Source: Alphaproteobacteria bacterium (GTDB taxonomy: Bacteria; Pseudomonadota; Alphaproteobacteria; Micropepsales; Micropepsaceae). Taken from it: DNA of 64,000 nt. Positions 1 through 64,000 of this stretch are shown here, piece by piece. The stretch is taken from the NCBI GenBank assembly GCA_013697055.1, contig JACCXK010000101.1:1-64000 (forward strand), in the 5' to 3' direction. Every line of letters begins with the position of its first letter. Within the stretch, counting starts at the first letter, position 1. A model generated the notes under the pieces. The model was not told the DNA's origin. It did no database searches and saw nothing but the letters and a program-made list of their open reading frames with translations. A program made the translations under genes and the position numbers.

Positions 1-318
1 GACATGCGCGATGCCCCCAGCCTGGTGATCGTGCCCTATCTGCAGAAGGCCGGCGCCATCATCCGGGCCTTCGACCCCGAAGGTCACAAGGAAGCGGCCA
101 AGCACATGCAGCTGGACTATCGCGCCGACACCTATGACGCGCTGGAAGGCGCCGATGGGGTGGTGATCCTGACCGAATGGAATGAGTTCCGGGCACTGGA
201 CTTTGCCAAGGTCACGGCGGCGCTCAAGACCCCGCTGATGATCGACCTGCGCAACATCTACCGCCCCGCCCAGATGGCCGAGAATGGCTTCCGCTATATC
301 AGCGTGGGGCGGTCCTGA
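1..318 (+). CDS. UDP-glucose/GDP-mannose dehydrogenase, C-terminal part (truncated by window edge)
   Basis: Open frame from base 1; C-terminal domain-like sequence GADGVVILTEWNEFRALDF...MIDLRNIYRP typical of UDP-glucose 6-dehydrogenases. Confidence 0.85.
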   Translation, partial: DMRDAPSLVIVPYLQKAGAIIRAFDPEGHKEAAKHMQLDYRADTYDALEGADGVVILTEWNEFRALDFAKVTAALKTPLMIDLRNIYRPAQMAENGFRYISVGRS

Positions 319-565
319 AGCAACGTCACGGAATTTTGATGGACCATGCGAGCATCACCAAAGTCGCGGAAGCCGCAGCGCGCCAACCGGCCCTAAACCC
401 CTCAAAAGGTCGTCGCTTCGTTCGAGCGGCAGAACAATGCCGCTTAGGTCGGGGCATGGCCGGAAATTGTAAAAAAGGTTGACATTTTTAGGGGTTGGCC
501 TGCCAAAACCCAATTAAAAGGCCTGTGGCCCGGAAATTGCGTGATTAGCCTGAGAATAGTCGGTG

Positions 566-757
566 TCAGGCGGCAATTGGCCACATGGCACCGACAAGGG
601 CAGAAAAAGGCAGCGAGGCGCGATAAAGGGTCTGTTCCACGAACCATATGCACGTCACGGAGGTGCCATTGATTTGATCGGCCTGGACGGATTCGACCGT
701 CATGTCAGGGCCGCCGGATTTGAGGCACACGACGTCCCCGGGCTGAAATTCGTTCAT
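566..757 (-). CDS. DUF2158/YodC-like small protein
   Basis: MNEFQPGDVVCLKSGGPDMTVESV...CIWF resembles the YodC/DUF2158 family (F.xGDVVxLKSGGPxMTV); 63 aa. Confidence 0.7.
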   Translation of the reverse strand: MNEFQPGDVVCLKSGGPDMTVESVQADQINGTSVTCIWFVEQTLYRASLPFSALVGAMWPIAA

Positions 758-896
758 GGACACTCCTGGCAATGCGTGAGAAGCGAAGGTCACATAAATT
801 ACTTGGATATCCGTTAAAGCATTGAAAAAGAAACACCGTTAACCAAGGTTAAGTATGTTATTTACCCCCCTGTCCCATTCCCGTACTATCGTCGCC

Positions 897-1781
897 ATGA
901 GAGATCAGGTGGCTTTTACGGCGTTCAACTTCGTGCGTGGCAAGCAGGTTTTTGCGGCCGCGATCGTCGCAGCCATGGGCCTTTTTGCGTCGCCTGCATG
1001 GGCGACCTGCACTGGCACAACCCTTATCACCTGCGATTCCACTCAGGTCGAAGCCTACAAAGGCAACACTTTCCAGAGCAGCTATTCGAGCAACGGCTTC
1101 ATCAATGGCGTGGGCGATGTCCTCCAGCAGTCGGCGCATCCTTTCGACACCGATAAGCTGGTTGCATCGCTGACCGAGCATCGCGGCACCGTGACCCTGG
1201 AGTTGAAATATTACACCAGCTTCAACGGCAATGATCAGGGCGCGTATTATGCGGACGTCTTCCTGAGCAGCAAAACCAGTACGCCCAACGCGTTTGAGTA
1301 CGGCATTGCCTTGGGCAACCAGTCGGCCAATGGCGGCAAGAGCACCACGGGCTTCTACAATGTGACGTCCAGCACCACGGAAACCTCCAGAGAGATCTGG
1401 TCGGGCAAGACAGGTACCTATGGCGGAAAGTTCAAGGGAACGGACGGCGGCTGGTATGACTCACCGGTCGTGGTGGATGCCGCTGCGACCAAGAATACCA
1501 AGTTCACGGCATATGTGACTGAACCGGCGACAAACGTCGACCCGGGCTATGGCTATCTCGTCGATGTGAAGCTTGTGGGCAGCTATACCGATTTCAACGC
1601 GCTGTTCAGCGGCGGGCTTTCGATATTCTGGGGTACCGCCGATTGCAGCAATGACGCGATCCAGGCGCTGCTCGACTTCACGCCGGTACATGTTCCGGAG
1701 CCCGTCACCCTGTCGCTGTTCAGCGCCGGCGTGGTTGGCGCGGCCGTGGTTCGCCGCCGCCGTAAGTCAAAAGCCGCCTGA
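897..1781 (+). CDS. PEP-CTERM sorting domain-containing secreted protein
   Basis: N-terminal signal peptide (FAAAIVAAMGLFASPAWA) and C-terminal VPEPVTLSLFSAGVVGAAVVRRRRKSKAA (PEP motif, TM, basic tail); start set at internal ATG 897. Confidence 0.88.
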   Translation: MRDQVAFTAFNFVRGKQVFAAAIVAAMGLFASPAWATCTGTTLITCDSTQVEAYKGNTFQSSYSSNGFINGVGDVLQQSAHPFDTDKLVASLTEHRGTVTLELKYYTSFNGNDQGAYYADVFLSSKTSTPNAFEYGIALGNQSANGGKSTTGFYNVTSSTTETSREIWSGKTGTYGGKFKGTDGGWYDSPVVVDAAATKNTKFTAYVTEPATNVDPGYGYLVDVKLVGSYTDFNALFSGGLSIFWGTADCSNDAIQALLDFTPVHVPEPVTLSLFSAGVVGAAVVRRRRKSKAA

Positions 1782-1800
1782 ATTCGGCCTCTGCCGGCTT

Positions 1801-2784
1801 CTAAGCTTTGATCTTGTTTTCCCACGCCAGCGCCGTGCTGACGATGGTGTCGAGATCTGCATATTTCGGCGTCCAACCCAGAATATTTGTAAGCCTGCTG
1901 GTATCAGCGACCACGCTCGGCAGGTCGCCGGGACGGCGGTCCGCGATTTCAACCGGCAAGGTACGGCCCGATACGCGCTCGACCGTACTGGCGACTTCCC
2001 GAACCGAAAATCCGCGTCCATAGCCGCAATTGAGCAGGATGGATTCGCCGGTCTTGCGCAAATGCACCAGCACTTTTTCGTGTATGTCCACAAGATCGGA
2101 GACGTGGATGTAATCCCGCACGCCGGTGCCGTCCGGGGTTTCATAATCGTCGCCATATATCGTCAGGTTGTCGGCCTTGCCGGTGGCGACCTGGCAGGCG
2201 CGCTTGATCAGGTGGGTTGCGCGCGGCGTGGATTGCCCGGTACGGCCCGCGGGATCGGCGCCTGCGACATTGAAATAGCGCAGAATGCCGAACCGGATGC
2301 CGTGCGCATCAGCAGCGTCGCGCAGGATCCATTCCGTCATCAGCTTGGAGCGGCCATAGGGACTGACGGGAACGGTCGCATCATCTTCCCGGGCCGGAAT
2401 GCGTTCCGGAATGCCATACACCGCGGCGGTGGAGGAAAAGAGAAAATTGGGCACCTGATTGCGGACGCAGACCTCGATCAGGGTGCGCGCCGACGCGGTG
2501 TTGTTGGCGTAGTAGTCCAGCGGGAGCGCGACGGATTCGGGCACGACAACCGAGCCGGCAAAGTGAATCACGGCATCGATTTTGTTTTCTTGAACGAGGC
2601 CCGCGACAAGCTGTGCGTCTGCGATATCGCCTTCAACCAGGCGCGCACTTTGCGGGACATTTTGCCTGACGCCGGTGCTGAGATTGTCCAGCACAATGAC
2701 GGTTTCGCCCAGGTCCACCAAACGGTGCGCCATGTGGCTTCCGATATAGCCCGCTCCACCGGTGACAAGAATGCTCATTGCCAA
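1801..2784 (-). CDS. galE: UDP-glucose 4-epimerase
   Basis: ILVTGGAGYIGSHMAHRL Rossmann motif, YGRSKLMTE catalytic YxxxK, GRGFSVREV, extended SDR architecture. Confidence 0.93.
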   Translation of the reverse strand: MAMSILVTGGAGYIGSHMAHRLVDLGETVIVLDNLSTGVRQNVPQSARLVEGDIADAQLVAGLVQENKIDAVIHFAGSVVVPESVALPLDYYANNTASARTLIEVCVRNQVPNFLFSSTAAVYGIPERIPAREDDATVPVSPYGRSKLMTEWILRDAADAHGIRFGILRYFNVAGADPAGRTGQSTPRATHLIKRACQVATGKADNLTIYGDDYETPDGTGVRDYIHVSDLVDIHEKVLVHLRKTGESILLNCGYGRGFSVREVASTVERVSGRTLPVEIADRRPGDLPSVVADTSRLTNILGWTPKYADLDTIVSTALAWENKIKA

Positions 2785-2891
2785 AGCGCCTTTTTGTGAA
2801 AGGGGATACTAAGGACCCCAGTTTCCTTAAGCTGCTGACCATTTAATGACAATTTTCTTTTCATGGAGTTAAGGCTCGTGCTACTGCCGAC

Positions 2892-3443
2892 GTGCGCTGC
2901 CTCTTTTCAGCAGGAAGGTCCGCCTTGGGAGTGTCCCGGCTTTATTGGGTAAACAAGTTTGCCGAAGGCAACCTTGCCATCATGGCAGCGCCGCGTCCCG
3001 AAGCACGCCTGGATGAGGTACTTCTGGGCTGGAAGGACGAGGGCGTTGATATCGTCGTGTCCATGATCGAACACCGTGAAATGCCCGGCCTGGTCGAGGC
3101 TGAACGCGCCCTTTGCGAAGAATTCCATCTCGAATTCATATGGTTCCCCATTCGGGACAAGACCGCCCCGGCCTCACCGGAGGCGATCTCCGCACTGGCC
3201 AAACGGCTGGCGACGGCAATTTCAACAGGAAAGTCCGTGGCGGTCCACTGTCGCGCCGGCATAGGCCGGTCGGCGCTGCTTGCGGCGACCGTCCTGGTTC
3301 ACTTGAAAGTGGACGGTGCGGCCGCGCTCGACATGATAGCGGAGGCGCGGGGGACCGAAGTCCCCGAAACCGAAGCGCAACGCCAATGGGTCCTGAACTT
3401 TGGCAAAACTTTACCCCCGTACGATCCGTGCCGCTCCGCCTGA
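2892..3443 (+). CDS. Protein-tyrosine/dual-specificity phosphatase family protein
   Basis: VHCRAGIGRS = HCx5R active-site loop; upstream acid region FPIRDKTAP. Confidence 0.82.
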   Translation: MRCLFSAGRSALGVSRLYWVNKFAEGNLAIMAAPRPEARLDEVLLGWKDEGVDIVVSMIEHREMPGLVEAERALCEEFHLEFIWFPIRDKTAPASPEAISALAKRLATAISTGKSVAVHCRAGIGRSALLAATVLVHLKVDGAAALDMIAEARGTEVPETEAQRQWVLNFGKTLPPYDPCRSA

Positions 3444-3454
3444 CACTGTCCAGG

Positions 3455-4030
3455 CTATCCCTGCCGCAACGTTGAAGGCGGGCTCGTATTCTCCGTAACC
3501 GAAGCTGGCGCCAACACGGCCAGCAGATTCCGGGCGGCGGTATTCACCTGTATCAAAACGTTTGCGATCTCGGATGCGGACGCGCTCTTCTTGAGAAGCA
3601 GGCCGAGCGCCTCGATATGCTGTACCAGCAACACCAGAAAATCGTTAGCGGATGTGGGTGCATCCTGCGGCAGTTTGGCCGCCTCCAGCTGCAGGCGCAA
3701 AATTCGATCACAGGACAGATGGCTGGCCACGACCGGCTCTGCTGCGGCTTTTGCGTTTGAGGTCAGGGCAGACAAGGCAGACCTGACCAGGCTGCGAAGC
3801 TGTTCCAGGTCTCGCACAAGATCGACGGGCTGGCTGTTGGGGCTCCGCTGCTCAGGGCCGGAAGCGGCCCTCAAGTCGGAATGAAGCGCTTCTTTCATCC
3901 TGGCGCCGGCGCGGATGCGCGCCGCTGCCACGCTGCCGGCCGCGAATATGCACGCGGCGATGAAGGCCAGCAGCCCGCCCAAAAGCGGCTGCCATTCCTT
4001 GAGGGATAGAATCAAATCATTCGTCTGCAT
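3455..4030 (-). CDS. Hypothetical protein with N-terminal TM segment
   Basis: 191 aa ORF; LLGGLLAFIAACIFAAGSVAAARI hydrophobic segment; no family recognised. Confidence 0.55.
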   Translation of the reverse strand: MQTNDLILSLKEWQPLLGGLLAFIAACIFAAGSVAAARIRAGARMKEALHSDLRAASGPEQRSPNSQPVDLVRDLEQLRSLVRSALSALTSNAKAAAEPVVASHLSCDRILRLQLEAAKLPQDAPTSANDFLVLLVQHIEALGLLLKKSASASEIANVLIQVNTAARNLLAVLAPASVTENTSPPSTLRQG

Positions 4031-4252
4031 GGCGCCCTGTCGGTGCTCCAGACTATTCGGGATTGCTATAGAATCAATGACGCGATTCGGGATGCTGCCG
4101 GCATCCGCCGTTTCGATTTCGCGCTCGCCAGGCTGATTCGATAGCGGGACTAGCGCAATCGGCGATAAATCCCAAAAATTAATCAGCGATCAATAAACAT
4201 TCACTAATATAGGAACGGACCCGCGAATCACCACCAGATATGGGGGGCGCCT

Positions 4253-4483
4253 ATGTTGATAGCGATAGTGTTGGGCGGTTGGATGTTGGTTTCCATCGTC
4301 GTCACGCCCCTGATCGCCTATTTTTTGTTTGTCATGGGCAAGCAAGGGCGAATGCCTAAGCGTTCAGCCGCAGATAGCCGCTTCAGAACACCGGGTTGGA
4401 ATTACTTGAAGTCGCGCCGGCAGGAACCACCGCGCCGCGCGGCGTTCACCAAGCTGCACCGGCATGGTCCTCGAGCCGGCTGA
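4253..4483 (+). CDS. Small hypothetical membrane protein
   Basis: MLIAIVLGGWMLVSIVVTPLIAYFLFVMGK N-terminal TM; 76 aa. Confidence 0.4.
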   Translation: MLIAIVLGGWMLVSIVVTPLIAYFLFVMGKQGRMPKRSAADSRFRTPGWNYLKSRRQEPPRRAAFTKLHRHGPRAG

Positions 4484-4554
4484 CCGCCCCGCCCGCAAAG
4501 ACCTCTATTGTTTCCGATAAAGTTATTTTTGTGTGGCATCGCACATTCGGAAAA

Positions 4555-4582
4555 ATTATAACACTAATATTGGTGTTATAAT
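4555..4582. repeat. Perfect 10-bp inverted repeat, ATTATAACAC-N8-GTGTTATAAT
   Basis: Read directly: attataacac taatattg gtgttataat; no T-tract afterwards. Confidence 0.85.
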
Positions 4583-4970
4583 ACACAGCGTTTCCTACAG
4601 ATTCCCCCTTGGGTCATAGGGATGCTGCAAAGGCTCCAAACCCTGGGCAAGATCAGAATCCCCGCCCAGAAGGCCCTAAAAGCCGCTAAGGCGATGTCCC
4701 GATCGGTAATCCGCCGCCATAACGAAATTCCCAAAGCGGCTGAGAGAGTATTTCTCGGGACCTTTTTTGATCATCCACGCTTTAATGAACGGTCCAAAAT
4801 GGAACAATCACCGTATCGCGTCTGCAGCAATAATCCTGCACAATATGCTAGCGAGCCAGTCCGACGGGCATGCCCAGCACAAGATCCTCGATTTCGTCGG
4901 AAGGGGCCCTCAGTGCGGCGTAGCGGCACGGAATTTGCCATTAGGGGCTGGCGAACATGGGGAATGGATT

Positions 4971-6545
4971 ATGAGTGTCGACGGTATGTCCCAAAGCGGA
5001 ACGAAGCCTAGCGTGTCCGGCCTAGGTAAGCGCCTTCCCGACATCGACGCCTATGTGCGCCGTAGCCCGTCGGATGACAGCCCGTCAGCCCGACTGACGC
5101 GCCGCCGCCAGCAGACAATGGAGAAGCGCGCCAGCCAACAGCGGCGCTATCCGCGGTACGTGCCGTCGGCCAATCTCGCCCAGGCCCTGTTCGATCTGGT
5201 CATTATCGGCGGAACGCAGCTGGCGGTCATGAGCCTTATCTATCGGCGCCTGGATATCGGCGGCCCGGTCGAAGCTTTGGCGGTCATCGCTATTTCGATT
5301 TTCATCTCGCTGATGTTCCTGTACGCGACCGGCTGTTATCGCCGCGATGCGCTACTCAGCCGTGCGGCGGCGCTGTCGCGCGTTCCGACCGCGCTGACCA
5401 TCGCGGGTGTCACACTCTTTTTGATTCTGCATTACGGCTTTCCCTTCTTGTTTCCCACGGCAAAGGTGTTTCTCAGCATCAGCCGCTGCGTGACGATCAT
5501 CCTGATCGGCACCAGCATCGCCATGGGAACGGCCATCCTCAGCCGTGCCGTCGTCCGCCTGCTGCTCGACAACGACCTGTTCCGCCGCCGCATCCTGGTC
5601 GTCGGGACCGGCGAGCGCGCCCGCCATATCGAGGAATTGAGCCGCGTCCATGGCAACATGCAGGAAATGCATTTCGTCAACGAAGAACTGCTGATCCAGG
5701 CCGGCGCACCGAAGGGCAGCGACCATGTCTCGGCCATTCCGTCCATTGGAGAGTTGGCGGATCGCCTCAGCGCCGATGAAATCGTGGTTGCGGTCGATGG
5801 CCGTGACCGCGTGGCGCTTGACAGCCTGTTGTCCTGCAAGGCGCGGGGCATTCCGGTTACCGAATTCAACTCCTTCGTAGAACGCCAGACCGGCCGCATC
5901 GAAATGGCCTGGCTGGAAGTGAACTGGCTGATCCATACGCCGGGATTTCAGTTCCGCCTGATCGACGACATCATCAAGCGCTTCATGGACATCACGCTCA
6001 GCCTGACCGCGATCATCATCAGCCTGCCTGTTCTCATGGTGGCCATGATCGCCATCCGGCTGGATTCGCCCGGCCCGATCTTCTATCGCCAGCAGCGGGT
6101 GACCCGCGGCGGGCGCGTGTTCTGGCTTTACAAGCTGCGCAGCATGCGCACGGATGCCGAACAGCATGGTGCCAAATGGGCCGCCAAGAACGACTCACGC
6201 ATAACCAGGGTCGGCATGTTCCTGCGCCAGACCCGGTTGGACGAGATTCCGCAGCTCCTGAACATCCTCAAGGGTGACATGGCCATCGTCGGCCCCCGTC
6301 CCGAGCGCCCGGTATTTGTCGAGGAATTGTCGAAGCAGCTGCGTCTCTACGACCTGCGGCACACCGTGCGGGCCGGCCTGACGGGCTGGGCTCAGATCAA
6401 CTACCACTATGGCGCGTCGTTCGAAGATTCCAAGCGCAAGCTCGAATACGACCTGTTCTACATCAAGAACTTCAGCCTTTTGCGCGATCTCGGAATCATG
6501 CTGCAGACCCTGCGTGTGGTGTTGTGGCCTGAAGGCGTGCATTAA
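4971..6545 (+). CDS. XrtA-system EpsB-type undecaprenyl-phosphate sugar phosphotransferase (initiating transferase)
   Basis: C-terminal bacterial sugar transferase domain: KRFMDITLSL, SPGPIFYRQQRVTRGGRVFWLYKLRSMR, RLDEIPQLLNILKGDMAIVGPRPERP; N-terminal TM helices; likely start ATG 4971. Confidence 0.88.
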   Translation: MSVDGMSQSGTKPSVSGLGKRLPDIDAYVRRSPSDDSPSARLTRRRQQTMEKRASQQRRYPRYVPSANLAQALFDLVIIGGTQLAVMSLIYRRLDIGGPVEALAVIAISIFISLMFLYATGCYRRDALLSRAAALSRVPTALTIAGVTLFLILHYGFPFLFPTAKVFLSISRCVTIILIGTSIAMGTAILSRAVVRLLLDNDLFRRRILVVGTGERARHIEELSRVHGNMQEMHFVNEELLIQAGAPKGSDHVSAIPSIGELADRLSADEIVVAVDGRDRVALDSLLSCKARGIPVTEFNSFVERQTGRIEMAWLEVNWLIHTPGFQFRLIDDIIKRFMDITLSLTAIIISLPVLMVAMIAIRLDSPGPIFYRQQRVTRGGRVFWLYKLRSMRTDAEQHGAKWAAKNDSRITRVGMFLRQTRLDEIPQLLNILKGDMAIVGPRPERPVFVEELSKQLRLYDLRHTVRAGLTGWAQINYHYGASFEDSKRKLEYDLFYIKNFSLLRDLGIMLQTLRVVLWPEGVH

Positions 6546-6658
6546 GGCTGAATGCACGCTCACCGCCTCCGGCGGCGTGCGGAAACCGAGTTTGTGAGTT
6601 TTCTGAACCCTCCAGCAATGCATGCTGGGCCCGCGTGCGGATGCACAAGCTACCTGAA

Positions 6659-7852
6659 TTATAGGTTCACGGTCCGTGACTTCAGCGCTTCAAAAATCCG
6701 GACCTGGCCATTCGTGGTCGATTGCCAGTCGAACTGCTCAGCATAACGCCGTGTCTCGGCCCTGTCCGGAAAGGCGCTTCGTAACTGTGCTGTCGCCGCT
6801 ACAATCGATGCCGCATCTCGGTTTTTGAGCAGCAGGCCTGCTTCCGGTGTGGCAACGACTTCCGGCGTGCCCCAGACGGCCGATGCCAGGACCGGCGTTC
6901 CGCAAGCCATGGCTTCGAGTAGCACATTCGCCCAGCCCTCGCGCGAGGAGGCCAGGATCAGGGCATCGGCGCAATTGTAGATTTCGCGCAGTGTTTTCTG
7001 GTCCAGCATACCCAGAAAGCGTACGCGGTCCTTGACGCCGAGACGCTCCGCGAGCTTTTCGAGAGCGGCGCGTTCCGGTCCCGCGCCCACGATCAACAGA
7101 GTGGCGTCCGGTATCTGCGGCAGGGCGGCGATGGCTAGGTCGTGGCCCTTTCGTTCGATCAACAGCCCGACCGAAGCCAGGACAAAGCCATTCAAGTCCC
7201 ACTTCTTGCGCAAGCTGGCGCGGTCCAGCATCTGGAAAATCTCCAGATCGACGCCGTTGCGCAGCGTCGTGATTTTGGACGAAGGAGCACCCAGCTCAAC
7301 CAACCGATCCTTGAGTGCCTGGCACACCGTGATCAGGGCGCCGGCATCCCGCGCCGCCTCCAGGATCAGGCGCCGTGGCCTGGCATATTCGGGAATCAGG
7401 TTGATGTCCGTGCCCCGGGCGGTGATCGTCACCGGAATGTTGAATTCCTTGCCCAGCCAGACCGCCGCAACGCCGTCCGGGTAGAAATAATGCGCGTCGA
7501 TGACGTCGTATTTTTCGCCCGCCGCGATCAGCTGCGCCAGCCGTTTTTTCATGGCGGCATACAGCGTATAGGGCGTCAGGTTCATGCCGATCTTGGGGAC
7601 CACCAGGTAGCGGGGATGGTCCGCCGTGATGCCGTTACGCTGTTCCTGGGCGGGGATCTGGCGCAGCCTGGCCCATTCCTCTTTCGGCACGCCTGGCGGG
7701 ACCCACCCCACGGGCGCCAACACGCGGGCCCGGACCCGCCCGTCCGCCAGCAACCGGCGCAGGCGGGTCTCCACAAAAATCCCGTGCGCGGTCTGCACAG
7801 AATTGGGAAATAGGGTGGTGGTGGTGAGGATGTTTATGGGCGCGTCTGCCAT
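6659..7852 (-). CDS. GT4-family glycosyltransferase, exosortase A-system type
   Basis: GLLIERKGHDLAIAAL, LILASSREGWANVLLEAMACGTPVLAS donor-binding motif. Confidence 0.85.
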   Translation of the reverse strand: MADAPINILTTTTLFPNSVQTAHGIFVETRLRRLLADGRVRARVLAPVGWVPPGVPKEEWARLRQIPAQEQRNGITADHPRYLVVPKIGMNLTPYTLYAAMKKRLAQLIAAGEKYDVIDAHYFYPDGVAAVWLGKEFNIPVTITARGTDINLIPEYARPRRLILEAARDAGALITVCQALKDRLVELGAPSSKITTLRNGVDLEIFQMLDRASLRKKWDLNGFVLASVGLLIERKGHDLAIAALPQIPDATLLIVGAGPERAALEKLAERLGVKDRVRFLGMLDQKTLREIYNCADALILASSREGWANVLLEAMACGTPVLASAVWGTPEVVATPEAGLLLKNRDAASIVAATAQLRSAFPDRAETRRYAEQFDWQSTTNGQVRIFEALKSRTVNL

Positions 7853-7892
7853 CTCAGGATTCCGGCACTGTGTCGATCATCAGGCCGATCAT

Positions 7893-9830
7893 CTAGTTCG
7901 ACAGCGTTCGAGCGGCGTGTTGGGTGAATGCCCTCTGCGCGGACGCGGCATGTTCCCGCTCCATAAAGCTTTCAAACATCCAGATCAGCCATAGGGCGCG
8001 GCTGTTGTCGGCGCGACCCGCCTGGTGCTCGCCAATCAGCCGGCGAACCGTAGCGATGTTCAGATATTCCGCCGCGGAAAACTCGTCCTTCAGCTTCTGC
8101 TCCAGGAAGGTGCCCAACGCCCCCCGGAACCATTTCGCCAGCGGCACCGAAAAACCCTGCTTGGGCCGATGAAGCGTGTTGCGCGGAACGAGCTTTTCGA
8201 ACGCGCGCTTGAGCAGGATCTTGCCTTCGCTGCCCCGGCGGTTTAGCGCGGACGGCAGCCCCAGCGCCCAGTCGACGAAAGTGTGATCGAGCATCGGCAC
8301 CCGGACCTCCAGGCTGTTGGCCATCGCGGTGCGGTCCACCTTGGTCAGGATGTCGCTGGGAAGCCAGGTCTTGAGGTCGACATATTGCGCCCGGGTGATG
8401 GGATCGTCGGTCGGCGCGGCGCCGGCAAAGGCATTGAGAACCTCAACGGCATGATATCCTTGCAAAGACCGTTTCAGCCCGTCGGAAAAAAGTGCGTTCC
8501 GGGCATCGTCCGCCAGGACCGACACGTTCAGGAAATACCCCATGCGGGAATCGACACTGAGCTCATGGAACGTGTGGCGGGCGCGCAGAAAGCGCGGCGC
8601 ATTGTCAAACTGGGGATAGAAGTTTGCCAATGTCCCGAACAGGGGCCCGCGAATGGCGGCCGGCAGCAATCGTCTGAGATTTTCTTCGCGGGCGTGAAAG
8701 CCGTAGCGCCGGTATCCCGAAAACAGCTCGTCCCCGCCATCACCGGACAGCGCCACCGTGACCGACTTGCGGGCCAGCTGCATCAGGCGAAAGGTGGGCA
8801 TGGCTGAACTGTCGCCAAACGGTTCGTCGAAGATCGCCGGCAGGCGCTCGACCAGGTCGGTTTCGTCGCCTTGCATGCGGTCGATGATGTGGTGCGCGGC
8901 GCAGTGCTTGGCGACCAGGCTGGCATATTCGGTTTCGTCGAATTCGCGGGAATGAAACCCAATGGTGAAAGCGGTCACCGTATCGGGCGCGGTCCTGGCC
9001 ATCAGCGCGGTCACGCCGCTGGAATCGACGCCGCCCGACAGAAACGTTCCCACCGGGACGTCAGCGACCAGTTGGGCTTTCACGATCCGTTCGAGCCGTT
9101 CCAGCAGGGCGTCGTCCAGCCGGGACATCTCGTGATTGTCGATGGCAGCAGGGGCGGGATCCCAATACCGTTGCACGCTGGGCTGTCGTCCGCGCCGGAT
9201 GAGCATCGTAGTCCCGGCCGGCATTTGTTTCACGTTCGCATAGATGGTGCGGGGTTCGGCGATATAGCCGAGGGCGAAGAACTCTTCCACGGCGCAGGGA
9301 TCGATGGTCCTGTCGAGAAGAGGGGAGGGCAGAAGCCCTTTGATTTCCGATGCGAAAACCAAACTCTGGTCCGGAAGGATCGCATAATAGAGCGGCTTCT
9401 CGCCCAGCCGGTCACGCGCCAGGAAAAGCGTTTCGTCACGCCGGTCCCACAGCGCAAAGGCAAACATGCCCGTCAAATGGTTGACGCAGTCCGGGCCCCA
9501 TTCGGCCCAGGCTTCGAGGATGACCTCGGTATCGGAACGGGTTTTGAAGGAATGCCCGCAGCTTTCGAGTTCGGCCCGGAGCTCACGGAAATTGTAGATC
9601 TCGCCGTTGAAGATCAGGCAGGCGTCGCCATTACCGCTGTGCATCGGCTGATCGCCCGTGACCAGATCGATGACGGCCAGCCGGCGATGGCCCAAACCGA
9701 CACCGGGTTCAAAATGAAAGCCGTCCCCGTCCGGCCCGCGATGGCGGATGGCGTCGTTCATGGCGCGCACCAGGGCGCGGTCAGGCAGGCGAGGCGCCTT
9801 CAGGTCAAACCAGCCGGAAATCCCGCACAC
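7893..9830 (-). CDS. Asparagine synthase-like amidotransferase, XrtA/PEP-CTERM associated
   Basis: GTG start followed by Cys2 (MCGISGW), class II glutamine amidotransferase domain, SGGVDSS PP-loop; stop/start overlap with exosortase gene. Confidence 0.9.
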   Translation of the reverse strand: MCGISGWFDLKAPRLPDRALVRAMNDAIRHRGPDGDGFHFEPGVGLGHRRLAVIDLVTGDQPMHSGNGDACLIFNGEIYNFRELRAELESCGHSFKTRSDTEVILEAWAEWGPDCVNHLTGMFAFALWDRRDETLFLARDRLGEKPLYYAILPDQSLVFASEIKGLLPSPLLDRTIDPCAVEEFFALGYIAEPRTIYANVKQMPAGTTMLIRRGRQPSVQRYWDPAPAAIDNHEMSRLDDALLERLERIVKAQLVADVPVGTFLSGGVDSSGVTALMARTAPDTVTAFTIGFHSREFDETEYASLVAKHCAAHHIIDRMQGDETDLVERLPAIFDEPFGDSSAMPTFRLMQLARKSVTVALSGDGGDELFSGYRRYGFHAREENLRRLLPAAIRGPLFGTLANFYPQFDNAPRFLRARHTFHELSVDSRMGYFLNVSVLADDARNALFSDGLKRSLQGYHAVEVLNAFAGAAPTDDPITRAQYVDLKTWLPSDILTKVDRTAMANSLEVRVPMLDHTFVDWALGLPSALNRRGSEGKILLKRAFEKLVPRNTLHRPKQGFSVPLAKWFRGALGTFLEQKLKDEFSAAEYLNIATVRRLIGEHQAGRADNSRALWLIWMFESFMEREHAASAQRAFTQHAARTLSN

Positions 9831-11377
9831 TATGTCGCTCCATCATGGGACGGCGTGGCGGGCATATCGGCGCGATCCAGGGCCAGGGACAGGTCAACCG
9901 CCGAAACCTGACGGGCCAGCCGCGCGCGTGCATCCTCTACCGGACCGTCTATCGGGGTCGATAGGGCGACAAAGGCCTGGCTTTCCCGGCCCTCGAAAAC
10001 GGCTCTGGTCTGGAGCAATTTCACGGCCATCGGGCTGATCGTGAAGCGGTCATTCACCCAGTAGGTCGACCAGACAAGGCGTTTTTCATAACCCGAATTG
10101 ATGACCGATTCCCGGAACCGGATGTTTTGCTGTCCCTGGGGCGTCGTGCCCGCATCGTTTGTGACCCGACTCCAGACCGTGTTGTCCCAAGCCTGGTTGA
10201 GATGCGCCGTCATGGTATGTCCGGTCCGCGGCCGGGAATAATAGCCGACAAAAAGATCAATCACCGGCGTCGCGGACGCAGTCGACAACATCAGCTGAGC
10301 GTCCGCCCCCGGAAAGTATGGCGACCAATTGCCCGTGTTGCCCTTTTCCCGCCAGCCGCCGGGCTGCAGATAGGCGGCGACCGCGGCAAGATTCGGTTGG
10401 GCGCCGCGGGAATTGTGCCACCACGCAAAGGCGGGACCGGTGGAGATCAGCACAGCCGCAATCGCCACCACCATCGCCAGCTGCTTGAATGTATCAGGCT
10501 TGGGATTCGGCCTGGGCACAAAAGTGGCGTCGTGCACGTCGTCGCGGAAAAACGAACCCAGAAGAATCAGGATTAGCAGGATGGCGACATTGAAGCCCCA
10601 TCCATAGACGATGTGATCCGCGCCGGCGCCATACTCGTTGTTGGTAAAATGCGCGATCAGGATGATGCCCACGCAGCGCAGCCCGTTGCCAATCAGCGGC
10701 ACCACCACCGAAGCGAATAGGAACAGCGCGACCTTGTGAATTTTGCGAAACACAAGATAGGAGAACAGCACGCCCAAGGTCACAGTCGCGACCAAGAAGC
10801 GCAAGCCCGCGCACGCTTCGGCAATTTCAAAGCGCCCATTGGTGAGTTCGAAGGATGTGCCTTCGGTATAGTGCGGGATGTGGAGCAGATTGAGGGAAAT
10901 ATCGACAAAGCGGGTCGCAAATCGCTGCATCGGGGCAATCAGATATTCGCCCGTCGGAACCAGGAACAGCAGGAACAGGATCGGAAACCAGATGACTCGC
11001 AGCACTTCGACCCCCAGAAGCGTGACGATCATCACTTGAATGAGCGCGACCACGGCATATTGGCGGACCTCGTTTATCGAGGACAGTTCTCCCAGCCACC
11101 ACAGCACGAGCAAAAACGGGACGAACCACAGAAAGCGGGGCGCCACCGCCGGTTTTATCATCGCCAACGTGTCGCGCTTTTCCCAGACCAGCCAGGCAAC
11201 GATCGGAACGATCAGAAAACAATGGGAATAGGTGGGGGAAACAATCCAAACCTGCAGCGCCGCAGAAAGCGCATCGTGAAATGCCAGAGCGATCAGGACG
11301 ATGATCGTGGCCAGCGCAATGCCATGGTCCCGCCACGGCTTGGCATTGCCGGGGCCTGCCTCCGCAATCGCTGTCAT
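9830..11377 (-). CDS. xrtA: Exosortase A fused to C-terminal EpsI-like domain
   Basis: EACAGLRF with downstream GNGLRCVGIILIAHF catalytic Cys/Arg motifs in a polytopic protein; C-terminal soluble region resembles EpsI; start ATG 11377. Confidence 0.9.
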   Translation of the reverse strand: MTAIAEAGPGNAKPWRDHGIALATIIVLIALAFHDALSAALQVWIVSPTYSHCFLIVPIVAWLVWEKRDTLAMIKPAVAPRFLWFVPFLLVLWWLGELSSINEVRQYAVVALIQVMIVTLLGVEVLRVIWFPILFLLFLVPTGEYLIAPMQRFATRFVDISLNLLHIPHYTEGTSFELTNGRFEIAEACAGLRFLVATVTLGVLFSYLVFRKIHKVALFLFASVVVPLIGNGLRCVGIILIAHFTNNEYGAGADHIVYGWGFNVAILLILILLGSFFRDDVHDATFVPRPNPKPDTFKQLAMVVAIAAVLISTGPAFAWWHNSRGAQPNLAAVAAYLQPGGWREKGNTGNWSPYFPGADAQLMLSTASATPVIDLFVGYYSRPRTGHTMTAHLNQAWDNTVWSRVTNDAGTTPQGQQNIRFRESVINSGYEKRLVWSTYWVNDRFTISPMAVKLLQTRAVFEGRESQAFVALSTPIDGPVEDARARLARQVSAVDLSLALDRADMPATPSHDGAT

Positions 11378-11447
11378 TGTCCGGGCCTGAATTTGATGAC
11401 TTCGGGCACAATCGCCCAGCCACAGTGAGCCCGCGCTGTGCTCCGGT

Positions 11448-12425
11448 TCATATTCCGGATACCCCGTCGATGTTATGTGCGGCGGCGATGCTTGACCATT
11501 TGAAATCGTCAAGCAGCCGTTCCAGCCGACCATAGGTACGGCCGAGATTCAGGTAATGGCGAATGCGGGTTTTGGTGGATGTGCCCGCGACGCGGGGCTG
11601 GCCAGGATCTATTTCCCAGGGATGGAAATAGAAGGTGCAAGGCTGGTGTTCCTGGTTCTGCACCGTCTTGAGATTGCGCTTGAACACCGCATAGGGAAGC
11701 ATGCGGAAATATCCGCCGCCGCCCGCCGGCCAGTTGCGCCCGAACATCCGCACCGTGGTGACCGGAATTTCCATGAACTTGCTGTCGGCAAAGGGATAGA
11801 AGGCAAAACGCGGCTGTTCCGGGATGCCGTAGAGATCATGCGGGATGGGATGCGTGCTGGAACTGTAGCGGTAGCCGGCTTCCTCCAGCACGTTCAGCGC
11901 CCAGAGATTGCCGCGTGTGATGGAAAAGGACGTGGCGCGGTAGCCATGCACGGCTTTGCCGCCGATGTCCTCCAGCAGTTCCTTGGCGCGCCGCACATCG
12001 TCCGAAAATTCGGTGCGGGATTGGCGGTCGGCGCGGAAATGCGCCAGGCCGTGCGATGCCAGCTCATGGCCGTTATCAACAATCCGTCGAACAAGCTGCG
12101 GATAGCGCTTGGCCACCCAACCCAGTGTGAAGAACGTCGCGGTCGTCTCTTTGCGTGCGAACAGTTCGAGAATACGGTCGACATTGGCTTCGACCCGGCA
12201 TTCCCTGCTGTCCCAGTCGGCGCGATTGATGTGCGGGAAAAAAGCCTCGACCTGGAAATAGTCTTCCACATCGACGGTCATGGCATTGCGCTTGTTATCA
12301 GGGCGAAGGGCCACAGGCCTTTGGCGCCATCCGATGATCGGATCGGCTTCACCCATGACCTGGCGCGCTGGCGTTGCCGCTGGCTGATTCATCGAGACCG
12401 CATCCATGGGATGCATCGCAGGCAA
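11448..12425 (-). CDS. XrtA-system polysaccharide deacetylase
   Basis: MTVDVEDYFQVEAFF, TATFFTLGWVAKRYP, GHELASHGLAH NodB motifs. Confidence 0.9.
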   Translation of the reverse strand: MPAMHPMDAVSMNQPAATPARQVMGEADPIIGWRQRPVALRPDNKRNAMTVDVEDYFQVEAFFPHINRADWDSRECRVEANVDRILELFARKETTATFFTLGWVAKRYPQLVRRIVDNGHELASHGLAHFRADRQSRTEFSDDVRRAKELLEDIGGKAVHGYRATSFSITRGNLWALNVLEEAGYRYSSSTHPIPHDLYGIPEQPRFAFYPFADSKFMEIPVTTVRMFGRNWPAGGGGYFRMLPYAVFKRNLKTVQNQEHQPCTFYFHPWEIDPGQPRVAGTSTKTRIRHYLNLGRTYGRLERLLDDFKWSSIAAAHNIDGVSGI

Positions 12426-12694
12426 GGCTTGCCGGACATTTCGCGTCTAAACATCATGTTTCTTCAACCAGCCGCTAGCCCGCCGCAAGATAGCATAGGC
12501 CTACCTTTCTATTGCGCTCGCACAACCCGCGCGCAGTATGCATCAGTTCTCTTAATAAGTATTGCACTTCAACCGGTTACAAAGGTGACGGAACGTCATA
12601 AAAATGGATATTCACCGTACCAGCAGAAAGATTGTGCATCTGCGTACGATAGTCCCAGTGCTTGCGTGCGGTTTCATAAAGGCGCCAGAGGGCC

Positions 12695-14197
12695 TCAATC
12701 AACCGGACACGGCCGCATGAACTTGTCCTGGAATATCCGCAGCGCGCGGCTCTCCGCGCCGCCGGGCCGGCCCGAAAGGAACCATAGCCCGGCGAGAAGG
12801 GAAGGAAAGATCACAAACGTCATAGCGCCGATGAAGCCGCCCCAGAACAAGGCGGGTATGCGGTCCAGGGTTACGGTAGACCAGGTGCCCGGAACGAAAC
12901 GCAGAAGGATGGCGCAGATCGCCGTCGCCAGGATCGTCCGCGCCGCGGTCATGACAAACCCGCGCATCTCGCCTTTGCCGACTTTCCGCAGCTGGAATAT
13001 GGAGATCATAGCCTCGAACGCAAAGGCCGCAACGACGACTTCGGCCACGATCATCAGGTCGCGCGTTTCCCGGATCCAGACCAGAGCCGCGACCTTCAGC
13101 AAGGCCGCCAGGCCTTGCGCGATGGCAACTTCGCGGACCCGGCCCTCGACGGAAAGTGCCAGGGCACTGACATAGCCAAAGGGAGAAAAAACACACAGCC
13201 AGGTCAGGACAGCGATGACAGGCTGGCACGCATCCCACTTGTGTCCCAACAGGCCCGCGACGACGTATCCGGAGGTGGCGGACAACGCCAAGGCGAACGG
13301 TATGGTGCCGAATGCCAGCACGACCGCCACCATCAAGCCCATTCGTGCCGGCGCATTGCCTTCCCGCTGCGCCATCGCAAATCCCGGAAACAATGTCTGG
13401 CTGGCCGGCTCCAGCAATTCGCTGATCGGCAGCATGGCGATCTCGGCCGCCAGCACGTAAATTCCCAGCAGCCCGGTGCCGACATAGGGCGCTATCAGAA
13501 AAGGATCGGACCGGTTCCAGATCGCCACGGTGATGCTGGCCACCCAGGTCCATAGTGAGAAACTCAGCAAGTACCGCCATCCCGCCAAACGCAGCTGGGG
13601 GCGGTGGGGCGAGGCAATATAGGTCATTGCGACATTGCCAACCTTGGAAATGAACGTGCCGGCGACCAGGGCCCAATAGCTGCGGAAGATCACCGCAAGG
13701 CCTATCGTGACCATGAACCCTATCAGCCGGGGTCCCAACTGCATGAAGAATTGAATCCGGAAATTGAGGTCGCGCATGAGCGACGCCATGCCGATATTCT
13801 CGGCGCCTCCGATCATGGCGGTCAGCGCCAACACGAGAAGAACGGGCCTGATGCGGGGATCTCCCAGTGAATCCGAGACGGTGCTCAGCGCCACCAGAAT
13901 TGCGGCTGTCAAGAAACCCCGTCCCAGCTGGATCGTAAAGGCCGCATCGTAAAGTTCCTCCCGGTGATCCTTGAGGCGAACCAGGGCATCCCGTACACCG
14001 ATCTGGGAGAAGGCGTCGATCGACAGCGAGATCGAGGTCGCCAGCGCGACAATTCCGATATCGGCGGGGACCAAAAGCTGCGCCAGAATCAGCGTGCTGA
14101 CGAAGCCCAGGCTGCGGCTGATGACCCGCCATCCCATGTTCCACCCAGCCCCTCTGACCAGGCGGGTCGTGATGGAGTTGGGTTCTTCGACCTTCAT
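12695..14197 (-). CDS. Oligosaccharide flippase (Wzx/MOP superfamily)
   Basis: About 500 aa polytopic protein; RGAGWNMGWRVISRSLGFVSTLILAQLLVPADIGIVALA N-terminus typical of polysaccharide flippases. Confidence 0.85.
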   Translation of the reverse strand: MKVEEPNSITTRLVRGAGWNMGWRVISRSLGFVSTLILAQLLVPADIGIVALATSISLSIDAFSQIGVRDALVRLKDHREELYDAAFTIQLGRGFLTAAILVALSTVSDSLGDPRIRPVLLVLALTAMIGGAENIGMASLMRDLNFRIQFFMQLGPRLIGFMVTIGLAVIFRSYWALVAGTFISKVGNVAMTYIASPHRPQLRLAGWRYLLSFSLWTWVASITVAIWNRSDPFLIAPYVGTGLLGIYVLAAEIAMLPISELLEPASQTLFPGFAMAQREGNAPARMGLMVAVVLAFGTIPFALALSATSGYVVAGLLGHKWDACQPVIAVLTWLCVFSPFGYVSALALSVEGRVREVAIAQGLAALLKVAALVWIRETRDLMIVAEVVVAAFAFEAMISIFQLRKVGKGEMRGFVMTAARTILATAICAILLRFVPGTWSTVTLDRIPALFWGGFIGAMTFVIFPSLLAGLWFLSGRPGGAESRALRIFQDKFMRPCPVD

Positions 14198-14327
14198 CTC
14201 GTGCAGTCCCGATGACAGCTTTTGTTGCGGAAAGATGTTACGACAGCTGAGTCAGTTTTATAAATGCTTGCGGCGCAACGGGGTGAGGGAGGCGGTTGTT
14301 CCCGGCGACTTTAGCATCGCGTGCTGG

Positions 14328-15113
14328 CTACTGAACTGGCCGCGGGAATAATTCATCCGACTTTCCAGTCAATCGGTAAAATAGCAATCCAACCCATTCA
14401 TGGACGCTGCGGTCAAGCGATTTCAAATTGCTGCCCAGATGCAGATCATTGTCAGCATCCGATTTGTATGCGACGGCTCTCGGAATTATCGGCCATTGAA
14501 GTTTTCTGAAAACGGCCACGCAGCGTGGCACGTCTTGAGCTGACGTTATGAGAATCCATTTCTCCTCGGGCTTGGGACGTGCCAGCGATTTCGCGAAAAG
14601 CACATTTTCGTAGGTGTTTTGGGATGTCGATTCGAATAGGATGCGCTTTGCATCCAGACCTTGTTGTATGAAGAACATCCGCGCAGCATCTGCCTCGGAC
14701 ATTGTGGGTGGGGAGCCCTGGCTGCCGCCTCCACCGGCAAAGACCAATTTTGCGCGCGGATAGAGTTTGGCGAGTCTGACGAACTCTGTCATTCGCTCGG
14801 CTTCGCCGGTCAAGGTCGGCACGTTGCGAGCCAATGTCGTTGCAGTATCCACGGCGCCGCCCAGAACGATCAAACCGTTGACTTGCGAAGGAAGATTTTT
14901 GGCGAGAAATCGATTTTCGAGAGGAGTTGTGATCCAGCCTGTTACCGGCGAATACTCGATCACCAGGAAGATCAACAGCGCGACTGTGGAGATTGCAATA
15001 CCGGACATTCTGGTTCTGCTGAACCACGAAAGCAGTATCCCGCCCGTCAGGAGCACTAGCGTGAGATCGCCGGGGCTGACCAAATGACTTGCCAACTTAG
15101 TGACAAAGGTCAT
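14328..15113 (-). CDS. YdcF/ElyC/SanA (DUF218) family protein
   Basis: NGLIVLGGAVDTATT, KLVFAGGGGSQ, E..SQNTYENVLFAK, ILITSAQDVPRCVAVFRK. Confidence 0.82.
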   Translation of the reverse strand: MTFVTKLASHLVSPGDLTLVLLTGGILLSWFSRTRMSGIAISTVALLIFLVIEYSPVTGWITTPLENRFLAKNLPSQVNGLIVLGGAVDTATTLARNVPTLTGEAERMTEFVRLAKLYPRAKLVFAGGGGSQGSPPTMSEADAARMFFIQQGLDAKRILFESTSQNTYENVLFAKSLARPKPEEKWILITSAQDVPRCVAVFRKLQWPIIPRAVAYKSDADNDLHLGSNLKSLDRSVHEWVGLLFYRLTGKSDELFPRPVQ

Positions 15114-15126
15114 TCAGTCCGGATCC

Positions 15127-16125
15127 TTAATAAGGTTCGTCGGAGCTAGCGAGATGCATGAATTGTTTGAAGATGGCCCCAACACGTCGGGTCAGCGCTT
15201 CTTGCTTGGCCAAGCGTTGTTCAAGGTGCTCAAGCTGGTACGAAGTGATGGCGGTTCCCATGCTAGGCTCATGGAGCGCGGGCGAGCTGGTTTCGTTACC
15301 GACGTTTGCAACGCCAATCTCGCTTGCAAGATCGAGCGCCACCCGGTTGACGTCTTCCGCGGTGAAGGAATGAAGCTCGTCCAGAAATCCCAAGATCATA
15401 AGCCGGCTGCCTAGCGCGTTGATCCGCCGGGGAATGCCGCCCGAATGCACGTAGAGGGCCCCGATGGCGCCGGGAGTAAATTGGGGATCGCCGCTCCACT
15501 CCACCTGATTGAGACGATGGAAAATATAATTTCCGCATTCTTCGCTGGTCAGCGGGCCCAGATGATAGGAGGCGATGACGCGCTGACGAAGCTGCTCCAG
15601 GTCGGGGCTGGCGATGATGCGCCGGAATTGCGGCTGTCCTACCAGAAAACTCTGGAATGGCGCGGCATTGTCCACCTGGAAATTTGAAAGCATTCTCAGC
15701 TCTTCCAGAGCGGCCTCTGAAAGATTCTGAGCTTCGTCCACGATCAGCAGGGCGCGCTTGCCTTCCTGATGCGTGGTGTTGAAAAATTTCTGCAACCGGA
15801 GCAGGAGATCGCTCTTGTCATGCGGAATGTTCCGCATCCCGAATGCCGCCGCCACCATTTTCAAAAGATCATGTCCTGACAACAGGGTGGTCACGACATG
15901 CGCGGCGATGATCTTGCTCTCGTCGATACTCGCAATCAGCTTTTTTACCAGGGTGGTTTTTCCCGCGCCGACATCACCGGTAATCACGATGAAGCCTTCG
16001 CCTCGCGTCAGGCCGTAGGTCAGGTGCGCCATGGCCTGGGAATGGACCGTGCTGCCGAAATAGAAACGCTCGTCCGGAGTTAAAAGAAATGGCTCGGCAC
16101 GCATCTTGTAGAACTTGGTGTACAT
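15127..16125 (-). CDS. XrtA/PEP-CTERM system-associated ATPase (ExeA/GspA-like)
   Basis: MYTKFYKMRAEPFLLTPDERFYFGSTVHSQAMAHLTYGL, GDVGAGKTTLV Walker A, ALLIVDEAQNL Walker B. Confidence 0.9.
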   Translation of the reverse strand: MYTKFYKMRAEPFLLTPDERFYFGSTVHSQAMAHLTYGLTRGEGFIVITGDVGAGKTTLVKKLIASIDESKIIAAHVVTTLLSGHDLLKMVAAAFGMRNIPHDKSDLLLRLQKFFNTTHQEGKRALLIVDEAQNLSEAALEELRMLSNFQVDNAAPFQSFLVGQPQFRRIIASPDLEQLRQRVIASYHLGPLTSEECGNYIFHRLNQVEWSGDPQFTPGAIGALYVHSGGIPRRINALGSRLMILGFLDELHSFTAEDVNRVALDLASEIGVANVGNETSSPALHEPSMGTAITSYQLEHLEQRLAKQEALTRRVGAIFKQFMHLASSDEPY

Positions 16126-16131
16126 GCGCGG

Positions 16132-17154
16132 CTACGCCTGCGGAGTCGGTGCGGGAGCGGCCTGATCCGCATAACCGTAGTAAGACTGGTATTCCGCCTC
16201 ATTCCAGTTCGGGGCCTTGTTGAACAACAGGCAGATATTCTGGCACGCGGACACCGATTCCAGCGATGTGCGGAGCTGATGCTTGTCGGCCTGATCGGCT
16301 GAGACAACCATGATGACCTGGTGGACATAACCAGCCAGGATCGCGGCTTCCGATGAGGCCAGAACCGGCGGGGTATCGATCACGATCACCCGGTCCGGAT
16401 ACCGGCTCGACATTTCCCGGCACAGATTGACCATCTGGGCGCTCGAAATCAGTTCCGGACTGCCGTTCCTGGGACTGCCGGAAAAAATGACCGAAAGGTT
16501 CGGGACATCGACGCAGCGATGCAAAACGTCGGAAACATTGCTGGTTTTTCCGCTGAGCAGTTCAGTGAGGCCTACCCGGGGGGGAGAGACGAACATGTTT
16601 CCTACTGAAGGGCGAATGATGTCGGCATCTATCAGAAGGACGTGCAAACCCTTTTCCGCTGCCAGGCTCAGCGCGAGATTCATGGAGGAGAATGTCTTGC
16701 CTTCGCCGGGCAGGGAACTGGTGATCATGATGAGATTGTTGACGGCCGCACGGGTTTTAGGATCGCGAACTTTTTGAAGCAGTTTGCGCTTGATGCCGCG
16801 AAATTCGTTGGATATCGCCGAGGTCATGTTGTCGGGTGTAATCATTCCGTTTTGGCGCAATGCGCGGAAATCCAAGCGGACCTGTTTCGGATTGGCCGGT
16901 GCGATGCCCGGATGCGGGGCAGGCACGTTCGCGGACGCATGCGCGGGCTTATCCCCGAGTTGCGCGGTCATCTCATCGCGAACGCTTGGGGTTTCAGCAA
17001 AGGGGCCGGGCAGGGAGGCGACTTTCTCCGCGGCGCGTTCCACCAGACCGATCTTTCTGGGCGGCGCCACATTCGTTGCCGCGCCTTCCTCCGCGGCGAG
17101 GCGTTTTGCCATCCGCTCGATGAGGTTCAGGGGCTCTCCTGGCTTGTCCGTCAT
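16132..17154 (-). CDS. XrtA-associated BY-type tyrosine autokinase
   Basis: TSSLPGEGKTFSSMNLALSLA Walker A, VLLIDADIIRPSV Walker A', VIVIDTPPVL; Tyr cluster AEYQSYYGYAD near the C-terminus. Confidence 0.9.
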   Translation of the reverse strand: MTDKPGEPLNLIERMAKRLAAEEGAATNVAPPRKIGLVERAAEKVASLPGPFAETPSVRDEMTAQLGDKPAHASANVPAPHPGIAPANPKQVRLDFRALRQNGMITPDNMTSAISNEFRGIKRKLLQKVRDPKTRAAVNNLIMITSSLPGEGKTFSSMNLALSLAAEKGLHVLLIDADIIRPSVGNMFVSPPRVGLTELLSGKTSNVSDVLHRCVDVPNLSVIFSGSPRNGSPELISSAQMVNLCREMSSRYPDRVIVIDTPPVLASSEAAILAGYVHQVIMVVSADQADKHQLRTSLESVSACQNICLLFNKAPNWNEAEYQSYYGYADQAAPAPTPQA

Positions 17155-18722
17155 AGCAACCCCCGCAGAGTGCCTCGCAAGGCGCCATCGAAAATCAACA
17201 TAACCCCCACATAACTGCAGAATAGGACCAGCAATGAGGCCGCCAGGCTGCGATATGCCCGGCGCATGATTATTGCCTCTTCTCCCCGTTCCAGCCGGGA
17301 GACCACACCGATAATGGGATAGTCAAACTCTGCCAGCAGCTGGTCCTTGACGAAGAACCGGCCGGCATTCCAGCTCAGCATCCACGCGCTGACAAGGCCG
17401 CAAATCAGGCCGGCGAGCAATATAGCGGAATTGATCAGCGGCCGATTGGGCGCGGATGGATAGGGCGCTTTTTTCGGTGGTTCAATAACGCGTACGTTAA
17501 TTGTCGATTGCTGGTCATTCACCGCGCGTGAGATTCTTGCGGCCTCGCGGCGTGAAATCAGGTCCTGATAGGTCTTGTGGACCAGATCGTAATCGCGGTC
17601 CAGGTCGGCGAACTTTGTGGTCACTTCGATCGCGCGAGACGTCATGCTTTTTGCGGCTTCGAGATGCGCCAATGCGTCGTTATAGCGGTGCACCTGAAAT
17701 GCGACTTCCGTCATGGCATCCGATGCTTTGCCCTGCATCTGAACGTAAATCGGATTTGAGATCGACTGATTCCCGCTGCCCTGCGTTCCTACTGCGGGCG
17801 TGTCTGCGACCTCTTTCTGCAGGCGCAAGACCTGGCGTTTTGCGGCCTTAACGTCGGGGTGGTCGTCCGTATATCTCGATTGCAACTCGATCAGGCCCTG
17901 CTTGGCGTCTGCGAGACGCTGGATCGCGCTGCCGCCGCTGGCCATGGCGCTGTTGGAGGTGCCCGAACTCAGAATGATGGGCCCTGGTCCGTCGACATAG
18001 ATTACCTTCGGGATCGTCCTGAGCTGGGCTTGCAGGCTGGACAGCCGGGCTTGCGCCGCGCCCACATCCTGACGTGTCTTTTCCACCTCGGCGCGGGCAG
18101 CTTCGGGCGTGGAGGCATTGGAAAGCACATCCAGGTTTGCTTGCTTGAAAGCGGCCCGTCTTTGTTCCGCCTCGCGGACAAGGGTTTCATATTCGGCGAC
18201 TTTGTCATCTAGGAACGACTGCGCTCCTTGAAAATCCTTGCGCTTGGTCCCGATATTGGAGTCCACAAATATCGAGATCAGCGTTTGTGAGACACTCAGC
18301 GCCTTGTTCGGGTTTTTGTCCGAAAAAGCCAGTTCATAGAGGTTTTTGGATCCGAGCGGCCTGAGGCTTGTATGGCTCTGGAGGCTTTCGACCGCCCTGG
18401 CCATATCTGCGCTCGATAGGGTAGCGCCGGGCGAGGATGTTAGGCGAACTACCTGTTCCAGATTGGGCCGCGTCAGCAGTGTGTTGAGCATGATCGAAAC
18501 TTGCTGATCGGGATCGGTGGTGACCGTGAGCCCTCTTAGCAAGGGCTCCATCATCGTATCGGTATCGAGATAGATTTTGGCAATCGCCTGGAACTGGTTC
18601 GGCACCAGCGCGAAGATCCCCCATCCCAAAGCGCAGACTACCCATGCGACCGCAATGCCTGTCCAGCGATAATGCCAGGCGCCGCTCAGATGGCTGCGGG
18701 CTTGTATCTTCCAAGGTTGCAT
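17151..18722 (-). CDS. XrtA-system polysaccharide chain length determinant (Wzz-like)
   Basis: Two terminal TM helices flanking coiled coil; PPKKAPYPSAPNRPLINSAILLAGLICGL proline-rich Wzz motif; 4-bp overlap with kinase gene. Confidence 0.88.
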   Translation of the reverse strand: MQPWKIQARSHLSGAWHYRWTGIAVAWVVCALGWGIFALVPNQFQAIAKIYLDTDTMMEPLLRGLTVTTDPDQQVSIMLNTLLTRPNLEQVVRLTSSPGATLSSADMARAVESLQSHTSLRPLGSKNLYELAFSDKNPNKALSVSQTLISIFVDSNIGTKRKDFQGAQSFLDDKVAEYETLVREAEQRRAAFKQANLDVLSNASTPEAARAEVEKTRQDVGAAQARLSSLQAQLRTIPKVIYVDGPGPIILSSGTSNSAMASGGSAIQRLADAKQGLIELQSRYTDDHPDVKAAKRQVLRLQKEVADTPAVGTQGSGNQSISNPIYVQMQGKASDAMTEVAFQVHRYNDALAHLEAAKSMTSRAIEVTTKFADLDRDYDLVHKTYQDLISRREAARISRAVNDQQSTINVRVIEPPKKAPYPSAPNRPLINSAILLAGLICGLVSAWMLSWNAGRFFVKDQLLAEFDYPIIGVVSRLERGEEAIIMRRAYRSLAASLLVLFCSYVGVMLIFDGALRGTLRGLL

Positions 18723-19013
18723 TCGACGGATTGCCTTAGTGATTTTGGTTTTAAGTTCAAGGTTATGCAGGCCGCTAATCGAAATATGAGGCGGAACATA
18801 CCGGGTTCAGTACTGAATTTTGTTAAAGGCTCCGCAAATAGCGACCTCCTTTTGTTTTAACGGTCAGAATGGTTAATTTTATACAGATACTTGTGAGCAC
18901 CGGCACATATTACGACACACGCCTCCAACTGGATCGATACCCACTATATCTAGAGTTATTTTGTCAAATATATACTAGATATAGTCTATATTTTAGGGCC
19001 CTTGGCGATCGGC

Positions 19014-20171
19014 TTATTCCGGTCGCGGCATAACTAGGTTTTTCAAGCGCCGCAGAACTGCCTCGGTCATTCGGGTCGCTGTCCTGCGCTGAAAAACATA
19101 GTGCGACATATTGGGTCCCGGGACCCCGAATGTCCGCTTGTAACGATTGTCGCCGGCCATGAAATCGTACGTCGAAGCGCCGCCTTCCAGATGTTGTTGC
19201 ATGCACAAATAATGGCTCACCAGCCCGGGCTTGGCCTTCGAATCATCCTCGTAGGAGAATCCGGTCTGATAGGCGTAGACGCGTCCGCGATATATGAAAT
19301 TGTAAACCTGACCGATCAACCGGCTGCCGGCCGATACGCGGTAAATCTCCACCGTTCTCCGTTCCAGGCAAGTCCGCAGCAGAGTCCGGTGAAAACTTTC
19401 GAAATGGCGATTCGAGAACCCGCCCGGCGTACCCCGCTGGACCCAGTATGCCTGGTGCAATTGCTTAAATTCCGCAAAATACGCCGCCGCCTGGTCCTGG
19501 GTTTGCGCCCTAACGCCAAGAACCGGACCGTCCTTTTCGTAAAAGCGGATGGCGCGGCGGATCTGATACCGGGCGTTGCTGCTGATTGTGTCGAGATAGG
19601 GTTTGCCGTTCCGCCGGACGGCGTCGAGATCGACACGCCAGGAAGGCTTGTGCGCGAGTTCAAGCACCATCAAGTTTGCGTCGCGGGCGATCTGCTCGAC
19701 TTCCCGGGTGGCCATGGCCACGTGCAATTCATCCCAGTTTCGAAACGAACCAGCGGGAATTTTGGCGCGCTTGAGAAACGCCATGACGGCTGGCCACATG
19801 TTGGGATAGCGGCGGTCAGTCAGGATGTCGTTATATTCGATATTGATGAGGTCGTAATAGGGATCGCCGGTCCGATTCAGCGTTATCGCGCGGCTCGGCA
19901 TAAAACGGCGCCAAAGCCTTTTGGCATTGAATATGGCCAGGGCAACGACATGACCGGAATCGCGCACCGACAAAAGCAAGGGCGGTTCGCCTGGCACGCT
20001 CGCGAGCCATGTGCCCATCCAGTCCCAGCTCAGGAAAAACGAACAATCCGATCGTGCCTCCAGGTCTTTCCATTGTGCGGCAATTGCATCGACCCTATCG
20101 ACGCGCTCCCATGAGAATGAAAGTCCCTCAATTGCATAAGGTGAACAGGTGGACTCATTGTCTGATGCCAT
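19014..20171 (-). CDS. GNAT/FemAB-like (BioF2-like) acetyltransferase
   Basis: W..LEARSDCSFFLSWDWMGTWLASVP, Y..G......YQTGFSYEDDSKAKPGLVSHYLCMQ; CelD/BioF2-like. Confidence 0.75.
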   Translation of the reverse strand: MASDNESTCSPYAIEGLSFSWERVDRVDAIAAQWKDLEARSDCSFFLSWDWMGTWLASVPGEPPLLLSVRDSGHVVALAIFNAKRLWRRFMPSRAITLNRTGDPYYDLINIEYNDILTDRRYPNMWPAVMAFLKRAKIPAGSFRNWDELHVAMATREVEQIARDANLMVLELAHKPSWRVDLDAVRRNGKPYLDTISSNARYQIRRAIRFYEKDGPVLGVRAQTQDQAAAYFAEFKQLHQAYWVQRGTPGGFSNRHFESFHRTLLRTCLERRTVEIYRVSAGSRLIGQVYNFIYRGRVYAYQTGFSYEDDSKAKPGLVSHYLCMQQHLEGGASTYDFMAGDNRYKRTFGVPGPNMSHYVFQRRTATRMTEAVLRRLKNLVMPRPE

Positions 20172-20259
20172 TTCGACGATGACTTCTTTCCTGGCGAATG
20201 ACTATCACGCTGAGAAGGTTAGGGTCTCTGCCACAACGAATTGGATTGCGGACGAAAAC

Positions 20260-20448
20260 TCAGTTCCGGGCGCGCCAACGCTTCGATCTTTTGCCGCGAT
20301 TTGGCCCCGTCTTTTCAGATTCGACGGCGGTCCCCGTCTCCGCCGCGGCCCGTTGCTTGTGGCGAGACGATCCGGGATCATTCAAGATCAGCCATCGAAC
20401 GACGAGGGCGATCGCGACCGTGGCCAGGCCATACCAGGCGCCGCTCAA
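20260..20448 (-). CDS. Possible small single-TM protein (62 aa)
   Basis: MSGAWYGLATVAIALVVRWLILND; TM followed by charged tail. Confidence 0.35.
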   Translation of the reverse strand: MSGAWYGLATVAIALVVRWLILNDPGSSRHKQRAAAETGTAVESEKTGPNRGKRSKRWRARN

Positions 20449-20609
20449 TTTGGTCTCCGGATCATCTGTGGCCGATCAAATACGCATTCGGCTATATACC
20501 GATTTTATCGTATTCTAAGGTGTACTTTAAGAATCACGCGTTAGACAAGCCCTAACAGACTTGGGGCAATCGCTCGTTCGGGCTCGGTGTATTTACGGGG
20601 TTAATAAAT

Positions 20610-21929
20610 ATGCGCGACATCTTTCTGGTTGTCGCAGTCATGATCGGACTGGGCTTCACCCTTAGGTTTCCTTTTGTCGGGGTCCTGATGTGGGTGTGGT
20701 TTACCCTTATGTCGCCCCACATGGAGGCTTATGGCTTTAGCCAGACGCTTCCGCTCAATTTTGCAATCGTCGTCGTAACGGGGATTTCCTGGTTTTTTTC
20801 GAAAGAGCCTAAAACTCTGAGGGTCCATAGTATCACGGTGTTGTTGCTCGCTTTCTTGGTATGGCTAACGATCAACTCGTTTTTTGCTTTTGCGCCGAGT
20901 TTCTCATGGCCTTATTGGGATCGTTTTTGGAGAGTGTTTGCGCTGGGTTTTATAGTTTCCTCCCTCGCCACGAACAAAATTCGAATAGAGGCCATTCTAT
21001 GGTGCGCAGCTATTTCCTTAATGTACTACGGCGTGAAAGGTGGTTTGTTTACCCTGGCAACGGGCGGCAATTACCGTGTCCTCGGACCGCTTGGTACGGC
21101 CATTGGTGACAACAATGCGTTGGCACTCGCACTCCTCTTGATCTTGCCAGTTATAGAATATTTGCGTTCGACAGTGAGATCTAGGGCGCTCTCGCTGACT
21201 TTACTGGGGTGCATGGCACTAATCGGTATTGCCGTTTTAGGAAGCTATTCGCGAGGTGCCTTCATCGCGATGGCGGTTTTGGGCCTGGTTGCTGTCGTTC
21301 AAAGCAAGAGGAAGTTCCTATATTTGTCGGCGATAGGGAGTTTTGCGATTCTCGCATTACTGCTAATGCCTCAGAGTTTTTATGATCGTATGAATACGAT
21401 CGGTTCGGCAAAGACTGATGGTTCGTTCATGGGCCGATGGACGGCGTGGCAGGTGGCTACCAAGTACGCGATAGACCATTTCCCGTTTGGAGCGGGTTTT
21501 TATGCACCTCAGTTACGATCAATCTACAATTACTATTTTCCGGCTGAGTTTCCCCATGCAGCCCACAGCATTTATTTCCAAGTGTTGGGCGAGCACGGCT
21601 TCATAGGCCTTGCGATTTATCTCGCTATACTGGTGATAGCAGCTCTAAGTTTTCTAAAGTTGGCGCGGCGCGATCTTGAGGGCACAGATGCCAGCTGGAT
21701 TCCCAGTCTGTCGCGATCGTGTCTCAGCATCATAATCGCATTCTGCGTCGGTGGCGCTGCATTGAGCGTGGCCTATTACGACCTATTCATCATTATAATC
21801 TGCTTGATCCCGCCATTAACCGTGATGGCCGACGCGGCAACCTTGAAAAAACGCAAAAAGAACTCGTCCGCCGCACAAAGTTCTAGGAGTGGCGTTGAAT
21901 CCGACGGTCAATTCCCGGCGCCCTCATGA
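20610..21929 (+). CDS. O-antigen ligase/polymerase-family protein, exosortase A-associated putative O-glycosylation ligase
   Basis: MRDIFLVVAVMIGLGFTLRFPFVGVLMWVWFTLMSPH; polytopic; GSYSRGAFIAMAV and HAAHSIYFQVLGEHGFIGL Wzy_C-like motifs. Confidence 0.88.
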   Translation: MRDIFLVVAVMIGLGFTLRFPFVGVLMWVWFTLMSPHMEAYGFSQTLPLNFAIVVVTGISWFFSKEPKTLRVHSITVLLLAFLVWLTINSFFAFAPSFSWPYWDRFWRVFALGFIVSSLATNKIRIEAILWCAAISLMYYGVKGGLFTLATGGNYRVLGPLGTAIGDNNALALALLLILPVIEYLRSTVRSRALSLTLLGCMALIGIAVLGSYSRGAFIAMAVLGLVAVVQSKRKFLYLSAIGSFAILALLLMPQSFYDRMNTIGSAKTDGSFMGRWTAWQVATKYAIDHFPFGAGFYAPQLRSIYNYYFPAEFPHAAHSIYFQVLGEHGFIGLAIYLAILVIAALSFLKLARRDLEGTDASWIPSLSRSCLSIIIAFCVGGAALSVAYYDLFIIIICLIPPLTVMADAATLKKRKKNSSAAQSSRSGVESDGQFPAPS

Positions 21930-21965
21930 ACGCGAATGGCGAATCATTGGCAGGTAACAAGGGGC

Positions 21966-23105
21966 CTAAATTACGGCGCCGCGAAGCAGTGCTTCGTAGG
22001 CCGAAAACATCTTTACCTGGGAAAAATCTTCACGGGCTTTGATTTGGTTGTGTGCCCCGATATGCTCGGCCTGCCGCGATTCCAATAGAGTGCCCAAATT
22101 AAGCGCCAGTGTTTCCGCATCGTCACCCCGAATGAATTCACGGTTTCCGGCGGACACCATTTCCCGCACGTCGCCGACATCGGTGCTTACTACAGGTAAG
22201 CCCGCGGCCATCGCCTCGATCACTGAGAGGGGCATCTGCTCAGTATCAGAGGACAACACATATATAGAAAGGCTCGCATAGACTCTTTCGGTATCCGTAC
22301 GGTGGCCCAGGAAAATCACATCTTCACCCAAACCAAGACGCTCCACCTGTTCTTCGAGAATAGAGCGCTCCGGCCCGTCCCCGGCTATGACCAATCGGCA
22401 GGGCATATTCTCGCGCAAGGTTCGGAAGGCTTCTATCAGTCGCGGCAAGTTCTTTTCGCGGCGAAGTGCGGCTACAGTGCCGATGGTTGGCGCACCGGCA
22501 GGCACAATCGGCTCTGCACCGGCAGCGAAGCGTTCACAGTCGATGCCGTTGGGCACAAAGTGAACTATATGAGGATCGAGTTTCCAGATCCCAGTGGCGA
22601 TCTGCTCTAGTTTGTGGGACGCCACGACAACTTGGCTTCGGCCCAATAAGGCTCGCCGCGCCAAGGCGCGGCGCGGAAGCTGTCTGGCGGCCTCTTCTGG
22701 ACCGAATCCGTCTTCTATGTGGATGTGACGCACCAGGCCGGGCCAATTTGCGAGTGCCCATTCAATACTTCCCCAATTATGGGTGACCAGCACGTCCGGC
22801 TTAATGCCACCTAAGAATTTTCGAAACATTCGCAGGTTTGCGAATATCTTGGCTTTATCGATGTCGAACGAACGGAAAGTGATGTCGAGACTGGGATCTA
22901 GCAAGCTCTTGCAGTCAAACTGATTGTCCATCGCGACGATGATGTGCCGAAAAGAGCGCCCTAGATGATTGGCCAAGGCTGCAAATCGCACCTGTGGGCC
23001 GCCCACGCGGAATGTTGCAAAAACCGTGACTTGCAACACAGCCTCGGCGTCGCTCGTCCTACCCGCCACTGTCGAAAGCCCGCGAGAAAAATTGCTGCGG
23101 ATCAT
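21966..23105 (-). CDS. GT4-family glycosyltransferase
   Basis: VPNGIDCERF, VAALRREKNLPRLIEAF, VLSSDTEQMPLSVIEAMAAGLPVVSTDVGDV. Confidence 0.85.
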   Translation of the reverse strand: MIRSNFSRGLSTVAGRTSDAEAVLQVTVFATFRVGGPQVRFAALANHLGRSFRHIIVAMDNQFDCKSLLDPSLDITFRSFDIDKAKIFANLRMFRKFLGGIKPDVLVTHNWGSIEWALANWPGLVRHIHIEDGFGPEEAARQLPRRALARRALLGRSQVVVASHKLEQIATGIWKLDPHIVHFVPNGIDCERFAAGAEPIVPAGAPTIGTVAALRREKNLPRLIEAFRTLRENMPCRLVIAGDGPERSILEEQVERLGLGEDVIFLGHRTDTERVYASLSIYVLSSDTEQMPLSVIEAMAAGLPVVSTDVGDVREMVSAGNREFIRGDDAETLALNLGTLLESRQAEHIGAHNQIKAREDFSQVKMFSAYEALLRGAVI

Positions 23106-25158
23106 TTGCGGGTGCCCATTGCAGAGTTTCTTTGACGTCCTTGCAATCAAAGTCGGCCTTCAGGCCCCGAGATAGGATATCACGCAATGACGGTAGCGGC
23201 ACCTTACGTCCCGCGATCCGCTTGATAGCCCATTTTCCGAGTTCATCTGCATAAAGCATATAAGGATTTTTCGGATGAAACTTCAGTGGTCGATGTAGTG
23301 CCTGCCCAAGTGCCTCTATATAGACCCGGGCAGTCGGCCGGACATCTCCTACTAGATTGAAGGCCGCGCCGTAGGCGCGAGGCTCCTTGGTGGAGGAAAG
23401 TATTGCATCGGCCACGTCATTGACGAGAACAAAGGGTAGGGGATTGCGCCCTTCGTTCCAGCCAATGCAATGCTGTTCATTGTTGAAGAAGCCCAGACCC
23501 GAATGAAAGGGTGATGTTCCAGCGCCCACCACCAGCCCTGGTCTGAGGACGCATACCGACAACTTACCTTCGCTGTGCAGCTGCATCAGATATTCGTCAG
23601 ACATTGCCTTTGCGCGGGAATAGAAAGCGCGTTCTTCGGCCTTCTTGTCAGGCGGCGTATTCCCGGTAACGGGCTTATTTTGCGATCCTAGATAAAGTGA
23701 GGCGATCGAGCCAACATGGACCAACTTGGAAATTTGCGCCTTCTGACAGGAAATGGCGACGTTTTGCACTCCTCCAAGCATGGCGTCTCGAATCTCCTCC
23801 CAACTGCCGCTCCCGCCGCCATGGGCGAGGTTGACCACAACCGACGCCCCACGGATGGCGGCGGCAACCTGCTCGGGGTTTCCTATGTCGCCTCGATGCA
23901 CCGTAACGCCGCCGTCCTGAAAAATCGCGGGCAGGTTGCCGATGTTGCGCGCCATGACAGCCACCGTGAGGCCATCAGCACGCAGTCGCTTGACCAGCGC
24001 AGTTCCAATAAATCCAGTGCCCCCAAGCACTGCTATGTCTGGATCTCCCGCAAGTTTAGGAACAGGCGGCTGCATCGACCGGGGTGCAGGCATGATCTGG
24101 TCGGCGATGCGATCGCAGATACCAACCAGCGCGCTGCCAAAACGTCCGTCGGAAAGCGGCGGTGCCATTTGGTCCGCTGCAGCATGAAAAGCGCGTATGC
24201 TTTCGCGCATCGAGATATAGAACCCATCGGAGCGCGCGGCCAGACCAAGCATGGAGAGGCCGTAATTTTTGAAATTTGCGAAACTCCCACTCATGGTTGA
24301 CCGCGCACCGTCGAATCCGCGCAGAAGATGATCCAACGGGTCCAGCCAGCGAGTCCGAGTTACTTCCCAGAATTGATTGGTCAACATATCGGCGACCAAT
24401 AACCCGTCATCGCAAATGACGCTGACCTGCCAGAACGGAAAATTCTGGCCTACCGCAAAGCGAAAGCTCGCTGGGAGATGCTGTCCCGAAAGCGATGCCG
24501 TAAATGAAGAGTAAAAGTCCACTCCCGGTGCAATTTCTGTGGGGGCATCGCCGACCGCCTGGATCGCGCCTATCTCCCCACACAGCGCCATGATTTGCGA
24601 AAGGGGATGAACCGCCTGCTCTAACAGGATGTTGCGAGGCTGGCGGAACATCCAATGACCAAACTGACGGGACGCCATCTGACGCAACGGCGCATGATAC
24701 ACCATGTTCAAAAACCGCGGTACGCCCAGCGCATGTTTTGCTGCCGCCTCTCGTAGCTTGGCGAATGCGGGGTGATAGACAAAGTTTTGATTGACACCGA
24801 GAATCGCGGTGCCACTCGAAAATCCCGTAAGCAGTTCGCAATCCTGCCGACTGGTGGCCAGAGGCTTTTCTGCCAAGACAGCCTTGCCGGCCCGGAGCAG
24901 GGGCGCAGCAATGGCGGCGTGAAGATCGGGGGGGACCAGCACATGGGCGCGATCGAAGGCGTCGGCTGAGATCGCTTCATCAACTGAAGTAAAAGAAGCT
25001 GCAATCTTGTACTTGCGCGCCAAACGGTCACGCACTTCGGCTCTGGGATCTACGATTGCAGAAATTGGCAGCTTCAGCGCCGTCAGGGCCTCTGCGTGCA
25101 CGTCGGCGATGTTGCCGGCACCGATAAGACCAACGCGTAGGGGAGCTCCTGAGTTCAC
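23059..25158 (-). CDS. Fusion: Gfo/Idh/MocA oxidoreductase + NAD-dependent epimerase/dehydratase (SDR)
   Basis: N-term LRVGLIGAGNIADVHAEAL...VLAEKPLATS; C-term DIAVLGGTGFIGTALVKRL...VVNLAHGGG...YSRAKAMSDEYL; one continuous 699 aa frame. Confidence 0.85.
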   Translation of the reverse strand: MNSGAPLRVGLIGAGNIADVHAEALTALKLPISAIVDPRAEVRDRLARKYKIAASFTSVDEAISADAFDRAHVLVPPDLHAAIAAPLLRAGKAVLAEKPLATSRQDCELLTGFSSGTAILGVNQNFVYHPAFAKLREAAAKHALGVPRFLNMVYHAPLRQMASRQFGHWMFRQPRNILLEQAVHPLSQIMALCGEIGAIQAVGDAPTEIAPGVDFYSSFTASLSGQHLPASFRFAVGQNFPFWQVSVICDDGLLVADMLTNQFWEVTRTRWLDPLDHLLRGFDGARSTMSGSFANFKNYGLSMLGLAARSDGFYISMRESIRAFHAAADQMAPPLSDGRFGSALVGICDRIADQIMPAPRSMQPPVPKLAGDPDIAVLGGTGFIGTALVKRLRADGLTVAVMARNIGNLPAIFQDGGVTVHRGDIGNPEQVAAAIRGASVVVNLAHGGGSGSWEEIRDAMLGGVQNVAISCQKAQISKLVHVGSIASLYLGSQNKPVTGNTPPDKKAEERAFYSRAKAMSDEYLMQLHSEGKLSVCVLRPGLVVGAGTSPFHSGLGFFNNEQHCIGWNEGRNPLPFVLVNDVADAILSSTKEPRAYGAAFNLVGDVRPTARVYIEALGQALHRPLKFHPKNPYMLYADELGKWAIKRIAGRKVPLPSLRDILSRGLKADFDCKDVKETLQWAPANDPQQFFSRAFDSGG

Positions 25159-25470
25159 TGTCGTCCACTCCAGCTAGAGATCATAAATGCGGTACCTAGT
25201 TAACCCGCAATACGACATTTATTGTTAAGAAACCTTACACACGCCAAAACGTATTCCGACTTGGACATGGCTGTGGTTGGGATACTGGCCTTCTAGCACA
25301 GGCCGCGAGAAACTCAACTCTAATGGCAGAAAGGATCGTTGATCTCGCCCCATGTGTTTCGAACCAACGGAAAATGTGGGTGCTATCAGGCATGCGGACG
25401 CGAAGACGCGCTCGATTTTAGCGCACGAGACTTACCCCACCAATTGCGTGAGACCCGAATACTCCATGGC

Positions 25471-25491
25471 AGTCAGCAGTATTTGCTGACT
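25471..25491. repeat. Perfect 8-bp inverted repeat AGTCAGCA-GTATT-TGCTGACT
   Basis: Read directly upstream of the beta-helix gene. Confidence 0.8.
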
Positions 25492-25660
25492 CTATAGGCT
25501 TCCAAAATATATGTGTTTTGAGGTGCGTAGCATGCACCGGGGTCCTTTAGTCTCGATATTATTGAATTCGGGCTTGACCGGTTGGGTTTGGGCGGACAGC
25601 CTACCGATCACGGTAGAGCATTGGTCAAAGGACCATCGTCAGCAACAGCAAGGGTTCTCA

Positions 25661-26992
25661 GTGAACAAACGTTTGACACCAGTTGGCCGTCGTTCAAAAG
25701 TAACGTTGCTGTCGCGGCGCAACGTGCTGTCCGGCGGCGCTTTTGCCTTGGTGGCGGCGCCCTCGCATGCGGCAGCACCGGGACCGACGTCAGGGCAGTA
25801 CCTCTCTACGTCAGGCAAAAACACTGCCGCTCCAGCCCGTGCGTCAGCGATTTCCCATGAAATCTTGGAGGTCGGCCCCGGCAAGAAATACCGCACTTTG
25901 ACAGAGGCGGGGTGTTTTATGAATTCGATCCCTCGGTGGAATAACGGGTATACCGATCCCGCTACGATCGAGCGCATGGGGTTTCGAATTATCATCAGCC
26001 CTGGACCTCCGGGATATTACACCAACGACAGCGGGTCACACTCTCGGCGGTGGCCGTCGCTGGTCGGATGGCCGCCCTACGAAGGAATGCTGCTAGGGCC
26101 GGTGATCATTGAGGGCGAGGCTGGCAAACCGGCGCCTGTCCTGGATACTGACGGTTCTGGGGATGGTGTGCTTTATTATCAGACGGGCCTTTTCGCCACC
26201 GGTAGCTGCGATGCCACGTTTCGGCATCTGATTTTTCGGGGATTTCGACGGCATGACGATATCGGCAACTATGCGGCGGTACGCCTAGGGCAGACCTTTG
26301 CAAAGATACCTATGAATAGTCACGTGCTTTTTGAAGATTGTGAATTCAGTGGTTGCGATACCGGCATCATGGGGGGAGCCGTCGGCCAGTCTCTTACCTT
26401 ACGACGCTGCTATTTCCACGATAACGGGAATGATACCGGTCGCGTTCATAATATCTACTTTTCTGATGGCGATACGTTGACCGTTGAAGATACGTTATCG
26501 ACCCGCTGCAAGATCGGTCATTTGCTGAAAACGCGCGCGGCAAAAACGATAATTCGCAATACGCGTCTTATTGGAAATGGCGGAACTGAAAGTGCCTGTT
26601 TGGATGTGCCCGACGGCGGTATCCTAGACATTGATGGGTTGGTCTGCGAGAAGTCCCCGGGTACCGATGCGCACTGGGTCATTCACTATTCCGGGGAAAA
26701 CCAGGACGCTGCCGGCGTTCCTTTTCACATTCCTTCTGGTATCACAATCCGGGATTTAACTATGGTGGCACCTCAGACGATGTTGCGACGTCCGGGATTT
26801 AATAGCTTCATAGGGTTTGCAAACCAGAGCGGGTTGGGGGCTGCGTCGTCGGGAAAAGGCTCGTATATGGTAACACCCAAGACCGATGGGGTGAAGGTTT
26901 ACGGGTTGAGCGAAAGATCCGCCGGTCTTCCGTGTACGGTCTTGCAGACCAAACCTCTGCTGGATTTGCGCTCGCCCGTACACAACACATAA
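25661..26992 (+). CDS. Secreted right-handed parallel beta-helix protein with Tat-like signal
   Basis: Probable GTG start after AAGGG; twin-Arg SRRNVLSGGAFALVAAPSHAAA; repetitive FEDCEFSGCDTGIMGG...LTLRRCYFHDNG beta-helix rungs. Confidence 0.7.
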   Translation: MNKRLTPVGRRSKVTLLSRRNVLSGGAFALVAAPSHAAAPGPTSGQYLSTSGKNTAAPARASAISHEILEVGPGKKYRTLTEAGCFMNSIPRWNNGYTDPATIERMGFRIIISPGPPGYYTNDSGSHSRRWPSLVGWPPYEGMLLGPVIIEGEAGKPAPVLDTDGSGDGVLYYQTGLFATGSCDATFRHLIFRGFRRHDDIGNYAAVRLGQTFAKIPMNSHVLFEDCEFSGCDTGIMGGAVGQSLTLRRCYFHDNGNDTGRVHNIYFSDGDTLTVEDTLSTRCKIGHLLKTRAAKTIIRNTRLIGNGGTESACLDVPDGGILDIDGLVCEKSPGTDAHWVIHYSGENQDAAGVPFHIPSGITIRDLTMVAPQTMLRRPGFNSFIGFANQSGLGAASSGKGSYMVTPKTDGVKVYGLSERSAGLPCTVLQTKPLLDLRSPVHNT

Positions 26993-27115
26993 ACCGGCCG
27001 AGTCCATAATAGACCGGCGCAAGAGCCTCTTTTCTTTGGCCGTCCGGGATAAATTGCCAAGGCGACGTCTTCCGGTTTACGCTGCAATCCTACAAGACAC
27101 GAGAAGCGCTCATAA

Positions 27116-29167
27116 ATGACGGTTCTTTGGCCTGCCGTTGGTTATCAGCTGGTCGCGATTGTTTATGCCGTGTTCTCGGGAATGGTCGCCAGCCGCGGAT
27201 CCCGGTCGCGCGTGTCGTTCTTTTTTCTCGGCGCAACGGCAGCCACGGCGGTTTGCGCCCAGCTTTTCGTTTTTACCGCCTACGATCTGCTTCCCGACGA
27301 TTTGCTGTTCAATCTCGCAGGTGTTTTACGGGATAGCGCCTGGCTCGTATTTTCTCTTACCTTGATGTACCCCCAGATGGGGCAACGCAATTATTGGCGC
27401 GCCGCAGCGGTTGCTGCGGCCATGCTGACTGTGCTCCAGCTTTTCCTCTATTCGACATCGCTTACATTCGGAAATCTGGCTGGTGTTTCGATTGACATCA
27501 CGCTCGTCCGCGTGATCACCACGATATTGTCCTTCGTCCTAATAGAGAATGTGCTGCGCAATGCACCGCGTGCCGATTTCTGGGCCTTGAAGCACTGGGC
27601 AATCGGCCTTTCCGCTATGCTCGTTTTTCAACTTATCGTCCGAATTCCGGAATTTCTTACCCACACATACAATTCAAGCCTGGTGCTGGCCGATCCGCTG
27701 GTGACGCTCATCGTTCTGCCGCTTTTCGTCATCTGTTCTGCACGGCTGCCGCAGCTTCAGCTGCGCATACATTCTTCGCGCACCTTTGTCTTTCACACCG
27801 CCACGCTGATCGCGGTGGGGGTGTTGCTGCAAGGCACCGCCTTTGCGGCTTGGTACGTCCGGTCCTATGGCGGCACCAACGGCACGGCCTTGGCGCTCAC
27901 CGTCGCCTTTGGCGGGATTGTCGGCGTGGTGGCCGCGCTCGTATCGGGCGCCGTCCGCTCGCGCATCCGGCTTATGATCAATAAGAATTTTTTCAACCTG
28001 AAGTATGACTACAGGGTCGAGTGGGAGAGAGCGATTCGCGGTCTGACCGCCAGCCCAGAAAAAAGCGCCGCCGAGCGCGCTTTGCGCGTCCTATGCAATC
28101 TCTTGGACACCTCGGGGGGCGCCATCTGGTTATATCAGGAAAGCTGGCGACAATTTAAGCTTTCCGGAAAGCTCGGCGCGTCGGTTTCCATGCCTTCGCT
28201 ATCGGAGGGTGATGACAGAATTGAACTGCTTCGCGAGGATGACCGGCCATTTGTGGAATTTTCCGGAGAAGAAAACGACAAACCCCTCCTGGCTTTTAAA
28301 AGCTTTGTAGATGACGGCTGGGTTGTCCTGCCCCTGCGCTACCGCTCCACGCTGGTCGGGTTTGTTGTGCTGAACCGGCCGCGGGTATCCCGAACACTCG
28401 ATTGGGAGGACGAAAGCCTGGTGCGGATCCTGGCAATGCAGGCTACAGCCCACCTGGTCCAAGAGGAAACCGCGCAGTCGCTTGCCGACGCCCGGCAGCT
28501 TGAGGACTTTAACAAGCGCTTCGCTTTTGTCGTGCATGATATCAAGAACACGATCGGACAATTGAGCCTTTTGGTACGCAACATCGCCCAGTTTGGGGAC
28601 CAGAAGGAGTTCCGGGACGACATGGTTATTACCCTGTCCAATTCTGTCGAGCGGTTGGAGGCCATGCTGAAGGGGCTGACGGTGGTAGGGACAAATAATC
28701 CAGCGCCGGGGGCCAGATTCCATGTCGTTGATTTAAATGAGTTATTTGCGGATTTTGTTGCAAAAAAAACGGATTTGGGATACCTAATAGCACTGCAAAT
28801 GCCCACCACTCCTTCACCAGTTAATACAGATTCCGTTGCTTTATCGCGAGTACTTGAGCACGTTGTTTCCAATGCCTTTGAGGCGTCGGAACCCGGCGCT
28901 CCCGTGGAAATCGATCTCTCGGTGGCCGGGGCCTTGTTTAAAATTGTGGTGACAGACCGAGGAGCCGGGATGACACAGCAGTTTATCGATGAAGAGCTTT
29001 TCCGGCCGCTGCGCTCCACAAAGCGCGGCGGCTTTGGTGTCGGGGGTTATCAGATTCGCGAATTGATGCGTGATCTTGGCGGTGACGTCAGTGTGGAGAG
29101 TGTCGTGGGAAGCGGCACGCGTGTGATCTTGTCTCTGCCGAGAACGCCGGCCCTTGTCAAATCATGA
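27116..29167 (+). CDS. prsK: PEP-CTERM system histidine kinase PrsK
   Basis: Polytopic N-terminus, GAF-like region, FAFVVHDIKNTIGQLSLLVRN H-box, DRGAGM and GFGVGGYQIRELMRDLGG ATPase motifs; next to PrsR. Confidence 0.9.
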   Translation: MTVLWPAVGYQLVAIVYAVFSGMVASRGSRSRVSFFFLGATAATAVCAQLFVFTAYDLLPDDLLFNLAGVLRDSAWLVFSLTLMYPQMGQRNYWRAAAVAAAMLTVLQLFLYSTSLTFGNLAGVSIDITLVRVITTILSFVLIENVLRNAPRADFWALKHWAIGLSAMLVFQLIVRIPEFLTHTYNSSLVLADPLVTLIVLPLFVICSARLPQLQLRIHSSRTFVFHTATLIAVGVLLQGTAFAAWYVRSYGGTNGTALALTVAFGGIVGVVAALVSGAVRSRIRLMINKNFFNLKYDYRVEWERAIRGLTASPEKSAAERALRVLCNLLDTSGGAIWLYQESWRQFKLSGKLGASVSMPSLSEGDDRIELLREDDRPFVEFSGEENDKPLLAFKSFVDDGWVVLPLRYRSTLVGFVVLNRPRVSRTLDWEDESLVRILAMQATAHLVQEETAQSLADARQLEDFNKRFAFVVHDIKNTIGQLSLLVRNIAQFGDQKEFRDDMVITLSNSVERLEAMLKGLTVVGTNNPAPGARFHVVDLNELFADFVAKKTDLGYLIALQMPTTPSPVNTDSVALSRVLEHVVSNAFEASEPGAPVEIDLSVAGALFKIVVTDRGAGMTQQFIDEELFRPLRSTKRGGFGVGGYQIRELMRDLGGDVSVESVVGSGTRVILSLPRTPALVKS

Positions 29168-30537
29168 AAAGATCTGCTGCGACAGCCGCGCAAAGCGAAG
29201 AACGTACGGAAGAACGGGTCTTGTTGGTTGAAGACGACCTGGGCCTGCAGAAGCAGATGCGCTGGGCGCTTTCACCCTATGTCGTCGATGTCGCGGGATC
29301 TCGCGTTGAAGCCCTGGAAAAAATTGGCAATTCGACTTTCCGCGTCGTTATTCTAGACCTCGGATTGCCTCCTGACGAAAACGGCGCCAGCGAGGGCTTA
29401 AAAACCCTCGATGAAATCCTGAACGCGGCGCCGCGGATCAAGGTCATTGTTGCGAGCGGAAATGTTGAGCGCGCCAACGCGGTCAAGGCGGTGGCGAACG
29501 GCGCCTTTGATTTCATCGCAAAACCGATCGACAGCGAAATTCTCAAGCTGGTCATCAGCCGCGCTCTGCGGATGTCCGAGTTGGAGGAGGAAAACACCCA
29601 GCTACGCGAGCTTTCTGCCGGCGGCAATGACGGCCTGGTCTATGCGTCGCCGAAAATGACCCAGATTGCGCGGATGCTGGACCGGGTTGGTCCCATGGAT
29701 GTCAGTGTTTTGCTGACGGGCGAAACCGGCACCGGCAAGGATGTCATGGCGCGTGCATTGCACCAGGTCTCACGGCGCAAGGCGCAACCCTTTATTGCGA
29801 TCAATTGCGCCTCGATTCCGGAGAATTTGCTGGAAAGCGAGTTGTTCGGCCATGAGCGCGGCGCCTTCACCGGCGCAGTCAAGCGGACGCATGGCAAGTT
29901 CGAGATGGCGGACCAGGGAACACTGTTTCTCGATGAAATCGGCGACATGCCGATGCCCTTGCAGGCCAAGCTGTTGCGCTTCCTGCAGGAACGCCGGCTG
30001 GAACGGGTCGGCGGCCGCGAGTCCATCACCGTCGATGTCCGCCTGATCACCGCGACAAACCAGAAGCTGGAAAAACTGATCGCCGAAGGCAAATTTCGCG
30101 AAGACCTCTATTATCGCATCAACGACGTCCTCATCGATCTCCCCGCGCTTCGGGAACGAGAAACTGACTCGGTCCTATTGGCGCAATACTTCCTCAACAA
30201 ATTCAACAAGGCCCTGTCCAAGCATGTCGCCGGGTTTACCGACGATGCGCTGGGCGCGATATCGCGCCATTCCTGGCCCGGCAATGTCCGCGAACTGGAA
30301 AGCCGCGTGAAACGCGCCGTCATCATGGCCGAGAGCAAGCGCATCACCGCGCAGGATCTCGATCTGGAGGCCGCCGTGGGCGCGTTCCGCGACCTGAACA
30401 TGCGCAAGGAAGTCGAAAACCTGGAAAAGCGGCTTGTGGCCGAGGCGCTGGCCTGTACGGACGGCAATATTTCCAAGGCGGCCAAGCTTCTCGGCATCAG
30501 TCGGCCCCATCTCTACAGCCTTATCGGCCAAGATTAA
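29164..30537 (+). CDS. prsR: PEP-CTERM-box response regulator PrsR (sigma-54-interacting)
   Basis: Receiver domain LLVEDD..ILDLGLPP, Walker A GETGTGKD, intact GAFTGA, C-terminal Fis-type HTH (NISKAAKLLGISRPHLYSLI). Confidence 0.93.
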   Translation: MKRSAATAAQSEERTEERVLLVEDDLGLQKQMRWALSPYVVDVAGSRVEALEKIGNSTFRVVILDLGLPPDENGASEGLKTLDEILNAAPRIKVIVASGNVERANAVKAVANGAFDFIAKPIDSEILKLVISRALRMSELEEENTQLRELSAGGNDGLVYASPKMTQIARMLDRVGPMDVSVLLTGETGTGKDVMARALHQVSRRKAQPFIAINCASIPENLLESELFGHERGAFTGAVKRTHGKFEMADQGTLFLDEIGDMPMPLQAKLLRFLQERRLERVGGRESITVDVRLITATNQKLEKLIAEGKFREDLYYRINDVLIDLPALRERETDSVLLAQYFLNKFNKALSKHVAGFTDDALGAISRHSWPGNVRELESRVKRAVIMAESKRITAQDLDLEAAVGAFRDLNMRKEVENLEKRLVAEALACTDGNISKAAKLLGISRPHLYSLIGQD

Positions 30538-30570
30538 CTTGGCACACAAATGCCAATTGGAGTTCATTCC

Positions 30571-33384
30571 ATGAAAACCCAGACATCCCGGTTGCGATCT
30601 GTTCTTTTTGCAACGGCTGCCATCATGACCTTGGCGGTGTGGCCCACCGCATTTGCCGCTGTTCCTCCGCCTGGCGGAGACGCGTCCACCGCCGCTGTGT
30701 CCCAGCTTGTGGCGGAGGCACAAAAAGCCCTCAAGGCCGGAAACGTTCCTCTGGCCGTCATCACCCTGAAAAACGCGTCCAGTGCGGCACCGCGAAACGG
30801 CACGGTGCGGGCACAGTTGGGCACGGTGCTGCTGCAGTCGGGAGACTATTATTCCGCCGAACGCGAGCTTCGCCAGGCCCGCAAGGATGGGGCTTCAGAC
30901 CAGATTGTTATTCCGCCGTTGTTCCAGGTGATGCTCCTGCGCCACGAGGAAAAGGATCTTCTGGAAGAATTTCCGGATTCCGCGGCCAACATGAACTCGG
31001 CCATTGCCGCGGATATTTACAAAGCCCATGCGTTGGCGCTCCAGGTCCTAGGTGAGCCGGCAGATGCCGCCGCCGCCATGGACAAGTCCCTGAAATTGCG
31101 CCGTGACGAAACCGGCCTGCTGACGCGCGCGCGCCTGGCGCAGCAACAGCGCAATCTCCCATCGGCGATGGCCTTTACAGAGGAGGCGATCAAACTTGCT
31201 CCTGCCGACGTCAATGCGGGGTTGTTCAAATTCGGCCTGTTAATGGACGCGGGCAAGCTGGACGAGGCGCTCAAGCAGTCCGACGATTTGCTGGCGAGGT
31301 TTCCCGCCAGCCTGCCGGCGCGCTTCTCGCATGTCGAAGTGCTGATGCGCATGAACCAGAACGCCAAGGCCCGTGCGGACGTCGAGGCCATCATTGCCAA
31401 GAATCCGACCAATGCCGTCGGGGTTTATTATCGGTCGGTGCTGATGGCCAAGGCCGGGAATATCAAGGGCGCCTGGCATGATGCACAGTCGTTGCCAGCT
31501 TCCTTTATCCAATCCCAGCCCAGCACGGCGCTTATGGTCTCGCAAATGGCGGAGGGCGCGGGCGCATTGGAAACTAGCGCGTCGATCCTCACGGCCACTA
31601 TCGCGCGATTTCCTTCCGATACGAATTTGCGGCTGCGCCTGGCCGGGGTTAGGCTCCGTCAAAACGATAAATCCGGCGCGCTGAACGCACTGGAGCCGAT
31701 CCGGGACTCGCTGGATCCGGCGACGTCGCGATTGCTGGCCGGCATCTATGTCAAGGTAGGCAAGCCGAATGACGCATTGGCCGTGCTTCAGAAATTGGAG
31801 CAGGCGGGAAAGGGTTCCGATGAGGTGACGCTTGGCATCGTCGGGCTCCAGGCCCAGCAGGGCCAGTCGGAAGAGGCCTTGAAAAGCCTGGCGGAAGCGG
31901 TCGCACAGAAGCCGACGGACCCCGTGCTGGTCGGGCAGCTGGTGGCGGCGCTGACGCGCGCAGGCAAGTTTACAGAAGCTCTGTCGGCAGCGGACAAGCT
32001 TGGCAGCGACTCAAAGCGGCGTGACCAATCACTGGCGCTGCGCGCACAGGTTCTGATGGCGCAGAACAATACCGATGCGGCGCTGGCGGCCTATGACAAA
32101 GCGGTCCAGCTGGACCCGGCAAATCCGGTGAGCCTCTACGGACGTGCCAGCGTTCTGACACAAATGAAGAGATACCCAGACGCCAACAGGGATCTGAGTG
32201 CCATCCTGAAGGCGAACTCTAAAAACGTCCCGGTGTATCTCAAGCTGGCGGAAATCTCGGCGCTGCAGGGGCAGGATCAGAATGTGAGGAGCCTGCTGTC
32301 GCAGGCCATGCAGCAGGTGCCCAAGGATCCGTCCCCCCGCATAGCGCTGGTGCGCTATTTGTTGGTGCGCAAGGATTTCAAGGGCGCGGTTGCCGCGGCC
32401 AATGAAATGGTCAAGTCGCAGCCCACCAATGTCCAGGCGCTGGCGCTCCTGGGACAGGCCCAGAGCGCGGCGGGTCAAAAGAGCGAAGCGGTGGCGACAT
32501 TCCGGCGCGTGGTCGCGACGGCTCCCAAAGGACCGGCGCCGCAGATACTGCTTGGAAATGCCCTGCAGGCCGCCGGCGACCGTGCCGGCGCCTCCGCTGC
32601 GCTGAAAGAGGCGGTTGCCTTAGACAGCAATTCGGCGGACGTGCAGACCGCCATGATCAATCTTCAATTCTCCCAGGGCGACGCCGCGGGCGCGGTGGCG
32701 ACGGCGCGCGCGTTCCGGGCCGCAAATCCGAGCAATACCGCGGACATTATTTTGGGCGATACGCTGGTCAAGGCGGGACATCCTGACCAGGCCAGCACGG
32801 TGTACCAGCAAAGCTTCGCGGCGCGGCCGAACAACACAACCCTGATGCGGATGGTCCGGATGTCGGCTGCGGGCGGCAACGAGAAAGCGGCGCTGGACGC
32901 CATGTCCAAATGGCTGGAAAAGAATTCTTCGGATACCGCCGTGCGCGTGGAATATGCCACCCTGCTCATGCGGCAGGGAGACAAGGCCAAGGCGGCCACC
33001 GAATATCAGGCCGTGTTGCAGCGTGATCCCAATAACATATTGAGCCTGAACAATCTGGGCTGGCTGAAGCAGTCGGACGATCCGCGCCGGGCGATTGCGT
33101 TGGTTACGCAAGCGTCCAAACTGGTGCCGGATTCGCCAGAGATTCTCGATACCCTGGGATGGTTGAAGTTGCAGCAGAAGCAAGCGGCAGACAGTCTGCC
33201 GCTGCTCAAGCGCGCGCATCAGCTTCGCCCCGCGGATGGCGGCATCACTTATCACCTGGTGGTCGCGCTGGACGCGACCGGCAATCGTGATGCGGCGCGC
33301 GGTCTGCTCAAAGCGCTGCTAGCGCGCAATGACAAGTTCGACGACCGTGCCGCCGCGGTTCAGCTGGCCGCCAAATGGGGCTGA
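30571..33384 (+). CDS. prsT: PEP-CTERM system TPR-repeat lipoprotein/periplasmic protein PrsT
   Basis: More than 900 aa of TPR-like repeats after a signal peptide; directly after prsKR; start placed at ATG 30571 (MKTQTSRLR). Confidence 0.88.
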   Translation: MKTQTSRLRSVLFATAAIMTLAVWPTAFAAVPPPGGDASTAAVSQLVAEAQKALKAGNVPLAVITLKNASSAAPRNGTVRAQLGTVLLQSGDYYSAERELRQARKDGASDQIVIPPLFQVMLLRHEEKDLLEEFPDSAANMNSAIAADIYKAHALALQVLGEPADAAAAMDKSLKLRRDETGLLTRARLAQQQRNLPSAMAFTEEAIKLAPADVNAGLFKFGLLMDAGKLDEALKQSDDLLARFPASLPARFSHVEVLMRMNQNAKARADVEAIIAKNPTNAVGVYYRSVLMAKAGNIKGAWHDAQSLPASFIQSQPSTALMVSQMAEGAGALETSASILTATIARFPSDTNLRLRLAGVRLRQNDKSGALNALEPIRDSLDPATSRLLAGIYVKVGKPNDALAVLQKLEQAGKGSDEVTLGIVGLQAQQGQSEEALKSLAEAVAQKPTDPVLVGQLVAALTRAGKFTEALSAADKLGSDSKRRDQSLALRAQVLMAQNNTDAALAAYDKAVQLDPANPVSLYGRASVLTQMKRYPDANRDLSAILKANSKNVPVYLKLAEISALQGQDQNVRSLLSQAMQQVPKDPSPRIALVRYLLVRKDFKGAVAAANEMVKSQPTNVQALALLGQAQSAAGQKSEAVATFRRVVATAPKGPAPQILLGNALQAAGDRAGASAALKEAVALDSNSADVQTAMINLQFSQGDAAGAVATARAFRAANPSNTADIILGDTLVKAGHPDQASTVYQQSFAARPNNTTLMRMVRMSAAGGNEKAALDAMSKWLEKNSSDTAVRVEYATLLMRQGDKAKAATEYQAVLQRDPNNILSLNNLGWLKQSDDPRRAIALVTQASKLVPDSPEILDTLGWLKLQQKQAADSLPLLKRAHQLRPADGGITYHLVVALDATGNRDAARGLLKALLARNDKFDDRAAAVQLAAKWG

Positions 33385-33421
33385 GATGCGGCAGCGCCCG
33401 CCGGCTAAGCCGTGTTGTAAG

Positions 33422-34456
33422 TCAGCCCAGCCCGCGGATAAGCCAAGGACCTAAAAAATTTGCGACCGGCAAGGGAAGCTTTTTCCAGATCTCGATCTTG
33501 CGGGAATATTTGGGATTGAGGGGATTTTTGTCGGGCATGCTGTGACCCGGCAGGAAATGATACTCATACTCCAGCCATTCCGGGACAAAGCCCCAGTTTT
33601 TCTTGAAGGAAAAAGCGCCGGTGCCGGCCTTGCTGCGCCCGAAATCGAAACGGCGATAGCCCCGCGCCGCGGACCGGCGCATGACCTCCCAATATAGGAA
33701 ATCGTTGGCGCCGTTGCGGCGGGCGAGCTTTGTTCCGCCGCCATAATAAGGCAGCACGGTGTCGCCGTGATAGAAGTTGAGGACGGCGCTCACTGGAACG
33801 CCATTCTCCTTGATCACCAGCGTGTCGCAATCCTTGCCGAAGGTCTTGCGCAGCGCCGTAAAGTAACGCTTCGCAAAAACGGGCGTGCCGAGGTTCCGGA
33901 CACTTTCGGCATAGACCCGGAATGTATCGTCCACCTTGTCATCGACTTCGCTGACCAAGCCGCTCTCCAGGGTTTTACGGACAACGGCGCGCTGCTTGCG
34001 CGGTATGGCGGTCAGGTTTTCCTGGTCGTCCTGACTGAGTGGCCGCGAGAAGGTGGCGTAAAGATCTTTTTTGACGGCCCAGCCATGGGTTGCCGTGCGC
34101 GAACGGAATTCCAGATAGGGCGCTTTCGTTTCTGCCTGTAATTCCAGGGCGGCCGCTGTCAGGGCTGCATCCGTCTCGGCGTCCAGTGCGAGAGGGCCGC
34201 CTTCCACACAGAAGGGCGTCGCCATCAGGCCATCGCCGAACAGCCAGCTACGTTGCAAAACCAGCGGTAGAACCCCAACAATGCGGGTCCCTCTCTCGGC
34301 CACGAGAAAGCGGGGATCAAGCTTGAAATTGTCCCGGAATATTGAATGCCATCCGCCGCGATGGAAAAACGTTCCGTCTGACCGAGACAGGACGAAGGAA
34401 TCCCATGCCGCGAGATCCGATTCTTCCATCGATCTTATTTTGAGCGGGTCGGTCAA
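33422..34456 (-). CDS. FemAB-family XrtA/PEP-CTERM system-associated protein
   Basis: W..FV..RSDGTFFHRGGWHSIF, YYGGGTKLARRNGANDFLYWEVMRRSAARGYRRFDFGRSKAGTGAFSFKKNWGF. Confidence 0.88.
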   Translation of the reverse strand: MTDPLKIRSMEESDLAAWDSFVLSRSDGTFFHRGGWHSIFRDNFKLDPRFLVAERGTRIVGVLPLVLQRSWLFGDGLMATPFCVEGGPLALDAETDAALTAAALELQAETKAPYLEFRSRTATHGWAVKKDLYATFSRPLSQDDQENLTAIPRKQRAVVRKTLESGLVSEVDDKVDDTFRVYAESVRNLGTPVFAKRYFTALRKTFGKDCDTLVIKENGVPVSAVLNFYHGDTVLPYYGGGTKLARRNGANDFLYWEVMRRSAARGYRRFDFGRSKAGTGAFSFKKNWGFVPEWLEYEYHFLPGHSMPDKNPLNPKYSRKIEIWKKLPLPVANFLGPWLIRGLG

Positions 34457-34503
34457 ATTCTGCGGTACGTTCGTGTTGGACGGGATGTGTCTGACAAAAA
34501 TTC

Positions 34504-36261
34504 TTACAATTGATGAGACAGTCCGATCGTCGCCCGAAAATCAGACAGGCTTCCCGTGAATGGCGACAGTGATTGCAGAGAGGCCGAAGATGACCTTTCA
34601 AGGTATTGCACACTGGCATAGATACCGGTCTGCCTGGAGAGGCTGTAGCTCAGCCGACCCTGCAGCGCATAGGTTGCCGCATCGCCGCCGAACTGGTTGT
34701 CTCTGCCGTAGGACCCGCTTATCGTACCGTTCAGGAGAGGGGTGAGATCACGGCCAAGCGACACAATGGCGCCCCAGGAATCGGTTTTCGGCGGACCAAA
34801 GAATACGCCGCTCAGAATTGTTTTGCGCGTGGCATAAGCGCTGACGCTTGCATGGTTGCGGTCGAAATCTTCCATAAACGAAACAATAGCCGTCTGATAA
34901 CGCGATATAGTCTGGTCCAGGCCGACGCCGCCTTGCGACTGGATGCTGTAGGTTGATAGCGAAGCGGGCGAACCATTCCCCAAGACGTCCGCCGAGCCCA
35001 GCGAGCCGTCTGGACGGGCTGTGAGATTGGTCAAATTGTTAAGAAGCTGGCCCTCTGGCGTTTGCACGGTATCATCCACTGAGGCTGTAAGCAGAGCCCG
35101 GGGCGTGATGTTGTAACTTAGATTTCCCAAAAACGACGGGCTATTGTATTTCGATCCGCCTTCAACCTGCAGCGAAAAGTTCTGCCCAAAGGTCAGCCCG
35201 AAACCGGCCAAGGCTACTGGGCCTGACAAATCTTGAGAAAGCGGGATGGAATTGCTGATCGCATCGTATCCGCCAGTCACGATCAATGAAAATTCACGGT
35301 CGATCGCATAACGCAGGTTCGCAACGCCGACCTTTTCCGAAAGGAGGCTTTGTGTGCGGGCTGTCTCACTGACAGAGCCTACAAGATTCCATGTTAGGCG
35401 GTCGAAATCCGTACCACTAGATATTCTTTCGCTCAAGAACCGTGAAGTCGTGTCTTGCGCCCCAAATAACCCCGGAATAACAGGGATGTTCAGGGTTCCC
35501 GGCGGATTTGTGAAAAACGCTTGGCTGAAACTTGGAGTTGTTTCGGAAACTAGAAAGTTTCCGAGCTCGAAGCGAAAATCTGGGCTGACGGAATAGCCGT
35601 AGGAATTTTGGAACCCGTCGGGCACGACCCGATCACCGGCGGTCACTATTCCAACATTGCTGTTCACGATCGGCTGGGCGAATGCCCTGGTGCCCAAGGT
35701 CACATGATCGTGAATGATATCCAGGTTTGCGACTGCCTGCAGGTTGTTATTAATTTGGGTTGGTATCGAACCCTTGGCATAGAAATCCACTTGGCCAAAA
35801 TAGCTGACATCCAGGCTGACCCTGCGCGAATGTTCATGCATATAAATATTGCCGCCGAGCGAGGAGAGATAATCGGGTTGATTCCCTCCAACCGAAGTCC
35901 CGGCCGCATTCGTGACGTAGGATTCACTGAAATTCACGCTTGCGTCGAGTTGGAACTCTGGCGCAGGCGGCCCTTGGTTCTGCGGATAGAGTGTTCCAAA
36001 GCGGCGCTGCGCACGTGCGGGCGGCGGGACTATCGACGCGGGGGGGGCGGACGGGGGCGCCGATATTCCAGAGGCGCTCGGCACCTCCAACCCTCGCACA
36101 TCCTGGGCGTGAACGGATTGCGACGCGAACACAGCCGCGATTATTGCGGAAGAGACGCTGAGTCGCCTCAAACCGCTAATGTTGCCAGCAGGCGTACAGT
36201 GGTTGACCGGTCGCAATCGACAATTTCCGCGATCATGCTTAAGCCAGCAAGATACTGACAT
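34504..36261 (-). CDS. PEP-CTERM system-associated outer membrane beta-barrel protein
   Basis: Large secreted protein with alternating beta-strand pattern, located directly after the export gene as in XrtA EPS loci. Confidence 0.8.
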   Translation of the reverse strand: MSVSCWLKHDRGNCRLRPVNHCTPAGNISGLRRLSVSSAIIAAVFASQSVHAQDVRGLEVPSASGISAPPSAPPASIVPPPARAQRRFGTLYPQNQGPPAPEFQLDASVNFSESYVTNAAGTSVGGNQPDYLSSLGGNIYMHEHSRRVSLDVSYFGQVDFYAKGSIPTQINNNLQAVANLDIIHDHVTLGTRAFAQPIVNSNVGIVTAGDRVVPDGFQNSYGYSVSPDFRFELGNFLVSETTPSFSQAFFTNPPGTLNIPVIPGLFGAQDTTSRFLSERISSGTDFDRLTWNLVGSVSETARTQSLLSEKVGVANLRYAIDREFSLIVTGGYDAISNSIPLSQDLSGPVALAGFGLTFGQNFSLQVEGGSKYNSPSFLGNLSYNITPRALLTASVDDTVQTPEGQLLNNLTNLTARPDGSLGSADVLGNGSPASLSTYSIQSQGGVGLDQTISRYQTAIVSFMEDFDRNHASVSAYATRKTILSGVFFGPPKTDSWGAIVSLGRDLTPLLNGTISGSYGRDNQFGGDAATYALQGRLSYSLSRQTGIYASVQYLERSSSASLQSLSPFTGSLSDFRATIGLSHQL

Positions 36262-36894
36262 TTAGAAGAACGATTGGGGAATGATGATAATGTCGCCCGG
36301 ACGAAGGTCTGTATTGGCACTCAGATCGCCGCTTTTCAGCAGATCCGAAACCCGTACCGTCGTATTGGTTTCCTTGCCGTCAATCCTTCGCACGAGTTGT
36401 GTGCGATTGCCTGACGCAAAGGGAGTAAGCCCGCCTGCGGCGATCATCGCATCCAACACGGTCATATGCGCAGAGAAGGGTATGGCCTTTGGCGTGACCG
36501 CTTCACCGATGATTCGAACTTGCTGGTTATAAGGTCCAACAAAACTAGAGACGATGACCGTCACAGTCGGATCCGATACAAACTTTTTTAGCCTAGCCTC
36601 GATGTCATGGCCCAATTCTTCGGGCGTTCGTCCCGCGGCGACAACGTCGTTCGCAAGGGGCGTGGATATTCTGCCATCAGGCCTCACAGGAACGGAAGTT
36701 GACAGCTCCGCATTGTGCCAAACGGAAATTTGGAGCGCATCGCCGGGCCCGATGATGTAGGTGGCAGTTTCAGCCGGCGTCATCGAAACAGGAGGGGCGG
36801 GAGGCCCGCCGCGGGCGCAGCCCACCACGCTAAGCAACCCTGCAGAAAGCGCCAGCATGGCAAGACTGCGCATGAACGAAAAGCTGTGTCGCAT
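36262..36894 (-). CDS. XrtA-system exopolysaccharide export protein (Wza/SLBB family)
   Basis: Lipoprotein-like signal (LLSVVGCARGG), YIIGPGDALQISVWHNAELSTSVPVRPDGRISTPL, SLBB domain. Confidence 0.92.
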   Translation of the reverse strand: MRHSFSFMRSLAMLALSAGLLSVVGCARGGPPAPPVSMTPAETATYIIGPGDALQISVWHNAELSTSVPVRPDGRISTPLANDVVAAGRTPEELGHDIEARLKKFVSDPTVTVIVSSFVGPYNQQVRIIGEAVTPKAIPFSAHMTVLDAMIAAGGLTPFASGNRTQLVRRIDGKETNTTVRVSDLLKSGDLSANTDLRPGDIIIIPQSFF

Positions 36895-37109
36895 GATTTT
36901 AACCCCTTAAATATTGTCAGCCAGCCAAGCCGAGTTAGTAAGCTATTGATTCACAGTCCATATTGCAACGCACCCCTGTGCAGCTGGGGATTCGACCTCG
37001 GCTACTGGCGGTGGATACGTATTATCCTACATAACTCTATAGGTTGGATGAACCCCGATGTCGTTTGGCAAGCGCGGCTAAAAAGCCTCCTATCGAATTA
37101 ATATTGTGC

Positions 37110-37132
37110 AATTTCAACACCTTATTGAAATT
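37110..37132. repeat. Inverted repeat AATTTCAA-N7-TTGAAATT, nested with two ATTGTGCA direct repeats
   Basis: Read directly in the 1.2-kb divergent intergenic region. Confidence 0.75.
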
Positions 37133-37420
37133 GTGCAGCGTTGCAGCACAGTCGAAAAATCCGGCTCAGCGGTTAGGTTTTCACCTTTCGGCGGATGGCG
37201 CCAGGATGTTTCCGGTGGCGTGCCCGCGGGGTCGGCAATCGGCCTCGATCATCCCGAATACGGTGTCTTGGCGCGTCCGCAGGCCGACTGGGCGGATAGT
37301 TGGTGCCCCTCGCACGCTGTGGCAAACCCAGAACATGACGTTGCTCTGAAAACTTTGGCCTGGCAGGGCTGCGTTCGAAAGTTTCACTATGTCTCAAGAA
37401 CTGCGATCGAAATCGGAATT

Positions 37421-37465
37421 GCCGCTTTAAGTCTTGCGACTAAAAAAGGGCGGTCTTCATCTCGG
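37421..37465 (+). repeat. Imperfect 45-bp direct repeat, copy 1
   Basis: gccgctttaagtcttgcgactaaaaaagggcggtcttcatctcgg; 37/45 identical to copy 2. Confidence 0.7.
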
Positions 37466-37615
37466 AGACAGAGGTTCCATCCCAACTTGGCGCTTGATGC
37501 CGCCCATTCATAAGGCTGTTTTGCTGGCGATGAAGGGAGCGTGTGGGTTTATAGTCGCCGCCAGGCGCGCATGCGGGACCTTCTGGATGTATCCAAAACC
37601 CATCCTGCATCGGAC

Positions 37616-37660
37616 GCCGGTTTAAGTGTTGCGTCTAAAAAAAGGCAGTTGTCATCTCAG
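37616..37660 (+). repeat. Imperfect 45-bp direct repeat, copy 2
   Basis: gccggtttaagtgttgcgtctaaaaaaaggcagttgtcatctcag; 195-bp period from copy 1. Confidence 0.7.
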
Positions 37661-38091
37661 TGCAAATGCGCGCATCGCAATCTTCCCAGGCGCACCGAAT
37701 TTTCCCGGTGAGTTTGCATTTAGTGGCTGGTCAGCTGTCGAATTATGGTTAAGGATATTGATAAGGGATCTGCGACGTTTAGTTTGGTGGCTGTCTTGGA
37801 GCTTTTAGGCAGCTACCTTGTAACTAAAGGATGCGGAGGGTTCTGCGGAACCGAGGACACCGCCATTTTATTTAGGCTGTGCGCGAGGGCATCTTGATGC
37901 TTTGCTCTTATCGCTTAAAGTGTTTTGCGTGCATGTAGTTGGTTGCTTAACAAGCTCTGAAAACACTTTTTTGGAGCCGCTCTCATGGGGATTGGATTTC
38001 AACAATAGCTCAAAATCGTTGGATCGATTTAGCGAGTTGTAACGCGTTTGGCTCCTAGAATTCGCAGGGGCTATAAAAGAGTGGCAACGCA

Positions 38092-38940
38092 ATGAACGCA
38101 CTAATTCGCAATGCCTTGACCAATCCCGCTGCAAACAATCTGCGCGGCGCAGACGAAACCTTGCTCGCTCAGCACGACCGTTATTTTTCTACGGTTCTTG
38201 CTGACTCGCCTGCTCTGATGAACGCGGCTCATGCATTGCGGTTTCAAGTCTATTGCCTCGAACGCAAGTTCGAAGATGCCGATGAGCACCCGGGCGGTCT
38301 CGAGGTGGACGCCTATGATGCGCACGCAATTCAGGGCGTGCTGTTCCATCGTCCCACGGGTGGCGCCATGGGGTCCGCGCGCTTGATACTTCCGGTATCC
38401 GACATAGAGGACAGCCTTCCGGTTATGTCGCTGCTCCGGTCGAGCTTGATGGACCTGTCCGATTACGTCAATCCGAACCAGTGCATAGAGGTTTCTCGTT
38501 TCGCGATCTCGAAGGAATTCCGCCGCCGCAAGTCGGATGACCTGGATGCTGCCCTGCCTACCCGCGCAGATTCATACCGCGAAACCAATCTGGCGTTTCT
38601 GAGTCTCTTGCAGTTTGTCTTGCGTGAGAGCGTTAAGCGCAAAATGTTCTTTTGGACAGCCGTGATGGAACCGAAATTCCTGCGCCTGTTGGCGCGCATG
38701 GGCATTTGCTATACCCCCATCGGGCCGATGGTCATGCATCACGGAATTCGGCAACCATGCTACTGCTACCTGCCGGACATGCTGGAGAATGCGCGCCGCC
38801 TGCAACCGCAATGTTGGGAAGTGCTTACCGACGGCGGTGTTCTTTATGAAGAACTCCAGGCCAATAAGGGGCGCTTGGTCCTCCCCCAGAAGAAAAAGTT
38901 TGATGTTGGGGGCCGCCCCCATTCACGCTTGGCAATCTAG
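38092..38940 (+). CDS. PEP-CTERM/exosortase system-associated acyltransferase (GNAT/autoinducer-synthase-like)
   Basis: HALRFQVYCLERKFEDADEHPGGLEVDAYD...GSARLILP...CIEVSRFAISKEFRRRK. Confidence 0.88.
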   Translation: MNALIRNALTNPAANNLRGADETLLAQHDRYFSTVLADSPALMNAAHALRFQVYCLERKFEDADEHPGGLEVDAYDAHAIQGVLFHRPTGGAMGSARLILPVSDIEDSLPVMSLLRSSLMDLSDYVNPNQCIEVSRFAISKEFRRRKSDDLDAALPTRADSYRETNLAFLSLLQFVLRESVKRKMFFWTAVMEPKFLRLLARMGICYTPIGPMVMHHGIRQPCYCYLPDMLENARRLQPQCWEVLTDGGVLYEELQANKGRLVLPQKKKFDVGGRPHSRLAI

Positions 38941-39044
38941 CGGGCTGAGTTCTTACCGGCGAAATAAACTATAGACAGCCTGTATGCTACGCTCGCCGAG
39001 CGACTCGGCATAATCGGTCGAAAGCAGGCCGCGAGGATCAGGCA

Positions 39045-39950
39045 GTGAGCGGGAAGTTTTCTTACGAAGAGGCGTTTGATCGAAACCTGGGCTGGTTCAC
39101 GCAGAACGAGCAACAGGATTTTCGCGCCAAAACTATCGCCATAGCGGGGATGGGTGGCGTTGGCGGGGTTCATCTGCTGACGCTTGCGCGCCTGGGTGTT
39201 GGCGGCTTCCACATCGCTGATCTGGATACGTTCGAGCTGGCCAATTTCAATCGCCAAGTCGGCGCAACTATGTCCACGCTGGGGCAGGACAAAACATCCG
39301 TCCTGGCGCGCATGGCCAGCGATATCAATCCGCAGATGCGGCTAAAAGAGTTTTCGAATGGAATAAATGAGGGGAACATCCGGGAGTTTCTCTCCGGGGT
39401 GGATCTCTTCATCGATGGGTTTGACTTCTTCGCCGTCGACATCCGGAGGAAGACTTTCAAGCTGTGCAGAGAGCTTGGCATACCGGCCGTAACGGCAGCT
39501 CCCATTGGTATGGGCGTTGCGTTCCTGGCGTTCACGCCAGACGGGATGTCCTTTGAGGAATATTTCCGCTTCGACGGCAAATCTGATCTTCGTCAATATA
39601 TAAATTTCCTGCTCGGCCTGGCGCCGAATGGCATGCACCGCGCCTATCTCGTCGATCCCACGCGTGTGAACATCGCGAAAAAGAAAGCGCCATCCACCAT
39701 TGTAGGCGTGCAGCTTTGCGCGTCATTTACCGCGGCCCAGGTCGTGAAGATGCTGTTGAAGCGCGGAGAGGTGCGGCCCGCGCCTTACCACTATCACTTC
39801 GACGCCTATCTCAATAAGTTCCGGACATTCCGCAGTCCCGGAAACAACGGCTTTCTACAACGGCTGAAGGGCAATGTCGTAGAACGTCAAATCAAAAAGC
39901 AATTGGGATCTGCAGGCGATGACAAATCAGGCCTCGTCCAGGGCGGTTGA
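39045..39950 (+). CDS. ThiF-family (E1-like) adenylyltransferase
   Basis: IAIAGMGGVGGVHLLTLARLGVGGFHIADLDTFELANFNRQVGA nucleotide-binding motif; no CxxC zinc motifs visible. Confidence 0.88.
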   Translation: MSGKFSYEEAFDRNLGWFTQNEQQDFRAKTIAIAGMGGVGGVHLLTLARLGVGGFHIADLDTFELANFNRQVGATMSTLGQDKTSVLARMASDINPQMRLKEFSNGINEGNIREFLSGVDLFIDGFDFFAVDIRRKTFKLCRELGIPAVTAAPIGMGVAFLAFTPDGMSFEEYFRFDGKSDLRQYINFLLGLAPNGMHRAYLVDPTRVNIAKKKAPSTIVGVQLCASFTAAQVVKMLLKRGEVRPAPYHYHFDAYLNKFRTFRSPGNNGFLQRLKGNVVERQIKKQLGSAGDDKSGLVQGG

Positions 39951-41004
39951 ATCAGTCCTGGATATCGCGCGCTGGGCTCCGAGTGGGGACAACGCGCAGC
40001 CCTGGAGTTTTCGCGTCAGGGGCGGTCGTGATGTCGAAGTTCTTGTCCGGCGCACAAACCCCAACATTTATGAATATCGCCAGGGCGAGCCCACCCTTCT
40101 GTCGGCGGGTGCGCTGCTGGAAAATATGGAAATCGCCGCGCCCGCATTTGGATTGAAGGCAAACTGGCGGTTTGCCGGCTCGGCGGACGGCATTGATCAC
40201 ATTGACGTGCATTTTTCCGACGCTGATACCATTTCGGCGCCAGATCTTTTTGGCGAGATACTACGGCGCTCTGTGGACCGGCGCCCGTTCAAGATGCGCG
40301 CTCTTACCAGCGAGCAAAAGAACCGCCTCGCTGGAGCGTTGGACCAGGATATCGAGATTCAATGGTATGAAAGCTTGCCCGATCGCCGCGAGATTGCGGC
40401 GCTCAGCGGGCTGGCCACGAAGGTCCGCCTGACCATTCCGGAAACCTTTGCGGTCCACCGCGGGATCGTGGATTGGAAAAACAGGCACAGTGAGCAGGGC
40501 ATTCCTTCTCGGGCCCTGGGGATAGACCCGCTGACGTTGCAGCTCACGCGCTGGTCCATGGGAAGCTGGGGCCGCACACAATTTATGAACGCCCTCGGTG
40601 CGCCCACCTTTGCCTCTTTGCAGATGGACCTGTTGCCCGGGTTGTTTTGCGGGTCCTATTTCGCCATCCGCCTGAAGCGGCATTTCGACGGGCCGGACGC
40701 GGCCTTGGTGGAAACCCTACGAGCGGGGCAAGCGATTCAGCGGTTCTGGCTTATGGCAACCCAGCTAGGTCTGGTGATGCAACCCTGCGTTGCAATACTG
40801 GCATTCTGGGTGTATGCCGCAGCCGGCCGGGAATTTACCGCCAGCCCCAAGGCGCAAAAGATCGCCCATAAGCTTGCCTTGGGCGCTGACGCGATGTTCG
40901 GCCGGAACGAGGATATCGTTTTCTTGGGGCGGACCGGTTGGCCGCGCAGCACTTCCCAGGGCCGCTCCACAAGGCTGCCCTTGGCCCAGCTAATGGCCCG
41001 TTGA
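39919..41004 (+). CDS. Nitroreductase-family protein
   Basis: LDIARWAPSGDNAQPWSF FMN-binding signature; overlaps the thiF-like ORF by 32 bp. Confidence 0.82.
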   Translation: MTNQASSRAVESVLDIARWAPSGDNAQPWSFRVRGGRDVEVLVRRTNPNIYEYRQGEPTLLSAGALLENMEIAAPAFGLKANWRFAGSADGIDHIDVHFSDADTISAPDLFGEILRRSVDRRPFKMRALTSEQKNRLAGALDQDIEIQWYESLPDRREIAALSGLATKVRLTIPETFAVHRGIVDWKNRHSEQGIPSRALGIDPLTLQLTRWSMGSWGRTQFMNALGAPTFASLQMDLLPGLFCGSYFAIRLKRHFDGPDAALVETLRAGQAIQRFWLMATQLGLVMQPCVAILAFWVYAAAGREFTASPKAQKIAHKLALGADAMFGRNEDIVFLGRTGWPRSTSQGRSTRLPLAQLMAR

Positions 41005-41110
41005 GGCGCGAATAAGCACATTTCCAAAAGAGCCTGAATTCTGTAAATTAGGCTTACACTTTCAGAAACTGGACCGAGATGGACCATTGATTCTGATGGG
41101 AAAATTCACT

Positions 41111-41126
41111 TGGCATCGTACTTGCT
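41111..41126 (+). promoter_or_regulatory. Predicted sigma-54 (RpoN) -24/-12 promoter
   Basis: TGGCATCGTACTTGCT vs consensus TGGCAC-N5-TTGCW; GG-N10-GC spacing exact; 70 bp upstream of the PEP-CTERM start. Confidence 0.75.
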
Positions 41127-41195
41127 TTATATCTCGCCAAGCACCGGATGGCGTTGGGTCAGCTGGTTCGTCCAATATGCCGATGGAGAAATGAA

Positions 41196-42035
41196 ATGAA
41201 CTTGTTGAAAAAGACACTGCTCGCCGCCGGCGCCAGTGCCCTGTTAGCGGTGATGGGTTCGGGCGCTGCCGTCGCGTCCCCTATTTTCACCATCAGCCCG
41301 AATGTCATTCCCGGGATTTCGGGCTACGCCCCTTTCCAGGCAACTGATTTTTCTTATGCTTCTAATGCGACCGTTACTCAAACCGGCGCCACGACTCAAA
41401 CAGAAACCGGGTATGCTTATCTTACAGCCTTCGTGAATAACGGGCAGGGGTTGGGCATCAACGCCACGGGACTTGTTTCGCCTGTTAGTACTCTCGGCTT
41501 AGCGGATACTTACCAGGCATATTTGCGTTTTACCGCGACCGTTTCTGGCGTGACTGGCTTTGGCCCGGGCAACGTGGGAACCATCACAGCGTTCAATTTC
41601 AGCCTGTATGCGGATCCTAATAGGGACACGACTTTCGGTACGACTGGTTCTGTCACTGGTAATACCGGTAATGACGTCCTGTTGGCGACTGGAACGCTCC
41701 AGAGCGGCAGCGCGGGGTTTCAGACCACCACTGGTGCGCCGACGTTCAACGCCATCGACTTTTTCTCCGTGGTCAACGTAGCCGGCAATGGCCCGTATTT
41801 CAGCCAGCCTAACCCGTTCTACAATTTGGTGCTCACGTCCACCACAGCCGGCAGTGCTCAGAACGTTACTGTCACTGGCAGTGGTATTGGCGCTACCGCG
41901 GTTATTACCGGCATCACCGGTACGGCCAACTTCGCCTCTACCCCAGTACCTGAACCGATGACACTATCGTTGTTTGGTGTTGGCCTGGTCACTGCGGGCG
42001 CTCTGCGCCGCAGGGCAAAGGCCAAGAAGGCCTAG
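41196..42035 (+). CDS. PEP-CTERM sorting domain-containing secreted protein
   Basis: Signal peptide MNLLKKTLLAAGASALLAVMGSGAAVA; C-term VPEPMTLSLFGVGLVTAGALRRRAKAKKA. Confidence 0.9.
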   Translation: MNLLKKTLLAAGASALLAVMGSGAAVASPIFTISPNVIPGISGYAPFQATDFSYASNATVTQTGATTQTETGYAYLTAFVNNGQGLGINATGLVSPVSTLGLADTYQAYLRFTATVSGVTGFGPGNVGTITAFNFSLYADPNRDTTFGTTGSVTGNTGNDVLLATGTLQSGSAGFQTTTGAPTFNAIDFFSVVNVAGNGPYFSQPNPFYNLVLTSTTAGSAQNVTVTGSGIGATAVITGITGTANFASTPVPEPMTLSLFGVGLVTAGALRRRAKAKKA

Positions 42036-42061
42036 AGAACCTTATCCGATTAAATGTGAGA

Positions 42062-42089
42062 CAGCGCCTTCGGGCGCTGTTTTGCTTTT
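42062..42089 (+). terminator. Rho-independent terminator
   Basis: CAGCGCC-TTCG-GGCGCTG followed by TTTTGCTTTT, just after the PEP-CTERM stop. Confidence 0.88.
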
Positions 42090-42762
42090 AAGCATAATAT
42101 CCTTACATGCGAACCGTCCTATAAGGCGCAGGCGCCGTAGCTCATCCCGGCATTAGGAAATGTTCCGAGTTAATGGGCATGCTAGCTGCACAGCAAGTGG
42201 TACCAGATCAGCCTTACTCCCAACCGCCATCGCCTTTGGCTCCCTGATACCAAACAGACGTAGCAATAGCTCGGTTGACGCCGTTGGTAGTGGATTGTCC
42301 TAAGCGAAAATTTCGGTACTCCTGGCACGGTTGTGACGAGCTTTGGCAACCATGTCTTGATCAATGGCGGTGGCGGCGAGATCACCGACGGTGCGGCTGC
42401 GACGCGCCGCGGCAGGGCTGATAGGCCAAATATGCTTTACAAATCGCGGACATCATAAACAGCAGGTTTGGGCAACGATTCCTGCCTTTTCGCTTTGAAT
42501 CTTCTTCCGTAAATGCGCGCATGGGCCGCTGCCGGTATGGCGGACACGGCCCCATGGTGGAATCGCGTGGCGATAGCGAAGATTTTACGCCTGTGAGGCG
42601 CTGGTCACTTTCCCCCCGGACTACCCGTTCGAGCTATGCGTGTCACCACGGCCCGCATGAGCCGAATGTAGGGATACACAGCCGGTTAAGCCGCTTAGCC
42701 GGATCTGAGACTATCTCCCTGGCTATTTTTGGTCAGGGAACATGGTGGCCAGCCGTTTACAA

Positions 42763-43932
42763 TCAATAGCGACCGGACGTGTCTGTTCTCAAGGCGACCT
42801 CGCTGCGGTGCCGGCTTACTGGCTTATTTCCGGAAGGGGAGGCCGGATCGACATAGCGATCCAGATGCACTTCTGCCGTCATGGAAATGCCGGCCCGCAG
42901 CGGGGTTTTCAGAAGCTCATCCTGATCCAGCGCGATACGGACCGGCAGACGCTGCACGACTTTTATCCAGTTGCCCGTGGCATTTTGCGGGGGAATCACT
43001 GCAAAGGTTGCCCCCGTTCCGCCGCCCACGCCTTGGACGTGGCCATGAAAGATCCGGCTCGACCCATAACTATCGGACTTGAGCGTCACCAGCTGTCCCG
43101 CCCGGATTTCGGTGATTTGGCTCTCCTTGAAGTTCGCATCCACGAACATTTCCCTCGTGGGCACGATCGTCATGAGTTCCGATCCGGGGGCAATCTTCTG
43201 GCCGATCTGAGCGCGTGATTGTGCGACGATCCCGTCGACCGGCGCCCGGATAAAGGTACGTTCCAGCCTCAACCTAGACCGGCGAAGATTTACCTCCGCT
43301 CCCAGAATGTCCGGATTAGATTCGGCAGCCTCCTGTCTGATCACGGCGCGTTTTGCCGCCAGCTGCTGTTCCGCAACGGCGAGGGCGTATTTTGCCGCAT
43401 CAAGAGAGCTTTGCAAATTCGAAATTTCTTCCGCCGAAACGACACCAGGCTGCCGGATGCTGGTTCGTCTGCGCAATTGTTGTTCCGCCAGCGTCACCAG
43501 CGACTGTTTGGCCAGGACATTGGTTTCTGCCGCTCTTGTTTCGGCGACTTCCTGTTCGACGCGCCGGTAAGCGCCCTCATACGCGGCCCTCGCCGCGTCG
43601 AAATCCAACTCGGCGTCCTTGGGGTCCAGGATAACCAGGACATCGCCCTTGTGAACATATTGCGTATCGTGAACCCTGACAGAACCGATCGTGCCATCGA
43701 TCTGGGGCGTGACTTGCGCAAAGACCGCGCCGACATAGGCGTCGTCCGTGGAGACGATTGGGGGAGCTGCCAGCCACTCATAAAGCGCGAACCCAATCCC
43801 GGCAGCGACAGCAGTCGAGAAAAAGCCTTTCAGGAGCTGAGCGCGCAGCCATCTGCGTGCCCCCCCAGCTTCCCGCAAGGCAGACGTTCCGGCGCCGAGG
43901 CCCCGGCTCAGAGTGCCGTCCAGACTCGTCAT
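42763..43932 (-). CDS. HlyD/EmrA-family membrane fusion protein
   Basis: TM then PPIVSTDDAYVGAVFAQVTPQIDGTIGSVRVHDTQYVHKGDVLVILDP; biotinyl-lipoyl-like fold; start ATG 43932. Confidence 0.88.
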   Translation of the reverse strand: MTSLDGTLSRGLGAGTSALREAGGARRWLRAQLLKGFFSTAVAAGIGFALYEWLAAPPIVSTDDAYVGAVFAQVTPQIDGTIGSVRVHDTQYVHKGDVLVILDPKDAELDFDAARAAYEGAYRRVEQEVAETRAAETNVLAKQSLVTLAEQQLRRRTSIRQPGVVSAEEISNLQSSLDAAKYALAVAEQQLAAKRAVIRQEAAESNPDILGAEVNLRRSRLRLERTFIRAPVDGIVAQSRAQIGQKIAPGSELMTIVPTREMFVDANFKESQITEIRAGQLVTLKSDSYGSSRIFHGHVQGVGGGTGATFAVIPPQNATGNWIKVVQRLPVRIALDQDELLKTPLRAGISMTAEVHLDRYVDPASPSGNKPVSRHRSEVALRTDTSGRY

Positions 43933-44122
43933 ATTCTCTTTTCTGGGAGTCATAACGGCGCCGCTTGCGCTCGACCGAATCACCCCTCCGGTAATAAAAT
44001 TACCAGAAAGTCCCTTGAACTTCAGGAATTGGCAAAACGCCCAAAAACCAGCGCAATATCGGCTGCTGGCAGGGATTCGCGGTGCCCAACGCCAGCTTCT
44101 TTGGGGGCTGAGCATCACGTTC

Positions 44123-45652
44123 ATGGACCAGAGCAGGCTCCCCCCGCTCCCCATGGAGCGTACCAAGCTGGCGCTTGCGATCTTCGTCCTGTCGCTGGCG
44201 ACCTTCATTGTGATTCTCGATACCACGATCATCAACGTGGCGGTCCCCCACATTGCGGGAGCTTTCGCAGCATCACCCAGCGAAGGCACATGGGTGATTA
44301 CGTCTTATGCGGTCGCTGAGGCCTTGACCGTTCCGGTGTCGGGCTGGCTTGCGAACCGGTTTGGCATCGTAAAAGTACTGACAGTTTCGCTGTTAAGCTT
44401 CGCGTTGTTTTCAGCACTATGCGGCCTGGCGTCCACCCTCGAGATATTGATCCTGCTTCGCATTCTGCAAGGATTGAGCGGGGGGCCGCTGATACCGATA
44501 TCCCAGACATTGATCATGCGCATAGCGCCTCCCGCCAAGCTGGAGACAATGATGGGCCTGTGGATGATGACCAGCATTGTGGCGCCGGTTTTGGGGCCGA
44601 TGCTGGGCGGCATCCTTGCCGACACGATTGGCTGGCGCTGGGCTTTTTATCTCAATGTTCCGATCGCTGCCTCATGCGGCATTTTCGGCTATTTCCTGTT
44701 CAGAGATTGGGAAACGCAAGTCCAGAAGTACGCAATAGATTTTATCGGCTTGGCTCTGCTATGCATTTGGGTGGTCGCTTTTCAGATCATGCTGGATACA
44801 GGCGAAAACCATGCCTGGTTTCAGTCCAATTACATTTTAGCGCTTCTCATCGTCAGCATAACGGCATTTTTTTTGTTCGTGATCTGGGAGATAACAGACA
44901 ATTATCCAATCGTAGACCTGCGCGTGCTCCGGCATCGGGGCTTTGCTCTTTCTTCCCTCACGCTATTCTTTGCCTTCGGTGCATTTTTTGCTTCGCTTAT
45001 ATTGCTGCCACTATGGTTGCAGCTGGGCATGGGGTACACCGCCACGACAGCCGGCTACGTCCTGGCCCAGCAGGGATTGCTGGGTGTACTCGCCGCACCT
45101 TTGGCAGCCTACCTGATGAAGAAGGTCGACTCCCGTTTTCTGATGTCTGCTGCCTTGATGGTCCTCGCGGCGGCGATTTTTTCCCGGTCCAATTTTGCGA
45201 CAACGATCGGTTTGGAGCAATTTCGTCTGCCGCAACTTGCTATTGGCATTGCGCTTCCTTTCTTCTTCGTTCCAATCGTAACAACCTCGCTTCAGTTCGC
45301 ACCTCGAACAGAAACCGCCGCGGCATCCTCCATTATCAATTTCTTACGCACCCTGGCAGCGGCGATAGCAACCGCCGCCGTCGTCAGCGCATGGAGCCGG
45401 GAGACCATTACCAAGCACGCTGCGCTAGTCGAATTTCAGTCCAATTCCGGGTCATACATCCGGCGAATGACTCAAAACGGTCTTTCTCACGGGGGTGCGC
45501 TTCAAACGCTGGACGCGCTCTCCTGGCAACAGGCGATGGTATTGGCTGTCAATGACGTGTTCATATTCCTTAGTCTCATATTGGCGCTTACCGCCGCTGG
45601 GATATGGTTGCTTCCCAGACTTGCGCCGGCACACGGCCCCGTTTTGCACTGA
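44123..45652 (+). CDS. DHA2-family MFS efflux transporter (EmrB-like)
   Basis: ATFIVILDTTIINVAVPHIAGAF...SEGTWVITSYAVAEALTVPVSGWLANRFG; divergent from EmrA-like gene. Confidence 0.88.
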   Translation: MDQSRLPPLPMERTKLALAIFVLSLATFIVILDTTIINVAVPHIAGAFAASPSEGTWVITSYAVAEALTVPVSGWLANRFGIVKVLTVSLLSFALFSALCGLASTLEILILLRILQGLSGGPLIPISQTLIMRIAPPAKLETMMGLWMMTSIVAPVLGPMLGGILADTIGWRWAFYLNVPIAASCGIFGYFLFRDWETQVQKYAIDFIGLALLCIWVVAFQIMLDTGENHAWFQSNYILALLIVSITAFFLFVIWEITDNYPIVDLRVLRHRGFALSSLTLFFAFGAFFASLILLPLWLQLGMGYTATTAGYVLAQQGLLGVLAAPLAAYLMKKVDSRFLMSAALMVLAAAIFSRSNFATTIGLEQFRLPQLAIGIALPFFFVPIVTTSLQFAPRTETAAASSIINFLRTLAAAIATAAVVSAWSRETITKHAALVEFQSNSGSYIRRMTQNGLSHGGALQTLDALSWQQAMVLAVNDVFIFLSLILALTAAGIWLLPRLAPAHGPVLH

Positions 45653-45843
45653 TTTTGACGGCCGGTTGAAGCAGGACGGTGGTTCCTACGACGGCCTTAA
45701 TTGCAACAGCGGGAACTTTGAAGACCGACACGTGCTGGTCCGGCCCATTTGGGGTATATTAGTCGGAGAAAGCAGTATCGTCGGAGTGTTCGGGAACGCA
45801 GGTGCAAGATTTACGTTAGAAGCCAATCAGATAAGGTGGAAAC

Positions 45844-46068
45844 ATGGATCTAGATGAAGAAATTCTTTCCCGCATTCGGGCCGCAACCGCCTGGGATCCG
45901 AAGTCCAAACCAGAAGAGTTCCAATTGAAAGTCGCGGACAACGGCTCAGTATTGATCAATCTGCGGACCGGGCGAGCGCAGCTTATTTACGACGAGGACA
46001 GCCAGCTTCACGACCTTGAGGATCTGAATTCCAGGTCCACCGTTAAAGGTGAAGTGCCGCCCAAATAA
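45844..46068 (+). CDS. Small acidic hypothetical protein
   Basis: 74 aa, RBS-like AAGGTGG upstream, no recognised domain. Confidence 0.45.
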   Translation: MDLDEEILSRIRAATAWDPKSKPEEFQLKVADNGSVLINLRTGRAQLIYDEDSQLHDLEDLNSRSTVKGEVPPK

Positions 46069-46155
46069 TAACCAGCAGCGAAATTTTGTTGCGGCGTCTA
46101 TGGCCAAGTAAGAGACGTTGTGGCGGCCTTTCTGCACGAGCTTTACGATCAGTGA

Positions 46156-46350
46156 ATGTGGCTGAGTCGTGAGAGGCAGTGGACACGGCTGTTGAAGGAG
46201 AGGCTCTCCGTCAGACAGGGCGGACGTTGCCGCTTGTGTTCAAAGCCCGTCAATCCGGAGTCCTCGATTTTAGACCGCTTAGACGCAACCGGGAATTTTA
46301 CTCCGGAGAATACCCGGCTCATCCATATCTGCTGTGAACCCATTCTATGA
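46156..46350 (+). CDS. Possible small HNH-like/zinc-ribbon protein or fragment
   Basis: RQGGRCRLCSKPVN...LDRLDATGNFTPENTRLIHICCE has CxxC...N...IC spacing reminiscent of HNH proteins. Confidence 0.3.
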   Translation: MWLSRERQWTRLLKERLSVRQGGRCRLCSKPVNPESSILDRLDATGNFTPENTRLIHICCEPIL

Positions 46351-46365
46351 GCTGTATCCGTTACG

Positions 46366-47590
46366 TCAGGCTGAAATCTTCTCAGCTGTCACCACTTGGC
46401 TGATCAGCCCCCGCAGTGTCTCTTGCCAAAGGGTTGCGGCGATTTCGAGTGGCTCAAGGCCCTGTGCGACCCACCAGGACCGCTCAGGCTTTGCCTGATG
46501 CACTTGATTGTGATGCGCAATGCACAATGGTACCGTGAATTCATCACTGACTTTGACTGAAAGGCCCCGCGGCTGGGCATATGTAATGTGATGGGCATGG
46601 CAAGGAGTTTGTTCGCAGACCAAGCAAGGCCTCGAAGATACAAACGCAAGATGTTGTTTGCTGCGGATTCTGCGCTCCGTTGAATGCGCCAGTAGACTTT
46701 TTATCGATGGATGGTCTTGCGGCGGGAGGTAACAAACCGATGACTTCAGTGGGCAAAGTAGCTCGGGAGGCCGAACGCACCGGTAGATCGTCTTTTGTCA
46801 GTGACGAGTCCGCAATTTCATCTAGTGCTTTGCTTGACACAAAAGGGGCTTGATCATGCAGAGGTCGGTCTTGAGCACTAGCAATCGCGCCTGCACGATC
46901 TCGCCCCAGCCGCTTCAGAATATCGCTGTAGTGGCGGCCGGCGCGGCTCACTAGTTTAGGAAAGCGATCCTTTAGATCGGCAAGCGAGGCCTCATTGTAA
47001 CTCATGAGCGACTGGACGTTCGCCACTTCCTCGGTTTGTTGAATCAGTTGACGCAGTCCGCTTGCGAAGCCCTCCGCGGTTAGACGGTCATCCAGAACGC
47101 TTCCATCAGCGGCAAAGAGGCTGCAACCTTGTACTGGGTTGGCACTGTCCGAGCCACTGAAGCGAGGAGCCTTTTGCCGATAGAGCGATAAACCAAGCCG
47201 GGCTCCGAATGTTGCCAAGGCGCGCTTTGTGGCGTCCGTTTCGGCTGCTTTGAGAGCGTATTCGTGAGCGTCGGATATTTGGAGCGCACAGGAATGGCCA
47301 AAGCCGGTGCCTTCGCGGCAAACGATACCCTGAGCTGTTCGAACCGTTACACGAACCCGTGCCATATACCCGCAACTCACAGCTTCCAAGCGGGCACGTT
47401 CGAAAACCCGTTCGAGCAGGATTGTCTCGCGGTCCCATCCAGCATGTCCAAATATCGCGTTGGCCTCGGCTATGGCGTACCACCCAGTGATGTGAGTGAA
47501 TTCCTTACCCTCTCGCTTGCGAGAATAGATCTCGGCCTGGTCAATAGGGCGATTGAGGCGTTTCAGCTGTTTGGAAGAAAAGCCTTTCAT
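46366..47590 (-). pseudogene. Rad52/22-like recombination protein with C-terminal HNH-like domain, split by +1 frameshift at an A5 run
   Basis: N-term frame ...EFTHITGWYAIAEANAIFGHAGWDRE...ETDATKRALATFG; removing one A at 46698-46702 reads through into ...DKSLLAHSTERRIRSKQHLAFVSSRPCLVCEQTPCHAHHITYAQPRGLSVKVSDEFTVPLCIAHHNQVH. Confidence 0.75.
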
Positions 47591-47735
47591 TTGGTCCTCA
47601 CAGCGATGAAGGGATTGCCCAACTCGAATGCCGCTCCTGGGACTGTTTCGCCACGCTTCATCGCGGCGGCGATGGCAGTGCGATCTATCTTCGGGGGTTG
47701 AGGTAGGAGGAAAGCCTCAGGGACCTGAGTTCCAT

Positions 47736-48230
47736 CTATGATCTCAAGGCGTTAACGATACGCGAGAGGAGTTCCCGTGCGACCGGCGATAGCAGCGCGC
47801 CGCTATGACAGGGTGCATATTTGGTGTGGGCGACAGCCAACATATATAGGTCATCCACCCGACGATCTTTTGGAGTAAGGGTGAGTTGATCGATTAGATA
47901 GGAGGCAAGCCTGAGGTCGCCGTGCGCCTTGCGCACGGAGCGATTTGCCGCCACCGACACAATCAGCCCTGTCAGACCGAGGTTGGAATGCCCAAAATCC
48001 TCGAAGGCAATGCCCACTAGTCTGCGCCAAAACAAACCCGGTTCGTTGGCGATAAGAGCATGCGCCGCGGCAAGGGCATTGGTCTTATCGGCGCGTCGTA
48101 GCGCTTTTTGAAGCATGGAGGACAGGATGTCGCGAGAGAGATCAACAGGGGTGACTTCGGGACAGCTGTAATCTGCCAGGTCTTCTGTCAGCTGAAGGTG
48201 AATTTGTTTGGGAAGGAAATCATGGGTCAT
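47736..48230 (-). CDS. Hypothetical protein; possible RarA/MgsA C-terminal-like domain
   Basis: SSMLQKALRRADKTNALAAAHALIANEPGLFWRRLVGIAFEDFG resembles the C-terminal clamp-loader-like region of RarA without its AAA+ domain. Confidence 0.5.
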   Translation of the reverse strand: MTHDFLPKQIHLQLTEDLADYSCPEVTPVDLSRDILSSMLQKALRRADKTNALAAAHALIANEPGLFWRRLVGIAFEDFGHSNLGLTGLIVSVAANRSVRKAHGDLRLASYLIDQLTLTPKDRRVDDLYMLAVAHTKYAPCHSGALLSPVARELLSRIVNALRS

Positions 48231-49004
48231 GAGAAACGGTAACCCAGTTCGTCATCAACAAAGCAAAATGTTCGTGATCTTAAAAAAATATGCTGCGAGT
48301 TTCTGCGATAGCCTCCTCGGTGTTCGCCTGTCGTTGGAGCCAATATTTCGAACTTAGAAATAGTTCAACGTGTCGGCATGACCACGAACTACGTGATTGT
48401 GAGATTTGCTTTAGATTCTTTTGCGTTGAGCGTAATTGGCGCCGCACCAGTGTGGTGTTCCTGCACGTGGCTGCTGTCTCGTCGAAGTTGCCTTGCACCC
48501 GGGGGACCAAGAACCCGCCAGGGCGAACTGCCCGCACCGTGCACAGTTCTAAGTTTGTTTCTTGGGCGCCCAAGAGAGTGATGTGTTGATCCCCTTGGAG
48601 CAAAGGCACCCCACAGCTTGAGCGCGCTGGACGTAGAGGGCTTAACGATCCTGGGAAGGGAGGGGGAGCAGCTTGGATTTACCTGGGTCCGCCAGGTCGG
48701 GCCTTCCGCCAAGTGCGCAGGCTAGTCTGCCGGTGTATTGGGCCGAACCGGCGCCGGCACGCTCCCTGCGTGGAGTGACAAAAGGAAATACGTGAGCGAC
48801 ATAGCCGGCTTTACCACTTGTCGCGTCCCAGCAAGCGTCTCAGGACGCTCGGTCAAGCGGAATTTTCGGACGTGATATACCGGTATGCCGGTGATCACCG
48901 AAACTCATAGGACATTCCGGACGGTACATTCGCTAGCAGCGAAGAGCATAGTTGCGGTCTGGAGAGATGATCGCTCGGCAGGTGCCGTTCTGGTCAGGAT
49001 GGAT

Positions 49005-49256
49005 GGCGTCGATCGCGCGGCGTGTGTGAGGCGAATACATACGCACCGAGATACACGATTGGTGATAAAATCCGGAACGGACGGGTACGTGCTTTCCTTC
49101 GGGTGTTCTCTAGCCAGGAGATCCAGGCATTGTAGTCGGCAACATACGCCACAGCGACTTTGTCCTCGGCTGCGTCGCAGGCACCCAGGGCGTCGTACAC
49201 GAGCCCGTTTGCACAGGCGTGGTGCCCAGCACCATCATCACCAGCGTCCACTTCAT
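49005..49256 (-). pseudogene. Decayed small secreted protein gene with at least two frameshifts
   Basis: Pieces in three frames: MKWTLVMMVLGTTPVQTG / LVYDALGACDAAEDKVAVAYVADYNAWISWLE / HPKESTYPSVPDFITNRVS; approximate bounds. Confidence 0.5.
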
Positions 49257-49608
49257 GGCGGTATTCCAAATTCTGCTCTGCTTTTTCCACGTTCAAGTAC
49301 GTCAGCCGTCCGGCCATTTCTTCGTGCGCTTCCCGTTTTGAATTGACCAAACAGATACCTGACCGCTATTGCTCGTCAGCTCGGCTAGCTCCTCGGTAGG
49401 CCAAGCCTGTAGCTGTCGTTTTACGCGCGCAAAGCCGCCTGTCGGCTTGTCATCGCGCTTGATTGTCCAGCGCCTATCGCAGGTGTTTATTGAGACAAGA
49501 TAAACATTCCACTCAGGCGCTGACCTGCAGGTTCTTTCTGCGTTCAGTGTTGTCGGCCATGTCGTCCCCAGAAAAGGCGGACACAATAACATGAGGTCAA
49601 GGGACGAA

Positions 49609-49632
49609 CAAAAACGGCGCCCGAGGGCGCCG
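49609..49632 (-). terminator. Rho-independent terminator of the minus-strand PEP-CTERM gene
   Basis: Minus strand CGGCGCCC-TC-GGGCGCCG-TTTTTG. Confidence 0.85.
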
Positions 49633-49659
49633 CTTCCGTTGAAATGGTCGCGAAGGACT

Positions 49660-50445
49660 TTATGCCTTCTTGCTCTTGCGGCGGCGTATCGCGCCTGCAC
49701 CAACAAGACCAGCCGCAAACAGCGAGATAGTCAGCGGCTCAGGAACTGCCGCAGCAGCAGGATCGAAATTATATGTCGTCGCATTGATCGTGTAGGCGTC
49801 CACGTTGCCGTCAAAGGTGGGCTGGCCGCTGCCGGCTTTGAAAAGGTTATCGACAGCCAAAAAGCTGTTACGGTCCAGGAGGGCTGAAGCCTGCGCAAAG
49901 GTGCAATAGTTGCCAGTGTTTAGATAACAATTGTCCCCAAACAGCGTGTGGCTCTTGGACAAAGTCCACGCAGCACTAGTTCCTGTTGCGTCCCAATTCT
50001 GCCAGACATTATCGACTACGGTTCCTAACAGACCGGGATCGAAAACGAGGCGACCCCCATAAGTGGTGCCTTTAAAGAGGTCGAACTGCAATGTCGGTGC
50101 AGACCCAGATCCCAGTGTCGATGTGGTGACGAAAGTTGCATACGAGAGATTTGCAAAACTGCTCACCGCAACAGACGAGGAGAAGATCTGAGTAAGCGTC
50201 TCGCTTGATGCCGCGTTATTCACCAAGAACTGCGCGCTGCCAATACCAAGCGGTGGAGATGATGGCCCCACCTCGAAGCCACCCGAAGCGTTCGTGTTTG
50301 GGGCGTTATCCAGGTTGCTGAAGGACCAGCCGTTGAGGCTAGTCGGGGTCACATTGATTACAGCCGCGGACGCTGGGCCCGCCGCAATTCCTGCCAGAAC
50401 GACCAGCGACGCCATGAACAGCGACGGTTTCACGAAATTTCTCAC
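49660..50445 (-). CDS. PEP-CTERM sorting domain-containing secreted protein
   Basis: GTG start after GGAGG; signal peptide FMASLVVLAGIAAGPASA; C-term VPEPLTISLFAAGLVGAGAIRRRKSKKA. Confidence 0.9.
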   Translation of the reverse strand: MRNFVKPSLFMASLVVLAGIAAGPASAAVINVTPTSLNGWSFSNLDNAPNTNASGGFEVGPSSPPLGIGSAQFLVNNAASSETLTQIFSSSVAVSSFANLSYATFVTTSTLGSGSAPTLQFDLFKGTTYGGRLVFDPGLLGTVVDNVWQNWDATGTSAAWTLSKSHTLFGDNCYLNTGNYCTFAQASALLDRNSFLAVDNLFKAGSGQPTFDGNVDAYTINATTYNFDPAAAAVPEPLTISLFAAGLVGAGAIRRRKSKKA

Positions 50446-50501
50446 ATTTCCTCCGAGTACGGTTTGTGCAACTAGGTTAATCAACCGAGCTTGTGACATT
50501 A

Positions 50502-50517
50502 AGCAAGAATTGGGCCA
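50502..50517 (-). promoter_or_regulatory. Predicted sigma-54 (RpoN) -24/-12 promoter
   Basis: Minus strand TGGCCCAATTCTTGCT, one mismatch to TGGCAC-N5-TTGCW; 57 bp upstream of the GTG start. Confidence 0.7.
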
Positions 50518-51592
50518 GGCCACTGGGCCTCACTTTTTTCTATTTGGCTGCGTCATGATGTAAGAATTATTGACAGAAAATCGAGGGAGCGGAGCCGGTG
50601 GGGCATGATGTCCTGCGGATAAGGTTCGCAAGCAAATCTTGAACTTGGCCACCCGAGCTGTGCCGGCGACACAGCGGCGTCGCCAATGACTGCCATGCGC
50701 CCCTCAAACGCCTCAGCCAAATGTCTCTCAGTACCATATCGGACTATCACTGGTTAGTTACAGGGCGGGTCTTGGTGATGGCCTCATATAAGGAAACCAG
50801 CACCAGGGATCTGCTCGTTAGTTGGAAAGGAAGTTCGAGCAGAAGCCTGTCTGCCCGAGGGGCGAGGGTTGCGTCGCCCAGCGTCACAGGCCTGATCAAC
50901 TACCGGATGACACCTATTGGCGGAGGCCGTCAGTGACAATGGCCGCGCCATTCGAACATGAGACCCACCTTGGCTGGTTACCCACACCGAAACGCCTTGG
51001 CACCTGAGCAGGGTTCCCAAAGGTGAAGGGAGGATGGGTCAAGTTTTTTGGTGAAGAGGCGACGGAATCTGGCAGGTCGCTACAATCCGCCGTAAGCGCA
51101 AGGATAGGCCAAGCTACTGTGATCGTTGATGACCGAAGAACCCCAGTTCTAGACCTAGTCTTGGGGGGGTATAAAACGTGTTTTCTCACTGCCCCTAAAA
51201 GTGTCTCGCGGGCTCTTTTGTCTCTGAAATAGACGAGCAAGTTGTCCTCAGGATGATGGATTAGAACCCCAGTAGCGAACCTTTTAAATAGGCCTGCAGT
51301 AAGGGCTTAGCGTTCGCCGCCAAAAACCTCTAAAAATCCCGGAGACAAGGAGAATCCGCGCAAACGCTGGAAAACGACAAAAAAGTGCAAATGGTCCCGA
51401 ATTACGGCCTCTGCGGCCCCCGAGGGAGAGGCCCAAAATTCGACGCGTCACGGGCGTCGTTTGGTAGTCGATGCCCACCCTTGGGTTGGGGCCTAAACCC
51501 GCTCTGACCAAGGTAGTCCTCGCCTTGCCCCATGCCCTTGAGGAACTGCCCTGAATAAGTACGGGGCAGGGTCTGCCCCCTCCCACAAGGCA

Positions 51593-51625
51593 ACAAATAA
51601 GGCCGCGGGGCATAACTCCGCGGCC
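51593..51625 (-). terminator. Probable terminator of the TonB-dependent receptor gene
   Basis: Minus strand GGCCGCGG-N9-CCGCGGCC followed by TTATTTGTT. Confidence 0.7.
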
Positions 51626-51646
51626 TGTTGTTGGAAGCCTTGCGCC

Positions 51647-54166
51647 TTACATCTTGTAGCTGAGGCGGCCATAGAGATAGCGGCCGTCAAACCCGAAGGG
51701 CGAATATTCCGGGAACTGGCCCACGCCATTGGTCGAGATGTTCTGACCGTTCAGGACATAGGACGGTTCGGTCGGATAGGTGTCGAACAGGTTCTGGACA
51801 CCCAACGCGATCTGGAAGCCGTAGCCGACACTGGCGCGGCCTTCCAGGTCGAACAGCGCCTTGCCCTTCAGGCGACAGTCGCCCAGCACATTGTTGCCGT
51901 TGAACGGCTGGGTGAGCGGGCCGTAATAATTCATGGTCGCGGTCAGGCCGGCCCATTCATAATTCCAGTCGGCGGCCAGGTTGGCTTTCCACTTGGGCTG
52001 GCCATTGATCAGCGACTGGATACGGTAGGTCGGAAGCAGGGTCGGCGCCGGTTTCAGCGCCGACAGCTGCGGGGTCGAACGGATGGCGCGAATGCTGGTC
52101 TCGTTGTGGCTCGCCGCTCCGGTGAAGTTGAAGTCGCCCCAGTTGCCTTCCGGGACCCATTTGTAGGTTGCCACGAACTCGCCGCCGTTGGTGAGCGTGT
52201 CTTCCGCGTTGGTAAAGAAGCGCGCGCCGCCGATCTGAGCCGAAGCCGGGAACAGCGCCAGCACGTTGGCCTGGCTGAGGGTATCGGAGAGGGCGATGCG
52301 GTTGCCCACGCTGATCGAGTAGAGGTCCAGCGTGGCGGAGAAATTCTCCAGGCGGAAGACGCCGCCGATGGAGTAGTTCACCGAGTTCTCCGGCTTCAGC
52401 GGCACCGCGCCAATGGTGGCGGCCACGGGGTTGGAGGCCCTGAGGATGGTGCTGTTGATCTGGTTGCCCGCCACGAAGATGGTGGAAGTGTAGGCGACAT
52501 ACTCCTGCTGCAGGGACGGGGCGCGGAAACCCGACGACACGGCGCCGCGCAGGGCGAACATTTCATTAAAGTCATAGCGCGCGGCGATCTTGCCGTTCAC
52601 CGTGGTGCCGAAGTCCGAATAATTCTCGAACCGGCCCGCCACATCGATGTCCAGTCCCTCGATCGGATGCGTGTCCACGTCGATATAGGCGCTCTGCGAG
52701 TTGCGGCTGGCTCGCACGGCGTCCGTCGGCGAGAAGCCGGGGAAGCCTTGCGCGCCGGCGCCGCCGATATTGCCGGTCGGGGTGACATAGCCGCCGTTGG
52801 CGTAGGAGGAGGTATCGCCGGCATTGATGCGATAGTCCTCGAAGCGGGCTTCGCCACCGAACGCCAGGGTGGTTTCATTGTTGCCGAAAATGCTCAGCGG
52901 GCGGTTGATGTCCAGGTTCCATACACCCTGGCCGTAGCGGGGGCCGCCCGAATAGAAGCGGGTGGGGCTGGTCGGGCCGAGCGACGTGTTGATCGAGTCG
53001 ATCGTGTTGAAGTGGAGGCTGTTATAACCATAGTTGAAGCTGGTATCCCAGTTCCAGGCGTCCAGCGTGCCGCGAGCGCCGACCGCCATGTTGGCGTCCT
53101 CGATCTGGCTGTTGATCTTGGGCAGGAAGCCGTTGGGATACACCGCCAGGAGGTTGGACGCCGGATTGGACAAGGTCTGCTGGCCGGGACGGCGCACATT
53201 CGCCGCCGAAGTGGCGTCGCGGTACTGGTAGCCGCCAAAGGCATAGAGGTGAATGTTCTCGTTCAGGTCGTAGCCGGAGTTCAGATACAGCGTGTACTGC
53301 TCCATCTTGGGCTCGCCATACCAGTTGTTGAACCGGTTGATGGTCTGCTCGCGCGGATCGAACACGCCCGGTGCGATCAGGGCATATTGCTGGCGCGGGT
53401 CCGGGCCGGCGCGGGTGCTGTGCTGCTGGTCCTTGTATTCGGCGGTGATGGTGACAAAGCCGTTGCCCAGGTCGATGCCTTTCCAGCCCGACAGCACGAA
53501 GGTGGCGCCGTCATCGAGGTGACGGGAATTGGGCAGGGCTGCACCGGTCGGCTGTGGCGCGCCGCCCAGATTGTAGGGCACGTCGGTGTTGTAAACGCCG
53601 CCGGTGAAGCTGACGCCGCCGCCTTCGCGTGCTTCCCTCAAGCGAAGGTTCACCACACCGGCAATGGCGTCGGAGCCGTACTGGGCCGCCGCGCCATCGC
53701 GCAGCACTTCGACATTGCCCAGCGCCATCGCCGGGATGGTGTTGAGGTCGAACGCTGCCGAGCCATAGCCCAGCGAACCGTTCAGGTTCACCAGAGAGGA
53801 GGCATGGGCGCGCTTGGAATTGATCAGCACCAGGGTCTGGTCCGGCGACATGCCGCGCAGGGTGGCGGGACGCAAGGAATCGGTGCCGTCGGTCACGGCG
53901 GGATGGGTGAAGTTCAGCGACGGCAGCGTCTGGGACAGCGCCTGCGCCAGATCGGTGGTGCCGGTATGTTCGATCTGGGCGGCGGAGATCACATCGACGG
54001 GCACAACGGTGTCGAGCTGGGCGCGCGGGGCGGCGCGGCTGCCGGTGACGACGACGGTTTCGATATTTTCATTTTCCGCAACCTGCTGCGCGAAAGCGCT
54101 GGAGGCGCAAACAATGGCGAATACGCTCGCGGTGGCGGCGAGCGCGGAGAAGCGTTTCACAATCAT
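51647..54166 (-). CDS. TonB-dependent outer membrane receptor
   Basis: Signal peptide, ENIETVVVTGSRAAPR TonB box/plug, DAIAGVVNL, C-terminal YLYGRLSYKM. Confidence 0.92.
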   Translation of the reverse strand: MIVKRFSALAATASVFAIVCASSAFAQQVAENENIETVVVTGSRAAPRAQLDTVVPVDVISAAQIEHTGTTDLAQALSQTLPSLNFTHPAVTDGTDSLRPATLRGMSPDQTLVLINSKRAHASSLVNLNGSLGYGSAAFDLNTIPAMALGNVEVLRDGAAAQYGSDAIAGVVNLRLREAREGGGVSFTGGVYNTDVPYNLGGAPQPTGAALPNSRHLDDGATFVLSGWKGIDLGNGFVTITAEYKDQQHSTRAGPDPRQQYALIAPGVFDPREQTINRFNNWYGEPKMEQYTLYLNSGYDLNENIHLYAFGGYQYRDATSAANVRRPGQQTLSNPASNLLAVYPNGFLPKINSQIEDANMAVGARGTLDAWNWDTSFNYGYNSLHFNTIDSINTSLGPTSPTRFYSGGPRYGQGVWNLDINRPLSIFGNNETTLAFGGEARFEDYRINAGDTSSYANGGYVTPTGNIGGAGAQGFPGFSPTDAVRASRNSQSAYIDVDTHPIEGLDIDVAGRFENYSDFGTTVNGKIAARYDFNEMFALRGAVSSGFRAPSLQQEYVAYTSTIFVAGNQINSTILRASNPVAATIGAVPLKPENSVNYSIGGVFRLENFSATLDLYSISVGNRIALSDTLSQANVLALFPASAQIGGARFFTNAEDTLTNGGEFVATYKWVPEGNWGDFNFTGAASHNETSIRAIRSTPQLSALKPAPTLLPTYRIQSLINGQPKWKANLAADWNYEWAGLTATMNYYGPLTQPFNGNNVLGDCRLKGKALFDLEGRASVGYGFQIALGVQNLFDTYPTEPSYVLNGQNISTNGVGQFPEYSPFGFDGRYLYGRLSYKM

Positions 54167-54299
54167 GGGGAATCCTCAGGTCACACAAGTGTCACTGAGG
54201 GCAATTAGCACCTGCGGTAAGCAGCGGTGGTGGTAAAAAAGCAGCATATTGCTGCTTAATCAGACATTTCAGAATGGAACTTTGCAACCGCAACAAATG

Positions 54300-56384
54300 T
54301 TACGCCGCCATTCTGTTCACTTGGGTGCGCGGAAGTTCCACCGTCACCGTGGTTCCGATCTCTTCCTGGCTTTCGATGCGCAAGACGCCGCCATGCTGCG
54401 CCACCAGCGCCTTGACCAGCGCCAGGCCCAGACCGGTGCCTTCGCGCGCCAGCATGGGATCGTTGGAGGCCTGTTCAAACGCCTCGCCGATGCGCGACAG
54501 GATATTGGCGGGGATACCGATGCCGGTGTCGCGGACCTTGAGCACCATCCGGTCGCCCTGGACGGCGGCAGTGACTTCCACCGTGCCGCCCTTGCGCGTG
54601 AACTTCACCGCGTTGGACATCAGGTTGAGCAGGATCTGCTTGCAGGCGCGGGGATCGGCGGTCAGCAGCATCGGGCCTTCGGCCATGGTCTTGACCAGGG
54701 TGACATCGCCGCCATCGGCGCGCCGCTTGGTCAGGCGCAGGCAATAGTCAACCGTCTCCTCCATATTGACCTCGTGCAGGTCGATGGAGAATTTCCCCGC
54801 CTCGATCTTGGCCAGGTCCAGTATGTCCGACACCAGGTTGAGCAGGTGATTGCCCGACTCGTTGATCAGCCCGGCGTATTCTTCATAACCCGTGTGCATC
54901 GGCCCGAAGATCTTGTGCTGCATCATGTCGGAAAAACCGATGATGGCGTTCAGCGGCGTGCGCAGTTCGTGGCTCATATTGGCGAGAAATTCTGACTTGA
55001 CCCGGTTGGAGGTTTCGGCCGTTTCCTGCGCGACGCGGCTGTTCACCAGTTCCTTTTCCAGCTTGATGCGCTCGATCGAGGAGTCGCGGAACAGCTTGAG
55101 GGCGCCGGCGAACTGGCCGATCTCGTCATGGCGATGGCCGAACGGGATTTCGGTGCGCAAGCTGCCGCCGGCGATAGCCTCCATGCTGCGGGTGATGGCG
55201 CGCAAGGGGCGGATTACGCCCCACATCAGGTAGATGGCGGCGAAGCTGGCCAATGCGATGGAGGCCAGCATCAGGGCGATGGCGATGGTGAAATTTTCCT
55301 GGGCGGCCTGGTACTGCGTCTCCGCATAGGCCTCGGTGAGATCGAGCGCGGTGCTGGACACCTCCATCAGCGAAGCGACGCCTCGGTTCGAGAGGCGCAC
55401 CCATTCCTCGGTATAGACCGGAGAAGGCTTGCCCGACGCCAGCGCATCGACCACTTCGCTTCGCCAGGCGATGTACTCGGTGAAATACAGCCAATGGGCG
55501 CGGGCCACCGCCGCCTTCATCTGCGGCGGAAATTCCGGCAGCCGGGCGTCATCGGCCACGATAGTCCAGGAGGCGGCGACCCGCCCCTGGAGCTCTGCGA
55601 ACAGCTGCAGCGTCTTGGGGCTGGGCGTTCCGCCGGCCAGGATGGCGCTCATGATGGCATGGCGATCGGTGCCGGCGTCGCCACGCGCCTGCCATGCGAT
55701 GTCGTTGACCCGCAGCATTTCGTTGATCAAGGGTGCGGCGGACGAGATGCTGCGCGACAGCGAGTTGGACTTGCGGTTCATCTGCCCCAGCAAAGTGGCG
55801 ACCAGGCTCAGGCGGTGCTCGATCAGCTGTGGGGAGCGTTGGTCCAGCGGCCGGGCGATGGCATCCAGGATCACGGGAAACAGTGCCTCATACTCCGCCT
55901 CCTGTTCCAAGATCTCGGCATAGCCGGAGGTGAGCTTGTTGGCGGCATGCAGCTTCAGATGGGTGAAGGTCGCCTTGGTGCGGGCGTGCAGCGCCACGAT
56001 CTGGGCGATGGTCTCTCGGCGGGCGGGAATGGCCCTTTCCATGGCCAGGTCCAGGCTGCCGCCTTCCACCCGCAACGCCTGCTGTGCCGACAGCATGTCG
56101 CGCTTGACGGTGACGATGGAAAGAATGCGGTCCGCGTCGCGCTGGCGCTCAAAGGCCGCGTTGGCGAAAATCGCGAACACCGAAACCAGAACCACCACCA
56201 AAAGGCCGGTGATGACGGTCAAAATTCTCGACAAGGAATGATTCAAGTGACGCCCCGCAACGGACGCTGAGTTTAACGGAGCAAAGGTGAGGGGAGCCTT
56301 AAAGATTGCCGCATGGCAACATCGGTGGAGACCCCGAAAAACGGCGTTAGCAAAAGGTAAATCCTCACCGCGGGCGCGACGCAA
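54300..56384 (-). CDS. Sensor histidine kinase with HAMP domain (start uncertain)
   Basis: MSHELRTPLNAIIGFSDMM H-box, NLMSNAVKFT, DTGIGI, GTGLGLALVKALV; two TMs and HAMP. Confidence 0.9.
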   Translation of the reverse strand: MRRARGEDLPFANAVFRGLHRCCHAAIFKAPLTFAPLNSASVAGRHLNHSLSRILTVITGLLVVVLVSVFAIFANAAFERQRDADRILSIVTVKRDMLSAQQALRVEGGSLDLAMERAIPARRETIAQIVALHARTKATFTHLKLHAANKLTSGYAEILEQEAEYEALFPVILDAIARPLDQRSPQLIEHRLSLVATLLGQMNRKSNSLSRSISSAAPLINEMLRVNDIAWQARGDAGTDRHAIMSAILAGGTPSPKTLQLFAELQGRVAASWTIVADDARLPEFPPQMKAAVARAHWLYFTEYIAWRSEVVDALASGKPSPVYTEEWVRLSNRGVASLMEVSSTALDLTEAYAETQYQAAQENFTIAIALMLASIALASFAAIYLMWGVIRPLRAITRSMEAIAGGSLRTEIPFGHRHDEIGQFAGALKLFRDSSIERIKLEKELVNSRVAQETAETSNRVKSEFLANMSHELRTPLNAIIGFSDMMQHKIFGPMHTGYEEYAGLINESGNHLLNLVSDILDLAKIEAGKFSIDLHEVNMEETVDYCLRLTKRRADGGDVTLVKTMAEGPMLLTADPRACKQILLNLMSNAVKFTRKGGTVEVTAAVQGDRMVLKVRDTGIGIPANILSRIGEAFEQASNDPMLAREGTGLGLALVKALVAQHGGVLRIESQEEIGTTVTVELPRTQVNRMAA

Positions 56385-56471
56385 GCATGTCCGGCGGAGC
56401 CTGAAACCTCAGGCCGCATTGCTTGCGGTGGCCGCATCGGCGTAGACCGGTATTTTCACGAAAGACGCATA

Positions 56472-57629
56472 TTGGCCCGCGATTCCCATCCCGATCTGGT
56501 TCACTTCGCGCTGGCGGTGGGTGGCTTTGCCATCGGCACCACCGAATTCGCCACCATGAGCCTCTTGCCGTATTTTGCGCGCGATCTGGGCATAGCTGCG
56601 CCGGTGGCCGGCCATGTCATCAGCGCCTATGCTCTTGGTGTGGTGCTGGGCGCGCCGCTGATCGCGGTACTGGCGGCCAAACTGCCCCGCCGCACCTTGC
56701 TGATCGGGCTGATGCTGCTGTTCGCCCTGGGCAATGGCCTGACGGGGCTGGTGCCGTCCTATCACGCCATGCTGTTGCTGCGCTTCATCAGCGGCTTGCC
56801 GCATGGCGCCTATTTCGGGGTGGCCATGCTGGTGGCGGCGTCCCTGGTGCCGCAGGAGCGGCGCGCCCAAGCTTCGGCGCGGGTGCTGATGGGCCTGACG
56901 GTGGCCACCATCATCGGCGTTCCATGCGCCAACTGGCTGGGGCAAGCGATCGGCTGGCGCTGGTGCTTCGGCATCGTGGCGGTCCTAGCGCTGTTGACGG
57001 CCACTCTGGTGGCGCTGTTCGCGCCGCGCCAGCCGCCGAAGCCGGACGCCAGCGCGATGACCGAGCTGGCGGCGCTGGGCAATCGCGATGTGTGGCTGAC
57101 TCTCGCCATCGGCGCCATCGGTTTCGGCGGCTTCTTCGCCATCTATACCTATCTGGCCGACACGCTTTTGACGGTCACGCACATGTCCGAGAGCTTGACG
57201 CCGCTGGTCTTTGCCATTTTCGGCGCCGGCATGATGACAGGGCTGGTGGTGGTGCCGCGCTTTGCCCATGGCCGGGTGATGCGGGTCGCAGGGCTGTGCC
57301 TGTTGTGGTTCGCCGCCACCATGGCGCTGTATTCTTTCGCGACCGGTAATGCCTGGACCATCACCCTCAGCGTATTCTTGATCGGCCTGGGCGGGGCGCT
57401 GGGTCCGATCTTGCAGACGCGGCTGATGGACGTGGCGGGCAAGGCGCAGACCCTGGCGGCGGCGCTCAATCATTCCGCCTTCAACTTCGCCAATGCACTG
57501 GGGCCGCTTGTGGGCGGCATCGCCATCGCGCATGGGTTGGGCCTATCGTCTACCGGCCTGGTCGGGAGTTCGCTGGCGCTGGCGGGTCTGGCGATCTGGG
57601 CGGTGGCGCTAAAGATAGGGCATCAATAG
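56472..57629 (+). CDS. MFS transporter (AraJ/PbuE-like)
   Basis: VGGFAIGTTEFATMSLLPYFARDLG, GAPLIAVLAAKLPRRTLLIGLM; 12-TM pattern. Confidence 0.88.
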   Translation: MARDSHPDLVHFALAVGGFAIGTTEFATMSLLPYFARDLGIAAPVAGHVISAYALGVVLGAPLIAVLAAKLPRRTLLIGLMLLFALGNGLTGLVPSYHAMLLLRFISGLPHGAYFGVAMLVAASLVPQERRAQASARVLMGLTVATIIGVPCANWLGQAIGWRWCFGIVAVLALLTATLVALFAPRQPPKPDASAMTELAALGNRDVWLTLAIGAIGFGGFFAIYTYLADTLLTVTHMSESLTPLVFAIFGAGMMTGLVVVPRFAHGRVMRVAGLCLLWFAATMALYSFATGNAWTITLSVFLIGLGGALGPILQTRLMDVAGKAQTLAAALNHSAFNFANALGPLVGGIAIAHGLGLSSTGLVGSSLALAGLAIWAVALKIGHQ

Positions 57630-59039
57630 CCTTGCCGCGGCATTGCGCAGCCGCAGCCATACACGCTCGGCCACCAGCATATCCGGATCCAGGACCATGC
57701 CACGGGCGGTGCGGGTGTCGATCAGCGCGTCCAGCCGCGCCGTGAAATCCTTGTCGATGATCTCCAGGTCGAACTCGAAATTCAGACGGAAGCTGCGCGC
57801 ATCCCAGTTGGAACTGCCGATCAGCGACCATTCCCCGTCCACCGTGCACAATTTGGTGTGATCGAAAGGCGGCGGATGGGTGATGATGGTGGCGCGGACA
57901 TGGCGGAAGAAACGCAGATGCCCGCGCATCGCCCATTGCATCACCCGCTGGTTGCTGTTGGCGGGAAGCACGATTTCCACCGTTACGCCGCGCAGGCCCG
58001 CCTGCTGAATGGCGAATTGCAGGCTGGAATCCGGCAAAAAATACGGCGTGACGATGCGCACCCGCTTTTGCGCCAAGGTCAGCGCAGCGCCCAGCAGCGC
58101 TTCCAGGCGATAGATGTCGGCGTCCGGGCCCGAGCGCAGCCCGCGCGAGAAGGCGCTGCCTTGCGCAGAAAGATCAGGCCACCAGCAGTCCTCATCCAGA
58201 GTCTCGTCGGTGGTGAAGTGCCAGTCGCGGGCAAAGCCGTCCATCACGATCTTGACCGCGGGGCCGGTAACGCGGAAATGCACGTCCTGGATGCGGCGCT
58301 CGCCCGACAGACGGGCGGAATTTTCCGCCCCGATATTGATGCCGCCGACAAAGCCCATGCGGCCATCGACAATCAACAGCTTGCGGTGATTGCGCATGTT
58401 GAGGAAGGGCATGCGCCACGGCAACCAAGTGTGCAGGAAGCGCGCCGCGACCACCCCGCCGCGCTTCATGCGGTAATAGATGGTGGGGAAGAGGTAACCG
58501 GCGCCCACGCTGTCCAGCAGCACCCGCACCATCACGCCGCGTTGCGCCGCGGCGACCAGCGCTTCGGCGAATTCCTGCCCGGCTGCGTCGTTGCGGAAGA
58601 TATAGGAGCTCATGGCGATGCAGGTCTTCGCCTCACGGATCGCCGCCAGCATCGGGGGATAAGCCGCGTCGCCACCCTCCAATATGTCCAGCGCATTGCC
58701 CTTGGTCAGCGCGCATTGGGTGATGATTTCGCTGACATCGGAAAGCTGCGCGATATGAGGTGCCGCGTCCGGCCGCACCGCGGTCCCGGACAGAGCCTGC
58801 TCGTGGTCCAGCCGCAGCTTCAAGGCGCGCCGCGTCACCCGGTTGATGCCCAGCAGATAATAGAGAATCGATCCCAGGATGGGCGCCAGCCACACCAGCC
58901 CGACCCAGCCCAGCGCGCTCCGTACGTCGCTTTTCTTCAGCAGCACGTCGATGGTGACGATCACCGACAGCAGCAGATAGAGCCCCGCCGCCAGCGCCTG
59001 CGCCTGGGGGGACGACCAAAGGGCGGAAAAGGCGAACAT
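57609..59039 (-). CDS. cls: Cardiolipin synthase (phospholipase D family)
   Basis: Two HxK(x)4D motifs: NHRKLLIVDG and DHTKLCTVDG; N-terminal TMs; start ATG 59039. Confidence 0.9.
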   Translation of the reverse strand: MFAFSALWSSPQAQALAAGLYLLLSVIVTIDVLLKKSDVRSALGWVGLVWLAPILGSILYYLLGINRVTRRALKLRLDHEQALSGTAVRPDAAPHIAQLSDVSEIITQCALTKGNALDILEGGDAAYPPMLAAIREAKTCIAMSSYIFRNDAAGQEFAEALVAAAQRGVMVRVLLDSVGAGYLFPTIYYRMKRGGVVAARFLHTWLPWRMPFLNMRNHRKLLIVDGRMGFVGGINIGAENSARLSGERRIQDVHFRVTGPAVKIVMDGFARDWHFTTDETLDEDCWWPDLSAQGSAFSRGLRSGPDADIYRLEALLGAALTLAQKRVRIVTPYFLPDSSLQFAIQQAGLRGVTVEIVLPANSNQRVMQWAMRGHLRFFRHVRATIITHPPPFDHTKLCTVDGEWSLIGSSNWDARSFRLNFEFDLEIIDKDFTARLDALIDTRTARGMVLDPDMLVAERVWLRLRNAAARLLMPYL

Positions 59040-59124
59040 GGACCCCGGACCGGTTTTTCTTATGCTGGCAAGACTATAGACGATTTGATGTGAAACCAGT
59101 TCCCGATTTGCCGGTTTAAACAGT

Positions 59125-59820
59125 ATGGCGCCCAATTTTCCCAATCAATCCGGTGCCGGCCGGCTGCGTGTGCTGAGCTGGAATCTGCTGCGCCGCGTCG
59201 GCGCCGGCGTCGAAGATGTCGCCAAGCTGGTCAAGACCCATCATCCCGATCTTTTGCTGCTGCAGGAATGCACCGAGGAGATCATGTGCCTGCCGACCCT
59301 GGTGGGCGGGCATTTCTTCCGCCATCCCATGCAGTCGCGCATCTACGGCCTGGCAGCCTGGAGCCCGCATCCCTTTCCGCAGTCCACCGCCATCCGCTTG
59401 CCTTATTCGATCCTGCCGGGCCGGGTGCCGCCGCGCCTGGCGCAGATCATTGCCTTCCACGGCATCACCATCGCCAATGTGCATCTCAGCCATGGCCAGT
59501 TTCTCAACCGCTTCCAGCTGCGCCACATCATGGAGCAGATGGACGGCCCCGCCGCCATCATCGGCGACTTCAATGCCGTGGGTCCGGTGGGCTTCCAGGG
59601 CTTCTCGGATATCGGTCCGCGCCGGCGCACCCATCGCGCCGGCAACATCCTCGCGCTGAGGCTGGACCGCTGCATCGCGCGGGGGCTGGTGTGTTCGGCC
59701 TCGGAAGTGCTGGAGAAGGGTCGCAGCGATCATCACCCCATGGTGCTGGACATGCGGGTGGATATGGACTTCGTGACTCCGCCGATGGAAGAACTGGGGC
59801 TGGTCGGCGTCACGATTTAA
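59125..59820 (+). CDS. Endonuclease/exonuclease/phosphatase family protein
   Basis: LRVLSWNLLRRVG, LLLLQECTEE, IIGDFNAVGP, SDHHPMVLDM. Confidence 0.88.
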   Translation: MAPNFPNQSGAGRLRVLSWNLLRRVGAGVEDVAKLVKTHHPDLLLLQECTEEIMCLPTLVGGHFFRHPMQSRIYGLAAWSPHPFPQSTAIRLPYSILPGRVPPRLAQIIAFHGITIANVHLSHGQFLNRFQLRHIMEQMDGPAAIIGDFNAVGPVGFQGFSDIGPRRRTHRAGNILALRLDRCIARGLVCSASEVLEKGRSDHHPMVLDMRVDMDFVTPPMEELGLVGVTI

Positions 59821-60914
59821 AGTGACAATTCCGCCGCTGTCTTTTCCAAATTGGCTGCCGTGTTCGCCAGCATCTCGGCCAGCGGGCGTTCGCGCCTGTT
59901 GATCGAGTAAGCGGCTTTCAGGCCGATCGCCTTGACCTGTTCCGGCGAGGCTGACAGCTTGCCGCAAAAAGCGATCACGGGTTTTCCACCGCTGCGGCCG
60001 CACAGTCCCTGGATCAATTTGCCTTGCGCGCTCTGGCCGTCGAGATGGCCTTCGCCGGTGATGATCAGATCGGCTCTGGCCGCCGCGGCCTCGAAGCCCG
60101 TCATGTCCAGCACCACCTCGATGCCGCGCCGCAGCTGCGCGCCCAAAAAAGCCACCGCGCCATAGCCCAGGCCACCGGCGGCGCCGGCGCCGGGAATGTC
60201 GGCCACGTCGCGTCCGGTTTGCGCCTTCGCCACTTCGGCGACATGCTTCAAGCCTTCATCCAATTTCGCCAGCACGTCATCGCTGCCGCCTTTCTGGCGG
60301 CCATAGATCCAGGCCGCGCCCTCGCGCCCGAACAGGGGATTGGTAACGTCGCACAGCACGTCCATGGTTTCGAACGGCGGCTCGGCCGAGACCAGCCGCA
60401 CAATATCCTTCATGTGACCGCCGTCCGGCGTCACCGGCTGATTGTTGGCATCCAGGAAGCTCCAGCCCAGTGCCGCCGCGGCGCCGATGCCGGCATCATT
60501 GGTGGCGCTGCCGCCGATGGCGAGCAGGGCGCGTTTGGCCCCCCGCGCGCGCGCATCGGCCAGCAATTGCCCGGTGCCGGTGGTCGAAGTCACCAAAGGA
60601 TCGCGTTCGTCCTGGGTCAGCAATTGCAGCCCCGACGCCCGCGCCATTTCCACCACCGCCGTGGCGCCGTCGGCCGACAGGCCATAGCGCGCCATTACCG
60701 GCCGCCCCAGGGGATCGCAGGCCTTGATCTCGATCCATTCCAGCTTCAGCGCCTGGCCCAGCACGTCCAGCAGGCCTTCGCCGCCGTCGGACAGGGGCAT
60801 CTCGGTAATGACCGCGCTCGCGTGGCTTTTGCGTAATCCGGTCGCGATGGCCCGGCACACCGCATCGGCGGGCAGGGCGTCCTTGAAGGAGTCGCAGGCG
60901 ACCAGAATGTTCAT
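59817..60914 (-). CDS. Glycerate kinase
   Basis: MNILVACDSFKDALPADAVCRAIATGL, PLSDGGEGLLDVL, AGAAGGLGYGAVAFLGAQLRRGIE. Confidence 0.93.
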   Translation of the reverse strand: MNILVACDSFKDALPADAVCRAIATGLRKSHASAVITEMPLSDGGEGLLDVLGQALKLEWIEIKACDPLGRPVMARYGLSADGATAVVEMARASGLQLLTQDERDPLVTSTTGTGQLLADARARGAKRALLAIGGSATNDAGIGAAAALGWSFLDANNQPVTPDGGHMKDIVRLVSAEPPFETMDVLCDVTNPLFGREGAAWIYGRQKGGSDDVLAKLDEGLKHVAEVAKAQTGRDVADIPGAGAAGGLGYGAVAFLGAQLRRGIEVVLDMTGFEAAAARADLIITGEGHLDGQSAQGKLIQGLCGRSGGKPVIAFCGKLSASPEQVKAIGLKAAYSINRRERPLAEMLANTAANLEKTAAELSL

Positions 60915-61029
60915 GCCAATAAGCGCAATCCGAAAACCCGAGGGGATTGTCGGGCAAATTGCGCGACAATCCAAGACTCCAGGCGCGATCCAATTGGATC
61001 GCGCTTGGGAACCATGATTTGATGGCGCC

Positions 61030-61932
61030 ATGAAATTTCGCATTGCCGCAATATTGGTCGCGTGCCTGCTTCTGGGCGGGCAGAAGGCCCAGGAAAAGGT
61101 CCAGGACCGCAGCTTCACCGAATGCCCCGAATGCCCCCAGATGGTGGGCATTCCGGCGGGCAAATTCCTGATGGGCAGCCCGTCGCATGAACCGGGGCGG
61201 TTCGATTCCGAAGGCCCGCAACACCTGGTCACGGTGAAAGCCTTCGCCCTGGCGAAATATCCCGTCACCAGCGAGCAGTTTCTCGCCTTTCTGGGGGCCA
61301 CCCGCTACCAGCCGCAGCCCTGCAATCCGTTGCTGGGTCTGGGCTGGAAGCAACTGCATCGCGGCCAGGCGGCGACGCCCACCGATGTCGAGCCGCCGCG
61401 CTGGCCGGCGGTGTGCCTGGACTGGAAGGACGCGGAGGCGTTCGTCGCCTGGATCAACACAAAGGCGCGGGCCGCCCATCCGGAGATCGGCGCCCGCAAT
61501 CCCTACCGCCTGCCCAGCGAGGCGGAATGGGAATATGCCGCCCGCGCCGGCACCAGCACGTCGCGCTGGTGGGGCAATGATGTCGGCGGCGGCCATGCCA
61601 ACTGCAATGGCTGCGGCAGCGAATGGGACAACAAGCTGCTGGGGCGGGTGGACGCCTTCGACAGCAATGCCTTCGGCCTGTCGGGCATGTTGGGCAATGC
61701 CTGGGAATGGACCGCTGACTGCTGGCACCCCAGCTATGTCGGCGCGCCCAGTGACGGCCGCGCCTGGACCGACAGTTTCTGCATCCGCCACGCCATTCGC
61801 GGCGGCGCCTGGAACAACATTCCCATCTTTGTGCGCAGCGCAGCCCGGGTGGCGGCGGCGGAAGACGGCGCCGACCAGGATTATGACTATTCGACGCTCA
61901 CAGGCTTTCGCGTGGCGCGCGATTTGCCATAG
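61030..61932 (+). CDS. Formylglycine-generating enzyme (SUMF1)-family protein
   Basis: MVGIPAGKFLMGSPSHEPGR, YPVTSEQFLAF, RLPSEAEWEYAARAGT, GNAWEWTADCW, RGGAWNN. Confidence 0.9.
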   Translation: MKFRIAAILVACLLLGGQKAQEKVQDRSFTECPECPQMVGIPAGKFLMGSPSHEPGRFDSEGPQHLVTVKAFALAKYPVTSEQFLAFLGATRYQPQPCNPLLGLGWKQLHRGQAATPTDVEPPRWPAVCLDWKDAEAFVAWINTKARAAHPEIGARNPYRLPSEAEWEYAARAGTSTSRWWGNDVGGGHANCNGCGSEWDNKLLGRVDAFDSNAFGLSGMLGNAWEWTADCWHPSYVGAPSDGRAWTDSFCIRHAIRGGAWNNIPIFVRSAARVAAAEDGADQDYDYSTLTGFRVARDLP

Positions 61933-61966
61933 CCGCTTTCTGCAGGCATGGCGCTGCTCGGTCGTG

Positions 61967-62557
61967 TCAGGCCCGCTGGGCGCTTCGAAAGTAATTTTGA
62001 ACCAGGTCAACAGCGGTTTGGTGGAGCGCCGCAGAACCTCGTTGTATGACTGGCATGTATCGTTCCATCACCTGAGCTTCACTTACCCCGCTTTCCGACC
62101 AGGTCCCACCGCCTGTTAGCGTATTAAGCAGTAGCGGTTGGAAGCGGTCCAAAGCCTTGGCGAAGGCAGCGGTAGGGGTCTCACCGTTCTCAAATTCCAG
62201 CTACAATTCGAGCAGCTCTTTCCCTTGAGAATGAGGCAGCAGCCCGAAAATGCGCTGAGCCGCATCAAGTTCTGCTTCATGCTGCGCTGTCAGCGCTGCA
62301 TTGGGGCCGTGTATCGGCGTATCTCCGGCGTCGATCTCTACAATGTCGTGAATGAGCAGCATCCTTAGGGCGCGACATACGTCAACGGCGCTATCTTGCT
62401 CGGCAAACACCAAGGCAAACATTGCCAGATGCCATGAATGTTCCGCCGAGTTTTCCTTTCGGCTACGGTCGACAAGTGGTGATTGTCGAACCACCGACTT
62501 CAGTCGGTCCAGTTCGGTAACGAATGCCAACCGCTTTTCTGTCTCACTCGAAATCAT
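61967..62557 (-). pseudogene. HD-domain hydrolase (YfbR/HDDC2-like) interrupted by in-frame TAG at codon 119
   Basis: EHSWHLAMFAL, LLIHDIVEIDAGD HD motifs; TAG at 62201-62203 then same-frame LEFENGETPTAAFAKALDRFQPLLLNTLTGGGTW continuation to 61967. Confidence 0.82.
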
Positions 62558-62583
62558 TCGACCTCGCTTTGGCCCGACCGCGA

Positions 62584-63687
62584 TTATTTCTTGTTGCGCT
62601 CGTCCATCCAGGCATAGACCCGGCGAATGCCGCGCACCTCCGCGCCGACGCTTTCGATGTCCGGAAAATCCTTGGCGTGTGCGGTCAGGTCCACCCGCCT
62701 GGCGGCCTCGTCGGCCAAGACGCCTTGCGCGCGCAGTTTGGCCACCTGGGCCAGGACATCGGACAGATAGGACTGGAAGGCGGTGATCAGGCCTTTGTCA
62801 GTGAAGGGCGCGCCATGGCCGGGCAGGTCGACCGTGAAGTCCAGGCGCTTGAGCGCGTCCAGGGTCTTCAGCCATTCATCGAAAAAGGCGCTGCCCATGA
62901 AGGCAATGCGGCTTTCCATCAGGTCGCCGGTGCAGACGATGCGCTCCCTGGGCAGGAAGACCACCGTATCGCCGCCGGTATGGCCGCGGCCGAGAAACAG
63001 AAGATCGATTTCGCGGCCGCCGCGATAGAGGACAAGCCTGTCCGTATAGGTTACATTTGGCGGCGTGGGTTTGATCTCCTTGATATCCTGCACGAAGGCC
63101 CTGGCGGCCGCTTCGGTATCCGCGAGCTTCTTTTGCAGCACGACGCGTTGGCGGGGATCCTTCTCCGCGGCGAGTTGCTCCCTGAAGCGGTCGATCATCG
63201 CCTGGGGCGCATTGCGGGTCGAGCTGCGGAAGGGTTCGTTGTGCAGGATGTCGAATTTTTCGATCGCCTGCCGCACATAGTCATGCGCGATGATCTGGAC
63301 CTCCGGCCCGAAGATCGAGTTTCCGTCGGTGTGGTCATAGTGCCAGTGGGTGTTGACGACATATCGCACCGGCTTGTCGGTCAGGAGCTTGATGTCCGCC
63401 ACGAAGGCGCGCGCGGCCGCCGGCGAGGTGCCGCTATCGACAATCACAACGTCATCCTTGTTGACGATCACAACTAGGTTGGCGCCGAAGAACGGATTGC
63501 TGCCGAAGGGAAATTCGGTGCCGTTGGCTTCCGGCAAGGCGTAATAGACCCCGTCGGCAATCTTCTGGAATTTGTAGTTCTTGCCCTGGACCACCGGATA
63601 GGGCGCGGATGGTTGCGCCTGGGCCGTGCCGGCCCCTAGAAGGCCGGCGCAGAGTCCCAGAGCGAAGGCGGTTTTGCGCGAATTCAT
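62584..63687 (-). CDS. Secreted MBL-fold metallo-hydrolase
   Basis: Signal peptide; NTHWHYDHTDGN (HxHxDH-type), GRGHTGGDTVVFLP. Confidence 0.9.
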   Translation of the reverse strand: MNSRKTAFALGLCAGLLGAGTAQAQPSAPYPVVQGKNYKFQKIADGVYYALPEANGTEFPFGSNPFFGANLVVIVNKDDVVIVDSGTSPAAARAFVADIKLLTDKPVRYVVNTHWHYDHTDGNSIFGPEVQIIAHDYVRQAIEKFDILHNEPFRSSTRNAPQAMIDRFREQLAAEKDPRQRVVLQKKLADTEAAARAFVQDIKEIKPTPPNVTYTDRLVLYRGGREIDLLFLGRGHTGGDTVVFLPRERIVCTGDLMESRIAFMGSAFFDEWLKTLDALKRLDFTVDLPGHGAPFTDKGLITAFQSYLSDVLAQVAKLRAQGVLADEAARRVDLTAHAKDFPDIESVGAEVRGIRRVYAWMDERNKK

Positions 63688-63885
63688 GGCGACCTCTCAG
63701 ACAGGGGTTGATGATCGTGACGAAAAATCATCCAGCAATTCCCGGCGTTTCTGCGAGCCGGGGCAGGCCAATCCGCCAGGACGGGCCCGTGCCAGCATTG
63801 CATCTTTGCCCAAACGGGAGGACGCTTCGCCCACCACATCAGCCTCGCCATAGCCTGAACAATAACAAAAAACAGGGAGGAAGAC

Positions 63886-64000
63886 ATGAATGTGATCACC
63901 GCTGCCGCACGCGCACTCGCCGTCATTCTGGCCATCGCATCCGCCTTTGTTACAGCGCCACTGATACCGGCCTTGCTCCTGATTCTGGGCGGTATTGCAG
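63886..64000 (+). CDS. N-terminus of a membrane/secreted protein, truncated by window end
   Basis: ATG after GGGAGGAAGAC; MNVITAAARALAVILAIASAFVTAPLIPALLLILGGIA. Confidence 0.55.
   Translation, partial: MNVITAAARALAVILAIASAFVTAPLIPALLLILGGIA

Follow-up and report, generated by a model that had tools for sequence, protein, structure and literature searches.

The window, a stretch of 64,000 nucleotides from an alphaproteobacterium of the Micropepsaceae (contig JACCXK010000101.1), carries on its forward strand a trio of enzyme genes followed by a gene for a PEP-CTERM protein. Gene 1 (positions 38092-38940; 282 amino acids) encodes an acyltransferase of family TIGR03694, gene 2 (39045-39950; 301 amino acids, GTG start) an E1-like ThiF protein, and gene 3 (39919-41004; 361 amino acids) a protein with a nitroreductase fold. 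Exactly 32 bp (39919-39950, forward strand) are shared by genes 2 and 3, an arrangement that recurs in the nearest relative, locus L003. The open reading frame at 41148-42035, also on the forward strand, belongs to the PepA flocculation family (NF033554, floc_PepA, 133.5 bits against a cut-off of 80) and is referred to here as pepA. A first-pass annotation of this DNA had described the four genes as an acyltransferase, a ThiF-family protein without CxxC motifs, an FMN nitroreductase joined to it by the 32-bp overlap, and a PEP-CTERM gene, and all four descriptions are borne out. The trio adjoins an XrtA/PEP-CTERM exopolysaccharide locus (about 4767-36894) that comprises genes for exosortase A (XrtA; 9830-11533, reverse strand; TIGR03109, 273 bits, cut-off 208), PrsK, PrsR, PrsT, a FemAB-like protein, a chain-length determinant and an export protein.

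In profile searches the product of gene 1 scored 190 bits against TIGR03694, the family of PEP-CTERM/exosortase-associated acyltransferases (cut-off 112 bits); it also matched Pfam Acetyltransf_5 and reached the FeeM N-acyl amino acid synthase model exactly at its cut-off of 27.0 bits. Gene 1 is predicted to encode an acyltransferase of the N-acyl amino acid synthase type, in the role of TyzA, OxzA or NasY. A class-wide search for the acyltransferase returned mainly GNAT noise below the cut-off, with 2 of 190 above it.

Gene 2 matches NF006077 with 396 bits (cut-off 266) and PF00899 with an E-value of 1e-37. The only cysteines in its product are C141 and C225, and zinc-binding CxxC pairs are absent. 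Invariant in 40 relatives are the glycine-loop residues G35, G37 and G40 as well as D61, N69-R70-Q71, K83 and D127; by these motifs the adenylation site is intact, including the motif aspartate, and D127 probably corresponds to Asp217 of TrzS, a correspondence read from the motif rather than from a direct alignment. The AlphaFold model (pLDDT 91.5) has E. coli ThiF, AclA and MoeB as top fold matches, with PaaA and MccB also among the best. Closest by sequence among solved structures are TcdA enzymes. TcdA is an E1-like enzyme which cyclises N-carbamoyl threonine, i.e. an N-acylated amino acid, on tRNA. This chemistry is close to that proposed for gene 2, whose product is a predicted ATP-dependent N-acyl-amino-acid cyclase in the role of TyzB or of the N-terminal part of TrzS.

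The product of gene 3 belongs to the nitroreductase family PF00881, with NF047509 and NF005901 as its best NCBIfam matches. The score against NF047509 (Acg family) is 101 bits, under the cut-off of 199, while the match to NF005901 (Rv1355c family) has an E-value of 1.5e-24. The AlphaFold model (pLDDT 93) has as its top fold match 2ymv, a mycobacterial Acg homologue (E=5e-13), which is likewise the nearest structure reported for the oxidase domain of TrzS (PMC12856293). On sequence and model we predict a flavin-dependent oxidase of the Acg/Rv1355c type, acting as a desaturase in the role of TyzC or of the C-terminal part of TrzS. Direct sequence searches of the PDB gave no match for the acyltransferase or for the oxidase, and a search of plasmids for oxidase relatives that carry an annotation returned two weak matches, one of them labelled 'ThiF family adenylyltransferase'.

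Genes 2 and 3 are collinear on the single profile NF005901, which represents Rv1355c, i.e. TrzS: gene 2 covers profile positions 90-225 and gene 3 positions 371-696. The three genes are clustered in the window, and in relatives ThiF and oxidase are also found fused into one open reading frame. We read the trio as a pathway for acyl-oxazolones (azlactones) or N-acyl-dehydro-amino-acids, with a probability of roughly 85%. What we observed in this analysis is family membership, intact active-site motifs, gene order, fusions and a genome-wide association. The statement of the first-pass annotation that no function had been assigned to such a trio is incorrect, as the acyl-oxazolone pathway has already been assigned (PMC10404671; PMC12856293; PMC12479983).

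The chemistry that we propose for the trio is borrowed from these published relatives, and the characterised OxzB, TyzB and TyzC were compared with the trio through family profiles, not sequence to sequence. TyzABC of Mycobacterium tuberculosis (Rv2336, Rv2338c, Rv2337c) makes C12 tyrazolone (PMC10404671) and, like the trio, consists of three separate genes for an N-acyltransferase, a ThiF-like cyclase and a nitroreductase-fold oxidase. Unlike the trio, it is mycobacterial and adjoins mmpL9, and PMC10404671 mentions no exosortase context. TrzS (Rv1355c) was shown to cyclise and desaturate N-acyl tryptophan, yielding oxazolones termed tryptazolones (PMC12856293). The TrzAS system (Rv1356c, Rv1355c) resembles the window in the collinearity of ThiF and oxidase on the Rv1355c profile but differs in that the two are fused, the acyl chains short and the host actinobacterial. 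A further known oxazolone pathway, OxzAB, comes from Pseudoalteromonas rubra (de Rond et al. 2021, cited in PMC10404671); by that account it shares with the trio its three functions and a proteobacterial host, whereas OxzB is a fusion in place of the genes overlapping by 32 bp.

In Massilia kyonggiensis, Thalassotalea and Stieleria, which produce N-acyl dehydrotyrosines, there are clusters with the same set of genes, and these have been put forward as the clusters behind stieleriacines, thalassotalic acids and kyonggic acids (PMC12479983). The stieleriacine clusters share with the window genes for a NasY-type synthase, a ThiF protein and a nitroreductase, and that of S. maiorica contains a PEP-CTERM gene as well, as noted in 2020 (PMC7293339); the Stieleria clusters differ by methyltransferases, none of which is found among the trio genes. 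Because no oxazolone was seen, the role of ThiF in such clusters has been called enigmatic (PMC12479983). Since the stieleriacine, thalassotalic and kyonggic acid producers gave only N-acyl dehydrotyrosines and no oxazolones, the final product of the trio may be either an oxazolone or an N-acyl dehydroamino acid.

In the pathway that we propose, the product of gene 1 would N-acylate an amino acid, probably an aromatic one, with a fatty acyl group. The gene 2 enzyme would close the resulting N-acyl amino acid into a ring in an ATP-dependent reaction, its substrate not being a ubiquitin-like protein, and the gene 3 enzyme, using FMN and O2, would introduce an alpha-beta double bond, either ahead of ring closure or following it. 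Later opening of the ring may give an N-acyl dehydroamino acid. As to the exact product and its role, we infer a lipid-like molecule that is probably envelope-associated or secreted and that would serve surface or biofilm life together with the XrtA/PEP-CTERM system. The small acylated lipid or signal envisaged in the first-pass annotation thus holds in outline, whereas nothing was found in support of its other suggestions, tailoring of a peptide (RiPP) or modification of the PEP-CTERM protein.

Among 43 related loci (counts taken by reading the locus table), ThiF and oxidase are fused in eight (L005-L010, L015, L054) and lie beside or near each other, unfused, in 13 more. On the ThiF tree, a quick tree with five long branches, the ThiF protein of the window groups with two other alphaproteobacterial forms encoded by separate genes (support 99), and this group adjoins three fused forms (support 96). 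By this grouping, gene fusion and separate but overlapping genes are alternative arrangements within a single close lineage, and the occurrence of both there supports a shared job for ThiF and oxidase. Some of the related loci call for comment as records. In L013 and L004, long open frames on the opposite strand or extending upstream overlap the ThiF genes, probably by chance in G+C-rich DNA. L021, whose record bears the title Labilibaculum sp. (Bacteroidota), is likely a mis-binned contig: its ThiF protein clusters tightly with the one from Neptunomonas isolate OB1 (L030), and both apparently stem from a single project. L024, from a record titled Rhodospirillaceae MAG SAT126, is almost identical in gene order and ThiF sequence to Alteromonas portus (L023), which likely reflects contamination or mis-binning.

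One might argue that the acyltransferase and the ThiF/oxidase genes are independent neighbours, namely a plain N-acyl amino acid synthase next to an unrelated redox pair. Compatible with such a reading, the acyltransferase and a ThiF-oxidase-PepA group lie on different contigs in another genome of the same genus (G580), and several XrtA genomes possess the acyltransferase but no ThiF. We nevertheless regard it as improbable, given that no more than 10 kb separates the acyltransferase from ThiF in 33 of the 43 related loci, that the acyltransferase is present in 14 of 16 ThiF-positive genomes, and that published pathways link it with ThiF and oxidase.

The oxidase family is missing genome-wide in 9 of these 16 ThiF-positive genomes, eight of which carry the acyltransferase. 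Correspondingly, a number of loci (L016, L020, L023, L028, L030, L049-L053, L056, L060, L061) have ThiF without a nearby oxidase, the acyltransferase being no more than 10 kb away in each of them, and wherever the genome of an oxidase-less locus was tested the oxidase family was absent altogether. The oxidase-less state is scattered on the ThiF tree in a way that needs several changes, as judged from the quick tree with its long branches. A Pfam scan of the genes around the oxidase-less loci revealed sugar and envelope genes, a protease and a patatin, and no obvious replacement oxidase. Because the oxidase is missing in 9 of 16 ThiF genomes, the ThiF enzyme can apparently serve without desaturation; the gene content suggests that oxidase-less genomes would yield oxazolones that stay saturated, or would have another use for the ThiF enzyme.

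Across 399 genomes of Pseudomonadota, the ThiF family was found above cut-off in 16, and 14 of these possess an exosortase, compared with 63 of the 399 overall and with 49 of the 383 other genomes (Fisher p=1.5e-10, uncorrected for kinship). ThiF and exosortase are no more than 50 kb apart in 10 of the 14 genomes that have both. An XrtA-associated or PEP-CTERM gene is likewise present in about three quarters of the 43 related loci, although some of the TPR matches among them may be general TPR proteins. Within the genus of the window, ThiF occurs in 2 of 19 genomes, both with XrtA, and a third genome has XrtA alone. The co-occurrence with exosortase that had been put forward for examination in the first-pass annotation is hence positive, and from the linkage counts the families of the trio are therefore not unlinked to XrtA, yet most XrtA genomes are without the trio. 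For the acyltransferase family, the association with exosortase systems, which the same annotation had mentioned, was already published: N-acyl amino acid synthases adjoining PEP-CTERM/exosortase genes were described by Craig et al. 2011, as cited in PMC7293339. As cited there, that study concerns the synthase and, like the window, presents an acyltransferase beside an exosortase system; the association of ThiF and oxidase with exosortase was measured in the present analysis. None of the papers covered by a literature search names PEP-CTERM, ThiF and nitroreductase together.

Transcriptional control of pepA is known to be RpoN-dependent in Aquincola (PMC9850573). In the window, a sigma-54-like promoter (TGGCATCGTACTTGCT; 41111-41126, forward strand) with one mismatch to the consensus lies upstream of pepA, whose true start is probably at 41196 (signal peptide MNLLKKTLLAAG...), downstream of this site, and not at 41148. 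For a second PEP-CTERM gene (49660-50523, reverse strand), the likely start is preceded at a distance of about 75 bp by a sigma-54-like site (TGGCCCAATTCTTGCT; 50502-50517, reverse strand), so that both PEP-CTERM genes of the window are preceded by such sites. In a scan with weights set by hand from the known consensus, a site was present at 26 of 32 PEP-CTERM genes of related loci versus 1 of 40 acyltransferase genes, a score that about 5% of random stretches attain. Upstream of the acyltransferase gene of the window no sigma-54/PrsR-type site was found (score 10, reached by 84% of random stretches). A loose GG-N10-GC scan was uninformative (1042 matches, 1033 expected), and a scan for sigma-70 promoters and terminators gave nothing above chance. 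As the PEP-CTERM genes have sigma-54 promoters and the trio does not, co-regulation of trio and pepA by this route is not supported; by the pattern of sites, pepA is an adjacent gene under a promoter of its own, and membership of the trio in the pepA regulon is not demonstrated. Beside pepA, an EmrA/EmrB-type efflux pair is encoded at 42763-45652, and the same pair directly follows the trio in L003 (11975-14834). It is a possible exporter of the trio product; near related loci other than L003 the pair was not found.

The separate promoter of pepA also bears on the idea that the trio tailors a peptide (RiPP) or directly modifies the PEP-CTERM protein or exopolysaccharide. The fold of the gene 2 product is also that of E1-like RiPP enzymes, with AclA, PaaA and MccB among its best matches, and PEP-CTERM genes are nearby. 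However, no precursor peptide gene was noticed in a search that was systematic for open reading frames of at least 90 amino acids, and the sigma-54 promoter of pepA is absent from the trio; we thus consider tailoring unlikely. Least credible of all is gene 2 as a canonical thiamin/Moco sulfur-carrier activator with unrelated neighbours, an outcome that the first-pass annotation had set against its own proposal and that we reject: although the ThiF/MoeB fold and adenylation motifs are present, gene 2 has no zinc CxxC motif and scores far under the cut-offs of the canonical equivalogs (80 bits against 275 for TIGR02356; 55 bits against 377 for TIGR02355), fusions to an oxidase occur among its relatives, there is no space for a ThiS/MoaD gene between the trio genes, and the sole other ThiF-family gene of the genome, located elsewhere, is of MoeB/ThiF type with zinc-type CxxC motifs.

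Within the acyl-oxazolone reading it is tempting to speculate, as a long shot, that the oxazolone, instead of being an end product, serves as an activated acyl donor: hydroxyl or amino groups on exopolysaccharide or on XrtA-processed surface proteins would open its reactive ring, and the matrix would thereby be lipidated. If so, a saturated oxazolone would do likewise in exosortase bacteria without the oxidase, and the travelling of the pathway with the exosortase locus would be explained.

Our study makes a modest addition to what was known of such pathways, consisting of counts that tie the ThiF family to exosortase and of the oxidase-less variant. The identification corrects annotations that name such proteins thiamin or molybdopterin enzymes. 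With a ThiF-like cyclase family that travels with exosortases across Pseudomonadota, surface-protein sorting and aggregation become a concrete setting in which to seek the natural role of acyl-oxazolones.
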